A stretch of 64,000 nucleotides of DNA from Winogradskyella sp. Its GTDB lineage: Bacteria; Bacteroidota; Bacteroidia; Flavobacteriales; Flavobacteriaceae. Both the position numbers and the translations under genes were made by a program. Where the stretch lies: positions 1-64,000 of the forward strand of contig NZ_JADGDZ010000008.1 of assembly GCF_016744625.1 (NCBI RefSeq), read 5' to 3'. The notes beneath the pieces are model-generated. The model ran no database searches and was not told the origin of the DNA. It saw nothing but the letters and a program-made list of their open reading frames with translations. Shown here piece by piece: positions 1-64,000 of this stretch (position 1 is the stretch's first letter; every line of letters begins with the position of its first letter).

Positions 1-204
1 AGAAAAGAATTAATTGAAATCACACATGCAGCAGGCTATGAACATCCTAGTCAGTTTAAAATGAGTGATGTAGAAATAAATGTCGATGACCATAATTTAT
101 CTAAAGAATTTGATAAAACTTTTGGTTATAAAAAATCACCTGTTAAATTTGAAAACTTTCAACAATTAAAGGATTGCGAGTATCTTGGCGGACAAATAAA
201 CTAA
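1..204 (+). CDS. C-terminal end of a glutamate-synthase-like (FMN-binding) protein, partial
   Basis: Frame 1 is open from the window edge to a TAA at 202-204, giving the last 67 residues of a protein whose start lies outside. The tail contains a HAAGYEHPSQF segment followed by an NVDDHNLSKEF segment. I recall this style from the C-terminus of Bacteroidota FMN-binding glutamate synthase family proteins (GltB-type synthase domain). The catalytic part is not in the window, so the assignment rests on resemblance of the tail only. The next gene follows after 20 bases on the same strand. Confidence 0.5.
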   Translation, partial: RKELIEITHAAGYEHPSQFKMSDVEINVDDHNLSKEFDKTFGYKKSPVKFENFQQLKDCEYLGGQIN

Positions 205-224
205 ATTAAAAAACTAGAATTTTA

Positions 225-746
225 ATGGATTTAGATAAAATTATCGAATTACTTTTCAGCTTATTACCAGCACTAATTGTTAGTGCAATAGCCTATTATT
301 TTTTCAAACAACATATTGAGAATGAAGAAGGTCGAAGACGCTATTTATTACAAAAAGACATGCAAAAAGAAGCCTTCCCTTTACGCCTACAAGCTTATGA
401 ACGTATGGCATTATTCTTAGAACGCATAACACCTTCTAAATTATTAACAAGAACAAATCCAACGTCCTCAAATAAAGAAGATTACGAAGGTTTACTTATA
501 GCAACAATTCAACAGGAATTTGAACACAATTTATCACAACAAATCTATGTTAGCGACGAATGCTGGAACATTATTTTGGCTGCTAAAAATGCAACAATTC
601 AATTAATCAGAAAAGCTAACATGCTTGAAAAAACAGATACCGCAAATAAGCTTAGAGAAGTTGTCTTAACCGAATTAATGGACAAGCAAGCACCAAGTAA
701 TGCCGCATTATCTTATATTAAACAAGAAGTTGGTGAGATGTGGTAA
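225..746 (+). CDS. Membrane-anchored conserved protein of unknown function
   Basis: 173 residues. One hydrophobic segment near residues 8-26 (LLFSLLPALIVSAIAYYFF) is followed by a charged, helical, cytoplasmic-looking domain, so this is probably an N-terminally anchored protein. The helical part (ENEEGRRRYLLQKD onward) is rich in Gln, Lys and Glu. I do not recognise a catalytic motif. It sits 20 bases after the preceding gene and could be cotranscribed with it. Its stop codon directly abuts the stop of the convergent patatin gene, with no intergenic base. Confidence 0.7.
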   Translation: MDLDKIIELLFSLLPALIVSAIAYYFFKQHIENEEGRRRYLLQKDMQKEAFPLRLQAYERMALFLERITPSKLLTRTNPTSSNKEDYEGLLIATIQQEFEHNLSQQIYVSDECWNIILAAKNATIQLIRKANMLEKTDTANKLREVVLTELMDKQAPSNAALSYIKQEVGEMW

Positions 747-1631
747 TTAGCTTGAATGTTTCTGCTCTGCATGACCATAACCTTGTTGCCACCATTTTTG
801 CATAAGACGTTTACTAAATATCAATGAGTTTTCGGTTAATTTTGTTGGCGTATAATACAAGTTAAGTTTTACATTTTTATTCTTAGCCGCTAATTTTCCT
901 ATCATAATATCATTGCGCTCCACCTGATCCATTAAATGACCAAATAAATTAATCATTAAGGAAAAAGGATTTTTTCCGAGCACCTTTTGCTTTTTAAGAC
1001 TCTCAGACTCTAAAACAACCGCATCAACTTCTGTTGCACCTCTTCTAATTGCTTCTCTAATAGGAATTACACAACCTAAACCTCCATCTGCATATTCATA
1101 GCCATTAACTTTTGCTAAAGACATAAACGGAACATAATTACAAGAAATCCATATCCAATTACAAAATTCTTCATAACTACAGTCATTAATAGACTTATAC
1201 TCCACTCTATTCATAGACAAATTAGAAACAGTCACTACAACATCTTTCTTTTTGTTCTTTATTTTTTGATATTCTTCGAAAGTAAAATCCTTACGTATTT
1301 TTCGTTTCAACGCCTTACTCTCACCAAATGTACGCTTGCGTTTTATAAACTGCCACAGGGAATTCACAAAATCAATAGAAACGAACTCTCTATCACCTTT
1401 TTGACGCTGCACAAATGGACTAACACTAAAGATATCTTGCTGCTGCACATTAGTAAATATGTCGTATAACTTAGAAATATCATTTACAGCTAAATGCGGA
1501 ACTAAAAGACTCCCAGTAGAAGTACCCAAAAACATATCGTATTTACGACCTTCTCGCTCCATGAGGTATTGCGCTACACCACCAGCAAACGCACCTTTAC
1601 TTCCACCACCAGATATTACTAAAGCTCGCAT
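747..1631 (-). CDS. Patatin-like phospholipase
   Basis: 294 residues with the complete patatin signature. There is an oxyanion-hole loop GGGSKGAF at residues 8-15, the nucleophile elbow GTSTG with Ser38, and the catalytic Asp in DGG at residue 182. The family hydrolyses acyl esters of phospholipids or other lipids with a Ser-Asp dyad. There is no signal peptide, so it is probably cytoplasmic or membrane-peripheral. Its ATG overlaps the stop of the upstream M1 peptidase gene in a TAATG arrangement (1629-1633), implying translational coupling. The true lipid substrate cannot be read from sequence. Confidence 0.9.
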   Translation of the reverse strand: MRALVISGGGSKGAFAGGVAQYLMEREGRKYDMFLGTSTGSLLVPHLAVNDISKLYDIFTNVQQQDIFSVSPFVQRQKGDREFVSIDFVNSLWQFIKRKRTFGESKALKRKIRKDFTFEEYQKIKNKKKDVVVTVSNLSMNRVEYKSINDCSYEEFCNWIWISCNYVPFMSLAKVNGYEYADGGLGCVIPIREAIRRGATEVDAVVLESESLKKQKVLGKNPFSLMINLFGHLMDQVERNDIMIGKLAAKNKNVKLNLYYTPTKLTENSLIFSKRLMQKWWQQGYGHAEQKHSS

Positions 1632-3598
1632 TAGTTCTTTTTTTGCTCCAATTGTTCAGATAATTGTTTTGCAAACTTAACCAATCTCCAGTTATGATGC
1701 GATTTTGCAGTTTCCAAATTAGATTTACACTTTTCATTACAAGCTTTTATTAAATCTAAATACTGAAAAGCATTAATTCTTAAATCAGCATTATATTTCT
1801 CATTAGTATAACCCACCAACTCATCATACAACCCTTGCTTATTATCAGCTTCATAATACGGTGTATTTAAATTTAAAACCAACCATAGTAAACGAACATT
1901 CTTATCACTAAAGCCAACAATATTTCGTGTTTTAAAAAGATATTTAGAGCGCTCTAAAGGAAAATTAATCCAAAGATTATATAATGCGTTCTCTATAGTA
2001 ATATAAGACTTATCATTGAGCAAAGACTCATAATCCGATTTTAAACTCTCAGGTATCTTAGTTACATGTTTCGCAATAGCCTGTCTTACTTTTAAACCAT
2101 TCTTAAACACATTTGATATCACCAGTTCCGGCACTTGCGAAATTACCTTTGCCTTTGCTTCATCTGAAACATAATATTTAAGATACTCAGCACATTTAGA
2201 AGATTTAGCCTCACAATCAACCTGAACAAATTCATTAATAAAAGTAGATTGCCGCTTCAATATTGCGAAAGCCATATCATATGGAAATGCTTTTTGCTTA
2301 ATCCACAAATTAACGAAAGTAGACAAAGACCTCCCATACAAACGTTCAACTTCTGAAATAAAATCAGAGGTTTCCACACTAGCCAATTGATATTTTTCGA
2401 GGTAATTCTTAACCGCTTGTTTAAAAACTACATCTCCAACTTTATTACGCAATGCATATAAAACCCATGCGCCACGCTGGTAAAATGTTAAACTACTCGA
2501 CTTAGGGTTTAAAAGCGATGTTCCATTACCTGAAAGATCTTGCCGACCAAGCTCCACAACAGATTCATATAGCTTGAAATAGTAATAATCATCACCAAAA
2601 ATCTCCCGTTCTGATAATAATGCATAATAGGTTGCAAAACCTTCCTGCAACCAATGGTGCTTACTAGATTTTGCAGTTACCAAATCACCAAACCATTGAT
2701 GCGCTAATTCATGAGCATTGACATTCACATAGTTTTTATCATTAAAACCAATAGAATCAACAACAAAAGCATCCGAAAAAATAGTAAGACTTGTATTCTC
2801 CATGCCAGCATATAAGAAATCATGAACAGGCACTTGCTTATAATTTTGCCATGGATAAGCAAAACCTATTTCTTCTTCTAAAAAATCGAACATTTGCTTA
2901 GAGTAACGATAGGTTGACTCCACTTTTAAAGAATCCTCAGGATAGCAATAATACTCTAATGGAATTCCGCTTTTAGAGGTTTCTGTTTTTTTGTTGTATT
3001 TACCAATAACCAAAGCAACTAGATAGCTTGACATTGGTTTTTGCATATCAAAAACATGCAAGCTTTCCTCTTTATCCTTTACAGGCTCAGAACCAATTAA
3101 ATTACCGTTAACAACAACATTATACGCTTTATCAAAAGCGACCCTTAAATCAAACTCAATTTTATCATTAACATCATCAATACTAGGCAACCAATTACTC
3201 GTGTATTTCCCTTGACCTTGTGTCCATATTTGCCACGCATCCTCACGCTTAAGAAAATACAAGGCTTTTTTAGGATACGCCACATAATTAAAAATCACAG
3301 AATAAGTCTCACCTTCTTCAAAATCAGATTTAACCCACAACTTCTCGCCATCATTCTTCAACTTTATATTTTCATCTGATTGTACAAAAAATTTAAAATC
3401 CATATCAATAGCATCTAGATAAACTGAGTCTGTCTTTTTAAGTATCTTAAACTCTAAATAAACGCCTCCTTGTATTTTGGAAGAATCCGGAACAAAACCT
3501 AGAGTAGCCTCTAACTTCTTAAAATCCACATAATCCGCTTGCTGAGCAAAAGAAATACTCAACATAAAAACACAAAAAATGATTAAGATTTTTTTCAT
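1631..3598 (-). CDS. M1 family zinc aminopeptidase, secreted
   Basis: 655 residues with an N-terminal signal peptide ending near SFAQQ (residues 1-20). The gluzincin signature HELAH is at 296-300 with the third zinc ligand Glu319 in LQEGFATYY. The substrate-binding AGMEN (the family GxMEN motif) is at 264-268. M1 enzymes remove N-terminal residues from peptides. The signal peptide places this one in the periplasm or outside the cell, where it would serve peptide scavenging. The downstream patatin gene is coupled to it by a one-base overlap. No T9SS sorting domain is seen at the C-terminus. Confidence 0.93.
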   Translation of the reverse strand: MKKILIIFCVFMLSISFAQQADYVDFKKLEATLGFVPDSSKIQGGVYLEFKILKKTDSVYLDAIDMDFKFFVQSDENIKLKNDGEKLWVKSDFEEGETYSVIFNYVAYPKKALYFLKREDAWQIWTQGQGKYTSNWLPSIDDVNDKIEFDLRVAFDKAYNVVVNGNLIGSEPVKDKEESLHVFDMQKPMSSYLVALVIGKYNKKTETSKSGIPLEYYCYPEDSLKVESTYRYSKQMFDFLEEEIGFAYPWQNYKQVPVHDFLYAGMENTSLTIFSDAFVVDSIGFNDKNYVNVNAHELAHQWFGDLVTAKSSKHHWLQEGFATYYALLSEREIFGDDYYYFKLYESVVELGRQDLSGNGTSLLNPKSSSLTFYQRGAWVLYALRNKVGDVVFKQAVKNYLEKYQLASVETSDFISEVERLYGRSLSTFVNLWIKQKAFPYDMAFAILKRQSTFINEFVQVDCEAKSSKCAEYLKYYVSDEAKAKVISQVPELVISNVFKNGLKVRQAIAKHVTKIPESLKSDYESLLNDKSYITIENALYNLWINFPLERSKYLFKTRNIVGFSDKNVRLLWLVLNLNTPYYEADNKQGLYDELVGYTNEKYNADLRINAFQYLDLIKACNEKCKSNLETAKSHHNWRLVKFAKQLSEQLEQKKN

Positions 3599-3764
3599 AA
3601 AATAAAACTAAACAAGGATAACGCCAAAGTACAAATTTTTAAAAGTATTGTTCTAAGAGAATATTAATTAAACATTTAATTAACCTTTTCCTACACTCAA
3701 CTTATAATTAGAACACTTCAACGAAATATAAACGTCTATTTCTTTTAATTCTTTTGCTTAGAAG

Positions 3765-3772
3765 TATTTTTG
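3765..3772 (+). promoter_or_regulatory. Predicted -7 promoter element of the lone USP gene
   Basis: TATTTTTG matches the Bacteroidota -7 consensus TAnnTTTG exactly and lies 33 bases before the ATG at 3806. No TGA-N6-TCA palindrome accompanies it, unlike the USP genes in the 45-64 kb island. Confidence 0.5.
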
Positions 3773-3805
3773 CGCAAAATTTAAGAGATTAAAAAAAAAC
3801 AAAGT

Positions 3806-4567
3806 ATGAAAACATTCCTAGTACCTATTAGCTCTTTAAGAGAAAAGAAAGCAACTTTAATCTACGCCATTGACTACGCAAAAGTAGTTGGAGCAGAAAT
3901 GATTTACGGAATTCAACTTAACGAAATAAACGAAGAAGACCACCTAGAAGAGATTATGGCTCACGCCAAGAAACAAGGCATTAGTATTAATTTTAGATTT
4001 TTTGAAGGAGACACATTAGATTACATTAAAGAGTTTTGCACTGATTACAATATAGACCTTATTATTGCCTCAGCTAGAACTCCAAAAACTAATGACAAAC
4101 TTTATTTAGATGAATTATCTGGAAGTATTGTTAAGAAAACAGAAATGCCAGTATTACTAATTCCAGAAAATTATGAATACAAAACTATAAACACTGTATT
4201 AACAGCCATTAAATCTGGAATCATAAAAGCAAAAGGATCACTAATTCCACTAGAACACATGTTAATAGCCGCAAAAGCAGACATGACATTGTTACAAATA
4301 AAAACTCCTTCATATTTACCTGAAGATTTAATGTTTGATAAAGATTTAGCTATTCTTACTTCTAAATATTACTCTTCGGAAAATGCAACACTATTTCAAG
4401 GTGTTTTAGAATATATCCATGTGATTAATCCAGATATGATTTGTGTTTTTAGACGTAAACGTGGCTTCTTTGAAAAACTATGGAACGATGTCACTTTAGA
4501 CCATAGCCTAAACAAAGCCGATTTTGAAAGCCGTGTTCCCGTTTTAGTTCTCAAAGGAGATCAGTAA
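3806..4567 (+). CDS. Universal stress protein family protein
   Basis: 253 residues, a tandem UspA-like fold. The first half starts with MKTFLVPISS and ends with PVLLIPE before a second half. Compared with the USPs at 45-56 kb the nucleotide-binding loop is degenerate. The G-x2-G-x9-G(S/T) motif is replaced by a segment around ARTPKTNDK and LSGSIV, so it may not bind ATP. It stands alone, facing the convergent PNGase F gene. The function is probably stress tolerance, inferred only from the family. Confidence 0.78.
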   Translation: MKTFLVPISSLREKKATLIYAIDYAKVVGAEMIYGIQLNEINEEDHLEEIMAHAKKQGISINFRFFEGDTLDYIKEFCTDYNIDLIIASARTPKTNDKLYLDELSGSIVKKTEMPVLLIPENYEYKTINTVLTAIKSGIIKAKGSLIPLEHMLIAAKADMTLLQIKTPSYLPEDLMFDKDLAILTSKYYSSENATLFQGVLEYIHVINPDMICVFRRKRGFFEKLWNDVTLDHSLNKADFESRVPVLVLKGDQ

Positions 4568-4642
4568 ACTTATATATTAAATTCTTTAAAAAAAACTTCA
4601 AAGCATACGCTTTCACACCCGAAATAAATCAACAAAAAAATA

Positions 4643-6343
4643 TTAATCAGCAACTACAGGCTTAGCAATAGGAGTATTACTTTTTACCACAACATAAGTT
4701 GATGTTGCATAAAATGCGTTACCACCTACACCATCACTGACCCAATTCTCATAGTCATATTCAAAATCAAAAGTAGTACCAGCTAATGGTGTGCCAAAAC
4801 TATCTACTCTAGGCGGAACGACCATTCCTGGGCACCATCCTGCTCTATCTGGCTGCCAGTTTCCAGGATTTTGATTATTTATTGGATTAGAAGCACAGCC
4901 TAATGGCTCTAAATTATGCTGAAAGGCTGCCACTCCATTAATAACAACATTATGAGTTCTAAAGCACCACTCAGCACAAGGCCTTCCATCTTGATCATTT
5001 GGCGTTGCGTGTCCCCAACCAGAGATTACCGTTCTTAAATGAGTACTTTCTGCATTAGACGGTACACTAATTTGTTTATCTAAATCAAAACTATGACCTA
5101 CACCATAAGGTACACCATCAATAGAGTTAGCATGATACCCTAAAATCTCAGACACTGCGTAATAAGGGTAATCTGGAGTACCTTCAATATAATCAAAATC
5201 TACAGTAATTAAATCTGCTTTTGCTGTCCAGTTTTCTATATATATTCTTAATTCAGTAGTGCCAACCAACAGTGATTTAAAATCTGTAACATCAAACTCT
5301 AAACCTCTTTCCAACAACCCAGTACCAACCCAGTATGGCGTAATATACCTACCTATTTCATACCAATCACCAGTACTTTGGTCTTTAACTTTAACATTTG
5401 CAAATCGATCCCAATCATCACATCCAGTACCTGGACAATCAATTTGTAAGTACATTTTAATTTGAGATATATTGGACAAATCTGAATGTAAATTAAACAC
5501 CTGACTAGCAGATTGATTAAATCCATTTCCAAAAGCCAAAGCTTTTTGATTAAACGCAACATAATTATACGTAACTGGCACTCCATTACCTGACAAAGAA
5601 ATTTCTACATTCTCTACTTCAGCATTTATGACACTCAAAATCCCTGTAGCATCTCCAATTGTTAATGGAGCAAACCTTACATATACCACAGTTTCTACAT
5701 TAGCAGTTTCTACAGGTATTTGTAAGTTATCACCATAATTAGTTCCATCAAAAGATATTTCAAAACGCTCTGTAACACTTAAATCTATAACCGTATTTAA
5801 GTTAGCTCCATCCACTAAAAACGTACTTGCATCTGAAACATTCATAACTGAAGTGTTTTCAAAATTAAGACTTGCATTATTCACACTAATCGCAGGAGCA
5901 GCACTCAACCCTACTCCATTTAAACTAACGGTCTTAGCTACAGCAGAATCACTCTCAAACATTAGCGTACCATTAATAATACCTATAGCATTCACCAATG
6001 GCGAAAACTTAACATAAATCGTTTGATTTATTGCATTTGCGTCACTTGCACCAATAGTTAGTTCACTTAAAAAATTCACATTATCTAAGGAAATCAAAAA
6101 ACTATTAGTAACAGAAATTGACAAATTTGAAACTAAATTATCACCAGTAACCTGCAAATTCTGAGAAGATGAACTACCAAGCACATTAACTTCTCCAAAC
6201 GGATTAATTGCTCCTGTAACAACAATAACAGAAGACTGCGCAGCACTATCTGAACTATCATCACCACTACAATTGACTATAAACAATATACTTAGCAAAA
6301 TACTCAAAATCCCTAAACCCCTCTTAACTTGATAAATCGTCAT
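4643..6343 (-). CDS. PNGase F-type peptide-N4-(N-acetyl-beta-glucosaminyl)asparagine amidase, lipoprotein with two Ig-like N-terminal repeats
   Basis: 566 residues. A lipoprotein signal ends at Cys25 (FIVNC), followed by an acidic stretch SGDDSSD of the type that directs Bacteroidota lipoproteins to the surface. Residues about 45-255 hold two beta-sandwich repeats, each ending in a (I/V)YV(K/R)F(S/A)P segment and an SL(N/S)G(V/N)G segment. Residues about 258-566 align by eye along their whole length with Elizabethkingia PNGase F. The catalytic acids are present: Asp312 in WDR (Asp60 there), Glu370 in YIENW (Glu118) and Glu458 in CAEWC (Glu206). So are the six paired cysteines: 303/308, 456/460, 483/504. 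It should release N-glycans from glycoproteins, and the N-terminal repeats are probably a spacer or binding module. It is convergent with the USP gene. Confidence 0.93.
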   Translation of the reverse strand: MTIYQVKRGLGILSILLSILFIVNCSGDDSSDSAAQSSVIVVTGAINPFGEVNVLGSSSSQNLQVTGDNLVSNLSISVTNSFLISLDNVNFLSELTIGASDANAINQTIYVKFSPLVNAIGIINGTLMFESDSAVAKTVSLNGVGLSAAPAISVNNASLNFENTSVMNVSDASTFLVDGANLNTVIDLSVTERFEISFDGTNYGDNLQIPVETANVETVVYVRFAPLTIGDATGILSVINAEVENVEISLSGNGVPVTYNYVAFNQKALAFGNGFNQSASQVFNLHSDLSNISQIKMYLQIDCPGTGCDDWDRFANVKVKDQSTGDWYEIGRYITPYWVGTGLLERGLEFDVTDFKSLLVGTTELRIYIENWTAKADLITVDFDYIEGTPDYPYYAVSEILGYHANSIDGVPYGVGHSFDLDKQISVPSNAESTHLRTVISGWGHATPNDQDGRPCAEWCFRTHNVVINGVAAFQHNLEPLGCASNPINNQNPGNWQPDRAGWCPGMVVPPRVDSFGTPLAGTTFDFEYDYENWVSDGVGGNAFYATSTYVVVKSNTPIAKPVVAD

Positions 6344-6428
6344 AATTTTTTTATTGCATGATTAACACAATATACAATTATCATTTATAAAAAAACTAAA
6401 TTATTAAGTACTCCTCAGAAAAAAATAA

Positions 6429-6436
6429 TAATTTTG
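6429..6436 (+). promoter_or_regulatory. Predicted -7 element of recG, nearly leaderless
   Basis: TAATTTTG matches TAnnTTTG exactly. It ends five bases before the recG ATG at 6442, so a transcript from it would begin at or within a few bases of the start codon. Confidence 0.45.
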
Positions 6437-6441
6437 ATTGA

Positions 6442-8544
6442 ATGAGTGTGAATTTACAAACTCCCATTGACTACCTCAAAGGCGTTGGTCCAAACAGAGC
6501 GGATTTATTACGCTCAGAATTGGATATTAAAACATATCAAGACCTCATTAATCTATTTCCCAATCGCTATATTGATCGTACTAAGTATTACAAAATCAAT
6601 GAACTTCAACGAAATAATGCTGAAGTTCAGATTATTGGTGTAATCACAGGCTTTAAAGAAGTAGCCCAAAAGCGAGGCAAACGTTTGGTCGCTGATTTTA
6701 AAGACGAAACCGGAATGATGGAACTCGTCTGGTTTAGAGGACAGAAATGGATAAGAGAAAGTCTTAAAATTGGGCAACCTTATGTGATTTTTGGCAAAAC
6801 CAATTGGTTTAGCGGAAAATACAGCATACCTCATCCAGAAATTGAATTACAATCTGAACACAACAACAATTTGCGCTCAGCAATGCAAGCGATTTATCCT
6901 TCTACTGAAAAACTATCTAACAAGGGCATTACAAATAGAGTTGTAACTAAAATAATGCAACAACTATTTTTAGAAACCAAAGGACGCTTTATTGAAACTT
7001 TATCAGATTCTACAAAAAACGAATTAAAATTAGTTTCAAAATCTGATGCACTATTTAATATTCATTTTCCGAAGACTCCAGAGCAACTATCAAGAGCTCA
7101 ATTTCGACTAAAGTTTGAAGAATTATTTTACATTCAATTGCAATTAATTCTTAAAAATTTAATTCATAAATCAAAAATTAAAGGCTTTCCTTTTGATAAA
7201 GTCGGAGACTATTTTAACAGCTTTTATAACAACCATTTACCATTCGAATTAACCAATGCACAGAAACGAGTTTTAAAAGAAATTAGACAAGACTTAGGTA
7301 GCAATGCACAGATGAATCGACTTCTGCAAGGAGATGTAGGCTCAGGGAAAACCATAGTCGCATTTATGTCAATATTAATGGGACTTGACAACGGTTTTCA
7401 ATGTTGTTTAATGGCTCCGACTGCTATTTTGTCAGCACAACACTACAATGGATTATTTGAATTATGCAAACCGTTAAATATCAGTATTTCACTACTCACT
7501 GGTTCAAGTAAAACTTCAGAACGAAAAAAAATTCACGAAAACCTAGAAAATGGTAGTTTACAAATACTAATTGGCACACATGCACTTTTAGAAGATAAGG
7601 TGAAATTTAAAAATTTAGGGCTTGCTATTATAGACGAACAGCATCGTTTTGGAGTTGCTCAGCGTTCAAAATTATGGCACAAAAACACGTCTCCTCCACA
7701 TGTCCTTGTGATGACTGCAACTCCAATTCCGAGAACCTTAGCAATGTCTGTTTATGGAGACTTAGACATTTCTGTAATTGATGAATTACCAGCGGGCAGA
7801 AAACCGATAAAAACAGTTCATAGATTTGACAATAATCGTCTTAAAGTTTTCAAATTTATGAAAGATGAAATCGCTATAGGTCGACAAATTTATATCGTCT
7901 ATCCATTAATTCAAGAAAGCGAAAAAATGGATTACAAGGATTTAATGGATGGTCATGAAAGTATCTCAAGAGAATTCTCAATGCCAGATTACCAGATTTC
8001 TATTGTCCATGGTAAAATGAAGCCAGCTGATAAAGATTACGAAATGCAACGTTTTGTAAAAGGGGAAACCAATATCATGATGGCCACAACGGTTATTGAA
8101 GTTGGCGTAAACGTTCCAAATGCCTCTGTAATGATAATTGAAAGCGCAGAACGTTTTGGCTTATCTCAATTACATCAATTACGTGGCCGTGTTGGTCGTG
8201 GTGCAGAACAGAGTTACTGTATTTTAATGACAAGCCATAAACTGAGTCAGGATAGTAAAACAAGACTAGAAACTATGGTTCGCAGTAGCGATGGATTTGA
8301 AATTGCAGAAGTCGATTTAAAACTTCGTGGACCTGGTGATATTATGGGAACACAACAAAGCGGTGTTTTAAATCTTCGTATCGCAGATATAGTAAAGGAT
8401 AAAGATATTTTAGAACAAGCACGCTATTATGCAAAAAATATTTTAAAGTTAGATTCTAGTTTAGCATTACCAGAGCATAGAGTGATTCTTGATACTTATA
8501 GACAAATGAGTAAATATCGTAATATCTGGAATTATATTAGTTAA
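6442..8544 (+). CDS. recG: ATP-dependent DNA helicase RecG
   Basis: 700 residues, the usual RecG length. An N-terminal wedge/OB domain with YLKGVGPNRA near residue 11 precedes a superfamily 2 helicase core. The core has Walker A GDVGSGKT at 297-304, motif II DEQH, motif III MTATPIPRTL, and the C-terminal motor motifs ATTVIEVGVN and QLRGRVGRG. RecG remodels stalled replication forks and Holliday junctions in the cytoplasm. The start is the ATG immediately after the -7 element at 6429. It is divergent from the PNGase F gene and followed by a palindrome-rich gap. Confidence 0.97.
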   Translation: MSVNLQTPIDYLKGVGPNRADLLRSELDIKTYQDLINLFPNRYIDRTKYYKINELQRNNAEVQIIGVITGFKEVAQKRGKRLVADFKDETGMMELVWFRGQKWIRESLKIGQPYVIFGKTNWFSGKYSIPHPEIELQSEHNNNLRSAMQAIYPSTEKLSNKGITNRVVTKIMQQLFLETKGRFIETLSDSTKNELKLVSKSDALFNIHFPKTPEQLSRAQFRLKFEELFYIQLQLILKNLIHKSKIKGFPFDKVGDYFNSFYNNHLPFELTNAQKRVLKEIRQDLGSNAQMNRLLQGDVGSGKTIVAFMSILMGLDNGFQCCLMAPTAILSAQHYNGLFELCKPLNISISLLTGSSKTSERKKIHENLENGSLQILIGTHALLEDKVKFKNLGLAIIDEQHRFGVAQRSKLWHKNTSPPHVLVMTATPIPRTLAMSVYGDLDISVIDELPAGRKPIKTVHRFDNNRLKVFKFMKDEIAIGRQIYIVYPLIQESEKMDYKDLMDGHESISREFSMPDYQISIVHGKMKPADKDYEMQRFVKGETNIMMATTVIEVGVNVPNASVMIIESAERFGLSQLHQLRGRVGRGAEQSYCILMTSHKLSQDSKTRLETMVRSSDGFEIAEVDLKLRGPGDIMGTQQSGVLNLRIADIVKDKDILEQARYYAKNILKLDSSLALPEHRVILDTYRQMSKYRNIWNYIS

Positions 8545-8619
8545 AACTCATAGAACTACTAGATTCTGAAATACTGAAACAATTTCTGCACAGGCGAGTT
8601 CAGAATGACAAACACTGAT

Positions 8620-8660
8620 ATCTCATAGATTTACTATGAGATTCCTACTTTCGCAGGAAT
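8620..8660. repeat. Pair of short palindromes between convergent genes
   Basis: Two adjoining hairpins. ATCTCATAG at 8620-8628 pairs with CTATGAGAT at 8634-8642, and ATTCCT at 8641-8646 pairs with AGGAAT at 8655-8660 around a TTTCGC loop. They lie in the gap between convergent recG and the DUF2911 gene. The second resembles intergenic TTCGCAGGAAT-type palindromes I recall from flavobacterial genomes, but only one copy is present in this window. Confidence 0.45.
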
Positions 8661-8661
8661 A

Positions 8662-8698
8662 CAAAAAAAAGGCCTGGCACCAACTATGACCAGACCTT
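8662..8698 (-). terminator. Rho-independent terminator of the DUF2911 gene
   Basis: On the minus strand AAGGTCTGG (8698-8690) pairs with CCAGGCCTT (8677-8669), with one U-G pair and a 12-base loop. An uninterrupted T run follows at 8668-8663. It lies about 40 bases past the stop of the minus-strand gene. Confidence 0.75.
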
Positions 8699-8735
8699 CC
8701 AAAACAGAACTATACGTGTTTTGCTGATGAAATTC

Positions 8736-9824
8736 TTATAGTACTCCTAATTCTTTTAGATTCTTTTCAGAATTGGCTTTTACATTTGCAGCTGGATTTA
8801 AAGCCAAGGACTTTTTAAAATGTTTAACTGCAGTCTTCTTATCACCTTTAGCTTTATACGCCTCTCCTAAGCTGTCGTGCCAATTAGCGTTCTTAGGATC
8901 ACTTTTCACATTCATGCTAAAGTATTTTACTGCTCTATCAAAATCTTTTGCTGTAATCATAGCATAGCCCATTCTATTGATTTGGTTAGGATTCGCCATT
9001 GTTGCTGCTTCATCCATAGTTTTACCAAAACCATTCGCATCTCCTTTTTTCTGAAGTATTTGTGCTTTAATCGCTAAACCATTCACCGTTTTTTGACTAA
9101 AAAACTGTCCTTCTAAGGCTGAATTAACCCAACCTAGTGCTTCATCTAAATCGCCTCCATTATTCATTGAAAAATTAGCAGCCTGTTCCCAGTTTTGTCT
9201 TGTAAAGCCTTTTTGACCTTTAAACTGTGCTCTAATATCTTCTAGAACAACTTCAGTTACATTAACCTCAATTTTAAAAGGAATTGCTTTCTTTCCCCAA
9301 GTTAATGATGCAGTAGTCGAATTTGCTTTCACATCATTAAACTCATAAGTCAGTAATTCTGTATGGCCATTATCGCTAAGCTTTACATCTGCTCTTAATG
9401 CATCATTTGCTGGATCGTAGAAATAACTTCCCCAAGCATCAGTGTCTTTAGATAAGATAATAATGGCATTGTCTGCATCTTTTACGTTGATATGCAAACC
9501 ATAAGTACCAGCTGCTATTGATTTACCCTCAATTTTAGCATCGTGTGTAAACGTAATCGTAGTGTTTTCGTTAGCACCAGCTCTCCAAGGTGCTGCTTTA
9601 GAAGTCCCAAATCCAAGATTATTCATACCATAAGGCACTAGCTTTCCCCAGATTTCACGATCATTTACACTTGGTCTAGAATAAGTAATCGTAACATCAG
9701 TAGTTCCTACACGTTGCATCACAGAAGCCATTTGACTACCACGTGGCGTGCTTAACTGTGCATTTGCAGTGAAAGAAAAACACAACATAAAACACATAAC
9801 AAAAGAAGTAATTGTTGTTCTCAT
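8736..9824 (-). CDS. Secreted DUF2911 and TPR-repeat protein
   Basis: 362 residues from the ATG at 9824, chosen because it starts the signal peptide MRTTITSFVMCFMLCFSFTANAQ. An upstream in-frame ATG would add 11 unlikely residues. The N-terminal half matches DUF2911, with TYSRPSVNDREIWGKLVPYG and the APWRAGANENTTI segment, a beta-rich domain common in Bacteroidota. The C-terminal part has TPR-like helices ending in WHDSLGEAYKAKGDKKTAVKHF. Its biochemical role is unknown; an envelope location is likely. Confidence 0.88.
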   Translation of the reverse strand: MRTTITSFVMCFMLCFSFTANAQLSTPRGSQMASVMQRVGTTDVTITYSRPSVNDREIWGKLVPYGMNNLGFGTSKAAPWRAGANENTTITFTHDAKIEGKSIAAGTYGLHINVKDADNAIIILSKDTDAWGSYFYDPANDALRADVKLSDNGHTELLTYEFNDVKANSTTASLTWGKKAIPFKIEVNVTEVVLEDIRAQFKGQKGFTRQNWEQAANFSMNNGGDLDEALGWVNSALEGQFFSQKTVNGLAIKAQILQKKGDANGFGKTMDEAATMANPNQINRMGYAMITAKDFDRAVKYFSMNVKSDPKNANWHDSLGEAYKAKGDKKTAVKHFKKSLALNPAANVKANSEKNLKELGVL

Positions 9825-9979
9825 TTTTATATAAATTTTGATTAGTAGTACCAGCAAATTACTCTCATTATAGAAGCAAGGCTGTTAGGAAGTTGTTAAA
9901 GAAATTGAAATGTGTGTTAATTAACGTATTGTTAAGAATAAGAAAAAAATTATCTTAGTACTATTTAAGAACAGTAATT

Positions 9980-11374
9980 ATGCCCACTAAACTAGGTCAA
10001 AAATTCACAGACACCTTTACCAAATATATGCCAAGTGCATATGTCTTTGCATTACTACTAACTTTATTAACCGGAATCTTAGCACTAACTTTTACTAACA
10101 GCAAACCTATTGCCATCTTAGAAGGTTGGTATAATGGGTTTTGGAATTTATTGTCTTTTGGAATGCAGATTGTTTTAATCATTATCACAGCATACTGCAT
10201 TGCTCAATCTTCTCCAATAAAAAAAGGAATTGACAGATTAGCAAAGCTTATTAGAACACCAACGCAAGTCTATTTTATTATTATCGCTTTAGGTGCACTA
10301 TTGTCATTAGTAAGTTTTGGAATGGTTGTTATTACAGCAATCTTAGGTCGTGAATTAGCATTACGGATTAAAGGCATCCATTATCCTTTTTTAGTCGCTT
10401 GTGTCTATTTTTCATTTGGAGGTTGGGTTTGCGGACTATCGAGTTCTATTGCTCTATTATTAAATACTAAAAATAATTTTCTAATTAAAAGTGGCATTTT
10501 AAGTGATACTATTTCTACAAGCTTCACTTTAGGCTCAACATTGAATTTACTAATGATAGGTCTTTTTGTTATTATTTCTCCAATAATTATCTGGCTATTG
10601 ATTCCGAAATCATTTGATGGTAAAGAGCTTAACGATTTAAAAGCCGATTCTACAGATGAAGAAGGATCTGTGAAAGATGAAGCGTTATCTTATAAATTAC
10701 CTTTTAAAGCCCTTTCTGATGCACTTAATAATGCTGGTTGGCTACAAGTTAGTGTCGCTCTTCTAGGCCAGACGTATATTATTTATCACTTTACTACTAA
10801 AGGATTTGATTTAAATTTCAACATCATGATCTTTATATTCTTAATCGTTGGAATGTTGTTACACATTACACCAATGCGCTATAGTATTGCTATGAAACGT
10901 GCAAGCAGTAATATCTCTGGTATTTTGTTTCAGTATCCATTTTACGCAGGCATTATGGGCATTATGATGGCATCTGGCTTAGGTGAAAAAATTAGTGACG
11001 TATTAGTATCTATTGCTACACCAAATTCTTATGCCTTTATTTCATATTTAACAGGAGGCATCATCAATTTTGCAATACCTTCTGCTGGTGGCGAGTTTGC
11101 AGTTATTGGACCAAGTATTATTAATATGGTACAAGAGTTAGGAGCTAACCTCTCGCCTACTGAAGTTACAGCAATGACAGCCAGAGCATCAATGTCTGTA
11201 GCTTATGGTGAAAGTTTGAGTAATTTATTACAACCATTTTTTCTGTTGATTGTGTTTCCTGTAATGGGAGCTGGTATAAAAATACAAGCCAGAGATGTCG
11301 TTGGCTATTTATTTATTCCTTTTTTAGTATTATTTATAATTCAGGCCTTGATGGTAACATATATACCACTCTAG
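9980..11374 (+). CDS. Short-chain fatty acid transporter family (AtoE-type)
   Basis: 464 residues, almost entirely membrane helices (about 11-12). Glycine- and serine-rich conserved segments such as GGWVCGLSSSIALLLN and FAIPSAGGEFAVIGPSI are typical of the AtoE/TIGR00366 family, which moves short-chain fatty acids such as butyrate across the inner membrane. There are no ato catabolic genes beside it, so the substrate is inferred from the family alone. It is divergent from the DUF2911 gene. Confidence 0.85.
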   Translation: MPTKLGQKFTDTFTKYMPSAYVFALLLTLLTGILALTFTNSKPIAILEGWYNGFWNLLSFGMQIVLIIITAYCIAQSSPIKKGIDRLAKLIRTPTQVYFIIIALGALLSLVSFGMVVITAILGRELALRIKGIHYPFLVACVYFSFGGWVCGLSSSIALLLNTKNNFLIKSGILSDTISTSFTLGSTLNLLMIGLFVIISPIIIWLLIPKSFDGKELNDLKADSTDEEGSVKDEALSYKLPFKALSDALNNAGWLQVSVALLGQTYIIYHFTTKGFDLNFNIMIFIFLIVGMLLHITPMRYSIAMKRASSNISGILFQYPFYAGIMGIMMASGLGEKISDVLVSIATPNSYAFISYLTGGIINFAIPSAGGEFAVIGPSIINMVQELGANLSPTEVTAMTARASMSVAYGESLSNLLQPFFLLIVFPVMGAGIKIQARDVVGYLFIPFLVLFIIQALMVTYIPL

Positions 11375-11488
11375 ATCATTTTTCATTAATAAAGCATGAA
11401 TTCATTAGCAATTAAACTTAAATAGTATACAAATTTTGCGATAACGCTTTCTTTCACTAAATTAGATAAACATAGCTATAAGATTATT

Positions 11489-12049
11489 TTGAGCATAATT
11501 AAAAACATAAGAGAACAACGAGGTTTTACACAAGCCGAATTAGCAAAACAAACGGGTTTATCTTTAAGAACAATTCAGCGTTTAGAATCTAGCAATAAGG
11601 AACCTAAAGGTCATAGTTTATCTGTACTTTCTGAAGTTTTTAATATAAAACCTTCTGCATTACAAAATCAATTTAAAAGCATTAAACAAACAAAGGAATC
11701 AGAAGCCACTTCTATTCGGCTTATCAATTTATCGGTTTTATCATTTTTAGGAATCCCATTTGGTAATATCATTTTACCATTAATACTCTGGAGGAGAAAC
11801 CGAAAATCTAAGTTTGTTGATGAAATGGGCAAACGGATTGTTAACTTTCAAATTATATTCTCTGTAGTGCTTTCATTATTGCTCTGCATCTCCCCTTTTA
11901 TTAGTCGCGCTTTATTTTCAAACACTTCAATAATCTTATGTGTTTTGTTTGCCGCTTATGCTGTTAATGTGATTATTGTTTGTCGCATCGCTATGAAATT
12001 ACAACGCAATAATTTCGACTTTCTAAACAGTCCACTTCGCTTTATATAG
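11489..12049 (+). CDS. XRE-type HTH protein with C-terminal membrane domain
   Basis: 186 residues read from a TTG codon; there is no ATG upstream in frame near the domain, and MSIIKNIREQRGFTQAELAKQ begins right there. Residues 3-56 are a classic XRE helix-turn-helix (SLRTIQRLES recognition region). Residues about 78-180 contain four hydrophobic segments including FLGIPFGNIILPLILW, resembling DUF4870-like membrane domains. It is probably a membrane-tethered regulator whose signal is unknown. Confidence 0.82.
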   Translation: MSIIKNIREQRGFTQAELAKQTGLSLRTIQRLESSNKEPKGHSLSVLSEVFNIKPSALQNQFKSIKQTKESEATSIRLINLSVLSFLGIPFGNIILPLILWRRNRKSKFVDEMGKRIVNFQIIFSVVLSLLLCISPFISRALFSNTSIILCVLFAAYAVNVIIVCRIAMKLQRNNFDFLNSPLRFI

Positions 12050-12178
12050 GCCTAAAAACTTGAATTGTCGTAAAATTGTCGGCATCCTAAACACTAATTA
12101 CTTTCATTTTTAATATTACTTTGTGTATCTGTGTTTCTATAAACTCATAGATTTTCATCACATCAAAAATTATTAATC

Positions 12179-13171
12179 ATGAAGAAAAAAATCGGCTACA
12201 CGCTACTCATTCTTTTAATGCTTATGCTTTCTGTTGGGTTTTACTACATCAGAAAATTTAATAACGCTTTTTTTAAAGAAAAAACAGCTTACTTAGAATA
12301 TACTTTTGAGTCTAAACCCATTCATTTTGATTGGGCTGCTAATTCTACAGGTTCAGAAGGTTATCACGAACCACAAGCGGCAATGATAATTCCATTAAAG
12401 ATTAAAGGATTAGCACATCATTTCTATATGCAGTTTGATACTGGTGCGCCACATTCCTTTATCTATGAAAATGATTTAAAATCCTTACGTGCTATTGGAA
12501 TAGACATTAAAGAAGTTACAAAAGGTGGAGAGCGTTTTGTAGAACAATTAGAATTTGTATTAGATGACAACCATATTAAAGCTTCTATGATTAGAATTTT
12601 AGGTAATTACGGAAATACTTTTGGTAAAAATGACACCATCTCTAGAATAGGCATAGGTACTATTGGTAGTGATTTTATAAAAGATCAGATAACAGCAATT
12701 GACTTTAAAAATCAAACATTAGAGTTCTATAATGAGCGTTCAGAATGGATGAAAACTTTACCAAAATTCAAACCCTTTGATTTTACTGGAAGACGTATTA
12801 TGTTGCCAGTAACTATCAACAACAAAGATTACGAACTCTTCTATGATTCAGGCTGCAGTGCTTTTGGATTAATCACTATAAAAAGCCGATTTGATAAGTA
12901 TAGTAATGAGAATACTGAAGTTATTGCATATAATGCCAAAAGTTGGGACAGCAGTATACCCATTACAAGTAAAACAACTAACCAACCTATTAGCATTGGT
13001 GATTCTAAGCTAAGTTTAAAACGTGTTAGCTTTATAGATATGTACACTTTTATACAACCCGTAGTAACACCTTTTACTCGTATTGGTGGATGGTTAGGCA
13101 ATCAACCCTTTAATGAGAGTGTTTTAATTCTCGACACAAAAGCTGAAGAGTTTATTGTAGTTAATAATTAA
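12179..13171 (+). CDS. Clan AA aspartic protease-like (retropepsin-type) membrane-anchored protein
   Basis: 330 residues with one N-terminal hydrophobic anchor (residues about 5-24). Two Asp-based motifs lie roughly 135 residues apart: DTGAPHSF near residue 90 and DSGCSAFG near 223. They resemble the paired DTG motifs of aspartyl proteases, the second altered to DSG. Each half has a following hydrophobic strand pattern. The domain probably faces the periplasm. Protease activity is inference, as many such bacterial proteins are uncharacterised. Confidence 0.7.
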   Translation: MKKKIGYTLLILLMLMLSVGFYYIRKFNNAFFKEKTAYLEYTFESKPIHFDWAANSTGSEGYHEPQAAMIIPLKIKGLAHHFYMQFDTGAPHSFIYENDLKSLRAIGIDIKEVTKGGERFVEQLEFVLDDNHIKASMIRILGNYGNTFGKNDTISRIGIGTIGSDFIKDQITAIDFKNQTLEFYNERSEWMKTLPKFKPFDFTGRRIMLPVTINNKDYELFYDSGCSAFGLITIKSRFDKYSNENTEVIAYNAKSWDSSIPITSKTTNQPISIGDSKLSLKRVSFIDMYTFIQPVVTPFTRIGGWLGNQPFNESVLILDTKAEEFIVVNN

Positions 13172-13214
13172 ATCAGACTTAAATCACTAAATTGTGGGTA
13201 ATAAATCTAATGAT

Positions 13215-13957
13215 ATGAACATTTTTGAACAAGCTGCAAAAAAAAATGAAACAAGATGAAGGTTCTGCTTTTTTAGAAAACCATACTTCCAACTCATTTT
13301 TTGAAATAAAAGAATCTTCTGATAATAAAAAAATTGGACGTCAATATCCACAAGTAGATTCTATTAATTTAACTTTCGCACATTCAATAACACACCATCA
13401 AATGCCTCGTCAAAACTTAAAATTTGACAAAATTTAATTATATAAATCTGCTAAACTGACTGATATTATTAGTTCTGGAGCAATATGTGCACATGGTCTT
13501 TTGCTAAGTGAAAAAGCCTTGAAAATTTTTCAAAATTATAAATTAGGTAAGCACAAAGTATTTTAAAGCTAAAGTTTTCCTTAAAGGAGAAAAGTATGAT
13601 TATGGGTATTTGCAAATAATGAATGATTTAAAAAATCGTATTGATTATGAAATGTCTAGTTTTTATGTAACTGATATACTTGGTAAACCTTTAAGTGATT
13701 TTGAAATAAATGACATTCTGGAATATGAGAGGATGGATAAAAAAATTCACTCAGGAGAAATTGCAGAATTTGAAGAGTACAGCTATTTGAGCATCAAATC
13801 TGCATTTTTTAAAAACAACTCTCAAATACCAGATTTTTTTACTCTTGATCCATGTGGAATAACATTGTTTATTTCAAAAAGATTAAGAGATGATATAGTA
13901 AACAGTAATATATCTGGTTCAGAAATTAGACCGACAAATAAAATTATTACTACCTAA
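13215..13957 (+). pseudogene. Broken immunity-type gene (Imm11/DUF1629-like) with two frameshifts and an internal stop
   Basis: No single frame covers the region. An ATG at 13215 reads MNIFEQAAKK and leaves frame at a nine-A run (13238-13246). The next frame continues to a TAA at 13435-13437 and, without any shift, resumes as LYKSAKLTDIISSGAICAHG and LLLSEKALKIFQNYKLG until 13564. The third frame takes over near 13559 with YFKAKVFLKGEKYDYGYLQI and runs to the stop at 13955-13957. The joined reading resembles polymorphic-toxin immunity proteins of the Imm11/DUF1629 type, which share an LLLSEKA motif. No partner toxin is nearby. Confidence 0.65.
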
Positions 13958-14081
13958 AACTACATGCATAATTTATTGCTGGCTCTGTGTGTACTCAGAA
14001 AACCTATACTAATTACCTCTGATTCGTTTCAATTTTGCTAAATTAGTTGCTTAACCATACATAAATACGTTAAGCCCATCA

Positions 14082-15011
14082 ATGAAAACCTATTTTAAAA
14101 TCATATGTATCTTATTGCTGATACTCTCTTGTTCATCAAACGACAATGATGTAGACACTTCCCAGATGTATCCTTCATTTGGTTCAGAAATCAACGTCAC
14201 CATTAATGGTTTATCCTTTGATGCTATGGAGCCTTTTCTGTCACCAGATGGAAATTATTTATTCTTCAACAATTTAAACGATGGAGAAAACACAAAACTA
14301 TATTATGCAACTAGAGTTAATGATTCAACATTCAATTATATAGGAGAACTAGTGGGAACCAACCAAACCACAGCACCGCATTTAGATGCCGTTGCCGACA
14401 TGGATGTTAATGGCAATTTCTATTGGACCTCAACACGGAATTACCCAACGGAACTAAATAATCTCTTTCACGGCACTTTTAATAATGGGACAATTAGTAA
14501 TATAGAACGTGTACAAGGAGATTTTAACAGAAATACTCCGGGTTGGCTCGTTATGGATCATGGTATAAGTTTAGATGGTCAATATTTATACTTCAACAAT
14601 GCAAGGTTTGATGACTCTAATTGTTTAGGTCCTTGTGAAACAACCATAGGAATTGCTCAAAAAGAAAATGGATCTATGTTTACTACACTTCCAAACTCTA
14701 GTACAATTCTACAAAACATCAATGATGCAAATTACATTTATTATGCTCCTTGCATAAGTAGTGATAATCTAGAGTTGTATTACACAAGATATTTAAAAGG
14801 CAACATTACATCTAATACTGTTTTTGAGATATGCGTTGCAGTTAGACCTAATGCTTCGTCCAATTTTTCTCTTCCAAAAGTTTTGTTTTCAGAAGTGATT
14901 GCAAATTTAATTGAAGCACCTACAATATCTATAGATAAAAGCATTATCTATTACCATCAAAAGACTTTTGACTCACATAAAATAGTGATGAGGTATCGAA
15001 ATGTTTTGTAA
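14082..15011 (+). CDS. Lipoprotein with WD40-like (PD40) beta-propeller repeats
   Basis: 309 residues. The lipobox LILSC (Cys17) is followed by SSNDNDVD. The body has repeats of the TolB/PD40 type, such as EPFLSPDGNYLFFNN and HGISLDGQYLYFNN, which form propeller blades. It is probably attached to the outer membrane. Such proteins act in envelope assembly or ligand binding; no specific role can be assigned. It is convergent with the MocR regulator gene. Confidence 0.75.
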   Translation: MKTYFKIICILLLILSCSSNDNDVDTSQMYPSFGSEINVTINGLSFDAMEPFLSPDGNYLFFNNLNDGENTKLYYATRVNDSTFNYIGELVGTNQTTAPHLDAVADMDVNGNFYWTSTRNYPTELNNLFHGTFNNGTISNIERVQGDFNRNTPGWLVMDHGISLDGQYLYFNNARFDDSNCLGPCETTIGIAQKENGSMFTTLPNSSTILQNINDANYIYYAPCISSDNLELYYTRYLKGNITSNTVFEICVAVRPNASSNFSLPKVLFSEVIANLIEAPTISIDKSIIYYHQKTFDSHKIVMRYRNVL

Positions 15012-15042
15012 AGCTATATAACGGTTAGAATAAGTCTTTTAA

Positions 15043-16524
15043 TTATTTATTTTTAATTTCAGTAATTGTTTTCTTAAGTCTGTTTATTAACTCATAAATT
15101 TCTTCTTCGTTGTATGCTGCAAAACCAATTCTTATACAATTGTGTTCTAATTTAGCACTATCATAACGCAACCAATCACCAATTTCTAATTTATGGGTTC
15201 TTGCAACTTCAGAAATAGTTTCCCAAGAATAATTTTCATTCAACTTCGCCCAAACTGCCATGCCTCCTTTTGGAATTTCAAACTGTAAAAAACTGCCCAA
15301 TTCATCTTTTAAAAGTTCACAAAATAAATCGCGTCGCTGTTTGTAAATCTTCATCACTTTACGAATATGTCTATCTAAATCACCAGATTTTATAAAATCT
15401 GCAAATGTCAATTCTAATAAGGCATCTCCTTGCCGATCTACTATACCTCTTAATTTAGAGGCTTCATCTACAAATTCTTTTGAAGCAATTAAATAACCTA
15501 TTCTAAAAACTGGAGCTACCGATTTACACACAGAACCAATATATATTACATTTCCGTTAGTATCGTGACTTGCTAATGGTAAAATCGGAGCATGATTGTA
15601 ATTAAAATCGTAATCGTAATCATCTTCAATAATGGCAAAATTAAACTGCTTTGCAAGATTTAAAAGATGAATTCTCCGTTTTGCGGAAAGCGTTACTGTG
15701 GTTGGATGGTGATGATGCGATGTTACATATACAGCTTTAATTTGTTGTCGTTTACATAGCTTTTCAATCTCGTCAGTTAAAAGTCCATTTTCATCAACCA
15801 AAACACGTTTTAGTTTTGCTTGTTGATTTAGAAAAGTAGAATTAGCAGACTCGTAATTGGTATTTCCAACGACAATACTATCATCTTTTTTAAGCAATAA
15901 TTGTGATGACAACCAAACTCCCATTTGACTACCACGTGTAATCAAGACATTTTCTTTTGTAATATGTAAACCTCTTGTTGTATTCAAATAATCAACTAAA
16001 ACATCTCGTAACGTATCATTTCCATAAGTAGAACCATAAGACAAATGCTCAAACACATTTTTTTTAGCACAAACTCTTCTATATGTTCTTGCAATTTCAT
16101 CAATTGGAGTTAATCTTCCATCGGAAGTTCCATCATTTAAATATATAAAATCCTTATTCTTTTTCGGAGCTCTTTCGCGTAAAACACTAGTCTGATAAAA
16201 AGAAAAACCTGTCCTTTTTTTCATGTCAAAAGCCACACAATTCTCAAGTTTCTCTTGATCTAATAGTGGTAAATTACGACGTACAAAAGTTCCTTTTTTA
16301 GGAATACTCTCTACCCAACCTTGTAGCAATAACTCTTCATAGCAGGCAACAATCGTTTTTCTATGCACATTTAATTGCTCTGCTAAAGTTCTACTACCAG
16401 GAAGTTTAGTATTAGGAGCGAGCGTTTGATTCTTTATTAATTGAATAATTTGATTTGATAATTGCAAGTACAATGCCTGATTGCATTTTCTATCAAATTG
16501 AATGCTAGTTTTAAATGGAAACAT
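15043..16524 (-). CDS. MocR/PdxR-family transcriptional regulator (GntR HTH fused to aminotransferase domain)
   Basis: 493 residues. Residues about 12-80 form a GntR winged helix (LPGSRTLAEQLNVHRKTIVACYEEL). The rest is a type I PLP aminotransferase fold with IIEDDYDYDF and the PLP-lysine motif SVCKSVAPVFRIGY. Such regulators sense PLP or an amino compound and often control a divergent gene. Here the divergent run encodes DinB, GNAT and PNPOx-type proteins, two of them flavin split-barrel proteins related to pyridoxamine oxidase. Half-sites in the shared promoter are listed separately. Confidence 0.9.
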   Translation of the reverse strand: MFPFKTSIQFDRKCNQALYLQLSNQIIQLIKNQTLAPNTKLPGSRTLAEQLNVHRKTIVACYEELLLQGWVESIPKKGTFVRRNLPLLDQEKLENCVAFDMKKRTGFSFYQTSVLRERAPKKNKDFIYLNDGTSDGRLTPIDEIARTYRRVCAKKNVFEHLSYGSTYGNDTLRDVLVDYLNTTRGLHITKENVLITRGSQMGVWLSSQLLLKKDDSIVVGNTNYESANSTFLNQQAKLKRVLVDENGLLTDEIEKLCKRQQIKAVYVTSHHHHPTTVTLSAKRRIHLLNLAKQFNFAIIEDDYDYDFNYNHAPILPLASHDTNGNVIYIGSVCKSVAPVFRIGYLIASKEFVDEASKLRGIVDRQGDALLELTFADFIKSGDLDRHIRKVMKIYKQRRDLFCELLKDELGSFLQFEIPKGGMAVWAKLNENYSWETISEVARTHKLEIGDWLRYDSAKLEHNCIRIGFAAYNEEEIYELINRLKKTITEIKNK

Positions 16525-16525
16525 C

Positions 16526-16568
16526 TGGACTACTTGTTATATTTATTCTGGATTATTATAATAGTCCA
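16526..16568. promoter_or_regulatory. Probable MocR operator: three TGGAYTA half-sites
   Basis: TGGACTA at 16526-16532 and TGGATTA at 16549-16555 lie as direct repeats 23 bases apart within longer TCTGGAYTAYT matches. TAGTCCA at 16562-16568 is inverted and makes a palindrome TGGATTA-N6-TAGTCCA with the second. Direct plus inverted half-sites between a MocR gene and its divergent neighbour are typical of the family. Confidence 0.55.
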
Positions 16569-16577
16569 TAAATATAG

Positions 16578-16585
16578 TATTTTTG
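16578..16585 (+). promoter_or_regulatory. Predicted -7 element of the DinB-led gene run
   Basis: TATTTTTG matches TAnnTTTG exactly, 20 bases before the ATG at 16605 and just downstream of the MocR half-sites, a position suited to activation or control by MocR. Confidence 0.5.
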
Positions 16586-16604
16586 AATTATACAAGCAAT
16601 AGAA

Positions 16605-17123
16605 ATGACAAAACTAGACTTAAACCCATCCGAATTTGATGACTATTATTTAAGATATATTAATAAGTTATCTAACAAAACAGAACTTAGAAAAGGCTTT
16701 AAAAATGGTAAAGACACATTAATCGACTTTTTTAAATCCATTCCTAAAGAAAAATTAACGCATCGTTATCAACCAGAAAAATGGAGTATAAAAGAAGTGC
16801 TTCAACATTTAATAGATACCGAACGTATTTTTATGTATCGCTGTTTTAGAATTGCCAGACAAGATAAAACGGCCTTGGCAGGATACGATCAAGATGAATA
16901 CATTACGCCTTCTGGAGCGGATGAAAAAACAATTGCCAATTTACTAAATGAATTTACTACAAGTCGTAACCATTCAATTTCATTACTAAATAGTTTAACC
17001 GATGACGACTTGTCTTTCATTGGAAATTCTAGCGGAAATGCAATGTCAGCAAGAGCTGCTGCATTTACTGTTATAGGTCATGATATTTGGCATAAGGAAG
17101 TCATAGAGAATAAATATTTATAA
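16605..17123 (+). CDS. DinB-family (DinB_2) putative metal-dependent enzyme
   Basis: 172 residues in a four-helix-bundle pattern. The likely metal-binding triad is His68 (QHLIDTER) with His159 and His163 (GHDIWHKEV). DinB-like proteins include thiol transferases using bacillithiol or similar cofactors; the substrate here is unknown. It leads a same-strand series of small genes and is divergent from the MocR regulator. Confidence 0.85.
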   Translation: MTKLDLNPSEFDDYYLRYINKLSNKTELRKGFKNGKDTLIDFFKSIPKEKLTHRYQPEKWSIKEVLQHLIDTERIFMYRCFRIARQDKTALAGYDQDEYITPSGADEKTIANLLNEFTTSRNHSISLLNSLTDDDLSFIGNSSGNAMSARAAAFTVIGHDIWHKEVIENKYL

Positions 17124-17158
17124 ATCTCAATTAACAAAAATGATTTATTATAAGTATT

Positions 17159-17674
17159 ATGATGGAATTCAAACCACACAGTATTGATTTTGCAAAAGAG
17201 TTTTCAGAACTGAAAAATGTACCTGAAATACTTGATAATGGATATGATAAAACACCAAATCCATACACTGAAAAAGATGCTATTGAATTTATAACTAAAG
17301 AAATTGGAAAAAAACCAGCAGAACGATTTCTTATTTACTGGAATAATGAGGTCGCTGGCGAAATAGGTATTACAATAAAAGAAGATGTGTTTCGGCTAAA
17401 TGCGGAAATCGGCTATTTTATTTCTAAAAAATTCTGGAGAAAAGGATTAGCAACGCAAGCGGTGAAAAAAATGACAGATTATACATTTAAACATTTTGAT
17501 GTCGTACGACTCGTTGCTGGAGTTTTTGATTTTAATAAATCTTCAATGAAAGTATTAGAAAAGAATGATTATTATTTAGAAAGTATCCGAAAAAATGCAG
17601 TCATAAAAAACGGTAAAATCATTGACGATTATATTTGGGTAAAATTAAGAGATACAGAGAATTTAACAGAATAA
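17159..17674 (+). CDS. GNAT family N-acetyltransferase (RimJ/RimL-like)
   Basis: 171 residues. The acetyl-CoA binding region is visible as IGYFISKKFWRKGLATQAVKK, with the R/Q-x-x-G-x-A motif as RKGLATQ, and the C-terminal NKSSMKVLEKNDY segment is typical of ribosomal-protein or amino-group acetyltransferases. Two ATGs adjoin at 17159 and 17162 and either could be used. The acceptor is unknown. Confidence 0.88.
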   Translation: MMEFKPHSIDFAKEFSELKNVPEILDNGYDKTPNPYTEKDAIEFITKEIGKKPAERFLIYWNNEVAGEIGITIKEDVFRLNAEIGYFISKKFWRKGLATQAVKKMTDYTFKHFDVVRLVAGVFDFNKSSMKVLEKNDYYLESIRKNAVIKNGKIIDDYIWVKLRDTENLTE

Positions 17675-17676
17675 AA

Positions 17677-18129
17677 ATGGAACTAACAATAGAAAATAAA
17701 GCCTATATAGATAGAAGTGTTCTATGTTGGCTTGCAACGGTATCACCTGAAAACGCACCAAATGTCTCGCCAAAAGAAATCTTCAAATATTATGGAGCAG
17801 ATAAAATAATTGTTGCAAATATCGCTTCACCACAAACCGTTCGAAACATAAAGCAGAACAATAATGTTTGTGTAAGTTTTATTGATATTCTGATTCAGAA
17901 AGGTTTTCAAATAAAAGGAAAAGCAAAGATTATTGGAAAAACTGATTCTGAATTTTTGAAAATGAAAAAAGTATTAACTGAAATGACTGGCGGAAATTTT
18001 CCTTTTGCAACTATTACAGAAATTACAGTAGAACACGTTAAGCCAATTATTGCACCTAAATATATTCTCTATCCTGAAACAACAGAAGAAGAACAAATTG
18101 AAAGTGCAAAAAAAGCTTACGGAATTTAA
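17677..18129 (+). CDS. Pyridoxamine 5'-phosphate oxidase-like flavin split-barrel protein
   Basis: 150 residues from the ATG at 17677, which directly follows the stop of the preceding gene; a longer frame would overlap that gene. SVLCWLATVSPENAPNVSPK and the VRNIKQNNNVCVSF segment are characteristic of the small FMN-binding split barrel. Family members are oxidases, reductases or heme-utilisation proteins. PNPOx catalysis itself is not shown. Confidence 0.85.
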   Translation: MELTIENKAYIDRSVLCWLATVSPENAPNVSPKEIFKYYGADKIIVANIASPQTVRNIKQNNNVCVSFIDILIQKGFQIKGKAKIIGKTDSEFLKMKKVLTEMTGGNFPFATITEITVEHVKPIIAPKYILYPETTEEEQIESAKKAYGI

Positions 18130-18141
18130 AACACTAACTAT

Positions 18142-18432
18142 ATGCTAGAAATAAGACCCAATTGTGAGCATTGCAATAAAGATTTGCCAAACACATCTAC
18201 TGAGGCAATGATTTGCTCATATGAATGCACATATTGCAAATCTTGTGCTTTAGAAATCTTTGAAAATGTATGTCCCAGTTGTAGCGGAAACTTTGTTGAA
18301 CGTCCTATAAGACCACAAAAGGAAGTTGCGAAATATCCAGCCTCAGTAAAACGTGTATTTAAACCAAAAGATATAGAAAAAGCTAGAATAAATTCAGATG
18401 AATTTAAAAACATTCCACCAGAAAAAAGATAA
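18142..18432 (+). CDS. DUF1272 small zinc-ribbon-like protein
   Basis: 96 residues with a cysteine-rich N-terminal half. CEHCNKDL, CSYECTYCKSC and CPSCSG form paired CxxC motifs that would bind one or two zinc ions. This matches DUF1272, a small family of unknown function often found among stress or acetyltransferase genes. It lies 12 bases after the split-barrel gene and 3 bases before the next gene, so cotranscription is likely. Confidence 0.85.
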   Translation: MLEIRPNCEHCNKDLPNTSTEAMICSYECTYCKSCALEIFENVCPSCSGNFVERPIRPQKEVAKYPASVKRVFKPKDIEKARINSDEFKNIPPEKR

Positions 18433-18435
18433 GAT

Positions 18436-18672
18436 ATGAGCCCATTTTTAATTGATTGTATTGGTTACGGAGGTTTAGTCATCAATTTATATTCTATGTC
18501 AACAAAAGGTGAATATAAACTGAGATTAATCTCTCTAATCGCAAATGTAATTTACATTTTATACGGAGCATTAATTAGCGCAACTCCAATAATTGTAGGA
18601 TGTACTATTGCTGTACTTCTACATGGATATCACATAAGAAGATTAAGAATAAAAGATAACAACAATGATTAA
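18436..18672 (+). CDS. Small membrane protein (YgjV/SemiSWEET-like)
   Basis: 78 residues with three hydrophobic segments. The order is IDCIGYGGLVINLYSMSTKGE, a second helix LRLISLIANVIYILYGAL, and a third near TPIIVGCTIAVLLHGYHI. The pattern resembles the half-transporter-like YgjV inner-membrane family. No substrate can be proposed. Its 3' end overlaps the next GNAT gene by 8 bases. Confidence 0.7.
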   Translation: MSPFLIDCIGYGGLVINLYSMSTKGEYKLRLISLIANVIYILYGALISATPIIVGCTIAVLLHGYHIRRLRIKDNNND

Positions 18673-19180
18673 AATAAAAACAGCTAAGGAAGAAGATACA
18701 GACGTTTTAGCGCTTTTAGGACGACTAACATGGGCTGAATCTCATGGTCATTATATAGATGATAAAAACGATGTATCAAAATACCTTAATGAGAATTTTT
18801 CAGTTTCTAAAATGAAACAAGAAATAAAAGACCCTAAGAAGCTATTCTATATCATTTATGTAAATGATTTACCTGTTGGTTACGGAAAGTTAATAGTAAA
18901 TGCTATACAAGAAAGTGTTGCCTCACAAAACAGCTGTCAATTGCAAAGGATCTTCATTTTAAATGAATTTATACCACTAAAGATTGGACAACAGTTACTA
19001 ACTTTTGTTGAAGAGAAAGCTAAAGCATTACAATTAGATACAATGTGGCTTACCGTATACATAAAAAACAAAAGAGCCATAAGGTTCTATGAAAGAAATG
19101 AATTTAAAAACGTTGGAGAAGTAAATTTTATAGTTAGTGGAAATGAATATGAAAATATAGTCTTTTCAAAAAAAATATAA
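18665..19180 (+). CDS. GNAT family N-acetyltransferase
   Basis: 171 residues. The acetyl-CoA fold is seen as LQRIFILNEFIPLKIGQQLL, followed by MWLTVYIKNKRAIRFYERNEF. The final motif, with A-x-x-F-Y-x-x-x-x-F, is the GNAT B motif. It starts inside the end of the upstream membrane-protein gene. Substrate unknown. Confidence 0.88.
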   Translation: MIKIKTAKEEDTDVLALLGRLTWAESHGHYIDDKNDVSKYLNENFSVSKMKQEIKDPKKLFYIIYVNDLPVGYGKLIVNAIQESVASQNSCQLQRIFILNEFIPLKIGQQLLTFVEEKAKALQLDTMWLTVYIKNKRAIRFYERNEFKNVGEVNFIVSGNEYENIVFSKKI

Positions 19181-19191
19181 ACGCGTTTAAT

Positions 19192-19854
19192 ATGAAAGAG
19201 TATTCAAAATCAAAATTAAATAGAGTTAAACGCGGGAAAATAAGAGCTACTTATGATGTTGAAAAAATCAATATCATTTTAGATGCTGGGTTTATTGGTT
19301 ATGTAAGTTATGTCTATGAAGGCAAAGCAATTACATTACCAATGGCATACGGAAGAAAAGACAATAAAATTTATTTACATGGCTCACAAGCTAATAGAAT
19401 GTTACTTGCTTTATTAAAAACTAAAGAAATGAGTATGACGGTTATGCATTTAGATGCTCTGGTTCTAGCACGTTCTGGTTTGCATCACTCTGTAAATTAT
19501 CGCTCTGCAACGTTGTTTGGCTCGGTTAAAAACCTTGAAGAACCAAAAGAAAAAGACGCAGCGCTTTTCTGTTTTATGGAGCATATGATGAAAGGGCGTT
19601 GGGACGGCATTAGACCAATGCACAAAAAGGAGTTAGACAGAACTATAGTTGTAGAAATGACTATTGAAACTGCTTCAGCAAAAATTAGAGATGTTGGTGT
19701 TGGTGACGAACCCGAAGATTATAATTTAGATGTTTGGGCTGGCTTAGTACCTATAAAACAAATAGCTAAATACCCTATTTCTGATAAAGGATTACCACAA
19801 AACATGGATATTCCTAAACACGTTTTAGATTATTATCAAGAGCATAAAGCATAG
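19192..19854 (+). CDS. Pyridoxamine 5'-phosphate oxidase family flavin-nucleotide-binding protein
   Basis: 220 residues, the larger split-barrel type. ITLPMAYGRKDNKIYLHGS and MTVMHLDALVLARSGLHHSVNYRSATLFG are hallmarks of the flavin-binding family with a conserved HHSVNYRS segment. The C-terminal KYPISDKGLPQN segment recurs, degenerate, at about 20567-20640, so a second copy once lay downstream. Only one base separates its stop from the next gene. Confidence 0.88.
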   Translation: MKEYSKSKLNRVKRGKIRATYDVEKINIILDAGFIGYVSYVYEGKAITLPMAYGRKDNKIYLHGSQANRMLLALLKTKEMSMTVMHLDALVLARSGLHHSVNYRSATLFGSVKNLEEPKEKDAALFCFMEHMMKGRWDGIRPMHKKELDRTIVVEMTIETASAKIRDVGVGDEPEDYNLDVWAGLVPIKQIAKYPISDKGLPQNMDIPKHVLDYYQEHKA

Positions 19855-19855
19855 A

Positions 19856-20365
19856 ATGAAGGAAAAACTAATATTCCGAGAGTTAAAAGAAACAGACTGG
19901 GAACAGGTTTCAAGTATTTACCAAGAAGGACTTGATACAGGAAATGCAACTTTTGAAACAAATCTTCCTGATTGGGATAGCTGGAATTCTGGGCACATAA
20001 AAGAATGTAGACTTATTGCAGAAATAGACAATGAAATTGTTGGTTGGGCAGCATTATCACCAATTTCTTCTCGTTGTGTATATGGCGGAGTTGCAGAAGT
20101 GAGTGTATATGTTTCATCTAAGTTTTCTGGACAAAAGATTGGAACCAAATTATTAGAACAATTAATAGTTGAAAGCGAAAACAATGGTATTTGGACTTTA
20201 CAAGCCGGAATTTTCCCAGAAAACAAAGGAAGTATTATTATTCACAAAAGACTTGGATTCCGGAAAGTTGGCTACAGAGAAAAAATAGGAAAAATGAATG
20301 GGATTTGGCGCAACACTTTTCTTTTTGAAAAAAGAAGTCAATCCTTAGGAGTGAAAAATCAATGA
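19856..20365 (+). CDS. GNAT acetyltransferase of the phosphinothricin acetyltransferase (Pat/Bar)-like group
   Basis: 169 residues. FRELKETDWEQVSSIYQEGL, GNATFETNLPDWDSW and a GVAEVSVYVSSKFSGQKIGTK segment followed by GIFPENKGSIIIHKRLGFR match the Pat/Bar-like subgroup, which acetylates small amines such as methionine derivatives. The gene starts one base after the previous stop. Detoxification of an amino compound is a plausible role but not shown. Confidence 0.86.
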   Translation: MKEKLIFRELKETDWEQVSSIYQEGLDTGNATFETNLPDWDSWNSGHIKECRLIAEIDNEIVGWAALSPISSRCVYGGVAEVSVYVSSKFSGQKIGTKLLEQLIVESENNGIWTLQAGIFPENKGSIIIHKRLGFRKVGYREKIGKMNGIWRNTFLFEKRSQSLGVKNQ

Positions 20366-20429
20366 AAATAAATATGTTTTTTATTGAAGGCATATAATTA
20401 CTAATAACAACAATCAAAAAAACGGAAAA

Positions 20430-20763
20430 ATGAAATTCCCAGTTAACGACATAATTAATCTATTGGATGAAAGGCTCGAATTAAATTTAGCCGAAAGCAC
20501 AAATAAAGATTTAGTATTAGAAGAGATTTGGGATGAATCTTTTAGTAAAGGTTTAAAAACAAGTCGCAGAATACCCAATTGCTGATGAAGGTTTACCACA
20601 GAATATAAAAACCCCTAAACACGTTTTAGATTATTATATTGTAAACAAAAAAAGAGGGTTAAACAACATGAAGAAACGTGTGCAAGAAATTAATGTTTCA
20701 TTAAAAATTCAGTCACAAAAAGATACAGAAACTACCTTTTTGTTACAGAAAAGCATGGTGTAA
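20430..20763 (+). pseudogene. Remnant region: short ORF running into a degenerate copy of the PNPOx-family C-terminus
   Basis: An ATG at 20430 opens 51 codons (MKFPVNDIINLLDERLELNL onward) ending at 20585, with no match I recognise. From about 20567, in another frame, EYPIADEGLPQNIKTPKHVL repeats the end of the intact split-barrel protein coded at 19192-19854. That frame continues as unrelated sequence to a TAA at 20761-20763. It looks like a recombination or deletion scar joining two genes. The rest of the gap 20366-20844 holds nothing else I can support. Confidence 0.5.
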
Positions 20764-20844
20764 AATATACGTAATTCATCGTATGGTATAATGTTGTAAT
20801 ATACTATAAGTTTACTTTTTAATTTTTTTTAAAAAACCTATACC

Positions 20845-23376
20845 ATGAAAAAACAATTTTCAATATTATTAATAGTAGGCTTGTGTTGTGTTCATTTTTG
20901 TTTAGCACAAGATGTGCCTAGTCAAAACAAAATTTTAGACTTGCCTTTAATACATTTAGAAAAAGATTTTCAGCTAAAGACAAATAAATCACAAAATGCC
21001 ATTCCTGTAAATGTGGAACATATTTCGTTTAAAAAAGAGTCTAATGTGTTTAAAAAAACCTTTGAGCAAACTTTGGTTTTTAACTCTAAAAATAAATTAA
21101 TCGCTGAGCATAAATACCACAATATAGCTTTTGCATCAGCAGAACGTGTTCATAAAAAACATATATACGCAAGAAATAATACACTTTCAAATATCGAGTT
21201 TCATAACAGAAGTACAGGAGAGAAAAAAGTTGAAAACACAAAACTAGAATCTATAAATGGAAAACTTAGTAAACACATCTATTCTAGATATGGTTTTGGT
21301 GGCGATATTGTTGTCGATACTAAAGAAGTAAGTTATCCGTCATCAACACAAATAAAAATAAAAGCGGTCTATACAACCAAAACGTTTACTAGAGTAAATA
21401 ACCTAATAACAAAGCAGATAACAGTTTATCAAAACGACAATAAACCTTCAAGCATAGTTTATAAATATGATAATAACGGACGAATAATTTATTCTGAAGA
21501 ACCTTGGTTTGTAAACGAATATGTGTACAATAATAATGGGTTTTTAGAAAAGCGCATAAGTACAGAGCGTATAAACTCGCCTAAAGTGCACACTACATTT
21601 TATAAATATATGATAGATGAATTTGGTAATTGGACCATGTGTATGACTGTTACAAACTATAGCGAATATGCAGAGTTCACTGCTATTGCAAATCCGCCAA
21701 AGATACAGCTTAGAAAAATAACTTATGCAAACAAAAAAACCACAGGAACTTTAGATACAGAATCATCTACATTAAAACCTCATATTGAAAAATTCACAAA
21801 AGAATTAAGGCAACTAGATAATGAAACTAACATGCCTAAAGGTGTTGTTTGGAAAAAAAATGCAGATGGTTCATCGTTTTGGGTTTTAAAAGACGGTAAA
21901 TCTATAGTTAGTGAAGGCGTTAATTGGCAAATGGGAAATACACAATTGTTTTTTTATAAGCCAACACATACCTTATATGTATTTAAAAATTTTAGAGAAG
22001 GCTCTAAGTCAGATGAGTTTCATAAAGCCGAAACACTTTTAGAAAATGCATCAAATGGTTTTTATTATACCATAAATCAAAAGGGTAATTATTACGCTTT
22101 CGATAAAAACGGAAACCGTATAGAAAAATTTGAAAGTAAAACATTAGCCAGCAACCAAGAAGATGTTTTTGTAACCCTAAAAGGAAATAACCAAATAACA
22201 GTAATGCCAAGCATGAAAAAAGCAACACCTTTTGTTCCAATTGCTTTTGAAAACTACGACGAGTATGTCCTTAAAAATAATGACAAGACTGTTGAGAATC
22301 AATTTACACTATTAAAAGGCAATAACCAAAACGGTTATGCCGAAGTAAAACTAACAAGCGATCAAACCTACGAAGGGTTTTATAGTAACGGCAAACCCTA
22401 TGGCTTAGCATTAATACACAATGGTAAAGACTTTTTTCATTTAAGAGCATTTAATGGTACTTATGATAAAGACTATTACAATTTTTTGTATGAAAGAACA
22501 GCAACAGGCGAACTTGTATGCAGTTCCTCTTTAAAAGAAGGGTATTATCAAGATTATAAAACGCAAATATTATATCGTATTACTTTAGGAGATAACCATA
22601 ACATAGTGTCTAAAAGCAAGGTGAAAAGTACGGGAAATACTAGTGGTTGTTTATTAGGCGATTGTGAAAATGGTATAGGATATTATACCTACAGTGATGG
22701 TTCTTTTTATATTGGAAGGTTTAAAAATGGCGAATTACATCACTTTGGAAAAATGCGATTTAGTAATGGTGATTTTTATATTGGGGAATTTAGAAATGGA
22801 AAAAGAGCTGGTAATGGCGAATATTCTTGGCCAGACAAAAAATATTATAGAGGTCAATGGAAAAACAATCAAAAACATGGTAGAGGTGTTATGTTTCATA
22901 GCGAAACCGTGTACGAAGCTGGTCAATGGGAAAATGGTGTGTTTAAAAAGAATCTAAAACCGACAAATATAAATTCAACAAGCTCTTCAAAAACTAGTAG
23001 TTTAAGAAGCACATCTAAAATTTCAGAAAAAGATAAAAATGATATTATTAATTGTAAAGATGATGGCACTTGTTTAGCAAAATTATACAACGCCAAATAT
23101 GATGAATTAGCAAAAGTATATTCTAGAGACGAATTACTTCAGAAACTTGCCGATTATTTGGCCTCACCTTATATAACACCTAAAAACTTATTTTCTATAT
23201 ACGTAAAATACCGTAGAGGAAATATAGAGGACGTTAAAGAAAAATTGCCGCAACACGTAATAGACGGCTTAAAAAACTATTCAAGAGAATTAATGAACGG
23301 CTATAACAAACACATAAACTCTAAAGAAACACAAGATAAAGTTAAAAAGAATGGAGGTTCAATCATTAAAAATTAA
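20845..23376 (+). CDS. Large secreted MORN-repeat protein
   Basis: 843 residues with a signal peptide (MKKQFSILLIVGLCCVHFCLA). The long N-terminal part resembles YD/RHS-like strand text (KYDNNGRIIYSEE). Residues about 608-700 have at least four tandem MORN motifs of 23 residues, for example SDGSFYIGRFKNGELHHFG and SNGDFYIGEFRNGKRAGNG. A further copy lies near YEGFYSNGKPYGLAL. The C-terminal 130 residues are helical and charged. It is probably an envelope protein of unknown role, and the next gene starts 3 bases later. Confidence 0.8.
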   Translation: MKKQFSILLIVGLCCVHFCLAQDVPSQNKILDLPLIHLEKDFQLKTNKSQNAIPVNVEHISFKKESNVFKKTFEQTLVFNSKNKLIAEHKYHNIAFASAERVHKKHIYARNNTLSNIEFHNRSTGEKKVENTKLESINGKLSKHIYSRYGFGGDIVVDTKEVSYPSSTQIKIKAVYTTKTFTRVNNLITKQITVYQNDNKPSSIVYKYDNNGRIIYSEEPWFVNEYVYNNNGFLEKRISTERINSPKVHTTFYKYMIDEFGNWTMCMTVTNYSEYAEFTAIANPPKIQLRKITYANKKTTGTLDTESSTLKPHIEKFTKELRQLDNETNMPKGVVWKKNADGSSFWVLKDGKSIVSEGVNWQMGNTQLFFYKPTHTLYVFKNFREGSKSDEFHKAETLLENASNGFYYTINQKGNYYAFDKNGNRIEKFESKTLASNQEDVFVTLKGNNQITVMPSMKKATPFVPIAFENYDEYVLKNNDKTVENQFTLLKGNNQNGYAEVKLTSDQTYEGFYSNGKPYGLALIHNGKDFFHLRAFNGTYDKDYYNFLYERTATGELVCSSSLKEGYYQDYKTQILYRITLGDNHNIVSKSKVKSTGNTSGCLLGDCENGIGYYTYSDGSFYIGRFKNGELHHFGKMRFSNGDFYIGEFRNGKRAGNGEYSWPDKKYYRGQWKNNQKHGRGVMFHSETVYEAGQWENGVFKKNLKPTNINSTSSSKTSSLRSTSKISEKDKNDIINCKDDGTCLAKLYNAKYDELAKVYSRDELLQKLADYLASPYITPKNLFSIYVKYRRGNIEDVKEKLPQHVIDGLKNYSRELMNGYNKHINSKETQDKVKKNGGSIIKN

Positions 23377-23379
23377 ATT

Positions 23380-23991
23380 ATGAAAAAAATTATTACAATA
23401 TTATTTTTTAGCGTTTCAATAGTTGCGCTTTCTCAAGACATAAAACCTATTGAAGCTAATACAGAGCTAATTGAAAAAACACAAGCTTTTTTTAATAACT
23501 ATTTCCAACAAATAAAAGCACAGAACTGGAATGAATTAATGGATAATATGCCTAAAGATTTTTTAGAATTAGTAGGCAAAGAATCTTTAATAAAACAAAC
23601 AAAGCAGGCATTTAATAACGAGGCATTTACAACAACTTTTAATGCTATGGATTATAAAAGTATAGCTTCGGCATTTCAACATGAAAACATAATATATGCT
23701 AATGTGAATTACCACAATTCATTTACATTTAATTTTATTCAAACAGAAAAACAAACCGATAAAGAATTTAATTTATATGTAGACTTCATGGCGGAAACAT
23801 TTACCAATAAATTTAAAGACCAAAAAGTAGAACGCAATGGGAAAGATATTACTATTAGTGGCGAAAAGATTATTTTAGTCATTGATGACTCAAAAGTTGG
23901 TGCATTAAAGATGCTTGAATTTGATAAAAACATGGTAGAGTTTTATAAGTTGTTTTTAGCAGAAGCAGTAGTTAATAAACTATCTGAATAA
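23380..23991 (+). CDS. Secreted protein of unknown function, cotranscribed with the MORN protein
   Basis: 203 residues with a signal peptide ending near ALSQD. The mature part begins with a helix (ELIEKTQAFFNNYFQQIKAQ) followed by alternating strands, reminiscent of SnoaL/NTF2-like folds, but no catalytic motif is visible. The 3-base spacing to the upstream MORN gene suggests a two-gene operon with a shared envelope role. Confidence 0.7.
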   Translation: MKKIITILFFSVSIVALSQDIKPIEANTELIEKTQAFFNNYFQQIKAQNWNELMDNMPKDFLELVGKESLIKQTKQAFNNEAFTTTFNAMDYKSIASAFQHENIIYANVNYHNSFTFNFIQTEKQTDKEFNLYVDFMAETFTNKFKDQKVERNGKDITISGEKIILVIDDSKVGALKMLEFDKNMVEFYKLFLAEAVVNKLSE

Positions 23992-24233
23992 TATGAAAGT
24001 TTAAATAACCATAGTTTACGATAATTCATTTTTAATACATGTCGTAAAAGAAAACTTGTCTTTTTTTTAAGAAGTTAGCTAGTAAATTTTCAAGCAATAA
24101 ACAGTTCAGATTTTCTAACAAAGCTTGAAGATAATCATAATCTAGAATCAAGAAATGTTGATTTTAAGAGGCCAAAAAACAATTAAGACAATCTATTTAT
24201 TGCTTTTTCATGGATACTAAATTAGTTGCAAGC

Positions 24234-25463
24234 TTACTCAGCTAACAAAGCACCAACAAACCCTTCAAACTCAGCCTTAAACTCAACATACTTCTCGCCA
24301 GTTGCTGATCCATTAAAACCAGTATGAATCTTCCGAACTTCCCCTTTCTTATCAATAAAGATAGATGTTGGGTAAGACAATACATGATTCAACATTGGTA
24401 ATTTTTCTTGTGCTTTAGCTTTATCAGACGTTCCATATTGTGCTAACAGTATCGGGTAATCAATACCAATTTTAGATTGCAAACGATTAATACGACTAAA
24501 CGCAATTTCTTTGGTCTTTGCGTACTCAAAAGCAAGAGCTACAATTTCTACTCCCTTGTCTTTATTGCTCTTATAGAATTCAGCATAATATTTACTCTCA
24601 TCCAAACAATTAGGACACCAAGTACCCATAATTTGTACAATAACCACCTTGTCTTTAAAACGGTCATCTTTTATAGACATCAACTCATCAGACGTATTAG
24701 GGAAAACAAAGTCTATACTGTCATAACCTTCTTTTAAAAAGGTTAGATCGTTAGCACTTGGTAATTCGTAAGTTTCATTACGTTTAGCTACAAAGGGTTC
24801 TTTCCAGTGATTACCTGAATAAAACTGCCCTTCTAAAGTAGAGTCGGTAACTTTTGCTGTGAATAGAAAAGCATGTGCACCATCAAAGGTGGATAATTTC
24901 ATGGTGTTGCCATCCATTACGCCTTCCAAATAACGATAATCGCCAGTTGTGGTTCTAAAAGTACCTGTGACCTTCTCTCCTACTTGTTTAAAAATGCCTT
25001 TGGCAATATATTCGTCACCTTCAATATCTTTACTGAAAACGGTTTCCCATATTCCTGTTACATTTTGTGTTGGCTTCGATTCTACATCAAAACGGTTATC
25101 ATTCTTATATTCAGCCGTAAATGGAACAACACGATTCAAGCTTTCTTTTATAAAACTCCCTTTTAAATTATCACCTTCAAATGTAGCAGCTATGTAACCT
25201 TCAAATACTGGTGTAGAAATAAAAATAGAATCGTTTCTATACTCTACTTCATCAACTTCAATAATTTCCTCAGCATTAAAAATATTGAGTTCTGTAGGCG
25301 ATTTGACTTCGAAAACAAAAGGCAATTCTTCATTGCCTTGCACTTCTAAAATTGCTCTGTAAGTTCCGTTTTTAAGTACTTTTTCTTTTAGCTCCTCAGC
25401 TTTGGTTTCGTTTTTACAAGACAACATTGCTAAAGTTATAAGGCAAGCTATTAAATATCGCAT
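24234..25463 (-). CDS. TlpA-like thioredoxin-fold lipoprotein
   Basis: 409 residues. The lipobox LAMLSC puts the lipid Cys at 16. Residues about 130-230 form a beta-rich domain of the kind that precedes TlpA domains in Bacteroidota. The thioredoxin domain follows, with the redox motif WCPNC (Cys283, Cys286) after VVIVQIMGT, and the cis-Pro segment LSYPTSIFIDKKG. It is likely a periplasm-facing disulfide reductase. The 242-base gap before it (23992-24233) holds no gene; a T8 run after a weak AAAAGA/TCTTTT stem near 24046-24068 may end the MORN operon. Confidence 0.88.
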   Translation of the reverse strand: MRYLIACLITLAMLSCKNETKAEELKEKVLKNGTYRAILEVQGNEELPFVFEVKSPTELNIFNAEEIIEVDEVEYRNDSIFISTPVFEGYIAATFEGDNLKGSFIKESLNRVVPFTAEYKNDNRFDVESKPTQNVTGIWETVFSKDIEGDEYIAKGIFKQVGEKVTGTFRTTTGDYRYLEGVMDGNTMKLSTFDGAHAFLFTAKVTDSTLEGQFYSGNHWKEPFVAKRNETYELPSANDLTFLKEGYDSIDFVFPNTSDELMSIKDDRFKDKVVIVQIMGTWCPNCLDESKYYAEFYKSNKDKGVEIVALAFEYAKTKEIAFSRINRLQSKIGIDYPILLAQYGTSDKAKAQEKLPMLNHVLSYPTSIFIDKKGEVRKIHTGFNGSATGEKYVEFKAEFEGFVGALLAE

Positions 25464-25689
25464 AATTATTTAGACTTAAATTTTATCAAAATTCGTCAAT
25501 TCGAGTGGTTTTTCGTCATTAAAAGCGAAAAATAGTATCGAGAATAGAATTTCACAAATTGGTTCTCGAAACTTTCCCTTTAGAAAACTCGAACTGAAAA
25601 TATTTGTCGTTTCAAAATTCAAAAAATTACAGTGTTGATATCAATATTAAAAATTATCATTCCTCATTTCATTAGGAGTTAACTATTAT

Positions 25690-25697
25690 TATCTTTG
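25690..25697 (+). promoter_or_regulatory. Predicted -7 promoter element of pheT
   Basis: TATCTTTG matches TAnnTTTG exactly and ends 20 bases before the pheT ATG, predicting a leader of about 15 bases. The rest of the gap 25464-25689 shows no other structure I can support. Confidence 0.5.
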
Positions 25698-25717
25698 TGG
25701 CTTGATTAAAAGAGACT

Positions 25718-28144
25718 ATGAAGATTTCATACAACTGGTTAAAGCAGTTTATAAAAGTAGATTGGGACGCTGAGAAAACAGGAAATTTATTAACTGATCT
25801 TGGCCTAGAAATAGAAGGTATTGAACCTTACGAATCTGTAAAAGGCGGATTAGAAGGTATTGTTGTAGGAGAGGTTTTAACTTGCGAGCAACATCCAAAC
25901 GCAGATCGCTTAAAGGTTACAACTGTAAATATTGGAGCTGACACACCTGTACAAATTGTTTGTGGAGCACCAAATGTAGCTGCAGGACAAAAAGTACCTG
26001 TTGCAACTATAGGAACAACACTATATTCTGCTGAAGGCGAGGCTTGGAAAATTAAAAAAGGAAAGATTCGTGGAGAGGAAAGTTATGGTATGATTTGCGC
26101 TGAAGACGAATTAGGTCTTGGCAAATCTCACGATGGTATTATGGTTTTAGATGCTAAACTAAAAGTTGGCACTCCAGCTACAGAGGTTTTTGATATCAAA
26201 AACGATCAGGTTTTTGAAATTGGTTTAACACCAAACCGAGCAGATGCTATGAGTCATTATGGTGTAGCACGAGATTTAAAAGCGGGATTATTACAGCACG
26301 AAGTGTCTTTAGAGTTAATTACACCTTCTGTGAGTTCGTATCACATGGATGCCAGATCGCTTAAGATAGATGTAGATGTACAAGACAAGGAAAAAGCTCC
26401 ACGTTATTGTGGTGTTACAATCTCTGGTTTAAAAGTTGAAACGTCACCAAGTTGGTTACAACATCGATTAAAATCAATTGGCTTATCACCTATTAATAAT
26501 ATTGTAGATGCAACTAACTATGTGTTGCATGAGTTAGGGCAACCGCTTCACGCCTTTGATGCTAGTAAAATTTCTGGTAATAAGATTGAAGTTAAAACCT
26601 GTAAAGCTGGTACAAAATTTACCACATTAGATGGTGTTGTTAGAGATTTACACGAAGATGATTTAATGATTTGTGATGAAGAAAAGCCAATGTGTATTGC
26701 TGGTGTTTTTGGAGGCATTGATTCTGGTGTTTCAGAAAGCACTACAGCTATTTTCTTAGAGAGCGCATATTTTGATCCTGTTAGTGTTCGTAAAACAGCA
26801 AAACGTCATGCTTTAAACACTGATGCATCTTTTAGATTTGAAAGAGGTATCGATCCTAACATAACAGAATATGCACTTAAACGTGCAGCACTTTTAATTA
26901 TTGAAATTGCAGGTGGAGAAATAACAAGTGATATTTCTGATGCTTACCAAAATAAAATCAAAGACTTTGAAGTCCGTCTAAGTTTTGAAAATGCTAAGAA
27001 GTTAATTGGAGAAGAGATTCCGAGAGAAACTATTAAAAGTATTTTGACGTCTTTAGATATTAAAGTAAACAATGTTACTGAAGCTGGTTTAGGGTTAACT
27101 GTGCCAGCCTACAGAAACGATGTTACACGCGAAGCTGATATTATAGAAGAAATACTTCGCGTTTACGGTTATAACAATATTGGTACAACTGAAAAGTTGA
27201 ATGCCTCTATTTCTAATTCGTCTCGTTTTGAAGATTATAAAATTCAGAATATAATTGGAAATCAATTGGCTTCTCAGGGTTTTTATGAGATTATGGCAAA
27301 TTCGTTGACATCTCCAAAGTATGTAGAGCTAAGTGAAGACTTAAACGCAGACCATAGCGTACATATGCTAAATCCGTTGAGCAACGATTTAGAAGTAATG
27401 CGTCAATCGTTGTTGTTTTCTGGCTTAGAAGCAGTATCACATAATATCAACAGGAAACGTGGAGATTTAAAGTTATTTGAATTTGGCAAGACTTATCATC
27501 AATATTCAGATAACAGAGAAGAACACAAACACTTATCTGTATTTGTAACAGGACACAAAACAGAAGAACGTTGGAATGCTATTACAGCACCTGGTGATTT
27601 CTTCTATTTAAAAGGAACTATTGAAACCATCTTACAACGTTTAGGATTAAATCGTTTAAAACCAGCTCCGACTAAATCAGACATTCTTAGTGAAGGTATG
27701 AGTTTAACGATTGGAAAGAAAACCTTAGTCAATTTTGGATTGGTTAAAAAATCAGTATTAAAACACTTCGGAATTTCTCAGAACGTCTTATTTGCAGATT
27801 TTAATTGGGATAATGTTTTAGACATGGCGCTACATAACAAGATTAAGTTTAATGCGATTCCTAAATATCCTGAAGTACGACGTGATTTTGCTTTGTTATT
27901 AGACAACAGTGTTTCTTTTGAAGAGATACATACGATTGCTAAACAAACAGAAAAGCAGTTGCTTAAAAATGTAAATCTGTTTGATGTTTATGAAGGCAAA
28001 AAACTACCAGCTGGCAAAAAGAGTTATGCTGTGAGTTTTACGCTTCAAGATGAAAATAAAACGTTGACAGATAAGCAGATTGACAAAATAATGTCTAAGC
28101 TACAGGCAAATTTTGAATCTAAACTTGGTGCTGAGTTGCGATAG
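25718..28144 (+). CDS. pheT: Phenylalanine--tRNA ligase beta subunit
   Basis: 808 residues, the standard length. Visible domains in order are the N-terminal MKISYNWLKQFI, the EMAP-type tRNA-binding domain (HPNADRLKV, about 40-150), and the B3/B4 editing region (residues about 215-385, with LDGVVRDL). Next come the B5 domain, the catalytic-like core (FRFERGID), and the C-terminal FDX-ACB anticodon-binding domain (PKYPEVRRDFALLLD). It pairs with PheS, which is not in the window. Its stop directly abuts the end of a decayed gene on the other strand. Confidence 0.97.
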   Translation: MKISYNWLKQFIKVDWDAEKTGNLLTDLGLEIEGIEPYESVKGGLEGIVVGEVLTCEQHPNADRLKVTTVNIGADTPVQIVCGAPNVAAGQKVPVATIGTTLYSAEGEAWKIKKGKIRGEESYGMICAEDELGLGKSHDGIMVLDAKLKVGTPATEVFDIKNDQVFEIGLTPNRADAMSHYGVARDLKAGLLQHEVSLELITPSVSSYHMDARSLKIDVDVQDKEKAPRYCGVTISGLKVETSPSWLQHRLKSIGLSPINNIVDATNYVLHELGQPLHAFDASKISGNKIEVKTCKAGTKFTTLDGVVRDLHEDDLMICDEEKPMCIAGVFGGIDSGVSESTTAIFLESAYFDPVSVRKTAKRHALNTDASFRFERGIDPNITEYALKRAALLIIEIAGGEITSDISDAYQNKIKDFEVRLSFENAKKLIGEEIPRETIKSILTSLDIKVNNVTEAGLGLTVPAYRNDVTREADIIEEILRVYGYNNIGTTEKLNASISNSSRFEDYKIQNIIGNQLASQGFYEIMANSLTSPKYVELSEDLNADHSVHMLNPLSNDLEVMRQSLLFSGLEAVSHNINRKRGDLKLFEFGKTYHQYSDNREEHKHLSVFVTGHKTEERWNAITAPGDFFYLKGTIETILQRLGLNRLKPAPTKSDILSEGMSLTIGKKTLVNFGLVKKSVLKHFGISQNVLFADFNWDNVLDMALHNKIKFNAIPKYPEVRRDFALLLDNSVSFEEIHTIAKQTEKQLLKNVNLFDVYEGKKLPAGKKSYAVSFTLQDENKTLTDKQIDKIMSKLQANFESKLGAELR

Positions 28145-28500
28145 TCAATTATACTTCTTATTCATTAAATCAATTAAATTTCCTAGACGTGCTAATGCCA
28201 TAGTTGGATGTGAGTATTCCTTAAAAGATTTTGCCCCTTGTAATGCATTATTAAAATCAATGTTCCATACCTTATGACTTGACTTCTATGGTCTATTTTT
28301 TCTACATCAATAGCACCTATAAAGGTTTTATAATATTCTAAAAATTCATTAGCATCAACAGAATTTCTGTAGATTATTTTCCACAACTGACTAGCGTGTA
28401 AAAACAAGCTTGTTGGTTTGTAATAAAGATGCGATGCTACTTTCCAAAACTCACCATCAAATAAAGTTTCATTTTCTACACCTACTTTAAAAGATTGCAT
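28145..28500 (-). pseudogene. Frameshifted conserved gene downstream of a broken membrane-protein gene
   Basis: From the ATG at 28500 the reading MQSFKVGVENETLFDGEFWK runs in one frame to about 28280. The sequence then resumes in another frame as SHKVWNIDFNNALQGAKSF and HPTMALARLGNLIDLMNKKYN to a TGA at 28145-28147. Both parts look like good protein sequence, so one frameshift near 28275-28283 breaks the gene. Its ATG overlaps the upstream stop as TGATG. I do not recognise the family. Confidence 0.6.
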
Positions 28501-28879
28501 CAATTCTTTCTTGGCTTTCCAATTTTTTTTGAGTTGCTTGGTGTTATAATAAAAATAGCAAATACCATGAGTAATGTTGTAGAGTACACAACAAGACCTA
28601 ACTTCTCTGCAAGGTCTGAATCAAACACATAAGTTAAAAAGAATAAGCTAGCTACTATAGTTACAATCCATGTTGGCAAAAAAAAACAATCTCCCTTTTA
28701 AGCCTTTAATATCCGTAAACATTGTAATGAGTGCTGCAGCTTGTAATTGAATAATTGCACCTATAATCTCCATCAATAGTTTTACCTATATCAAAAGTTT
28801 CTGTTATGAGATATAAAATACATAAACAAACCGCTAAGATTATGGCTTGTATAAAAGCTTGTCCGTTAAATACTAGCAT
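28500..28879 (-). pseudogene. Frameshifted small polytopic membrane-protein gene
   Basis: The ATG at 28879 starts MLVFNGQAFIQAIILAVCLC. Another frame continues from about 28775 with MEIIGAIIQLQAAALITMFT. After a nine-T run (minus strand, 28678-28686) a third frame reads LPTWIVTIVASLFFLTYVFD to a TGA at 28500-28502. Joined, it would encode about 125 residues with four membrane helices. It lies 4 bases after the stop of the intact membrane-protein gene upstream, so the three formed one operon. Homopolymer sequencing error is an alternative to decay. Confidence 0.55.
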
Positions 28880-28882
28880 CTA

Positions 28883-29587
28883 TTATTCTTTTGCTTCTAA
28901 AAGTATGTTAACTTTTTTAAACTTTAATTCTATATATGAGATCAATGCATACATAAAAATAATAGCGCCAGACATTTCTAATAGTTCTTCAAAGCTATAC
29001 ATCATAGCATAAGTCATAGTTTCCTCTCCATGCTTTTCAGCATGCATTCCGCTTATCGCTTCCATTACTACAGCTCCAGAAACAAATAATACACCAGCCA
29101 AAATAAATAGTTTTAAAATCGACTTAGGTAAACGCATCATAAATTTAAAATAAGCGATAACTATAATTAGCATAATGGCTATATAAGGAATAAACCATGC
29201 AAAATATAAGATGCCAGACGTATTAAAGAGTGCTTCCATTGGAGCTCTTAGTTGTTCATGTATTTGAATCATTTCGTCTAAAGCTAAAAAGACAAAAATA
29301 AATGCTAATCCAAACCAGTGCCAAAATTTTTCTCCAAGTGTTTTGTGACTCTTTCCTATTAATGCTAGTATAAACCCATTAAACAGTAATACTAAAGAAG
29401 AAAAATACGTTGGTAAATTCGCTTCTAAATTAAAATCCAACAGTTTTATAAGCAGCCTTGGAACCTTGTTATCCATTCCACCAGTATTAAAACGCAAGTA
29501 AACTGCTAAAAGATTTCCTATTAATAGTAGACCAACTACAATTAATAAATTACGTAGAACTTTCGACTTATTTAATCTGAATTTCAT
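28883..29587 (-). CDS. Polytopic membrane protein of unknown function with conserved Glu/His motifs
   Basis: 234 residues with six or seven hydrophobic segments. Charged residues recur inside or next to helices: LDEMIQIHE near 105-113, MEAISGMHAEKHGEE near 175-190 and SFEELLEMSG near 198-208. Spaced acidic and His residues in the membrane are typical of integral metal-dependent hydrolases such as the ceramidase-like superfamily, but I cannot make that assignment. It heads an operon whose next two genes are broken. Confidence 0.7.
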   Translation of the reverse strand: MKFRLNKSKVLRNLLIVVGLLLIGNLLAVYLRFNTGGMDNKVPRLLIKLLDFNLEANLPTYFSSLVLLFNGFILALIGKSHKTLGEKFWHWFGLAFIFVFLALDEMIQIHEQLRAPMEALFNTSGILYFAWFIPYIAIMLIIVIAYFKFMMRLPKSILKLFILAGVLFVSGAVVMEAISGMHAEKHGEETMTYAMMYSFEELLEMSGAIIFMYALISYIELKFKKVNILLEAKE

Positions 29588-29851
29588 ATTGTTAAAAATA
29601 AAGACAGTGTGGGATATCTGTCGGGTTGATAAAATTAGTTAGACATCGAAGGTAAAATATTAAACCAATTGAGCTTAATATATTATCCAAACGACAAATA
29701 ACTTCGTTAAAATGTTGCAGCCTATTTTTCAAGACAACACACAAACACGTCAACACACTGAAAAACAAATACTTAAATTTGAATAAGGTTAAGTAAGTCA
29801 ATATTTTTAATTGTTAAATATTATATTTTATTTAATACATATAAGCTCAAA

Positions 29852-29859
29852 TATTTTTA
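29852..29859 (+). promoter_or_regulatory. Predicted -7 promoter element of tpx
   Basis: TATTTTTA fits TAnnTTTR and lies 28 bases before the tpx ATG. The remaining gap 29588-29851 between the divergent genes is AT-rich, and I see no other site in it. Confidence 0.4.
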
Positions 29860-29887
29860 TTTTTAACACTTACAAAAAACATAGAAA

Positions 29888-30388
29888 ATGGCAAATGTAA
29901 CTTTAGGAGGAACTCCAGTAGAAACAACAGGAAATTTACCAGCAGTTGGCAGTAAAGCACCCAGTTTTAAACTCACAGGAAGTGATTTAGCAGATAAATC
30001 TAATAGAGATTTTAATGGCTATAGATTGATCTTAAATATATTTCCTAGTGTAGATACTGGCACTTGTGCGCAATCGATAAGAACATTTAACGAAAAAGCG
30101 AGTCAAATAGAAAACACTAAAGTATTGTGTATTTCTAAAGATTTACCATTTGCAATGGCACGTTTTTGCGGTGCAGAAGGGATTGATAATGTAGAAAGTT
30201 TTTCTGATTATAAAACAGGAAAGTTTGGCAACGATTTTGGATTAACATTTACAACAGGAGCTTTTGAAACACTACTATCACGTTGTGTAATAGTTATCGA
30301 TACTGACGGAACGGTTTTGCATACAGAGCAGGTTTCTGAGATTGCTGATGAACCAAATTACGAAAGTGCTTTAGCAAGTTTAGCATAA
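29888..30388 (+). CDS. tpx: Thiol peroxidase (Tpx-type peroxiredoxin)
   Basis: 166 residues, the family length. The peroxidatic Cys60 lies in FPSVDTGTCAQSIRTFN and the resolving Cys94 in RFCGAEGI, the spacing of atypical two-Cys Tpx enzymes; an additional Cys81 is present. It reduces peroxides with thioredoxin, normally in the periplasm or cytoplasm; no signal peptide is seen. The diacylglycerol kinase gene starts 6 bases downstream. Confidence 0.95.
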   Translation: MANVTLGGTPVETTGNLPAVGSKAPSFKLTGSDLADKSNRDFNGYRLILNIFPSVDTGTCAQSIRTFNEKASQIENTKVLCISKDLPFAMARFCGAEGIDNVESFSDYKTGKFGNDFGLTFTTGAFETLLSRCVIVIDTDGTVLHTEQVSEIADEPNYESALASLA

Positions 30389-30394
30389 TCTTTT

Positions 30395-30763
30395 ATGCAA
30401 AAAAAGGAATCATTTATTATCAATAGACTTAAAAGTGTAGGCTATGCTTTTAAAGGCATGCTTATTCTTGTAAAAACAGAAGCTAGTATTAAAATACAGA
30501 TCTTCATTGCTATAGTTGTAACTATCGCAGGTTTTTATTTTGAAATTTCTAAAACCGAATGGATGATTCAAATAGGCATGATTGGTTTGGTAATAAGTAT
30601 TGAAGGTATGAATACTGCCATTGAATATATTGCAGACTTTATTCATCCGGAATATCATAAGAAAATAGGATTAATAAAAGATATTGCTGCTGGAGCTGTT
30701 TTTATAGCATCTGTAGTCGCAGTAATTATTGCTGGTATTATTTATCTTCCTAAGATACTATAA
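30395..30763 (+). CDS. dgkA: Diacylglycerol/undecaprenol kinase (DgkA family)
   Basis: 122 residues, three membrane helices. The signature EGMNTAIEYIAD (near residues 69-80) is the conserved active-site segment of prokaryotic DAGK, and the KDIAAGAVF segment follows as expected. The enzyme phosphorylates diacylglycerol or undecaprenol at the inner membrane; the substrate preference is not visible. It is tightly linked to tpx. Confidence 0.9.
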   Translation: MQKKESFIINRLKSVGYAFKGMLILVKTEASIKIQIFIAIVVTIAGFYFEISKTEWMIQIGMIGLVISIEGMNTAIEYIADFIHPEYHKKIGLIKDIAAGAVFIASVVAVIIAGIIYLPKIL

Positions 30764-30840
30764 TACGAAAGTCAATAGAATAAACGTTACATAGTAATAT
30801 TTTCACCTAATTATAATTCACAACACTTTTAAGCACAAAA

Positions 30841-31614
30841 ATGAAACATATCCTTGCAACATTTTCTTTTGTGCTTTTCATCTTTAGTTATAATACTAGT
30901 GATAAACGAATAGTTTCTACTGAAATCATTGAAACACCTTTAGACACTATTCAAATAGTTGAAGAAGTGCAACCCTACATTACTAAAAATTTTATTCTAG
31001 GAAAGTTTGACTATAGGAAAGACTCAACGTTTGTAAAAGTAAGCTCTAAACATTCTACAAAGTCAGTTCACCTTCAAAATGAAGTATACACAGCTTTTTT
31101 AGAAATGTTAGATTCAGCAAGCAAAGTCGGAATTGAATTAAAAATAATATCAGGAACTCGTAATTTTGAAGAACAAAAAGCAATTTGGGAGCGTAAATGG
31201 AAAACCTATCAAAACCTTAAACCTCTAGAACGTACTTTAAAAATTTTAGAATACAGTTCTATGCCAAGTTCTTCAAGACATCATTGGGGAACAGATATAG
31301 ACTTAAATAGTCTAAATAATTCGTATTTTAACAGCGGAAAAGGACTTAATGAATATCAGTGGTTAACAACCCATGCTAATGACTTTGGATTTTATCAGGT
31401 TTACACTGAGAAAAATAAAGATAGGACAGGCTATAATTTAGAAAAATGGCATTGGTCCTACTTGCCTTTAGCAAGCAAATATTTAGAGTTTTACAATACG
31501 CGAATTATTAATGACGACATTAATGGTTTTAATGGTTTTGAGCAAGCAGAAAAAGTAATGATTATTAAAAACTATGTGAACGGCATTTCTAAAAAAGCAA
31601 GAGGTTATAAATAA
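30841..31614 (+). CDS. M15-family D-alanyl-D-alanine carboxypeptidase (VanY-type)
   Basis: 257 residues with an N-terminal hydrophobic signal. Zinc-site motifs are SSRHHWGTDIDL near residue 144 and EKWHWSY near 200, with the strand text LKIISGTRNFEEQ before them. The family trims the terminal D-Ala of peptidoglycan stem peptides in the periplasm. It sits between dgkA and ftsK, a cell-envelope neighbourhood. Confidence 0.9.
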   Translation: MKHILATFSFVLFIFSYNTSDKRIVSTEIIETPLDTIQIVEEVQPYITKNFILGKFDYRKDSTFVKVSSKHSTKSVHLQNEVYTAFLEMLDSASKVGIELKIISGTRNFEEQKAIWERKWKTYQNLKPLERTLKILEYSSMPSSSRHHWGTDIDLNSLNNSYFNSGKGLNEYQWLTTHANDFGFYQVYTEKNKDRTGYNLEKWHWSYLPLASKYLEFYNTRIINDDINGFNGFEQAEKVMIIKNYVNGISKKARGYK

Positions 31615-31667
31615 AAAATAAATTTTCGATACGTCGGAATTAGTTACCGAAATAAATTCGGCATAAA

Positions 31668-34097
31668 ATGGCAAAAAAAACAACTAAAAAGAAAACCACA
31701 ACTAAAGCGAAACCGAAGACTAAAACAAAGGCGAAGACGAAATTAAAAAAGCCGTCTTTTAAACTATCTAATCAGCAAAAACTTGTCTTTGGTAGTTTGC
31801 TTATTATACTCGGTGTGCTTCTTTTTATCTCATTTTTATCTTTTGTATTTACAGGTAAAGAAGATCAAAGTGTGCTTAGCAACTTCCCTGAACGCTCAGA
31901 GGAATACAAAAATTGGGCAAGCCAGTTAGGTGCTTGGGTAAGTGAGCTATTTATCACCAAAGGTTTTGGGATTCCTTCATTTATTTTTTCTGGCTTATTG
32001 TTTCTTTCTGGCGTTTATGTGACTTTAAATTTAAAGAAAGTCAAACTCAGAAAGCATTGGATTTGGGGGACATTAATTGTGATATGGTTATCGATTTTAT
32101 TCGGATTCTTTACACATAAATATGACCTTCTCGGCGGAACCATTGGCTATGAAATGAATCATTTCTTTCAAGATTATATTGGTAAAGTTGGTACAGCACT
32201 ACTCCTACTCTTTGGGCTTATCGCTTATTTAGCTATTCGATTTAAAGTGACTGGAGATACTTTTGTAAATCTTTTTAATAGAGCCAAACGTGATATTAAA
32301 GAAGACTTACAGTCAGAACGTGAAACTTCAGAATCAACCGTAATTATTGACAATAGCTTAACAGAAGAAGCTGAAGCGATTAAATCTGCTTTCGAAATTC
32401 CTTTAGATAAACCTGAACCAACAATTAGTAACCATTCTAAGCCAGAAACAAAAGTTGAAAAGCTTAAAATGGAGGTAACAGAAAAGCCAAAGGAAGAAAC
32501 AATTGAGGTACCTGAATTAAAAGTCGAAACTGTTGAAGAAGAAAAGTCTGAAACAGATAACCTTGCTGACAAACTGGTTGAAGATTTTGGACAATTTGAT
32601 CCTACTTTAGAGTTAGGTAAATATCAATTTCCTCCATTAGATTTATTAAAAAAATACGATAATGAAGGAATCTCTATAGATCAGGAAGAACTTGAAGAGA
32701 ATAAGAACAAAATTGTTGAAACGTTAAGTAATTATAAAATTGGGATTAGTAGTATAAAAGCTACTATTGGCCCAACAGTTACATTATATGAAATCGTACC
32801 AGAGGCTGGTATAAGAATTTCAAAAATAAAAAATCTAGAGGATGATATCGCTTTATCTTTAGCTGCTCTTGGGATTAGAATTATTGCACCAATTCCTGGG
32901 AAAGGAACTATTGGTATTGAGGTACCTAATAAGAACTCTACCATAGTATCTATGCGTTCGGTCATTGCATCTCAGAAATTTCAAAAATCAGAAATGCAAT
33001 TACCAATTGCTTTTGGTAAGACAATTAGCAACGAAACCTTTGTTGTAGATCTAGCTAAAATGCCACATATGCTTATGGCTGGTGCAACAGGTCAAGGTAA
33101 ATCGGTTGGATTAAATGCAGTTTTGACGTCCTTATTATATAAGAAGCATCCTGCTGAAGTTAAGTTTGTTTTGGTTGATCCTAAAAAAGTAGAATTGACG
33201 CTTTTCAATAAAATTGAGCGTCACTATTTAGCAAAGCTTCCAGATAGTGAAGATGCTATTATTACAGATAACACTAAAGTTATAAACACATTGAATTCAC
33301 TTTGTATTGAAATGGATAACCGTTACGAAATGCTTAAAAATGCTTTTTGTAGAAACATTGCAGAGTATAACACTAAGTTTAAAGCCCGAAAGTTAAACCC
33401 TAATGATGGTCACGCATTTTTACCTTATATCGTATTAGTGGTTGATGAGTTTGCCGATTTAATAATGACAGCTGGTAAAGAAGTAGAAACACCTATAGCT
33501 AGATTAGCTCAATTGGCTCGTGCTATCGGAATTCATTTAATTATTGCAACACAACGTCCTTCTGTTAATGTTATTACTGGTATTATTAAAGCGAATTTTC
33601 CTGCTCGTATTGCATTTAGAGTAACAAGTAAAATAGATTCGCGTACCATTTTAGATGGCTCTGGTGCAGATCAATTAATTGGCCGTGGAGATATGTTGTA
33701 CACGCAAGGCAATGAATTAATCCGTATTCAATGTGCCTTTGTAGATACTCCTGAGGTTGAAAAATTAACTGAATTTATTGGTTCTCAAAAAGCGTATCCA
33801 GATGCACACTTATTGCCAGAGTATGTTGGTGAAGAAGGTGGCACAAATCTTGATATAGATATTTCAGACAGAGATAAGTTGTTTAGAGATGCCGCAGAAC
33901 TTATTGTTATAGCTCAACAAGGATCAGCTTCTTTATTACAACGAAAATTAAAATTAGGTTATAACAGAGCTGGTAGAATTATTGATCAGTTAGAAGCTGC
34001 CGGAATCGTTGGCGGTTTTGAAGGCAGTAAAGCTAGGCAAGTATTAGTACCAGATTTATTAGCCTTAGATCAATTATTAGAAAACGAAAAACAATAA
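31668..34097 (+). CDS. ftsK: DNA translocase FtsK
   Basis: 809 residues. A Lys/Thr-rich N-terminus is followed by four membrane helices (about 45-190), an acidic linker (about 205-315), and the motor. The motor has Walker A GATGQGKSVG near 472, Walker B VVDEFADL near 590 and TQRPSVNVITG. The C-terminal gamma winged helix (GSASLLQRKLKLGYNRAGRI) would read KOPS-like orientation sequences. It moves chromosome dimers at the septum. lolA and lptF/G follow on the same strand. Confidence 0.97.
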   Translation: MAKKTTKKKTTTKAKPKTKTKAKTKLKKPSFKLSNQQKLVFGSLLIILGVLLFISFLSFVFTGKEDQSVLSNFPERSEEYKNWASQLGAWVSELFITKGFGIPSFIFSGLLFLSGVYVTLNLKKVKLRKHWIWGTLIVIWLSILFGFFTHKYDLLGGTIGYEMNHFFQDYIGKVGTALLLLFGLIAYLAIRFKVTGDTFVNLFNRAKRDIKEDLQSERETSESTVIIDNSLTEEAEAIKSAFEIPLDKPEPTISNHSKPETKVEKLKMEVTEKPKEETIEVPELKVETVEEEKSETDNLADKLVEDFGQFDPTLELGKYQFPPLDLLKKYDNEGISIDQEELEENKNKIVETLSNYKIGISSIKATIGPTVTLYEIVPEAGIRISKIKNLEDDIALSLAALGIRIIAPIPGKGTIGIEVPNKNSTIVSMRSVIASQKFQKSEMQLPIAFGKTISNETFVVDLAKMPHMLMAGATGQGKSVGLNAVLTSLLYKKHPAEVKFVLVDPKKVELTLFNKIERHYLAKLPDSEDAIITDNTKVINTLNSLCIEMDNRYEMLKNAFCRNIAEYNTKFKARKLNPNDGHAFLPYIVLVVDEFADLIMTAGKEVETPIARLAQLARAIGIHLIIATQRPSVNVITGIIKANFPARIAFRVTSKIDSRTILDGSGADQLIGRGDMLYTQGNELIRIQCAFVDTPEVEKLTEFIGSQKAYPDAHLLPEYVGEEGGTNLDIDISDRDKLFRDAAELIVIAQQGSASLLQRKLKLGYNRAGRIIDQLEAAGIVGGFEGSKARQVLVPDLLALDQLLENEKQ

Positions 34098-34118
34098 AAA
34101 AGATTATACTACATAAAG

Positions 34119-34760
34119 ATGAAAAAATTAATTGTAATAGCATTTTTTGCACTAGGACTTACAGGATTTGCCCAAAGCGACGCAAAAGCTGAAACATTAC
34201 TTACTGAGGTAAGCAAAAAAATTAAAGCATATAAAAACATTAGTTTAGATTTTAAATACGAACTAAACAATGCTAGCGAAAATATTAATCAAGAAACACG
34301 TGGTGACGTGGTTATGCAAGGAGAAAGATACAAGCTTAATATTTTAGGTGTTACTCGTATTTTTGATGGAAAAACACTTTATACAATTAGTCCAGAAGAT
34401 GAAGAAGTTACAGTTTCTTCAGATAACACAGAGGATGAAAGTACAATTACACCAAGTAAAATGTTGTCTTTCTACGAAGATGGTTATACTTATAAAATGG
34501 ATATTGTTCAAAATGTAAAAGGAAGAAAAATTCAATATGTAAAATTAAGTCCTATTGATACAAATTCTGAAATAAAGCATGTCTTATTAGGTATAGATGC
34601 TACTACAAAACATATCTATAACTTAATTGAAGTTGGCAAAAACGGAACAAAAACCACATTAACCGTTAATTCTTTTAAAACAGATGAGCCTATTTCAAAA
34701 ACCTTATTTACATTTGACGAAAGTAAATACAGTGATTACTTTATCAATAAAATCGATTAA
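34119..34760 (+). CDS. lolA: LolA-like outer-membrane lipoprotein carrier protein
   Basis: 213 residues with a signal peptide ending GFAQS. The domain shows the LolA pattern of a long helix (ETLLTEVSKKIKAYKNISLDFKY) and half-barrel strands, with an ILGVTRIFDGKTLYTISPEDEE segment. It would ferry lipoproteins across the periplasm, although Bacteroidota LolA homologues differ in detail. It lies 21 bases after ftsK and is probably cotranscribed. Confidence 0.85.
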   Translation: MKKLIVIAFFALGLTGFAQSDAKAETLLTEVSKKIKAYKNISLDFKYELNNASENINQETRGDVVMQGERYKLNILGVTRIFDGKTLYTISPEDEEVTVSSDNTEDESTITPSKMLSFYEDGYTYKMDIVQNVKGRKIQYVKLSPIDTNSEIKHVLLGIDATTKHIYNLIEVGKNGTKTTLTVNSFKTDEPISKTLFTFDESKYSDYFINKID

Positions 34761-34852
34761 GGTTTAATGAAATATCAATTTTATTTACTCAAAAAGAGTA
34801 ATACTTATATAGATATTCTATGTGACCATTCCGAATCAATAAGAATAGGCAC

Positions 34853-36838
34853 ATGAAAATATTAGATAGGTACATACTTATCACATTCTTAAGGACGTTT
34901 TTTAGCGTCTTTATTATATTCATGTTCATCTTTGTCCTCCAAGGAGTTTGGCTATACATTGCTGAACTTGCTGGTAAAGACTTAGATGTTTCAGTAACCG
35001 CAAAATTCATTATGTACTACATGCCAAAGCTTATTCCTTTGGTTGTACCATTAACGATTCTTTTGTCCTCTATCATGGTATTTGGCAACTTTGCCGAAAA
35101 TTATGAATTCGCTGCAATGAAATCTACAGGTATCTCATTACAGCGTGCCATGAGAAGTTTAAGTGTTTTTATTATTGCGCTTGGTATTGGTTGTTTCTTT
35201 TTTGCAAATAATGTGATTCCTTGGGGAGAATACAATTTCTATAATTTAAGACGAAATATTGCCAAAGTAAAACCTGCATTAGCTATTGCAGAAGGACAAT
35301 TTAACGAGATAGGGAATATTAATATTAAAGTAGATAAGAAATCTGGTGACAGAGGTCAATTTTTAGAAGGAGTTATTATTCATCAAAAAACTACAACGCG
35401 CGTAGGCAACTATAAAGTTATTTCTTCAGAAAAAGGTGAATTAAAAAGTAGCCCTAGTTCTAATATTCTTCAGCTCGAATTAATAAACGGAAACTATTAC
35501 GAAGAAATCCTTAATAAAGACAATCGTAAGAATAAAAACAAACCACATGTCAAAAGTTATTTTGATAGTTATATTATTAATGTAGATTTAGAAATCTTGA
35601 ATTCTGACGACTTAGAGGACAAGAATCATACTGGTCGTTATAACATGCTAGATGTAGAACAATTAGTTTATACCATTGACAGTCTTAAAGCTAAAAGAAA
35701 TGACGATTATATGTCATTATCTAAAACATTATATAATCGAAGTACATATTCCGCATTAAACAAAAATATAGATACAATTAGAGTAGATACACTTTATTCT
35801 GGTAAGAATATCCTAGATTTATTTAACACGACTAACAAGGTTCAAATTGTAAACTTGGCAATTAATAGTACTAACAGTACTAAACAGATTATAGATTCCA
35901 ACAAAACAACATTTGAAACAAAAAACATTTGGCTGAATAAGCATACTATTGCCCTACACGATAAATTTGTTTTAGCATTTGCTTGTATCATTCTATTCTT
36001 TGTTGGTGCTCCCCTTGGTGCTTTAATTAGAAAAGGTGGTCTTGGTTTACCAATGGTAATTGCTATTGTGTTATTCTTAACTTATCACTTCTTTGGTATT
36101 TTTGCTAAAAACAGTGCAGAAAAAGGAAGTTTTAGTCCAATTATTGGTTCTTGGCTTTCTACAGCTGTGATGTTGCCTTTAAGTATTTATTTAACTACGC
36201 GAGCAACTAATGATAAGGGAGTCTTTCAATTTGATGCGATATTAGTACCATTAAAGCGTTTATTTACACCAAAGAGTAAGTTTCAACTTTCTGAAAGTGA
36301 CACAAAATCTTATAACTATTATAAAAAATATTCTGTTGAAGAATTAGTTGGTATCATAAAAAAACAAGGAGACTTTGATTTAGATAAAAAACCAAAAGAG
36401 ATTGCGCTTCATAATCTATTAAATAGAAATATTCCTCTAGAAGGTTTAAAATCTGAAGGTTTAGATATTTCAGATAAATTAATTAAGGCTAAAGCATTGC
36501 TTAAAGACTATAAAGATTATTCAAAAACAAACCTCGTTAGCTTTTGCACTGGTACAATATTGTTAATCCTTTTCTTTGTATTTAAAAACAATAAGCTTCC
36601 CGAAATTGCTGAAACGTCATTGAGTCTTAGTATTGTTGCTTTTGTGTTTTTTATAATTTATGTGATTGTCGATGCTGTTGTATATTATAAATTTTATAAA
36701 ACCATAGAGCAAAAAGCACAAGGAAATAGTCTTATTATTCTTATTCTAACACTCCCACTCTATCCTATAAAATATATCTTCCTCAGAAATAAAATAGGTC
36801 AAGACTTCTATAGGAGCTGTCTTCAGAATATAAAATAA
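34853..36838 (+). CDS. LptF/LptG-type permease (YjgP/YjgQ family)
   Basis: 661 residues. Helices at the N-terminus (RYILITFLRTFFSVFIIFMF onward), a large periplasmic jellyroll-like domain (about 130-380) and three helices (LHDKFVLAFACIILFFVGAPLGALIRKGG) match the lipopolysaccharide-transport permease. A C-terminal extension of about 200 residues with two more helices is common in Bacteroidota members and longer than in Escherichia coli. It acts with LptB, which is not in the window, to extract LPS from the inner membrane. Confidence 0.9.
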   Translation: MKILDRYILITFLRTFFSVFIIFMFIFVLQGVWLYIAELAGKDLDVSVTAKFIMYYMPKLIPLVVPLTILLSSIMVFGNFAENYEFAAMKSTGISLQRAMRSLSVFIIALGIGCFFFANNVIPWGEYNFYNLRRNIAKVKPALAIAEGQFNEIGNINIKVDKKSGDRGQFLEGVIIHQKTTTRVGNYKVISSEKGELKSSPSSNILQLELINGNYYEEILNKDNRKNKNKPHVKSYFDSYIINVDLEILNSDDLEDKNHTGRYNMLDVEQLVYTIDSLKAKRNDDYMSLSKTLYNRSTYSALNKNIDTIRVDTLYSGKNILDLFNTTNKVQIVNLAINSTNSTKQIIDSNKTTFETKNIWLNKHTIALHDKFVLAFACIILFFVGAPLGALIRKGGLGLPMVIAIVLFLTYHFFGIFAKNSAEKGSFSPIIGSWLSTAVMLPLSIYLTTRATNDKGVFQFDAILVPLKRLFTPKSKFQLSESDTKSYNYYKKYSVEELVGIIKKQGDFDLDKKPKEIALHNLLNRNIPLEGLKSEGLDISDKLIKAKALLKDYKDYSKTNLVSFCTGTILLILFFVFKNNKLPEIAETSLSLSIVAFVFFIIYVIVDAVVYYKFYKTIEQKAQGNSLIILILTLPLYPIKYIFLRNKIGQDFYRSCLQNIK

Positions 36839-36841
36839 GCT

Positions 36842-36849
36842 TACCTTTG
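36842..36849 (+). promoter_or_regulatory. Predicted -7 promoter element of ribB
   Basis: TACCTTTG matches TAnnTTTG exactly, just past the lptF/G stop and 19 bases before the ribB ATG, so ribB can be transcribed independently of the upstream genes. No room for an FMN riboswitch exists here. Confidence 0.45.
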
Positions 36850-36868
36850 TTAAATCAAATATGTCGCT

Positions 36869-38017
36869 ATGATAGCTAATAACGTGAAGACTACAACCTG
36901 TTTAAATACAATTGAAGAAGCCATCGAAGATATTCGTCAAGGCAAAGTAATCATCGTTGTTGATGATGAAAATCGTGAGAATGAAGGAGACTTTTTAGCT
37001 GCAGCTGAGATGGTAACGCCAGAGATGATCAACTTTATGGCTACTCATGGTCGTGGTTTAATTTGTGCTCCTCTTACGGAACACCGTTGTGAAGAATTGG
37101 AGTTAAACATGATGGTTAGGAATAATACGGACCCTATGGAAACAGCTTTTACGGTTTCTGTAGATTTAAGAGGAAATGGAGTTAGTACAGGAATTTCTGC
37201 TAGTGATAGATCTAAAACAGTTAAAGCATTAGTACATAAGAACACAAAGGCTTTCGAATTGGCAAGACCTGGACATATTTTTCCATTAGTTGCAAAAGAA
37301 GGTGGTGTTTTAAGGCGTACAGGACATACTGAAGCTGCAATAGACTTTGCGCGTTTAGCTGATTTTGAACCTGCTGGTGTGATTGTAGAAATTATGAATG
37401 AAGATGGTACTATGGCACGTTTACCACAACTTATGGAAGTGGCTCAAAAATTCAATTTAAAAATTGTATCTATTGAAGATTTAGTAGCTTATCGTATGGA
37501 GTACGATTCGTTAATAGAACGAAAAGAAGATTTTGAGATCGAAACGCGATTTGGTAAGTTTAGATTAAGAGCTTATTTACAAACCACAAATAATCAAGTA
37601 CATATTGCATTAACAAAAGGGACTTGGAAATCTGATGAACCTATCTTAACTCGTGTTAATGCAACACTAGTTAATAATGACATTTTAGGTACTTTAACCA
37701 ATAATGCAGACAAGAAGCTTGATGATATGTTCAAAGTCATCAATAAAGAAGGCAAAGGTGCAGTTATCTTCATCAACCAACAATCCCAGTCTATGAACTT
37801 GTTGACACGTTTGTCTATTCTTAAAGAAAATCAAGTTGATGGGAAATTAGTAAAAGCGCCTAGCTTAGGAATGGACAGTAAAGATTTTGGTATTGGAGCG
37901 CAAATCTTACATGATTTAAAAATTAGTAAACTAAAACTTATTTCTAATAATCTTCAAACTAAACGTGTTGGAATGATTGGTTACGGTTTAGAAATTTCGG
38001 ATTACGTTAATTACTAG
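36869..38017 (+). CDS. ribB: 3,4-dihydroxy-2-butanone 4-phosphate synthase with a degenerate GTP cyclohydrolase II domain
   Basis: 382 residues. Residues about 10-205 are a full RibB domain: DDENRENEGDFLAAAE, HGRGLICAPLT, DRSKTVKAL and the RRTGHTEAAIDFARLA segment, including the metal-binding Glu and His. Residues about 210-380 keep the RibA fold, but the zinc-binding cysteines (CxxxxxxxxxCxC) are gone; the corresponding stretch reads NNDILGTLTNNADKKLDD. It should make the four-carbon precursor of riboflavin but not open GTP, so a separate RibA must exist elsewhere. Confidence 0.93.
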   Translation: MIANNVKTTTCLNTIEEAIEDIRQGKVIIVVDDENRENEGDFLAAAEMVTPEMINFMATHGRGLICAPLTEHRCEELELNMMVRNNTDPMETAFTVSVDLRGNGVSTGISASDRSKTVKALVHKNTKAFELARPGHIFPLVAKEGGVLRRTGHTEAAIDFARLADFEPAGVIVEIMNEDGTMARLPQLMEVAQKFNLKIVSIEDLVAYRMEYDSLIERKEDFEIETRFGKFRLRAYLQTTNNQVHIALTKGTWKSDEPILTRVNATLVNNDILGTLTNNADKKLDDMFKVINKEGKGAVIFINQQSQSMNLLTRLSILKENQVDGKLVKAPSLGMDSKDFGIGAQILHDLKISKLKLISNNLQTKRVGMIGYGLEISDYVNY

Positions 38018-38021
38018 TTTA

Positions 38022-39572
38022 TTAGTACCCTTTTCGTTGTAGAAAGATTCCCTGTGTATATTTTAAAATATAAACTCCAGAGTTTAAATCTTCAATATTT
38101 AATTGCTTAGTATTTTTCTTTTTATGAAGGACCAACTGACCAATCGAATTATATAGTTCTAGATTATCGATGTTTTCTTCCGATATAATATTAATAATAT
38201 CTGAAGTTGGATTAGGATAAACACCAAACTTACTAGCAAATTCGTCATCTATACTTAAATTATTATTTTGGTAAACCCTCACATAATCAATGACCATACT
38301 GCTCTCAATAAAATTTAGATCTATAGTACCAGCAACTCCACCCATTGCAATATTTAACAATAGATACTGATCTTCATAAAAGGGCCAAGTACCATTATCC
38401 TTAACAGCAGGATTATAAGTATAAAAACCAACGTCATCAATTAAAAATGTAATCTGATTTGGAGACCAGTTTACAGAATACTTATGAAACTCATTAGCTA
38501 CATCATTTAAAGTGTAAGACTGAAAATTCATTGTAGCTCCAGAACAACCAGCACAAGGGGTATGCAACGCACTACTAACATGGTTTGTAGCACCCAAGCC
38601 ATGCTCCATTATATCTATTTCACCACAAGCTGGCCAACCTACTGTTCCGTATTGACTATCCCAAAAACCGCCATCTTCGTTAACATTTTTTCCTAAAGTC
38701 CAAATCGCTGGCCAAGTACCATCTCCAAAAGGCAATTTTGCCATTACATCTACTCTACTATAAGTAAAAGCAAATTTAGAATTCAATCGTGCAGAAGTAT
38801 ATTGTTTTGTTTCATTTTGATCAGTAAAAGATTCTTTAATTGCTACTATATTTAAAAAACCATTCTCAACAAAAGAGTTTTCTATGCGATTAGTATAATG
38901 CTGCTGTTCTCCATTAAACCAACTTCCACCTGCTGGCAATTGCGTTTGATGATACCAATTACTAGAATTCACAGAACCATTTGTATCAAATTCATCTGAC
39001 CAAACTAAATCAGTATATATTACATCTAATTCATTAGGGTCTGTTGCCTCTGAACCATCATTAATGTTATCTATTAAATAGGTTCTAGGTGTGGTTACTC
39101 CTCCATCTATAAAAATAGTTACCCTACTGTATGCACCTGTTGCAAAAACAGTATTACTTGTTCCACTAATGGTAGCATTGGCAAAATCGAAAGCAATATC
39201 ATTTGCCCAACCAGCTCCAGAATTGTTATGAACAACTTCAACATCTGCATTAGTTCCATTCTCTAGTTTTATCATTATGGCATGTGCATTCGGATCAAAT
39301 TGATAAAAAGATAAAGTAATTAGTTGTTGCTCGTCTAAATCTATAGGTTGAGATAAATCTTTATAGAAGCCTTGCCATCCTTCAGAACCATCATTAAAAA
39401 ACTGACCAACATCATCACTAGCATCTTGAGGATTTACATTAAATGAAAAGCCACTATTACTAAATGCTGTAAAATTATCAGAGCTACCTGAAAAATCTAT
39501 AGGTGTTTGTTATGCTAGCGACAAAAGATTAAATAAAAAAAGAAGTGTAGCTAAAGCGTAATTTAATTTCAT
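38022..39572 (-). pseudogene. GH16 endo-1,3-beta-glucanase (laminarinase-type) with T9SS domain, interrupted by a stop codon after the signal peptide
   Basis: The frame from the ATG at 39572 reads the signal peptide MKLNYALATLLFLFNLLSLA. It then meets TAA at 39510-39512 (codon 21) and continues open as QTPIDFSGSSDNFTAFSNSG and onward to 38022, 517 codons in all. The GH16 active site GEIDIME is intact (Glu318, Asp320, Glu323 in full numbering), with WPAIWTLG and CGCA-type cysteines nearby. The last 75 residues (VYPNPTSDIINI onward) are a type A sorting domain for type IX secretion. One base change from CAA to TAA would explain the break. An internal ATG at 39275 would give a protein without a signal peptide. 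It is convergent with ribB. Confidence 0.8.
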
Positions 39573-39703
39573 AGTGTATTTTTTGATAAAACTATGAATA
39601 GAAATAAGCGCAAACTAATTTTTAGCCTATACAAGAACAATACAACAATATAAAAATGTACAACTTAAAATCATGACGATTGTAACGCTTTATATTACAA
39701 TCA

Positions 39704-40900
39704 TTATAATAATACGGATTTTATAATACCAACCATGTTCTCTGCTCGCTCTCTAACTTCTTCTTCAGTCCAAGATAATTTTATTAAACAAGATATATTA
39801 CGAGCAATGTAATGGTCTGATTGCTCAAAGGTTTTTGTTTGAAGATATTCTAAACCTTTTTTAACTTCAGAAGAAATAGGATATAATGATTTCATTTCTT
39901 TTAAATGATTCCATTCTCTAATATAATGCCAACTGTTATCATAATAATTCCAACAAGCATCAACACCTTTGTTTTTATATGCAATAGAAACTTTTCTAGA
40001 AATCTCTATATCTGGTAAAAAGAAGCTTAAAAACGAGTAGCTTTCTACTCCACCTTCTGGAACTCTTCTAAATGTAACTTCAGGGATTTGAGAAAGAGCT
40101 TCTCTTATAATCGTATAGTTTTTTTTCTGTATTGCAACAAACTCATCTAAGCGTCTTAACTGAGCCAAACCAACTGCTGCATGCAATTCTGAAATTCTAA
40201 AATTATAACCTAAAAAAGGATGTGATTCTGCACCACGATCTTTACCAACATGGTCATGTCCATGATCACTGTAATGATCTGCATGTCTGTAAAATTGCTC
40301 ATTATTAGTTAATACAGCTCCACCTTCTCCTGCAGTAATAATTTTAACAAAATCTAACGATAAACATCCTAAATCACCAATACTACCTAATGGTTTCCCT
40401 TTGTAAGTAGCTCCTGTAGCTTGTGATGAGTCTTCAATTAAAATTAAATTATGTGTTTTACAAATTGCAAGTAGTTCATCTAAGTTGGCCATACTACCAC
40501 ACATATGCACAGGCATAATTGCTTTGGTTTTAGACGTAATCGCTTCTTTAACTTTTATAGGGTCTAAAGTTAAAGTATCATCAATATCAACTAAAATAGG
40601 AATTGCTCCTAGCATCATAATCGCTTCAAAACTTGCAACAAACGTAAAGGTTGGCATAATAACCTCATCACCAGACCCAATACCAGCTGAAGCTAATGCT
40701 ACAGAAACTGCAGCTGTTCCACTAGAAACCAATTGCGCATGTTTAACCTGTAATTGTTTTTCTAATTCTTGCTCTAACGATTTAGCTTTCCAATGTCCTT
40801 TGCGCATACCATCAAAACCATAGCGCATTAAAACACCATTGTCTAAAACATCACTCACTTCTTTTCGTTCTAAATCACTAAATAATTCGAATCCTGGCAT
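39704..40900 (-). CDS. DegT/DnrJ/EryC1/StrS aminotransferase, KdnA-like (8-amino-3,8-dideoxy-octulosonate type)
   Basis: 398 residues. The PLP enzyme fold has the cofactor lysine in SLDFVKIITAGEGGAVLTN and the LIEDSSQATGATYKG segment. It resembles Shewanella KdnA as I remember it over nearly its full length. Examples are the start MPGFELFSDLE, HMCGSMANLDEL, HGHDHVGKDRGAESHPFLG and the ending LIKLSWTEEEVRER. KdnA puts an amino group on C8 of a Kdo precursor for lipopolysaccharide. Its partner dehydrogenase KdnB is not in the window, so this is an orphan here. Confidence 0.75.
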   Translation of the reverse strand: MPGFELFSDLERKEVSDVLDNGVLMRYGFDGMRKGHWKAKSLEQELEKQLQVKHAQLVSSGTAAVSVALASAGIGSGDEVIMPTFTFVASFEAIMMLGAIPILVDIDDTLTLDPIKVKEAITSKTKAIMPVHMCGSMANLDELLAICKTHNLILIEDSSQATGATYKGKPLGSIGDLGCLSLDFVKIITAGEGGAVLTNNEQFYRHADHYSDHGHDHVGKDRGAESHPFLGYNFRISELHAAVGLAQLRRLDEFVAIQKKNYTIIREALSQIPEVTFRRVPEGGVESYSFLSFFLPDIEISRKVSIAYKNKGVDACWNYYDNSWHYIREWNHLKEMKSLYPISSEVKKGLEYLQTKTFEQSDHYIARNISCLIKLSWTEEEVRERAENMVGIIKSVLL

Positions 40901-40965
40901 AAACTTTAATAGTTGAATTTACTCTAACAAATATAATCTTTTGTGAATTTTGCTGAAGAAAACTT

Positions 40966-41595
40966 TTACATTTCTATAATAGTTTCTGCTAAAGGCTTAC
41001 GTACTTTTTTAAAATCAGCAAACATATCATCTTCTGCTCTGTAACCAACTGGAAGCATTAAAACAGAACTTAAACCATACGTGTCTAACTTTAAAGCCTT
41101 ATCAACTTCTACTGGTAAAAACCCTTCCATTGGGCAACTGTCTATATCTTCTATAGCACAAACCGTCATCAAATTACCTAAAGCAATATAAGCTTGTTTG
41201 GTTGCCCAATCTATCTTCTTATCAACTGGCATAGCATCGAGCGTAGATTTTAATTGATCCTTAAATGGATCTAAAATAGAATCAGGTGTATTTCTTATTT
41301 CCTTTACAGTATCAAAATGTTCATCTACATCTTCATTATCAATTTCAGTTTGAATACAAAGCACTAATAAATGTGATGAATCGGCAACTTGTCTCTGACC
41401 ATAAGATAATTCTACCAAACGTTCTCTGATCTTTTTCTCTTCGACAATTACGAGTTTCAAGGTTTGCAAACCATAAGACAAAGCTGTTAAATTAAAAGCT
41501 TCCTTAAGAATTGTAAGTTTTTCTTCGGAAAGTTTTTTAGAAGAATCAAATTTTTTGGTCGCATAACGCCATTGCAATTTTTCTATAATAGACAT
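40966..41595 (-). CDS. Nitroreductase family NAD(P)H-dependent oxidoreductase
   Basis: 209 residues from the ATG at 41595 (MSIIEKLQWRYATKKFD). The longer in-frame start at 41676 was dropped because it would run through the promoter and the added residues have no family match. The family signatures RYATKKFD, PVGYRAEDD and the KVRKPL ending are present. It is an FMN flavoprotein that reduces quinones, nitro compounds or similar electrophiles in the cytoplasm. It is divergent from the MocA-like gene. Confidence 0.9.
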   Translation of the reverse strand: MSIIEKLQWRYATKKFDSSKKLSEEKLTILKEAFNLTALSYGLQTLKLVIVEEKKIRERLVELSYGQRQVADSSHLLVLCIQTEIDNEDVDEHFDTVKEIRNTPDSILDPFKDQLKSTLDAMPVDKKIDWATKQAYIALGNLMTVCAIEDIDSCPMEGFLPVEVDKALKLDTYGLSSVLMLPVGYRAEDDMFADFKKVRKPLAETIIEM

Positions 41596-41608
41596 TCTTT
41601 TTTTTTTG

Positions 41609-41616
41609 CAAAAATA
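41609..41616 (-). promoter_or_regulatory. Predicted -7 element of the nitroreductase gene
   Basis: On the minus strand TATTTTTG matches TAnnTTTG exactly, 13 bases before the chosen ATG at 41595. Its place supports that start over the upstream ATG. Confidence 0.5.
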
Positions 41617-41685
41617 CGCAATATGACTATCATTTAAATTAAAGACCATTATTTTGAATAACTTTAGCATAAACAAAATTAATAG

Positions 41686-42276
41686 ATGAATATTGCTATT
41701 CTTATACTAGCAGCAGGCAACTCATCACGAATGGGAGTTGCAAAACAACTTTTGCCTATAGGAAAAACGACACTTTTAGGAGTGACCATTGAAAATGCAT
41801 TGCAATCTAATGCAAATCAGGTATCTTGCATTTTAGGTGCAAATGCTGAGGCTGTAAGAACATCCATTTCTAAATATAATATAGAATCTATTTTCAATCC
41901 AAACTATGAATCAGGATTAAGTTCTAGTATTGTATCTGGGATTCAATATATAATCAATCAAAATTTTGATGCTGTTTTAATTTTGTTAGGAGACCAACCT
42001 TTAATCAAAGGCAAGTATCTTAATGAAATGATTAATACTTATAAAAATAATGGTACGAAAATAATAGCATCTACATATGATAACACGTTTGGAGTTCCTA
42101 CAATCATTCCTAAAACTTACTTTAATCAATTATTAAAACTAAAAGGAGACAAAGGAGCTAAAGACTTTTTGAATACTAGAAAAGAAGATATTATTCCATT
42201 AAAAAAAACAAACTTGATGGATATAGACACTAAAAAAGAATATCAAGACTATTTAAATTCAATAAATTTCGAATAA
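41686..42276 (+). CDS. MocA-like molybdenum cofactor nucleotidyltransferase
   Basis: 196 residues. The nucleotidyltransferase signature LILAAGNSSRMGVAKQLLP is at the N-terminus, with the GDQP motif in LILLGDQPLIKGKYL. MocA attaches CMP to molybdopterin to make the dinucleotide cofactor of xanthine-oxidase-family enzymes. This fits the two hydroxylase genes directly downstream, and substrate specificity for CTP is inferred from that context. Confidence 0.87.
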   Translation: MNIAILILAAGNSSRMGVAKQLLPIGKTTLLGVTIENALQSNANQVSCILGANAEAVRTSISKYNIESIFNPNYESGLSSSIVSGIQYIINQNFDAVLILLGDQPLIKGKYLNEMINTYKNNGTKIIASTYDNTFGVPTIIPKTYFNQLLKLKGDKGAKDFLNTRKEDIIPLKKTNLMDIDTKKEYQDYLNSINFE

Positions 42277-42308
42277 AATAGATTAACTTTAAAGGAAATA
42301 TTAGGCAT

Positions 42309-42770
42309 ATGGCAAGTTATAATTTAAAGATTAACGGAAAGAAAGTTAGCGTTAAAGCTGACTCAGACACACCTCTACTTTGGGTACTCAGAGATGAACT
42401 CGATTTAGTAGGTACTAAATTTGGCTGTGGTATTGGTCAATGTGGTGCATGTACGGTTCATATAGATGGTGTTGCAACTCGTAGTTGTCTTTTACCAGCT
42501 TCGCGATTAGAAGATTCTGAAATTACAACAATTGAAGGCTTATCTGAGGATAAATTACATCCTGTACAAGATGCATGGAAAGAACTCGATGTACCTCAAT
42601 GTGGATACTGCCAAGCTGGTCAAATAATGACAGCTTCTTCCTTTTTAAAGCAAAACCCTAATCCTAATAATCAAGATATTAGAAACGCAATGCATGATAA
42701 TCTTTGTAGATGTGCAAGTTATAACCGAATAGAAAAAGCAGTGGCTTTGGCTGCTAAAAAAATGTCTTAA
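42309..42770 (+). CDS. 2Fe-2S subunit of a molybdenum hydroxylase (IorA-like)
   Basis: 153 residues. An N-terminal plant-type ferredoxin cluster site (KFGCGIGQCGACTVHIDG with a later CLLP cysteine) precedes a helical cluster domain (PQCGYCQAGQIM and CRCASYNRIEKAV). Together they bind two 2Fe-2S clusters that pass electrons from the Mo site. It lies 32 bases after the MocA-like gene and 11 before the catalytic subunit gene. Confidence 0.94.
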   Translation: MASYNLKINGKKVSVKADSDTPLLWVLRDELDLVGTKFGCGIGQCGACTVHIDGVATRSCLLPASRLEDSEITTIEGLSEDKLHPVQDAWKELDVPQCGYCQAGQIMTASSFLKQNPNPNNQDIRNAMHDNLCRCASYNRIEKAVALAAKKMS

Positions 42771-42781
42771 GCTAAATAATT

Positions 42782-45016
42782 ATGAAAAATCAAAACAAAC
42801 TAACTTTTAGCAGACGTAATTTTATAAGAACATCTGCACTTGCCAGTGGTGGACTTTTAATCGGGTTCAACTTTTTTAATTCTTGTAAAGAAGCAGCCGT
42901 TCCTCCTGTTGATGTTTCAAAACTGAACTTCAATGATTTTAACGCTTTTATCAAAATTGCAAATAACGGTTATGTCACTATTTTTTCTCCTAATCCAGAA
43001 ATTGGCCAAGGAGTAAAAACCTCTATGCCAATGATTATTGCAGAAGAATTAGATGTACCATGGGATCATGTTAGTGTAGAGCAAGGTGCTTTAGATACTG
43101 AAAATTTTCAAAGACAAGTTGCAGGTGGAAGTCAGTCTATTCGTTTTGGTTGGGATGCATTACGCCAAACTGGTGCAACTGCAAAACAAATGCTAATTAA
43201 CGCAGCTGCAGTAAAATGGGGAATTGATGCGGCTTCTTGTTCAGCTTCCAATGGAATTATAAAAAACGCTAATGGAGAAACCTTAGGTTATGGAGATGTA
43301 GTAAATGAAGCTGCAACTCAAGAAGTACCCGAAAATGTGGCTCTAAAAGAACCAAAAGATTTTAAAATTATTGGTAAAGATGCTATTAACGTAGATATAG
43401 ATGATATTATAACCGGAAAACCATTATTTGGATTGGATTATAAAGTCGATGGTATGTTATATGCCTCAGTACTGAGACCTCCTGCATTTGGGCAAATTTT
43501 AGAATCATATGATGCTGCCGAAGCTAAAGCTTTACCTGGAGTAATTGATGTGATTACTATTGGAGAAAAAGCGAGGAATTATTTAAATCAAGATGAGTTT
43601 GACAGATCTGCACATTGGAGTGTACGCTTAAGTGAAAGTGATAAAGTCGTAGTCATTGGAAAGACAACTTGGGATGTTATAAAAGGTAAAAAAGCTATAA
43701 AAGCTATATGGAAAGATAAATCCTCGACTGAGAGCACTGAGCAGCATGATAAGGAATTGAATGATTTATTGAATGGTAAAAAGTTTAATACCATGAGATC
43801 AGATGGTAATGTAAAGAAAGTTTTTGCTGGTGCTGATAAAGTTATAGAGCGAGTTTACGAATCTCCTTTCTTACCTCACAACTGCATGGAGCCAATGAAT
43901 TTTTTCGCAAATATCACAAATGAAAAAGTGCATTTAGTTGGACCAATACAAACTCCAGAAGCTGCTGCAAAGGTTGTAGCATCATTATTAAATCGTAATC
44001 TTGAAGATGTACATGTAGACATGACGCGAATGGGTGGAGGTTTTGGAAGACGTCTATATGGAGATTTTGCATATGAAGCTGCTGAAATTGCAGATAAGAT
44101 AAAACAACCTATAAAATTAATCTCTACAAGAGAAGACGATATGACTACTGGTGTTTATAGACCAGCTATTAAATACAAAATTGCTGCAGCATTAAAAGAT
44201 GGTAAGATTACTGGGTATCATTTAAAAGAAGCTGCTGTTAATAGTAATATGTATGGTCTAATTCCAAACTTTTTCCCAGCTGGAGCCATTGAGAACTATC
44301 AAGTAGATATCGCTAATTATCAAAGTAATATTACTACTGGAGCTTGGAGAGCACCTTACACCAACTTCCTCGCCTTTGCTGAACAAAGTTTTTTTGATGA
44401 ATTAGCAACAGAATTAAATATCGATCCTGTACAACTACGTTTAGATTTACTCAAAAATGTAAAAGATGGTGAGGATGTAACTATTGAGTATTCCGCAGAA
44501 CGAATGACAAATACTATTAAACTTGCTGTTGAAAAAGGTAATTGGGGAAATAGCAAAAATGGAGTTTACCAAGGATTTGCAGCTTATTATAGTCATAATA
44601 CACATGTTGCAGAAGTTGTAGATATTACAATGAAGAATGGACAACCATCAGTTGAAAAAGTTACTGTAGCTGTAGATTGTGGCATTGTTGTTAACCCAAC
44701 AGGCGCGAAAAACCAAATTGAAGGTGGTGTTATTGATGGTATTGGCCATGCAATGTATGGAGACTTTTCTTTTAAAAATGGTAAGCCGCAAGATGTCAAC
44801 TTTAATACCTATCGTTTAATTAGAATGAAAGAAACACCAATAGTTGAAACCTATTTTGTTGAAAACGAGTTGTCGCCAACCGGATTAGGTGAACCGGGTT
44901 TACCTCCTGCAGGAGGTGCTTTGGCTAATGCCATTAAAGCTGCAACAGGACAAATTTTAACTAAACAACCTTTTATTAAGTCTTTACAAGATCGCAAGAC
45001 AGATTTGAATGTTTAA
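42782..45016 (+). CDS. Molybdopterin-binding catalytic subunit of a xanthine-dehydrogenase-family hydroxylase (IorB-like), Tat-exported
   Basis: 744 residues. A twin-arginine signal (SRRNFIRTSALASGG) ends near a lipobox-like FFNSC (Cys35), so it may be a Tat-exported lipoprotein. Mo-binding segments include GGGFGRRLYGDFAYEAAE, GAWRAPYTNFLAF and the catalytic Glu motif GLGEPGLPPAGGALANA. It resembles isoquinoline 1-oxidoreductase and membrane-bound aldehyde dehydrogenase subunits that lack an FAD subunit. The substrate is unknown. A strong terminator follows at 45031. Confidence 0.92.
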   Translation: MKNQNKLTFSRRNFIRTSALASGGLLIGFNFFNSCKEAAVPPVDVSKLNFNDFNAFIKIANNGYVTIFSPNPEIGQGVKTSMPMIIAEELDVPWDHVSVEQGALDTENFQRQVAGGSQSIRFGWDALRQTGATAKQMLINAAAVKWGIDAASCSASNGIIKNANGETLGYGDVVNEAATQEVPENVALKEPKDFKIIGKDAINVDIDDIITGKPLFGLDYKVDGMLYASVLRPPAFGQILESYDAAEAKALPGVIDVITIGEKARNYLNQDEFDRSAHWSVRLSESDKVVVIGKTTWDVIKGKKAIKAIWKDKSSTESTEQHDKELNDLLNGKKFNTMRSDGNVKKVFAGADKVIERVYESPFLPHNCMEPMNFFANITNEKVHLVGPIQTPEAAAKVVASLLNRNLEDVHVDMTRMGGGFGRRLYGDFAYEAAEIADKIKQPIKLISTREDDMTTGVYRPAIKYKIAAALKDGKITGYHLKEAAVNSNMYGLIPNFFPAGAIENYQVDIANYQSNITTGAWRAPYTNFLAFAEQSFFDELATELNIDPVQLRLDLLKNVKDGEDVTIEYSAERMTNTIKLAVEKGNWGNSKNGVYQGFAAYYSHNTHVAEVVDITMKNGQPSVEKVTVAVDCGIVVNPTGAKNQIEGGVIDGIGHAMYGDFSFKNGKPQDVNFNTYRLIRMKETPIVETYFVENELSPTGLGEPGLPPAGGALANAIKAATGQILTKQPFIKSLQDRKTDLNV

Positions 45017-45030
45017 TTCAAAAAACACTT

Positions 45031-45071
45031 AAACAGAAAGGCTTTATCTATTAGGTAAAGCCTTTCTGTTT
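45031..45071 (+). terminator. Terminator of the molybdenum hydroxylase operon
   Basis: A perfect 16-base stem (AAACAGAAAGGCTTTA at 45031-45046 with its complement at 45056-45071), a 9-base loop and a short U-rich end lie 14 bases past the stop. It separates the operon from the stress island. Confidence 0.85.
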
Positions 45072-45114
45072 ATTGGTTAATTGGTAACATTCATTTTAAG
45101 AATTTAGTAAGGTA

Positions 45115-45157
45115 TGACCATTATCATATTTATTTTCAGCTAGATATAGTACTTTTC
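45115..45157 (+). promoter_or_regulatory. CRP/FNR-type operator A with -7 element, upstream of USP gene 45177
   Basis: TGACCATTATCA at 45115-45126 and TACTTTTC at 45150-45157; centre-to-centre distance 33 bases. It serves the USP-VIT gene pair. Regulator inferred to be the REC-CRP protein coded at 56346-57395. Confidence 0.75.
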
Positions 45158-45176
45158 TTAAGCAAATAAAAGTGTT

Positions 45177-46010
45177 ATGAAAAACATACTGCTACTCACG
45201 GACTTTTCAGAAAATTCAATTAATGCAATGCGCTATGCGTTACAATTATTTAAAGAAGACACCTGTAATTTCTTTGTACTTCATGTTGAAATGTCTACAT
45301 CCTATATTAGTGACGACTTAATGTTAGCAGGAAATCAAAGTATTTACGATGTTCTTATAAAAAAGTCAAAGCATGCATTAACGAAACTAGTAAGAGAACT
45401 TAAAAGCGAGTTTAATAACAAGAATTTTAATTTTGAAATAATTGTTGACCATGACGTGTTAATAGACTCCATAAACCAAGCAATATCATCTAAAACTATT
45501 GATTTGATTGTTATGGGTACAAATGGTGTTACTGGAGCCAAAGAGGTTGTTTTTGGTAGTAACACGATTAATATTATACGCAAAGTCGATTGCCCTACTC
45601 TAGTTATTCCTGAAGGTTTTGAATATAGAATTCCTAATCATATTTTATTGCCGTTAGACCTATTTGATTCTTTAAGCGGAACTGCCTTTACTGACATTTT
45701 AAAGTTTACTAATCGCTATTGTAAAAAGCTTCACCTTTTAAGAATTAAGCCTCAGAATGAGGATTCTAAGGAAGCTCTAAAAGACAACAATCATATTAAT
45801 TATTTTTTGAAAGAAACTAATTATGAATATCATGCAATAAACAATATACCTACAGAACATGTTGTTAGTTGCTACACTCAAACTCATCATATCGATTTAA
45901 CAGCTTTAATAGTACAAAAAGAAAGTTTTTTTGAACGCTTTTTTATTGGTTCTCCTACAACAGAAATAAGTAATAAAATTAGAGTTCCTTTACTCATCTC
46001 TCACTCTTAA
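45177..46010 (+). CDS. Universal stress protein, tandem UspA domains
   Basis: 277 residues. The first Usp domain begins MKNILLLTDFSENSINAMRY and has a complete ATP-loop of the form G-x2-G-x9-GSN (MGTNGVTGAKEVVFGSN). The second domain (residues about 150-277) lacks it. Operator A precedes the gene. The VIT-family gene begins 5 bases after its stop, so both are probably induced together. Role inferred from the family: survival during energy or oxygen limitation. Confidence 0.92.
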   Translation: MKNILLLTDFSENSINAMRYALQLFKEDTCNFFVLHVEMSTSYISDDLMLAGNQSIYDVLIKKSKHALTKLVRELKSEFNNKNFNFEIIVDHDVLIDSINQAISSKTIDLIVMGTNGVTGAKEVVFGSNTINIIRKVDCPTLVIPEGFEYRIPNHILLPLDLFDSLSGTAFTDILKFTNRYCKKLHLLRIKPQNEDSKEALKDNNHINYFLKETNYEYHAINNIPTEHVVSCYTQTHHIDLTALIVQKESFFERFFIGSPTTEISNKIRVPLLISHS

Positions 46011-46015
46011 AACTT

Positions 46016-46759
46016 ATGAATGCACTTTTAGAACATGAAGAAAACAGTATTCATAACACAAATAATTGGTTTCATAAATACCAAGACTATTTAGGTGAAT
46101 TTGTATATGGAGGCATTGATGGAGCAGTTACAACATTTGCGGTAGTATCTGGTGCTGTTGGTGCAGGCTTAGATAAAAAAATTATAATTATTCTAGGATT
46201 TGCAAATTTACTTGCTGATGGATTTGCCATGTCAGTTGGTGCTTACCTTTCTTCAAAATCTGTCAAAGACAATTACAATAAGCATAAAGCTGTGGAGTAT
46301 TGGGAGGTAGATCATCTACCAGAAAGCGAAAGAAAAGAAGTTGAAGACATTTATCGCAATAAAGGGTTTACAGGAAATTTATTGCAAAAAGTTGTAGATA
46401 CTATTACAGCAGATAAAGACCGTTGGGTCGATGTGATGATGAAAGATGAACTAAAGATGTCTGAAGAAACTAAATCCCCATTTATGATGGGATTTGTAAC
46501 CTATATTTCATTTATTTCAATTGGCATAATTCCATTAATAATTTATGTCTGGGACTATATAGGCACTTTTCCAGGAAACCTATTTGTTTGGACCAGTATA
46601 TTTACATCTATAGCTTTTATTTTTATTGGATTCTTAAAAACCTATGTTACTCAAACTAGTAAACTAAAAGGCATTTTAGAAACACTCATTTTAGGCATTT
46701 TGGCCGCAATGGTTTCCTATTTTGTTGGTGATATTCTCGAAGGTATTATATCCGCTTAG
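46016..46759 (+). CDS. VIT1/CCC1 family membrane protein
   Basis: 247 residues. YGGIDGAVTTFAVVSGAVGAG and NLLADGFAMSVGAYLSSKS are the conserved first two helices of the vacuolar iron transporter family. A hydrophilic cytoplasmic segment (KHKAVEYWEVDHLPESERKE) follows, with Glu residues like the metal-binding domain, then three more helices. It would carry Fe2+ or Mn2+ out of the cytoplasm. Cotranscribed with the USP upstream, which suggests metal detoxification as part of the stress response. Confidence 0.87.
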   Translation: MNALLEHEENSIHNTNNWFHKYQDYLGEFVYGGIDGAVTTFAVVSGAVGAGLDKKIIIILGFANLLADGFAMSVGAYLSSKSVKDNYNKHKAVEYWEVDHLPESERKEVEDIYRNKGFTGNLLQKVVDTITADKDRWVDVMMKDELKMSEETKSPFMMGFVTYISFISIGIIPLIIYVWDYIGTFPGNLFVWTSIFTSIAFIFIGFLKTYVTQTSKLKGILETLILGILAAMVSYFVGDILEGIISA

Positions 46760-46767
46760 CAAGTTTC

Positions 46768-47427
46768 TTATTCTATAGGTCTTTCAATAGCTTCTAAAAT
46801 CCTAGGGCTAATCAATTGTTGTTCTTCTAAAACAGTAACAACTAACTTTACATAATCACTTACAGTAGTATCAATGGATTGTGGATCTACTATATCTATA
46901 TAACCTTTCCAAATAAGTTCTCTGTCTTTAGAAGGGCAAATACAGAACATAGATGTTTCTGCATTATAGACTGTATATTCTTCATAATAATCTGGATTAT
47001 AAAAAACATCTTGATACCTTAAATAATCGTCTTTAAATCGTATGAAGGTTTTATCATAAACATCAAAGTTCTTACTGTAGGCAATTTTATCCTCTACTCC
47101 TATTACTTTTGAAAATAAAACGGTATCAAAACCATCTCTAATTAAATCATTTTCTAGTATTTTGAGCTCGGCTTCTGTTAACTTTTCGGTTTTAAATGAT
47201 GGCTTAAAAAAGTCCATACTTGTAATTGCTTCGATACCACGCATTTCTAATTGTTCTTTAAGCTGATCCTCAAATTTTTGTTTTGCAACGATGTTAGGTG
47301 TTAACCCAACAATTAAAACTTTAGAAGGCGAATAAGTATCTATATCTGGACTTTTCCAGCTATCAACAAGTTGAGATGTAGAGCAACTTAATACTAATAA
47401 TACTATAATAACTAATGAGCGTTTCAT
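46768..47427 (-). CDS. Lipoprotein of unknown function
   Basis: 219 residues from the ATG at 47427, which begins a clean lipoprotein signal MKRSLVIIVLLVLSC. An ATG at 47451 would overlap the upstream stop in ATGA fashion and add 8 residues, and may instead be used. The mature part begins STSQLVDSWKSPDI, has a VLIVGLTPNIVAKQKFEDQL segment and resembles small Bacteroidota lipoproteins related to DUF4136. No function can be assigned. It is the last gene of the Hsp20 series. Confidence 0.75.
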   Translation of the reverse strand: MKRSLVIIVLLVLSCSTSQLVDSWKSPDIDTYSPSKVLIVGLTPNIVAKQKFEDQLKEQLEMRGIEAITSMDFFKPSFKTEKLTEAELKILENDLIRDGFDTVLFSKVIGVEDKIAYSKNFDVYDKTFIRFKDDYLRYQDVFYNPDYYEEYTVYNAETSMFCICPSKDRELIWKGYIDIVDPQSIDTTVSDYVKLVVTVLEEQQLISPRILEAIERPIE

Positions 47428-47447
47428 AAGAGTTGTTTTTAGTTTAA

Positions 47448-47897
47448 TCATTGTTTATCCAATAGCCGTTTTTGTTTTCCTTCTTTCATTACAATCTTTA
47501 TTAAATTAAAGAGCTTCGTTTTAATAGACTTGTATCGCTTTTGAAATTCGCTTATTAGCTCAATAAGATTTCGATGTTCTTTTCTGTAAGCCATTTCTTC
47601 TTGGATTTGATCTACTCCATCAACAAGAATAGATAATTTTTTTTCGTGTGATATGACAGCATTTATTAAAACTTGCGTCTGTTTAACAATTTTGCTGAGT
47701 TTAACGATTAAGATTTTACTTTCTTCAAAATGATTATTATCTAGTATTTGAAGTGTAAACGATCTAATTAAATCTTCAAAAAAAAGTTGTTCTTCTTTGC
47801 CGAATTCTAATTCTGACAACCATTTTTTAGAGGTGTCGTGCATATCTTCTGCACTTAACCATTCAGTATGCCTTGCATTGGTCTGTATTGTTTTCAT
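47448..47897 (-). CDS. Cytoplasmic helical protein of unknown function
   Basis: 149 residues from the ATG at 47897 (MKTIQTNARHTEWLSAEDMH). The longer frame from 47939 runs through the terminator hairpin and was rejected. It is nearly all helical with heptad-like leucines (SKILIVKLSKIVKQTQVLI), suggesting a coiled coil. I recognise no family. It lies between the Hsp20 gene and the lipoprotein gene. Confidence 0.7.
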   Translation of the reverse strand: MKTIQTNARHTEWLSAEDMHDTSKKWLSELEFGKEEQLFFEDLIRSFTLQILDNNHFEESKILIVKLSKIVKQTQVLINAVISHEKKLSILVDGVDQIQEEMAYRKEHRNLIELISEFQKRYKSIKTKLFNLIKIVMKEGKQKRLLDKQ

Positions 47898-47912
47898 GAG
47901 AATTAGGTTTAA

Positions 47913-47947
47913 AAAGCAGAGTGTACATTTACAATACACTCTGCTTT
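47913..47947 (-). terminator. Terminator after the Hsp20 gene
   Basis: AAAGCAGAGTGTA at 47913-47925 pairs perfectly with TACACTCTGCTTT at 47935-47947 (13 base pairs, 9-base loop). On the minus strand it is followed by TTTTAAACC. It may partly separate hsp20 from the two genes downstream of it. Confidence 0.75.
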
Positions 47948-47959
47948 AATTAATAGGTT

Positions 47960-48412
47960 TTAGATAACTTCTATAACTTTTTTAGGTTGCTCTTTTGCTT
48001 CTTCTTTTTTATGAAGATTAAGTTTAAGAATACCATTTTTGTAGGTAGCCTTAACTTCTTGATCTGTGCTTACAGATTTAGGCAATGTTAATGATCTTCT
48101 AAATGAATTGTAACTAAATTCTTTACGAGTATAATCTTCCTCTTTCTCTTCAACTTCATGCTTTTTCTCACCACATACATTAAGAATATTATCGTCTATG
48201 GTTACTTCGAAATCTTTTTTAGAAAAACCAGGAGCTGCAAATTCAATTTCAAAATCTTCATCGTGCTCTTTCACATTCATTGCAGGCATTAAACTATCTT
48301 CTTCAAAAAAGTCATTGTTAAAAAAGTCATCACTGCTCAAAAAACTCTTTAAGCTTTCATTATTCCAAGATGGGAATAATCTGTTTCGGTTATTAAATTT
48401 AATAAGTGACAT
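47960..48412 (-). CDS. Hsp20/alpha-crystallin family small heat shock protein
   Basis: 150 residues. The alpha-crystallin domain spans about 40-145 with FEIEFAAPGFSKKDFEVTID, FRRSLTLPKSVSTD and the AxxxNGILxLxLHK ending (KATYKNGILKLNLHKKEEAK). It forms oligomers that hold unfolding proteins for refolding. Operator B precedes it, so control by the CRP/FNR-type regulator is predicted, not only by heat. Confidence 0.93.
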   Translation of the reverse strand: MSLIKFNNRNRLFPSWNNESLKSFLSSDDFFNNDFFEEDSLMPAMNVKEHDEDFEIEFAAPGFSKKDFEVTIDDNILNVCGEKKHEVEEKEEDYTRKEFSYNSFRRSLTLPKSVSTDQEVKATYKNGILKLNLHKKEEAKEQPKKVIEVI

Positions 48413-48452
48413 AATTTATAGGTTTTAGAATTAAACTTATTTTTTTACGTCT

Positions 48453-48495
48453 CTAATTTACTAACAGCATGTGTTTTTCGAAATGATATTAATCA
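48453..48495 (-). promoter_or_regulatory. CRP/FNR-type operator B with -7 element, upstream of hsp20
   Basis: TGATATTAATCA at 48484-48495; on the minus strand TAAATTAG at 48460-48453 is the weakest -7 match of the set. Centre-to-centre distance 33 bases. The same 12-mer recurs as operator C. Confidence 0.7.
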
Positions 48496-48511
48496 GTTAA
48501 ACACTTTAGCA

Positions 48512-49885
48512 TTAAATAATTACTTTATCGACATCAGTCAATTTCGGAATACGCACTGTCCAACCGTATGTATCTTTAATTTTAACTCTAAACGCATCTA
48601 ATGCCGTCGGTTCACCATGAATTAAATATACTTTTTCTGGAACATTTTTAATGTTTTGCATCCAGTTTATTAAATCTCTTTGATCGGCATGTGCAGATAA
48701 ACTTTCAATACTTTTTATCGTTGCCTTAACTGGATAATATTTGCCAAAAAATCGTATTTCATGAACACCATCTTGCAATTGTCTACCACGTGTTCCTTCT
48801 GCTTGATAGCCAACTAATAAGACTGTTGTTGATGGTTCATCGATAAGTTGCTTCAAATAAGTGAGCACTCTTCCACCAGTAACCATTCCACTACCAGCAA
48901 TAACAATTTTTGATCTTTTATCATCAATAGTTTCCCATGTTTCTCTATAGGATTGTACAATATTGACGTGATTACACATTTCATTATACTCAGCTGGAGA
49001 CAGTTTGTGCCAATTAGGAAAGCGCTTAAATACGTCTAAAACATTATTTCCCATTGGGCTATCAATAAAAATAGGAATGTTTGGTATTTTATGTTTTTTG
49101 TAAAGTTGCCAAAGAATATACATAAGAGTTTGTAAGCGCTCAACAGCAAAACTTGGTATAATTAAATTACTCTTTTTGTTTATGGTTTTTTTTATTAGTG
49201 ATGCCAGTATTTCTTCTATGTCTTCTTCTGGATGCAATTTATTACCATACGTACTTTCTATAAACAAAAAATCTGCCCATTCTGGAGTTTTAGGATCATC
49301 TAAAAGATAATCATTACGTCTTCCAATATCTCCTGAAAAAACGAAACGTTTTTTGTTTATATCTAATTCAATAAAAGTAGCTCCAATGATATGTCCATTA
49401 TATTGAAAACGATAAGATATATGCTCTGATAAAGGCATCCATTTATCATCAATATTTGCATGAAATAATTTTATAGTCTCTTCTGCCTCTCTAATAGTAA
49501 AAAAGGGCAATGCTGGATTGTGTTTAGTGTATTTTTCTTTATTCGCTTTTTCAGCCTCTTCTTCATGTATTTTGGCACTATCCTTTAATATAATTTCTGC
49601 AATTGCCAGCGTTGGTGCTGTGCCAATAATCTTACCTCTAAATCCTTGTTTAAATAATCGTGGTAAATAACCTGTATGGTCTAAATGTCCATGTGTTAAT
49701 AAAACGACATCTATCGCTTCAACATCTATAGGAAGATCGCTCCAATTCAATTCTCGTAGTTCTTTTAGCCCTTGAAACATACCACAGTCAATTAATATAT
49801 TTTGTTCTAAGGTTTCAATAAGGAATTTAGAACCTGTGACAACACCTGAGGCTCCTAAAAAATTGATTTTTGCAAAATTTTCCAT
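48512..49885 (-). CDS. Metallo-beta-lactamase-fold beta-CASP RNase-like protein
   Basis: 457 residues. Metal-site motifs are HGHLDHTGYLPRL (HxHxDH), SGDIGRRND and a later SLSAHADQRDLINW. The beta-CASP insert and GYQAEGTRGRQLQDG segment match the Ysh1/CPSF-73-like exonuclease group that cuts or trims RNA. Its start overlaps the stop of the ATP-cone nuclease gene by one base (TAATG at 49885), so the two are coupled. Confidence 0.9.
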   Translation of the reverse strand: MENFAKINFLGASGVVTGSKFLIETLEQNILIDCGMFQGLKELRELNWSDLPIDVEAIDVVLLTHGHLDHTGYLPRLFKQGFRGKIIGTAPTLAIAEIILKDSAKIHEEEAEKANKEKYTKHNPALPFFTIREAEETIKLFHANIDDKWMPLSEHISYRFQYNGHIIGATFIELDINKKRFVFSGDIGRRNDYLLDDPKTPEWADFLFIESTYGNKLHPEEDIEEILASLIKKTINKKSNLIIPSFAVERLQTLMYILWQLYKKHKIPNIPIFIDSPMGNNVLDVFKRFPNWHKLSPAEYNEMCNHVNIVQSYRETWETIDDKRSKIVIAGSGMVTGGRVLTYLKQLIDEPSTTVLLVGYQAEGTRGRQLQDGVHEIRFFGKYYPVKATIKSIESLSAHADQRDLINWMQNIKNVPEKVYLIHGEPTALDAFRVKIKDTYGWTVRIPKLTDVDKVII

Positions 49886-50739
49886 TACTTGTGATTTTCA
49901 ATGGTGCATAATTGTGATATTTCATTAAATATTTTTTCTTTTCTAACTTCTGAAACACCTAAATGATCTAAATAAAATTTATCATGTATTAGCTCTCTAC
50001 AAAGCACCACATCTCTGCTTAATAAAAACTGCTTTTCTCTATTAGTGAGTAATGTAGACACAGTAATTGGGTATAAACCTAAACGGTCAATACGGTCCTT
50101 TAGTCCATCATTTTTCGGGTAATCCCAACTTAATAAATATAAGCCACAGCACTTACTATACTTTATTGCATCATCTGTAAACCTTGTATTAGTTACTACC
50201 CAACCTTTTGAAAGTGAAGTTCCATTTTTCGGATTAGCATTCCAATGCGTTTTTACATCTTGGTATCTCGAATTAATATATAATGGAATTTTGACGTTGC
50301 AATTAATACCTTGTTCCCCATGAAATTTACACTCTATTAATGTAGTTTCATTCCCTTTATGGGCAATTACGTCTATCTCATGCGTCACACATTTTCCTTG
50401 TAATACTTTACCAACTTTTACTTTATAGCCAGAATATTTTAAAACAGCACCTATAAAACATTCAAAAGGAAATCCTGTTGGTCCTAACTCATAAATTGCC
50501 TTTTTAAGCTTGTATTTTGAAGCTAAATAACTCTTCTTTTTCTTTAGCAATGCAAAGGCTCTATTATAGATTTCTTTTGTAGAAATACCTTGATACAATT
50601 CATCCCGAACCTTGTCTATAATTTGACTAACAGTCTGTTTATCTGCGCCAGTTCGCTTTAAAGATCCTTGTAATTTGTCTAGTGAAAATTTAACACGCTC
50701 ACCTGATGATTTTGTAATATCAAAACTCTCATTTTTCAT
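49885..50739 (-). CDS. ATP-cone domain fused to a restriction-endonuclease-like (Mrr-type) domain
   Basis: 284 residues. Residues about 1-90 form an ATP-cone (SSGERVKFSLDKLQGSLKRTG), a nucleotide-sensing module known from ribonucleotide reductase and NrdR. Residues about 95-235 show a PD-(D/E)xK nuclease core, Asp in HEIDVIAHKG and TLIECKFHG with the ExK pair. It could be a nuclease gated by ATP/dATP. It is coupled to the beta-CASP gene. Confidence 0.82.
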   Translation of the reverse strand: MKNESFDITKSSGERVKFSLDKLQGSLKRTGADKQTVSQIIDKVRDELYQGISTKEIYNRAFALLKKKKSYLASKYKLKKAIYELGPTGFPFECFIGAVLKYSGYKVKVGKVLQGKCVTHEIDVIAHKGNETTLIECKFHGEQGINCNVKIPLYINSRYQDVKTHWNANPKNGTSLSKGWVVTNTRFTDDAIKYSKCCGLYLLSWDYPKNDGLKDRIDRLGLYPITVSTLLTNREKQFLLSRDVVLCRELIHDKFYLDHLGVSEVRKEKIFNEISQLCTIENHK

Positions 50740-50753
50740 TTGTTACTATTTTA

Positions 50754-50790
50754 AAAAACTGCCAAAACAAAAATCATTCTGACAGTTTTT
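50754..50790 (-). terminator. Terminator after the eRF1-domain-like gene
   Basis: On the minus strand AAAAACTGTC (50790-50781) pairs with GGCAGTTTTT (50763-50754) including one G-U pair, followed by an A/T-rich tail. It lies 26 bases past the stop at 50816 and marks the end of the operon that starts at operator C. Confidence 0.55.
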
Positions 50791-50815
50791 ACTTAACTAA
50801 TAAAATTGTCGAAAC

Positions 50816-51223
50816 TTAATTCAACCCAAAGAAACTTCTTACTAAAGCTTTTATTTGATTATCTGTCATACTATCAGCCTTTTTCACTCCTTTTATTTTT
50901 GTGCTTAAGCTCTTGTAATTTTCGTGCAATTCAGTACTAAATTTCTCATTAGTTTCTGCTGGTCCAAAAATCACTAATGCATCTGTTTCTTTAATTTGCG
51001 TAGCAATAGTTTTAAAATACTGCTTTAATTGATGCTTTTCTCGTTCTAAGTATTTACGATCTTGCATAACGTCTTGTGGACCGCCTTTTAGCCTTGTACC
51101 AGAACCACCATGAATATTAAAATGTTCTATGTTTGAAGAAATTGTATGGAATTTTTCAACTCCATTTTCAATAGTAATAACATGAGCCTTGTCTTTGTCT
51201 ATCCATATACCTGTTTGTTTCAT
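50816..51223 (-). CDS. eRF1 domain 2-like (bacterial release-factor-related) protein
   Basis: 135 residues. IWIDKDKAHVITIENG at the start, the HGGSGTRLKGGPQDVMQDRK loop, KETDALVIFGPAETNEKF and the ending MTDNQIKALVRSFFG match a family of small bacterial proteins resembling eRF1 domain 2 (sometimes called translational machinery or host-attachment-like protein). By analogy it may act at stalled or hibernating ribosomes, but this is inference. It is the last gene after three USPs driven by operator C and D series. Confidence 0.6.
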   Translation of the reverse strand: MKQTGIWIDKDKAHVITIENGVEKFHTISSNIEHFNIHGGSGTRLKGGPQDVMQDRKYLEREKHQLKQYFKTIATQIKETDALVIFGPAETNEKFSTELHENYKSLSTKIKGVKKADSMTDNQIKALVRSFFGLN

Positions 51224-51236
51224 CTTTAATGTGTTT

Positions 51237-52091
51237 TTAGTTTCTTAAATCGTGCATCGCCAATATTGGAACGTTAAGGTGAAATGAAATTTCTTTCACC
51301 AAAGGACTTGAGAGTATACTGCCAAAAAAAGCATGCTTTTTGTTTATAAAAGCAACCATATCACTACCTCTGCTTTCTACAAAAACATTAACTGCCGTTA
51401 TAACAGAATTATGAGATAACTCATGAAATTTATAATTTATACCTTGCAAAATTTCTTCTAATAGTTGCTTGTTTTCTTTTTGGTTTTCATCTAATTCACT
51501 GGCTTCAGCAACATGAAGTATTACAATTGTTGCATTACATTTTTTAGCAATATCTGTGAGATAGATGAGTTCTCTTCTTTTATAATGTGTTCTATAACTT
51601 GTAGGAAATACAATCTCTATAGGCAATGCTAATTTTGCCTTTTGAGGCACTACTATTACTGGGCAATTGCGTGCTTTTTCCATAACATATATTGCTGTAC
51701 TACCAAATGCTGTAGCTCTAGAATGTGTTTCGCCTTTGGTTCCCATTACAATCATTTCAATATCCTTTTTCTCAACTACAGTTTTAATAGCATCTATAGT
51801 ATTGCTAAACATTGAAATCGTTTTAAACTGATGCTTAGAATCACTTTTACCTCGTAATATCAGTTTCTCTAAAACTTTAGCTAACCCATTTTCAGAATCC
51901 CATTTTTTTGTTTCGTATAATTCACTTCCAGGTTCAAGATTCATTAGACTTTCCAATACATTTCCAGTCGCAGAAAACACATTTAAAATATAAAAATCAG
52001 TCGGTTCATTTTTATATAACTCTGTCGCATAATTAATTGCATGCCAAGCATTCTCTGAGAAATCTGTAGGTAATAATATTTTATGTCTCAT
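51237..52091 (-). CDS. Universal stress protein, tandem domains
   Basis: 284 residues from the ATG at 52091 (MRHKILLPTDFSENAWHAIN). An in-frame start ten codons upstream was rejected because only the shorter form begins like the paralogues. ATP-loop MGTKGETHSRATAFGST fits G-x2-G-x9-G(S/T) in the first domain. It is the most diverged of the island set and sits 42 bases after the preceding USP gene. Confidence 0.9.
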   Translation of the reverse strand: MRHKILLPTDFSENAWHAINYATELYKNEPTDFYILNVFSATGNVLESLMNLEPGSELYETKKWDSENGLAKVLEKLILRGKSDSKHQFKTISMFSNTIDAIKTVVEKKDIEMIVMGTKGETHSRATAFGSTAIYVMEKARNCPVIVVPQKAKLALPIEIVFPTSYRTHYKRRELIYLTDIAKKCNATIVILHVAEASELDENQKENKQLLEEILQGINYKFHELSHNSVITAVNVFVESRGSDMVAFINKKHAFFGSILSSPLVKEISFHLNVPILAMHDLRN

Positions 52092-52133
52092 TGTCGTATA
52101 TTTTAAGTTACTACTTAACACTATGTAATATTA

Positions 52134-52970
52134 TTATAAGTCTATAGATGGTATTACAAAAAAGGGCACAGTAGCGTGGAACCCAATTTTTTTAATCACT
52201 GGCTCATTAATAATGCTTTCAATAAAACTGTGTTTATAATTTATCATTACAAGAATGTTAATGTTAAGTTCTTCAATAAAATCAACAATTGCATTCGCCT
52301 TTTTGGTGTAATCTGGCATCCAATGAAATGAATGTGGATAATTCTCTAGGTAAGTTTTAAGCATTGCTACATTGTAGTCTTGCAAATGACTTAAGTTCTT
52401 CTCCTCATTAATATGAACTATTCTTATTTTAGAATTATATAACTCTACTAAACGTTTTAATGGAAGTAATTCTTCTCCGTAAAATCTGTTATAATCTGTT
52501 GGAAATGCAATCTGTTTTGGCTCTACAAAGTCGTACTCATGAGGTACTAATAGAATTGGACATGATTTAATATGTTTTATAATTTTTACAGTATTGCTAC
52601 CAAAGAAAATTTCTTTTGCTCCAGTTGCTCCTTTTGTACCCATTACAATAAGGTCTATTTTATACTTTTGAATTGCGAATTCAATCGCATCATCCATAGC
52701 TTCAATACTTAAGATTATTTTAAACTCATGGTTAGCATTTACATTTGCATTTTCTGCCATTTCCTTTAATTCTAAAAGCTCTTCTTTAGCATTGTCTGAC
52801 ATCACTTTTAATAAGCGATTAGAGATATTAGACATCGTCGAAGTTTTCATTTTTGTAGAATGCAAAAAGTAAAATACACATTCTTCTTCTGCATATAACT
52901 TTAAAGCATATACTGCTGCACACCAAGCGTTATCTGAAAAATCCGTTGGTAATAGTATGTTTTTTTTCAT
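52134..52970 (-). CDS. Universal stress protein, tandem domains, first gene behind operator C
   Basis: 278 residues. Start MKKNILLPTDFSDNAWCAAV and ATP-loop MGTKGATGAKEIFFGSN in domain one. Domain two ends ATVPFFVIPSIDL. Operator C lies about 55 bases upstream, with no other gene between. It and the next two genes are likely one transcript ending at the terminator near 50754. Confidence 0.92.
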   Translation of the reverse strand: MKKNILLPTDFSDNAWCAAVYALKLYAEEECVFYFLHSTKMKTSTMSNISNRLLKVMSDNAKEELLELKEMAENANVNANHEFKIILSIEAMDDAIEFAIQKYKIDLIVMGTKGATGAKEIFFGSNTVKIIKHIKSCPILLVPHEYDFVEPKQIAFPTDYNRFYGEELLPLKRLVELYNSKIRIVHINEEKNLSHLQDYNVAMLKTYLENYPHSFHWMPDYTKKANAIVDFIEELNINILVMINYKHSFIESIINEPVIKKIGFHATVPFFVIPSIDL

Positions 52971-52993
52971 GGCCAGAATCTTTAATTACAGTT

Positions 52994-53036
52994 GAAAATT
53001 AGCACTTACACTTACCCTATGAAATGATATTAATCA
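52994..53036 (-). promoter_or_regulatory. CRP/FNR-type operator C with -7 element
   Basis: TGATATTAATCA at 53025-53036; TAATTTTC on the minus strand at 53001-52994. Centre-to-centre distance 33 bases. Serves the genes 52970 to 50816. Confidence 0.75.
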
Positions 53037-53043
53037 GTAATAA

Positions 53044-53886
53044 CTATAGTTTTGAAGGAATTACTAAAAAAGGAACATTTAAGTGAAATCCGATATGATT
53101 AATGGTCGATTTAAAAAACAAGTTTTCGAAAAACGAATGCTTATTATTAATCATTACCAATAAGTTTACACGTGCTTTAATTTGAAATTTGGTAATTGCT
53201 TCGGTAATATTCTCATTCTTTACATTGTGAAATAAGTGCGCGATGCTTTTAAAATAATTTTCTAATTTTATACGATTTTGCTCCTGTTTTTCTGACAATT
53301 CTTTGCTATTAAAAACATGAATAATGTTTATACGTATATTATACAATGAAGCAATATCTATAATTGGTTTTACATGTTTTTCTTTAAAATCGACTTCATA
53401 ATCTGAAGGAAATAACAGCTCTTGAGGTGTTTCAAAAGAAAAGTCATTAGGTACTGCTAATACAGGACATTTAGCGTTTTTTAAAACATGTACTGTATTA
53501 GATCCTAATAGCACTTCTTTTACACCAGAAGCACCATTGGTTCCCATAATAATCATATCCATTGCCTGTCCTTCATAAAGCTCATTAATTTCTGCAGTGA
53601 GTGTATTGAAAGATGATAATTGATTAAATACATGATTAGGGTTTTTAAATTCTGTTTCAATTTTTTGCAATAGTATTTCTAAGTTCCTTTTTGAGGATTC
53701 TTTTACAGCTTCCAATACATGAAATTGAGGAGAACTTGCCTGCATATACTCATATTGATAAATAATTGGTGTATACGTATGTAATAACGTGAAGCTACAT
53801 TTTTCATTTTTATACAGTTGAAGTGCATATTTTATAGCATTCCAAGAATTATCAGAAAAATCCGTTGGTAATAGTATTTTTTTCAT
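53044..53886 (-). CDS. Universal stress protein, tandem domains
   Basis: 280 residues. Start MKKILLPTDFSDNSWNAIKY; ATP-loop MGTNGASGVKEVLLGSN. Only 23 bases separate it from the USP gene upstream, so it belongs to the operator D transcript. Its C-terminal half ends FHLNVPFLVIPSKL, as in its paralogues. Confidence 0.92.
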   Translation of the reverse strand: MKKILLPTDFSDNSWNAIKYALQLYKNEKCSFTLLHTYTPIIYQYEYMQASSPQFHVLEAVKESSKRNLEILLQKIETEFKNPNHVFNQLSSFNTLTAEINELYEGQAMDMIIMGTNGASGVKEVLLGSNTVHVLKNAKCPVLAVPNDFSFETPQELLFPSDYEVDFKEKHVKPIIDIASLYNIRINIIHVFNSKELSEKQEQNRIKLENYFKSIAHLFHNVKNENITEAITKFQIKARVNLLVMINNKHSFFENLFFKSTINHIGFHLNVPFLVIPSKL

Positions 53887-53909
53887 GGTAATTGATTTTA
53901 TGTTATTTT

Positions 53910-54758
53910 TTAATAGCGTCTTATATTTTGTAATGCTAAAAATGGAATATCTATGTACAAGCTTACTTTATCTATAGTAGATTGAAACAATATGTTTTCT
54001 AAAAATGAATGTCTTGTATTCATCATAACCAACATATCTACATCATTCTCTTTTATGTAAGCATAAATGGCATTGGTAATATTTTTATCCTTAACCCTTT
54101 TAAAATTAATCTGGTTCTTGCACAATTCATCTTTTATAAAACTCTGATTATCTTTTTGTCTTAAAGAAAGTTTTTCACTTTTAGAAATGTAAAGCATATC
54201 TATATCTGCTCTATAAGGTGATGCTAATTCGCACAATAGTTTAAGTTCTCTTCTTTTGTAGGGAATTAAATAATTTGTTGGAAATAGAACATGTCTTGGT
54301 TGTATGCCTTTATAGTTTTCTGGAATCGCTAAAACAGGACATTGTACATATTTTAATACTTGTAATGTATAGCTCCCAAAGGTTAATCTCCTATCATTAG
54401 TTTTACCACGTGTTCCCATAACAATGATATCTATATTCTCTTCATCAACAATTTTATCGGCTTCATCTATAAGCATACTGTTAGAAGAAATTATATTATA
54501 AGTGTGACTTGGATTTGGGGAAATTTTTTTTATTTCATTTAAGATACCTTCTAACTTTAATTGAGACCTATTACTAATTATCTCAGTAACCTGATCCATT
54601 GTTTCTCTAGATAGTAATTCTTCATCTGCATATATTTCGTCTTGATAAGCATGCATAATAAAGAACTCACTCACATCGTATTTAAATAGCTCCAAAGCAT
54701 ATTTTAGAGCATTCATGGCATTGTCTGAAAAATCAGTAGGAACTAATACTTTTCTCAT
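53910..54758 (-). CDS. Universal stress protein, tandem domains, first gene behind operator D
   Basis: 282 residues. Start MRKVLVPTDFSDNAMNALKY; ATP-loop MGTRGKTNDRRLTFGSY. Operator D and a -7 element precede it by 25-67 bases, predicting a leader of about 20 bases. Confidence 0.92.
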   Translation of the reverse strand: MRKVLVPTDFSDNAMNALKYALELFKYDVSEFFIMHAYQDEIYADEELLSRETMDQVTEIISNRSQLKLEGILNEIKKISPNPSHTYNIISSNSMLIDEADKIVDEENIDIIVMGTRGKTNDRRLTFGSYTLQVLKYVQCPVLAIPENYKGIQPRHVLFPTNYLIPYKRRELKLLCELASPYRADIDMLYISKSEKLSLRQKDNQSFIKDELCKNQINFKRVKDKNITNAIYAYIKENDVDMLVMMNTRHSFLENILFQSTIDKVSLYIDIPFLALQNIRRY

Positions 54759-54782
54759 AACTTTATTGTTTTATGTGATGTT

Positions 54783-54825
54783 TAAAAGTACATCTCATAA
54801 CCCATTGAAACTATGACATATATCA
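54783..54825 (-). promoter_or_regulatory. CRP/FNR-type operator D with -7 element
   Basis: TGACATATATCA at 54814-54825; TACTTTTA on the minus strand at 54790-54783. Centre-to-centre distance 33 bases. Serves the USP pair 54758 and 53886. Confidence 0.75.
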
Positions 54826-54869
54826 GATATAGCATAATTAGAGTCAAATGATTTAGTTCTAATTTCTAC

Positions 54870-54963
54870 AAAATAAAAGAAGCCAAACTAGCGTTTGGCT
54901 TCTTTCAAAATTAAATGCAAACTAATAGAAAACCCCATTTTCAATAGTCATAGCTAAATGCTA
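54870..54963 (-). ncRNA. Candidate operator-controlled small RNA (about 90 nt)
   Basis: A promoter with operator F (54968-55010) points into this gene-free stretch, and a perfect 12-base-pair terminator hairpin ends it. Predicted start about 54963, end about 54870. It contains a possible 9-codon ORF (MTIENGVFY, 54951-54922) that may be fortuitous or a leader peptide. No conserved longer frame exists. By analogy with FnrS of Escherichia coli this would be an FNR-type-activated sRNA. Confidence 0.5.
54877..54904 (-). terminator. Strong terminator ending the sRNA candidate and the operator E transcript
   Basis: AAGAAGCCAAAC at 54877-54888 pairs perfectly with GTTTGGCTTCTT at 54893-54904 around a 4-base loop; the minus strand continues TTATTTTG. 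It also works in the plus direction (CTTCTTTC). Confidence 0.85.
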
Positions 54964-54967
54964 TTTT

Positions 54968-55010
54968 CAAATGTAACTAGATGTTATTATATATAAAATG
55001 ATATATATCA
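54968..55010 (-). promoter_or_regulatory. CRP/FNR-type operator F with -7 element, no protein gene downstream
   Basis: TGATATATATCA at 54999-55010; TACATTTG on the minus strand at 54975-54968, an exact -7 consensus. Centre-to-centre distance 33 bases. The only transcript it can drive before the terminator is the small RNA candidate. Confidence 0.7.
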
Positions 55011-55027
55011 TTTTTCATTTTCCTTAC

Positions 55028-55414
55028 TTAAATCAGTACGATACCATAAACCTTATTCAGTAAAAAAAGACCAATAAAGAATAACAGCATATATATAACT
55101 TGCACAAGCTTAATGTTAACATACTCTAGCCAAGAAATGGTTCGTCTTGGCAGTATAAACAATGCTAATCCAATACATAATGAGAACCATCCTATTAGCG
55201 TAATAATAAGTTTATAATTCAGTTCCCAAATATTATGAAATATAATATTTAACAGACCAATTATAATGGCAACAAAAGCAGAAATGATTAAAAATTTTTC
55301 GTCTTTTAGATCATTAAATATTTGTTTAATACGTTTGGGTTTTAGGCTTAATATTAAAAAGAAAATAATAAGATACCAGCCCCAAAACTTTGCTAAGAAA
55401 ATTGAATTATCCAT
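55028..55414 (-). CDS. Small polytopic membrane protein
   Basis: 128 residues with four predicted membrane helices and a short cytoplasmic loop (KPKRIKQIFNDLKDEKF). No motif is recognised. Its start overlaps the end of the upstream USP gene by 8 bases, so it is translated from the operator E transcript. A membrane partner of the USP is conceivable but unsupported. Confidence 0.72.
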   Translation of the reverse strand: MDNSIFLAKFWGWYLIIFFLILSLKPKRIKQIFNDLKDEKFLIISAFVAIIIGLLNIIFHNIWELNYKLIITLIGWFSLCIGLALFILPRRTISWLEYVNIKLVQVIYMLLFFIGLFLLNKVYGIVLI

Positions 55415-56267
55415 AATATTCGTTTTTTTCGTGTAATACTAAAAATGGTACTTCTGTATGATAGCTTATTTTTTCAACCCTAGAATGAAATAGAATTTGC
55501 TGAAAGTAATTTAAATTTTTTGCTACCATACAAATGATATTTATATCTCTACTTTCTACAAAACATTGAACAGCATCTTCTACTCTTCTGTTTGTTAAAT
55601 AATGAAAACTATAAGGTTGATTATTAAAATATTCTTCTATTAACTCTTTATTTTTCTCTTGTTCATTATCTAGATCTACTTTCTTTTTATTGATATGAAG
55701 AATTCGTAATGAGGATCTAAACTGTTCTATAATTTCTATTATTGGTTGCAAAACTTGTAAATTGTGAGACAATGAGAAATCTGTTGGAAATGCTATCTCT
55801 TTTGGTAAAATAAATTCTGCGTTTTCTGGGATGGCTAATGTGTTGCACTTTACTTTTGTGATAACATCTGATGTATTAGTGCCTAAAATAATCCTTCCAA
55901 ATCCTGAGGCTCCTTTTGTTCCCATTACTATAATATCTATACGTTTTTCATTTACTATTTTACGGATAGACTCTATAAAAAAATTATAATCCGTAAGTGT
56001 ATAAAACTTATGATTCTTTTGATTTGGAGATTCTTTTGAGATACGTTTTAAGATATTACGCAGTTGCTTTTTAGCTGGTTTTGTATAAATTTCTTCGATA
56101 TAGTTTTGGTCAATAACTATTGACGTATCATTAGCAGCTAGATGCCCCAATTTATTAATATGCAATACATAAAAATTGCATATTTCATTTCTAAAAAAAC
56201 GGAGAGCATATTTTATGGCATTCCATGAATTCTCCGAAAAATCGGTAGGAAGTAATACATTCTTCAT
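55407..56267 (-). CDS. Universal stress protein, tandem domains, first gene behind operator E
   Basis: 286 residues. Start MKNVLLPTDFSENSWNAIKY; ATP-loop MGTKGASGFGRIILGTN in which GT replaces GS. The C-terminal half ends EVPFLVLHEKNEY. Operator E precedes it by 22-64 bases. The membrane-protein gene overlaps its 3' end. Confidence 0.92.
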   Translation of the reverse strand: MKNVLLPTDFSENSWNAIKYALRFFRNEICNFYVLHINKLGHLAANDTSIVIDQNYIEEIYTKPAKKQLRNILKRISKESPNQKNHKFYTLTDYNFFIESIRKIVNEKRIDIIVMGTKGASGFGRIILGTNTSDVITKVKCNTLAIPENAEFILPKEIAFPTDFSLSHNLQVLQPIIEIIEQFRSSLRILHINKKKVDLDNEQEKNKELIEEYFNNQPYSFHYLTNRRVEDAVQCFVESRDINIICMVAKNLNYFQQILFHSRVEKISYHTEVPFLVLHEKNEYYG

Positions 56268-56288
56268 AATACTTATAATTTAAAGTAT

Positions 56289-56331
56289 CAAATGTATATG
56301 CTAAATGTAACTCATAAAATGACCACAGTCA
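56289..56331 (-). promoter_or_regulatory. CRP/FNR-type operator E with -7 element
   Basis: TGACCACAGTCA at 56320-56331 (the one site with GTCA rather than ATCA on the right arm); TACATTTG on the minus strand at 56296-56289, an exact consensus. Centre-to-centre distance 33 bases. Confidence 0.75.
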
Positions 56332-56345
56332 TTTATAAGAGTTTA

Positions 56346-57395
56346 CTAATTTATTTGCTTTAAACGTTCTAGGTCTAACACTACAATATTTCTACCTTCA
56401 GATTTAATAATTCCTTCATTCTTAAAATTGGTGAGTGTTCTAATAAACGTTTCCGTTGCAACACCAGCAACACTAGCCAAATCGTTTCTAGAAATTTTAA
56501 TTGGATCGTCTGGCTTTCGGTTAATTCTTTCGGCAAATTTTACTATTGTATCCGCTGTTTTTTTATTTACAGAACTATAAGCCATTTGTAAAAGCTGCTC
56601 TTTAATATTTGACAAATCATCTGTTAACAAATCTATTATTGCGATTGCTACCTTATGATTTTCATTTAATATCTCAGAGAGTTGTAGAATAGACACACCA
56701 ACTAATACCGTTTCCTTAATCGTAGTGGCTGTCTCTTTATGTGGCAAATTATGTGTAAAAGAAGTGTAACCAAATAAATCATCTTCTTTATATAACCCAG
56801 TTACTAATTCTTTTCCTTGTGTATCTAGTTTATGGCATTTTACTGCTCCTTTAGTTATAAGGTAAATAAAATTAGAATGATCACCTTCTCTATATATAAT
56901 TTGATCTTTAGCTATGTAAAACTCCTTACCATAATCATCGAAAAAATTCTTTAAATCATTGAGTGAACACAATTCATCTTCTTCAGAATAATTATTGACA
57001 TTATTATTATCTCGCTCATTCAAAATACTTGCCTTGGCTAATCTGCTTTTTATAGCACTAATCAATTCGTCTTCAGTAAATGGTTTTGTTATGTAATCAT
57101 CTGCTCCAAGATTCATTCCTTTTCTAACATCATCATGTTCTGTTTTTGCAGAAAGGAAAATAAAAGGAATGTGCTTTGTTAAATTATTTTTAGAAAGACG
57201 ATCTAATACTTCGTAGCCATCTAATTCTGGCATCATAATGTCACAAACAATAATATCTGGACAATACTTTTTCGCTTCTTTTAAACCTAGTTTTCCATTA
57301 GAAGCTGTGGCTAATTTAAAGCCAGATATCTCTAACAACTCTGCAGTGTTCTCTCTTAAGACAGTATCATCTTCTATAAGCAATATTTTAGTCAT
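56346..57395 (-). CDS. Response regulator fused to a CRP/FNR-type transcription factor (REC-cNMP-HTH)
   Basis: 349 residues. Residues 1-122 are a receiver with acidic pocket Glu8-Asp9-Asp10, phosphoacceptor Asp52 (CDIMMP), Ser82 and Lys104 (ITKPF). Residues about 150-240 form a cNMP-binding-type beta roll without the FNR iron-sulfur cysteines. Residues about 265-345 are a Crp helix-turn-helix (SRNDLASVAGVATETFIRTL) whose recognition helix keeps Glu315 and Arg319, the pair that reads TGA half-sites in CRP and FNR. It overlaps the kinase gene by 4 bases. It is the natural candidate to bind the nine TGA-N6-TCA operators. Confidence 0.93.
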   Translation of the reverse strand: MTKILLIEDDTVLRENTAELLEISGFKLATASNGKLGLKEAKKYCPDIIVCDIMMPELDGYEVLDRLSKNNLTKHIPFIFLSAKTEHDDVRKGMNLGADDYITKPFTEDELISAIKSRLAKASILNERDNNNVNNYSEEDELCSLNDLKNFFDDYGKEFYIAKDQIIYREGDHSNFIYLITKGAVKCHKLDTQGKELVTGLYKEDDLFGYTSFTHNLPHKETATTIKETVLVGVSILQLSEILNENHKVAIAIIDLLTDDLSNIKEQLLQMAYSSVNKKTADTIVKFAERINRKPDDPIKISRNDLASVAGVATETFIRTLTNFKNEGIIKSEGRNIVVLDLERLKQIN

Positions 57396-59275
57396 GAGAT
57401 TTCTTTATTTGGTATATGAAGTTTTACGGTTGTGCCTTTGTGCTCTATACTTTTTAAGGTAATACTACCTCCTAAGTTTTCTAAGTGTGTTTTTACAATA
57501 TTCAACCCTATACCAGTTCCTTGCATATTTAAAACATTTTCCGCTCTAAAATACCTTGTAAAAACATTGCTTATATCGTTTGGTGGAATACCAATACCGT
57601 GATCTTTAATTTCGAATATCGCTTTATTGATATCATGTTTTACACCAATATTAATTTCTGAATTTTCGCCCGAATATTTTACAGCATTTTGAATTACATT
57701 AGACAATATCAACTCCAAAATTCTCTCATCTTGGCAAATCGTTATATCATCAATATCGTCCGGATAATTAATACGTTGTCCTTCCTTAAGTAACATATTG
57801 GCATTATAAACTACTTCATTAATCACCTTGCTTAATTTAAAGCTGGTGAATTTGTAATTAAAAGTTTTGGACTCTAATCTTTCAATAGATAAAAAATCAT
57901 TTAAAATATTATTGAGATAGTGTACTTTATCTTTAATGATGTCTAAATGCTTATCGCGTTTAGATTGCTCCTCTGCAAGTCTATACTTTTCCAGCAACAT
58001 TATCGATGTAGATATACCACTTAAAGGTGTTTTAAATTCATGAGAAACCAAAGACAAAAATTTCGTTTTTAGCTCGTTGAGTTCTTTCTCTTTACTCAAG
58101 GCTTCTTGTAGTTGTTCTGTTCTTTCTTTTACAGTCTTTTCTAATTTTTTAGTATAGTTTTTTTGTTCTGTTATATCAACAATTATGGCAACAAATACAG
58201 GTTTTTCGTTTAGATGAGACAATTGTAGATGTACCATTACAGGATATTTCGTACCATTTTTTCTAATATGTGTTGTTTCGAATTCTATATGTTCCTTCTC
58301 GTGGCTTAAAAGCTTATTTGCATACTTATTTCTAAAAAAAGATTCTTCCACATTGAGTTTTAAATCTATTGGAGTCATCGATTTAAGGTCTTCGAAGGAA
58401 TACCCAATATTATGTAGTGCACCTCTATTTACATTTATAAATTTTAGAGTATCCGCATCAAAAACATATATTTCGTTTAAAGACTCATTAAATATTTTGG
58501 CTAAATGATTCTTTTCTTCTTCTGCAATAACACGCTCAGTAACGTCATTTTGAATTCCAATATAATTTGTAACAATACCTTTTTTATTAGTTATCGGTGT
58601 AATGTACAAGTCATTCCAAAAAAGCGTGCCATCCTTTCTGTAATTTCTTAAAGTGACTAGACAACTATTACCTCTTTTAATAGCCTTACGAAGCTTATGA
58701 AGTTCTTTTTGATTTTTGTCATTACCTTGTAAGAAGCGGCAATTTTTATTTAAAATTTCTTCTTTAGAGTAACCTGTAAGTTTTTCAAAAGCTGGATTAA
58801 AATAAACAATAGGATTATCTGGTTTCGTTGCATCCGAAATTAAAACACCATTACTTGCAGATTCTAAAGCTTTACTTCTTAGCATAAAATCAAACTCTGT
58901 TTCTTTTTGCTTAGATATATCTTTAACCAAAGCCATGATATATGTTCTATTATATATCTTAAACGGATTTAAATCTACTTCTACAGGAATAGTGTCACCA
59001 TTTTTTTTTAAGCCATAAACATCTCTAGTTTTCCCCATTTTACGATGTTTATATTCTTTAATAAAGACATTAAAATAATCATCATGCTTAGTATGATAAT
59101 TAGATGGTAATAGCACATTAAGTGTTTTTCCTTTTATCTCTGTTTTATTATACCCAAAAACAGTTTCAGCGGCATTATTTACTTCCACAATACATTGTTT
59201 ATCATTAACAATTATTACTGCTTCAGATACTGTTTCTAATAAAACATTGAAAATTTCCTGATCCTGATTTATCAT
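57392..59275 (-). CDS. Sensor histidine kinase with FixL-like PAS, LOV and a third PAS domain
   Basis: 627 residues, cytoplasmic, no membrane helices. PAS1 (about 8-125) has HDDY with His64, the position of the FixL heme ligand, and TRDVYG with Arg84 matching the FixL oxygen-switch Arg. PAS2 (about 130-250) is a canonical LOV domain. It has the photoactive Cys179 in NCRFLQG and flavin-contacting Asn211 (NYRKDG), Asn221 (FWN) and Gln242 (IGIQ). PAS3 is about 255-370. A coiled coil leads to HisKA with His412 (SHEFKTPL) and HATPase boxes NVIQNAVKYS, DHGIGIPP and GTGIGLNIV. Its stop overlaps the response-regulator start by 4 bases. Heme and flavin binding are inferred from residues. Confidence 0.92.
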   Translation of the reverse strand: MINQDQEIFNVLLETVSEAVIIVNDKQCIVEVNNAAETVFGYNKTEIKGKTLNVLLPSNYHTKHDDYFNVFIKEYKHRKMGKTRDVYGLKKNGDTIPVEVDLNPFKIYNRTYIMALVKDISKQKETEFDFMLRSKALESASNGVLISDATKPDNPIVYFNPAFEKLTGYSKEEILNKNCRFLQGNDKNQKELHKLRKAIKRGNSCLVTLRNYRKDGTLFWNDLYITPITNKKGIVTNYIGIQNDVTERVIAEEEKNHLAKIFNESLNEIYVFDADTLKFINVNRGALHNIGYSFEDLKSMTPIDLKLNVEESFFRNKYANKLLSHEKEHIEFETTHIRKNGTKYPVMVHLQLSHLNEKPVFVAIIVDITEQKNYTKKLEKTVKERTEQLQEALSKEKELNELKTKFLSLVSHEFKTPLSGISTSIMLLEKYRLAEEQSKRDKHLDIIKDKVHYLNNILNDFLSIERLESKTFNYKFTSFKLSKVINEVVYNANMLLKEGQRINYPDDIDDITICQDERILELILSNVIQNAVKYSGENSEINIGVKHDINKAIFEIKDHGIGIPPNDISNVFTRYFRAENVLNMQGTGIGLNIVKTHLENLGGSITLKSIEHKGTTVKLHIPNKEIS

Positions 59276-59339
59276 AATGATTTAAATAAAATAAGACTAT
59301 ACTAAAGATACAAAATCTTAGCCTATTATTTTATGAAAC

Positions 59340-59382
59340 TGATCAATATCATACCATAAAAAACACATCTTGCATAAATTTA
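59340..59382 (+). promoter_or_regulatory. CRP/FNR-type operator G with -7 element, upstream of the TerB-like gene
   Basis: TGATCAATATCA at 59340-59351; TAAATTTA at 59375-59382 on the plus strand. Centre-to-centre distance 33 bases. On the minus strand toward the kinase gene no -7 match sits at this distance; TATCTTTA at 59310-59303 is 39 bases away, so autoregulation of the kinase would have a different geometry. Confidence 0.7.
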
Positions 59383-59418
59383 TAATAGCAATTTTAAATC
59401 CTTAATAATTTTGAATTT

Positions 59419-59808
59419 ATGAAAGTAGAATTATATCAAAATATTGGAAAATTATTTTATGCTATAGCAAAAGCTGATGGTAAGTTAACTATTGAAGAAT
59501 ATCGGAAACTTAATGAGATTTTAAACCATTTTTGGCTACATATAAATCCAAAATCCATTGAAACAACAAAACATACGTTCAATCAACTTCATCTATGCGA
59601 TGCAGAACCTTCTCTCTGTTTTGACAATTTTATGTCATTCTATAAAACTAATTTTCATCTTTTTACAAAAGAATTAAAAAGTTTGATTTTAAAAACCGCA
59701 AATGGTATCGCATATGCATTTGCCAAAATCAATAAATCTGAACTTATTCTATTGGCAAAACTGAGTATCGAATTTAAAAAGCATGAAGTATTAAATCATG
59801 AAAAGTAA
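59419..59808 (+). CDS. TerB-like helical protein
   Basis: 129 residues, all helical. KLFYAIAKADGKLTIEEYRK near the start resembles the acidic TerB/DjlA-type segment (A-x-A-D-G-x-x-x-x-E-E). The remaining helices carry no motif I recognise. It stands alone between operators G and H, so it probably forms its own short transcript. A metal-binding or stress role is inferred from the resemblance only. Confidence 0.6.
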   Translation: MKVELYQNIGKLFYAIAKADGKLTIEEYRKLNEILNHFWLHINPKSIETTKHTFNQLHLCDAEPSLCFDNFMSFYKTNFHLFTKELKSLILKTANGIAYAFAKINKSELILLAKLSIEFKKHEVLNHEK

Positions 59809-59843
59809 TTTTAACATCATCTTAAAGCCACAAAGCACATTAA

Positions 59844-59886
59844 TGACCAATATCATTTTATAACTTTTTCAAGGATACTACATTTA
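59844..59886 (+). promoter_or_regulatory. CRP/FNR-type operator H with -7 element, upstream of the WG/efflux operon
   Basis: TGACCAATATCA at 59844-59855; TACATTTA at 59879-59886. Centre-to-centre distance 33 bases. Serves the genes 59914 to 63555. Confidence 0.75.
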
Positions 59887-59913
59887 TCTAACTAATTTTT
59901 AAAGTGTTATATC

Positions 59914-60522
59914 ATGAAAAAATTAATATTTTTTTTAGCTACCCTTCTAGTTATTCCTTTATCTATTACAGCTCAAAATCTTGAAGAAATTGATTTTATT
60001 TCACCTTTTAATAATGGATTGTCTGCGATTCAAAAAGATGGCAAATGGGCTTTTATTAATACAGAAGGTGAAATGATTATTGATTATAGAAGTGATTTGG
60101 TTGTAACCTCCTTTGGAGAAAATGACTATCCTATTTTTAATTCTGATAGATGTCTAATCGTCAATAAAGAAGATGACATATCATATTATGGATATATTGA
60201 TAAAACAGGAAAAACAATACTTAAACCTCAATACTTAAATGCTACAAATTTTGAGAATGGTCTAGCCATAATACTAAAGCTTCATAAAAATCGCCTTGGT
60301 CAAAATGATGTATTAGATAAAAGCATGATTGACTACAGTTATTCAGAATTAGCAATAAATACTAATGGTGATACTATACATTATCTTTCTGAGAAACCAA
60401 CGCATATCACTTTATCTAAAGACTATGCAAAATCACCACCAAAGATTAAGACAAAATTTATTTCAGAAGAACTTATTGCGACTAAAAACAAGAATAACAA
60501 ATGGTCTATTAAGAAAATATAA
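59914..60522 (+). CDS. Secreted WG-repeat protein
   Basis: 202 residues with signal peptide ending SITAQ. WG-type repeats such as FNNGLSAIQKDGKWAFINTE and YGYIDKTGKTILKPQY form short beta repeats. It precedes the efflux adaptor gene by 15 bases and shares its promoter. Its function is unknown. Confidence 0.8.
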   Translation: MKKLIFFLATLLVIPLSITAQNLEEIDFISPFNNGLSAIQKDGKWAFINTEGEMIIDYRSDLVVTSFGENDYPIFNSDRCLIVNKEDDISYYGYIDKTGKTILKPQYLNATNFENGLAIILKLHKNRLGQNDVLDKSMIDYSYSELAINTNGDTIHYLSEKPTHITLSKDYAKSPPKIKTKFISEELIATKNKNNKWSIKKI

Positions 60523-60537
60523 CCCCATTATAAAAAT

Positions 60538-61617
60538 ATGAGACTTCTCCATTTTATTCTTATTTTAATATGCTGTATTGCATGCTCAAAGAATTCTGAA
60601 CGAATAAAACCTCAGGAACAAGAACTCACAGAATCTGTATATGCATCAGTAACTATTCAACCAGACAGTTTATATCAAGTATATGCTATTGTTTCTGGTA
60701 TTTTGGATATTAATCAGCTAGAAGAAGGTGACTTGATAATGAAAGACCAAGCCCTTATCCAAATTATTAATAACGTACCAAAACTCAATTCACAAAATTC
60801 TAGGCTTTCCTTAGACTTAGCCAAACAAAATTTAAATGGAAGTGCAGCCATTTTAAATAGTATTGAGGATGAAATTGTTGCTGCAACTATAAAGTACAAT
60901 AACGATTCTATTAATTTTTTCAGGCAAAAAAATCTTTGGAAACAAAACATTGGTTCTAAAGTACAATACGACACTAAAAAACTCAATTATGAATTGACTA
61001 CAAACAATTTAAAACTTCTTCAAAATAAATATCACAGAACTAAAAACGAGCTACAAACAGCAGTTAAACAAGCACAAAACAACTACAAAACATCATTGAT
61101 AGCATCTAAAGATTTTACTGTTAAAAGCAAAATCAATGGTAAAGTATATGCTCTTTACAAAGAGCCTGGAGAAATTGTTACCACAATGGAGCCTTTAGCA
61201 TCAATTGGGAGTGCTACTAATTTTATTATTGAGCTTTTAGTTGATGAAGTAGATATTGTTAGAATTAGCAAAAATCAAGATATTTTAATCACTCTAGATG
61301 CTTATAATAATAGAATATTTAAAGGAACTATATCCAAAATATATCCAAAAAAAGACGAACGAAATCAGACCTTTAAAGTCGAAGCACTTTTTGAAACACC
61401 ACCAAACATTTTGTATCCAGGTTTATCTGGCGAAGCTAATATCATAATCTCAAAAAAAAATAACATTCTCACCATTCCTAAAGCCTATATAAATAATGAT
61501 AACAAGGTAAAAACAGATGAAGGTTTGGTAACCATCATAACAGGTTTACAGAACATGGAATATATTGAAGTGATTTCTGGAATAACTAAAGATACTTATA
61601 TTTATAAACCCGAATAA
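60538..61617 (+). CDS. HlyD/MacA-type periplasmic adaptor lipoprotein
   Basis: 359 residues. The lipobox CCIAC gives Cys16. Biotinyl-lipoyl-like halves (YQVYAIVSGILDINQLEEGD and FTVKSKINGKVYALYKEPGE) flank a long helical hairpin (about 90-190), followed by a beta-barrel domain (VDEVDIVRISKNQDI). It links an inner-membrane ABC permease with an outer-membrane channel; no TolC-like gene is present. Its stop overlaps the permease start by one base (TAATG). Confidence 0.9.
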   Translation: MRLLHFILILICCIACSKNSERIKPQEQELTESVYASVTIQPDSLYQVYAIVSGILDINQLEEGDLIMKDQALIQIINNVPKLNSQNSRLSLDLAKQNLNGSAAILNSIEDEIVAATIKYNNDSINFFRQKNLWKQNIGSKVQYDTKKLNYELTTNNLKLLQNKYHRTKNELQTAVKQAQNNYKTSLIASKDFTVKSKINGKVYALYKEPGEIVTTMEPLASIGSATNFIIELLVDEVDIVRISKNQDILITLDAYNNRIFKGTISKIYPKKDERNQTFKVEALFETPPNILYPGLSGEANIIISKKNNILTIPKAYINNDNKVKTDEGLVTIITGLQNMEYIEVISGITKDTYIYKPE

Positions 61618-62879
61618 TGACCAATTGGAGCGTTATACTAAACATTGCAAAAACACATTTGCTAACTAAAATAAAGCAAACGTCAACAGCAGCTCTTGGC
61701 GTAACTTTTGGTATAAGTTCTTATATTACTTTGGTGTGTTTTATGACTGGTTTAAATGGAATGTTAGACGATTTAATATTAAACCAAACACCTCATATTC
61801 ATATTTACAATGAAATTGAACCTTCTAAAAGACAACCAGTTTCTTTGTTTGATAATATTAAGGAAAGTTTTAATGTAGTACACTCTATAAAACCTAAACG
61901 AAGTCAGAAAAAAATTCATAATGCTTTGCCAATAATAGACTATTTAAAAGCTAATGAGAACGTTAAAGGCGCATTACCACAAATAAAAACTCAAATCTTC
62001 TATATAGCAGGCTCTATAGAACTCGGAGGTAATCTAACTGGTATTAATCCAATTGATGAAGCTCAACTCTTTAATATGAGTGATTATATTGTTGAAGGCT
62101 CTGCTAAAGATTTGCACAATACAGATAATGGTATTTTATTGGGTATTGGTATTGCTGAAAAAATGTCATTAAAAATCGGTGATCGTGTACAAGTAAGCCC
62201 AATTAATGGTGGTGTTTTCCCATTAAAAATCGTTGGTTTTTATCAAAGTGGCATTGCAGATTTAGATGCTATACAAAGTTTTACAAATGTAAAAACAGTA
62301 CAACGTATTCTTGGTGAAGCTAACAATTACATCACAGATATAAATGTAAAACTACACGATCTTGAGCAAGCGATTCCTCTTTCAAAAAAAATCGAACAAC
62401 AATTTAATCTAACAGCAATCGATATAAAAACAGCAAATGCACAATTTGAAACTGGAACCACTATAAGAAACCTAATTACTTACGCGGTTTCCGTAACCTT
62501 ACTTATTGTAGCTGGTTTTGGAATTTACAACATTTTAAACATGCTTATTTATGAAAAAATGAATGACATTGCTATTTTAAAAGCTACTGGTTTTTCTGGT
62601 AAAGACGTTCAACTTATTTTTATGAGTCAAGCTATGATAATTGGGTTTGTTGGTGGTGTTTTAGGGTTGCTTATTGGTTTTGGATTGGCAAGTTTAATTG
62701 ACACTATTCCATTTCAGACTGAAGCATTACCGACAGTAGAAACCTACCCTATAAATATGAATCCTGTATTCTTTATAATTGGTTTTTCATTTGCCATGTT
62801 TTCTACATTTCTTGCTGGTTATTTGCCATCAAAAAAAGCCAAAAGAATAGACCCAGTTAAAATTATAAGAGGACAATAA
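61617..62879 (+). CDS. ABC transporter permease, MacB/FtsX type
   Basis: 420 residues with four membrane helices. The first is near 25-45, and the last three are in the C-terminal third (LITYAVSVTLLIVAGFGIYN, GFVGGVLGLLIGFGLASLI and FFIIGFSFAMFSTFLAGYLP). A large periplasmic domain lies between. The cytoplasmic coupling segment YEKMNDIAILKATGFSG is the family hallmark. Partners are the adaptor upstream and the ATPase that starts two bases downstream. The cargo is unknown; the type exports lipoproteins, peptides or siderophores. Confidence 0.92.
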   Translation: MTNWSVILNIAKTHLLTKIKQTSTAALGVTFGISSYITLVCFMTGLNGMLDDLILNQTPHIHIYNEIEPSKRQPVSLFDNIKESFNVVHSIKPKRSQKKIHNALPIIDYLKANENVKGALPQIKTQIFYIAGSIELGGNLTGINPIDEAQLFNMSDYIVEGSAKDLHNTDNGILLGIGIAEKMSLKIGDRVQVSPINGGVFPLKIVGFYQSGIADLDAIQSFTNVKTVQRILGEANNYITDINVKLHDLEQAIPLSKKIEQQFNLTAIDIKTANAQFETGTTIRNLITYAVSVTLLIVAGFGIYNILNMLIYEKMNDIAILKATGFSGKDVQLIFMSQAMIIGFVGGVLGLLIGFGLASLIDTIPFQTEALPTVETYPINMNPVFFIIGFSFAMFSTFLAGYLPSKKAKRIDPVKIIRGQ

Positions 62880-62880
62880 G

Positions 62881-63555
62881 ATGAGCACTGTATTAGAAGC
62901 AAAACATATCAACAAATATTTTAAAAAGCCTGTCCATTTTCATGTATTAAAAAACATCAATTTTAGTGTCAAAAAAGGAGAGTTTGCATCTATAATGGGG
63001 AAATCTGGTTGTGGAAAATCTACTTTACTATATATTCTTTCTACAATGGATACGGATTATGAAGGTGAATTGTATTTAAATAATAAACTTATCTCAGGAC
63101 AAGACAGAGAACATTTATCTTATCTCCGTAATAAACACATTGGTTTTGTGTTTCAGTTTCATTATTTGCTTTCAGAATTTTCAGTTTTAGAAAACGTAAT
63201 GCTTCCTGCTAAGAAATTAGGAGAAAAATCACTCAAAGAAATTGAAAATGATGCCATGCAAAAGCTAAAGATGCTCAATATAGATCACCTAGCAAAGAAA
63301 AGAGCATCACGTATATCTGGTGGAGAAAAGCAACGTGTCGCTATAGCACGAGCATTGATAAATGATCCTTCAATAATAATGGGAGACGAACCTACAGGAA
63401 ATTTAGATAGTCATAATGCAGAAAACGTGTTTAATATCTTTAAACGCTTAAGTGATGAGCAAGGCTTATCCTTACTTATAGTAACTCACGATGAAGATTT
63501 TGCAAAAAAAACCGATAGAATTATACAAATGGGAGATGGTAAAATACTTCTGTAA
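62881..63555 (+). CDS. ABC transporter ATP-binding protein, LolD/MacB type
   Basis: 224 residues. Walker A GKSGCGKST near residue 40, Q-loop VFQFHYLLSEF, signature SGGEKQRVAIARAL, Walker B IIMGDEPTGNLD and the H-loop VTHDEDF are all present. It powers the permease encoded just upstream (one base between stop and start). Confidence 0.95.
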   Translation: MSTVLEAKHINKYFKKPVHFHVLKNINFSVKKGEFASIMGKSGCGKSTLLYILSTMDTDYEGELYLNNKLISGQDREHLSYLRNKHIGFVFQFHYLLSEFSVLENVMLPAKKLGEKSLKEIENDAMQKLKMLNIDHLAKKRASRISGGEKQRVAIARALINDPSIIMGDEPTGNLDSHNAENVFNIFKRLSDEQGLSLLIVTHDEDFAKKTDRIIQMGDGKILL

Positions 63556-63567
63556 GTTTTCTTATAA

Positions 63568-63610
63568 TGATATTCATCATTTCTTATTACTCTATTTAAA
63601 ACTAATTTTA
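63568..63610 (+). promoter_or_regulatory. CRP/FNR-type operator I with -7 element, upstream of the DnaJ pair
   Basis: TGATATTCATCA at 63568-63579; TAATTTTA at 63603-63610. Centre-to-centre distance 33 bases. The -7 element lies 25 bases before the ATG at 63635, and it favours that start over longer in-frame ones. Confidence 0.75.
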
Positions 63611-63634
63611 GTCTATTCATTTAAAATTGATACT

Positions 63635-63847
63635 ATGAAAACGTTACTAGACATAGAAAATCAAATTATTAGACTTACGCTTAGCATAGAAGTCAATTAC
63701 CCAGAACTCTATACTACTTTAGATGAAAACCCAATTACTATACCATCTAAAGCGCATCCAGATATGAATATTAAAATTATGGAAGATTACTTAGAAAGTC
63801 TTAAACAAATATTAAAGCAATACATTAAAACTCATAATAAAAAGTAA
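63635..63847 (+). CDS. Small protein encoded upstream of DnaJ
   Basis: 70 residues from the ATG at 63635 ([20 protein letters not shown]). Longer frames begin inside the ABC ATPase gene and cross the operator. It is helical with a conserved-looking [20 protein letters not shown] tail. Its stop overlaps the DnaJ start in TAATG at 63845-63849, so the two are coupled. A modulator of the DnaJ, in the way CbpM serves CbpA, is possible but unproven and the sequence is not CbpM-like. Confidence 0.65.
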
Positions 63848-64000
63848 TGGGATTTATTGACTTTTATAAAATACTCGGTGTTTCAAAAACTGCTTCTGTA
63901 AGCGATATAAAAAAAGCATATCGTAAACTTGCTCGAAAATACCATCCAGATCTCAACCCAAATGATAAGGAAGCCGAACAAAAGTTTAAAGAAGTAAATG
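63847..64000 (+). CDS. DnaJ/CbpA-type co-chaperone, partial
   Basis: The first 51 codons run off the window. The J domain is clear: [20 protein letters not shown], with the HPD motif in KYHPDLNP at residues 33-35. It stimulates DnaK ATPase. Whether the C-terminal part is CbpA-like cannot be seen. Confidence 0.9.

Follow-up and report, generated by a model that had tools for sequence, protein, structure and literature searches.

We identified, in a 64,000-nucleotide stretch of a Winogradskyella sp. contig (NZ_JADGDZ010000008.1, positions 1–64,000; hereafter the window), a sensor histidine kinase in which a LOV domain lies between two other PAS domains, the first of them related to the heme PAS domain of FixL, and which is encoded directly beside a receiver-Crp (Rec-Crp) response regulator. 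Among relatives of this kinase in the Flavobacteriaceae, those with LOV consistently lack the distal Gly-x-Gly-Arg motif of the FixL oxygen switch, while most of those without LOV have it. The reading that we favor, with a probability of roughly 0.6, is that of a low-oxygen/stress two-component system in which the LOV insertion would add blue light as an input and the FixL-type O2 switch would have been remodelled.

Kinase, regulator and LOV domain

The first-pass annotation of this locus was accurate as to the open reading frame, its coordinates and its residues, the strand being minus (Table 1). Its domain reading also stood for PAS1, LOV and the kinase part, but it had overlooked PAS3, between LOV and HisKA, for which the PDB yielded a single weak relative. 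The kinase core (HisKA and HATPase_c) is intact according to Pfam, and the full-length model displays one unbroken helix at residues 369–430 with moderate confidence.

Table 1 Features of the kinase–regulator locus and of its surroundings in the window.
Feature	Position	Strand	Basis or remark
Sensor histidine kinase, PAS1-LOV-PAS3-HisKA-HATPase_c	57392..59275	-	627 aa
PAS1 (residues 9-120), FixL/DosP-type, heme candidate	58916..59251	-	Pfam PAS/PAS_9, PDB matches, AlphaFold2 model
His64, equivalent of BjFixL His200 / DosP His77 (heme ligand there)	59084..59086	-	alignment
Arg84 (codon AGA), equivalent of BjFixL Arg220	59024..59026	-	alignment; Arg in 4/41 LOV orthologs
LOV domain (residues 132-247)	58535..58882	-	PDB LOV matches down to 3e-40
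Cys179, flavin-adduct cysteine	58739..58741	-	PDB LOV alignment; 41/42 relatives
PAS3 (residues 255-370)	58166..58513	-	domain search, PDB search
HisKA (403-469), dimerisation/phosphoacceptor, H412 in SHEFKTP	57869..58069	-	Pfam
HATPase_c (516-624), catalytic	57404..57730	-	Pfam
Response regulator, 349 aa: receiver (D52), cNMP-binding fold, HTH_Crp	56346..57395	-	Pfam
Five universal stress protein (USP) genes (51237, 52134, 53044, 53910, 55407) and ORF 55028	51237..56267	-	ORFs; downstream of regulator
FNR-like box, TGATCAATATCA core, upstream of kinase and divergent ORF 59419	59339..59352	+	pattern search
FNR-like box upstream of USP gene 55407-56267	56319..56332	+	pattern search
Perfect FNR-like box ATGATATATATCAT, between USP gene 53910-54758 and ORF 55028	54998..55011	+	pattern search
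FNR-like box upstream of USP gene 53910-54758	54813..54826	+	pattern search
FNR-like box upstream of USP gene 52134-52970	53024..53037	+	pattern search
FNR-like box upstream of Hsp20-like gene 47960-48412	48483..48496	+	pattern search
FNR-like box upstream of USP gene 45177-46010	45114..45127	+	pattern search
FNR-like box upstream of ORF 59914-60522	59843..59856	+	pattern search

The kinase and regulator genes overlap by 4 nt. The single receiver/CRP-type regulator that had been proposed was confirmed by Pfam (Response_reg, cNMP_binding and HTH_Crp_2), i.e., the protein does not combine a FixJ-type receiver with a LuxR-type HTH and, unlike the Crp/Fnr one-component regulators, it has an N-terminal receiver with D52. 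Rec-Crp regulators were present in 211 of the 395 Flavobacteriaceae genomes searched, and in all 125 kinase–regulator loci that we compared the regulator sits directly beside a PAS kinase of the same family. Several Winogradskyella genomes encode 2–3 Rec-Crp regulators (41–46% identity), and paralogous kinase and Rec-Crp genes occur near the main pair (L039:7527-9143, L042:7458-9080, G067:C11:726656 and G062:C57:57981). We propose that a FixL/FixJ-FixK-like system has here been compressed into two proteins: the soluble PAS kinase would phosphorylate D52 of a regulator in which a receiver and a FixK/FNR-type DNA-binding module are joined.

The LOV signature claimed earlier was recovered in full, with Cys179 and every flavin-contact position in place (N178-C179-R180-F-L-Q183, N211, N221 and Q242). 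Across the 42 LOV domains of the family, the cysteine is conserved in 41, N178, N211 and N221 in all and Q242 in 40, and, for a given degree of kinase divergence, LOV is the best kept of the sensory domains. From these residues, blue-light sensing by the 627-aa kinase appears well supported. We consider it very improbable that LOV is not photoactive and has a redox/flavin or purely structural role, given the near-invariant cysteine and flavin contacts; a passage of PMC4844311 that cites LovK does indicate that LOV flavins can respond to redox too, and one relative (L108) has Phe at the Cys179 equivalent, as well as Leu at the Gln183 position. Rhodopsin genes, which likewise speak against a light-insensitive LOV, were found in 13 of 24 LOV-kinase genomes of the Winogradskyella-like genus vs 1 of 20 LOV-free genomes with the system, yet this difference comes down to only 3 independent pairs, and we did not retain a general association of LOV kinases with rhodopsin genes. 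In the photoactive kinase that we favor, blue light would form the Cys179–flavin adduct, the signal would reach HisKA by way of PAS3 and the signalling helix and alter D52 phosphorylation, and the regulator would act at FNR-like boxes, the sign of the light effect, like the direction of each signal in the system, being putative.

A FixL-type PAS domain with a probably remodelled oxygen switch

PAS1 aligns with BjFixL (in the PDB chain of its R206A variant) over 117 residues without a gap and at 25% identity. Its PDB matches down to 3e-9 are all heme PAS domains, namely FixL (9e-13), DosP (2e-11) and FG214 (10jx). The comparison of a predicted PAS1 structure with FixL came out as the first-pass annotation would have it: for an AlphaFold2 model built on a 13-sequence alignment (pLDDT 76), Foldseek ranks 1–18 were all heme PAS domains, nearest FixL, EcDos and FG214, and VIA-align gave a top Z of 15.8 (RmFixL), although the fold alone is not decisive since non-heme PAS domains follow within 1–2 Z units. 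Residues H200, Y203 and R220 of BjFixL correspond to H64, Y67 and R84, and Arg84 follows the histidine by 20 positions, just as in BjFixL. The HDxY context reported for His64 reads H64-D65-D66-Y67, and the histidine is kept in 119 of the 124 PAS1 domains of the kinase family, which places it beyond chance. In the FixL/DosP cluster, this F-alpha histidine is the main heme-binding determinant (PMC10468136). Sequence and model alike place PAS1 as a domain of FixL descent that probably still binds heme via His64, with heme as the presumed cofactor; in the window protein itself, such binding is plausible.

The oxygen switch is another matter. Arg220 of FixL touches heme-bound O2 (PMC10765370), and the first-pass annotation had taken Arg84 as this switch residue. 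While the proximal His is present in 37 of 41 LOV kinases and 82 of 83 LOV-free kinases, the distal Gly-x-Gly-Arg (Gly83-Arg84) is found in 74 of 83 LOV-free kinases vs none of the 41 with LOV. Gly83 is gone in 38 of these 41, and position 101, Gly/Ser in 82 of 83 LOV-free kinases, is mostly Glu (33/41) in LOV kinases. The window PAS1 reads Gly-Lys-Thr-Arg at the motif site; Arg occupies position 84 in only 4 of the 41 and is missing from the closest relatives, in which Lys-Thr-Thr/Ala or similar stands in place of Lys-Thr-Arg, and the AGA codon is one step from a Thr codon. Arg84 thus looks like a local Thr-to-Arg change and is poor evidence for a FixL switch, let alone proof of one: an arginine at the switch position was correctly noted, a conserved switch was not.

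These observations bear directly on the possibility of a true dual sensor, in which the PAS1 heme would sense O2 via His64/Arg84 and LOV would sense blue light, both feeding one regulator. The presence of both residues, the kinship of PAS1 to FixL/DosP in fold and sequence, the retention of the His in most LOV kinases, and an FNR-like box and stress genes that fit a low-oxygen role are all consistent with it, but the absence of Arg84 from the nearest relatives, the loss of Gly83 and of the whole Gly-x-Gly-Arg motif, and the pocket itself, which has V70, K79, K82 and T83 for BjFixL R206, I215, I218 and G219 and so lacks both R206 and the hydrophobic I215/I218, make it unlikely. Accordingly, of the dual sensing originally claimed, the light half is well supported and FixL-like O2 sensing is not. 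With the Arg84 switch unsupported and these FixL pocket residues replaced, O2 sensing by the window PAS1 appears doubtful, although the arginine is not required for heme binding as such.

Could PAS1 instead be a decayed, cofactor-free FixL domain serving as an N-terminal cap or in dimerisation, and the protein a pure LOV kinase? His64 has been lost in four LOV kinases, i.e., L014 (10-residue gap), L019 (Tyr), and L107 and L125 (Leu), and PAS1 is entirely deleted in L112, whereas the sole loss among the 83 LOV-free kinases (L123) is nested among LOV kinases. However, the other 37 of the 41 keep His64, and, when kinases of matched divergence are compared, PAS1 sequences are no less alike in LOV kinases than in LOV-free ones; PAS1 does not evolve faster overall, which argues for remodelling over plain decay and, together with the retained His, suggests that PAS1 may remain an active sensor. 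We therefore rate mere decay as quite unlikely. The gap in L014 (the same protein as L060) removes the PAS1 proximal His region and leaves the LOV and kinase domains intact. In the remodelled kinase that we favor, PAS1 would serve as a heme/ligand or dimerisation domain that has been tuned or in part silenced and, its Gly-x-Gly-Arg being altered as in all LOV-bearing relatives, LOV would be the main acute sensor.

Repeated gain and loss of LOV

Four forms of kinase were found beside the regulator: PAS1-kinase (50 loci), PAS1-PAS3-kinase (33), PAS1-LOV-PAS3-kinase (41) and LOV-PAS3-kinase (1, L112), hence 42 LOV domains including L112, 41 of them with PAS1. The combination of PAS1 and LOV, described as unusual in the first-pass annotation, therefore recurs in many Flavobacteriaceae and is not a one-off. 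Outside the Flavobacteriaceae, a non-exhaustive search gave no heme-PAS and LOV pair among 23 matches, in one of which (L062, Rhodopirellula) LOV is present with Leu at the His position, and we found no published account of the PAS1-LOV kinase/Rec-Crp system in the open-access literature. One kinase, L119 (809 aa), has about 200 additional residues between PAS1-LOV-PAS3 and the kinase core.

On the tree of the kinase core and regulator, LOV was gained or lost at least 7 times, with 7 of 7 changes forced by firm branches. The LOV module spans ~125 residues and joins the conserved D-I/V-T/S ends of the adjacent PAS domains; the 125 loci show it to be an add-on module between PAS1 and PAS3, which would have been inserted there in the lineage of the window kinase. 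Some of the LOV changes are best read as exchanges of 5′ gene segments: L043 has a PAS1 nearly identical to that of L040, and its kinase core groups with LOV kinases.

In 7 tree-independent pairs, Gly-x-Gly-Arg changed opposite to LOV in 5–6 (median sign-test p 0.031). A tree of PAS1 alone yielded fewer independent events, with 2 of 5 changes on firm branches. The inverse association is thus in part that of a single PAS1-LOV cassette, inherited or exchanged among the kinases, and for this reason we consider the association moderate in strength. A strict parallel between Arg loss and every LOV gain held only in part, as in L109 and L127 PAS1 and LOV seem to have been transferred jointly as a cassette, and the N-terminus of L043 was swapped. 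More tentatively, and with somewhat less confidence than an even chance would warrant, Flavobacteriaceae may repeatedly convert an O2-sensing FixL-like kinase to a blue-light sensor for an unchanged FNR-box regulon, with the distal switch disabled and the proximal His kept. The outcome would be either a natural exchange of sensors under a constant output or a light-gated heme sensor, PAS1 reading CO, NO, redox or heme itself.

Predicted regulon and relation to known systems

The upstream regions of genes at the 125 loci show strong enrichment of the palindrome ATGAT-N4-ATCAT. The core TGAT-N4-ATCA occurs in 100 of them vs about 3 expected, and the relaxed TGAY-N4-RTCA in 124, where it precedes 175 of 211 USP genes and 96 of 116 kinases. 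This box resembles the TTGAT-N4-ATCAA-like site of FNR/FixK, the FixK consensus being TTGANCNNGATCAA (PMC4999443), and its binding by the regulator is a prediction. In the window, boxes lie 62–83 bp ahead of the starts of four USP genes, the Hsp20-like gene, the kinase and two further ORFs; a sixth USP gene is located at 45177. The suggested link to USP genes was thereby substantiated, with boxes upstream of both kinase and USP genes and with USP genes adjoining 123 of 125 relatives. The TGAY-N4-RTCA sites bound by the regulator would then be those of its own operon as well as those of the USP and small heat-shock genes.

Several neighboring genes deserve mention. ORF 59419-59808 (+, 129 aa, no Pfam match) shares the divergent promoter and box with the kinase and is a possible member of the system. 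Near the stress genes, 49885-50739 (-) encodes an ATP-cone together with a nuclease fold of the Mrr_cat type (AF1548-like C-terminus) and adjoins a beta-CASP metallo-hydrolase gene (48512-49885). Another perfect FNR-like box, ATGATATTCATCAT, is situated at 63567-63580, just behind an ABC-transporter gene, and in a related locus a 602-aa protein (L219:2076-3881) with no Pfam or NCBIfam match is encoded behind an FNR-like box.

The genome of the window contains 36 TGAY-N4-RTCA sites vs 8 for the reversed pattern. According to this genome-wide list, which comes from pattern search alone, boxes precede ccoI, ccoNO, pyruvate formate-lyase, hemN and copper nitrite reductase genes, as well as genes for PPK2, ribosome-hibernation and CBS proteins. 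Control of the cbb3 oxidase by the regulator through the ccoI/ccoNO boxes was nonetheless set aside, as ccoI has a box in 20 of 21 genomes with the regulator and also in 8 of 9 without it. The latter points to use of the box by a one-component FNR-like protein too. This protein, whose gene is divergent from ccoI and whose recognition helix is similar, could be responsible for some of the regulon predicted here. Because the box is shared with regulator-free genomes, only the autoregulated kinase operon and the USP neighborhood can be assigned here, and we attribute these to the kinase–regulator system with some confidence. Overall, box density was 7.4 per Mb in genomes with the regulator vs 5.5 in those without (p 1e-5, kinship ignored), the control pattern being equal.

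The closest known counterpart is the FixL-FixJ-FixK system of Alphaproteobacteria, which likewise includes a FixL/DosP-type PAS kinase and an FNR/FixK-like box, and in Caulobacter FixK controls fixLJ/fixK, much as boxes lie here at the system's own operon. There, however, FixJ (receiver and LuxR-type HTH) and FixK are separate proteins, whereas here the receiver is fused to Crp/FNR, a LOV module has been inserted and the distal Gly-x-Gly-Arg is lost. In Brucella LOV-HK and Caulobacter LovK, too, a canonical LOV precedes the histidine kinase, but here LOV is flanked by two other PAS domains and linked to a classical HisKA and a dedicated Rec-Crp regulator. The link to USP genes recalls DosS/DosT-DosR of Mycobacterium tuberculosis, whose heme kinases govern a USP-rich dormancy regulon, although with GAF heme domains, a LuxR-type regulator and no LOV. 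The engineered LOV-FixL chimeras YF1 and SB2F1 (PDB 4gcz, 8a3u) also place LOV on a FixL-type signalling path, yet they are man-made and LOV replaces the heme PAS, while the present arrangement is natural and has LOV behind a heme-type PAS. AppA of Rhodobacter sphaeroides (BLUF and heme-binding SCHIC) was proposed to combine blue light and heme/redox in one protein (PMC4844311), but its photosensor and heme folds differ from those of the window kinase, and it is an antirepressor rather than a kinase.

Taken together, these results correct the reading of the 627-aa kinase as a straightforward O2 and light sensor, and they provide a natural series of close kinases and regulators that differ in the presence of LOV and in the state of the FixL O2 switch. 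Such a series lends itself to tests of how a signalling helix accommodates an added sensor and of how one sensor replaces another while the output stays fixed; it also allows one to ask whether light serves marine bacteria that are not phototrophic as a low-oxygen/stress cue.
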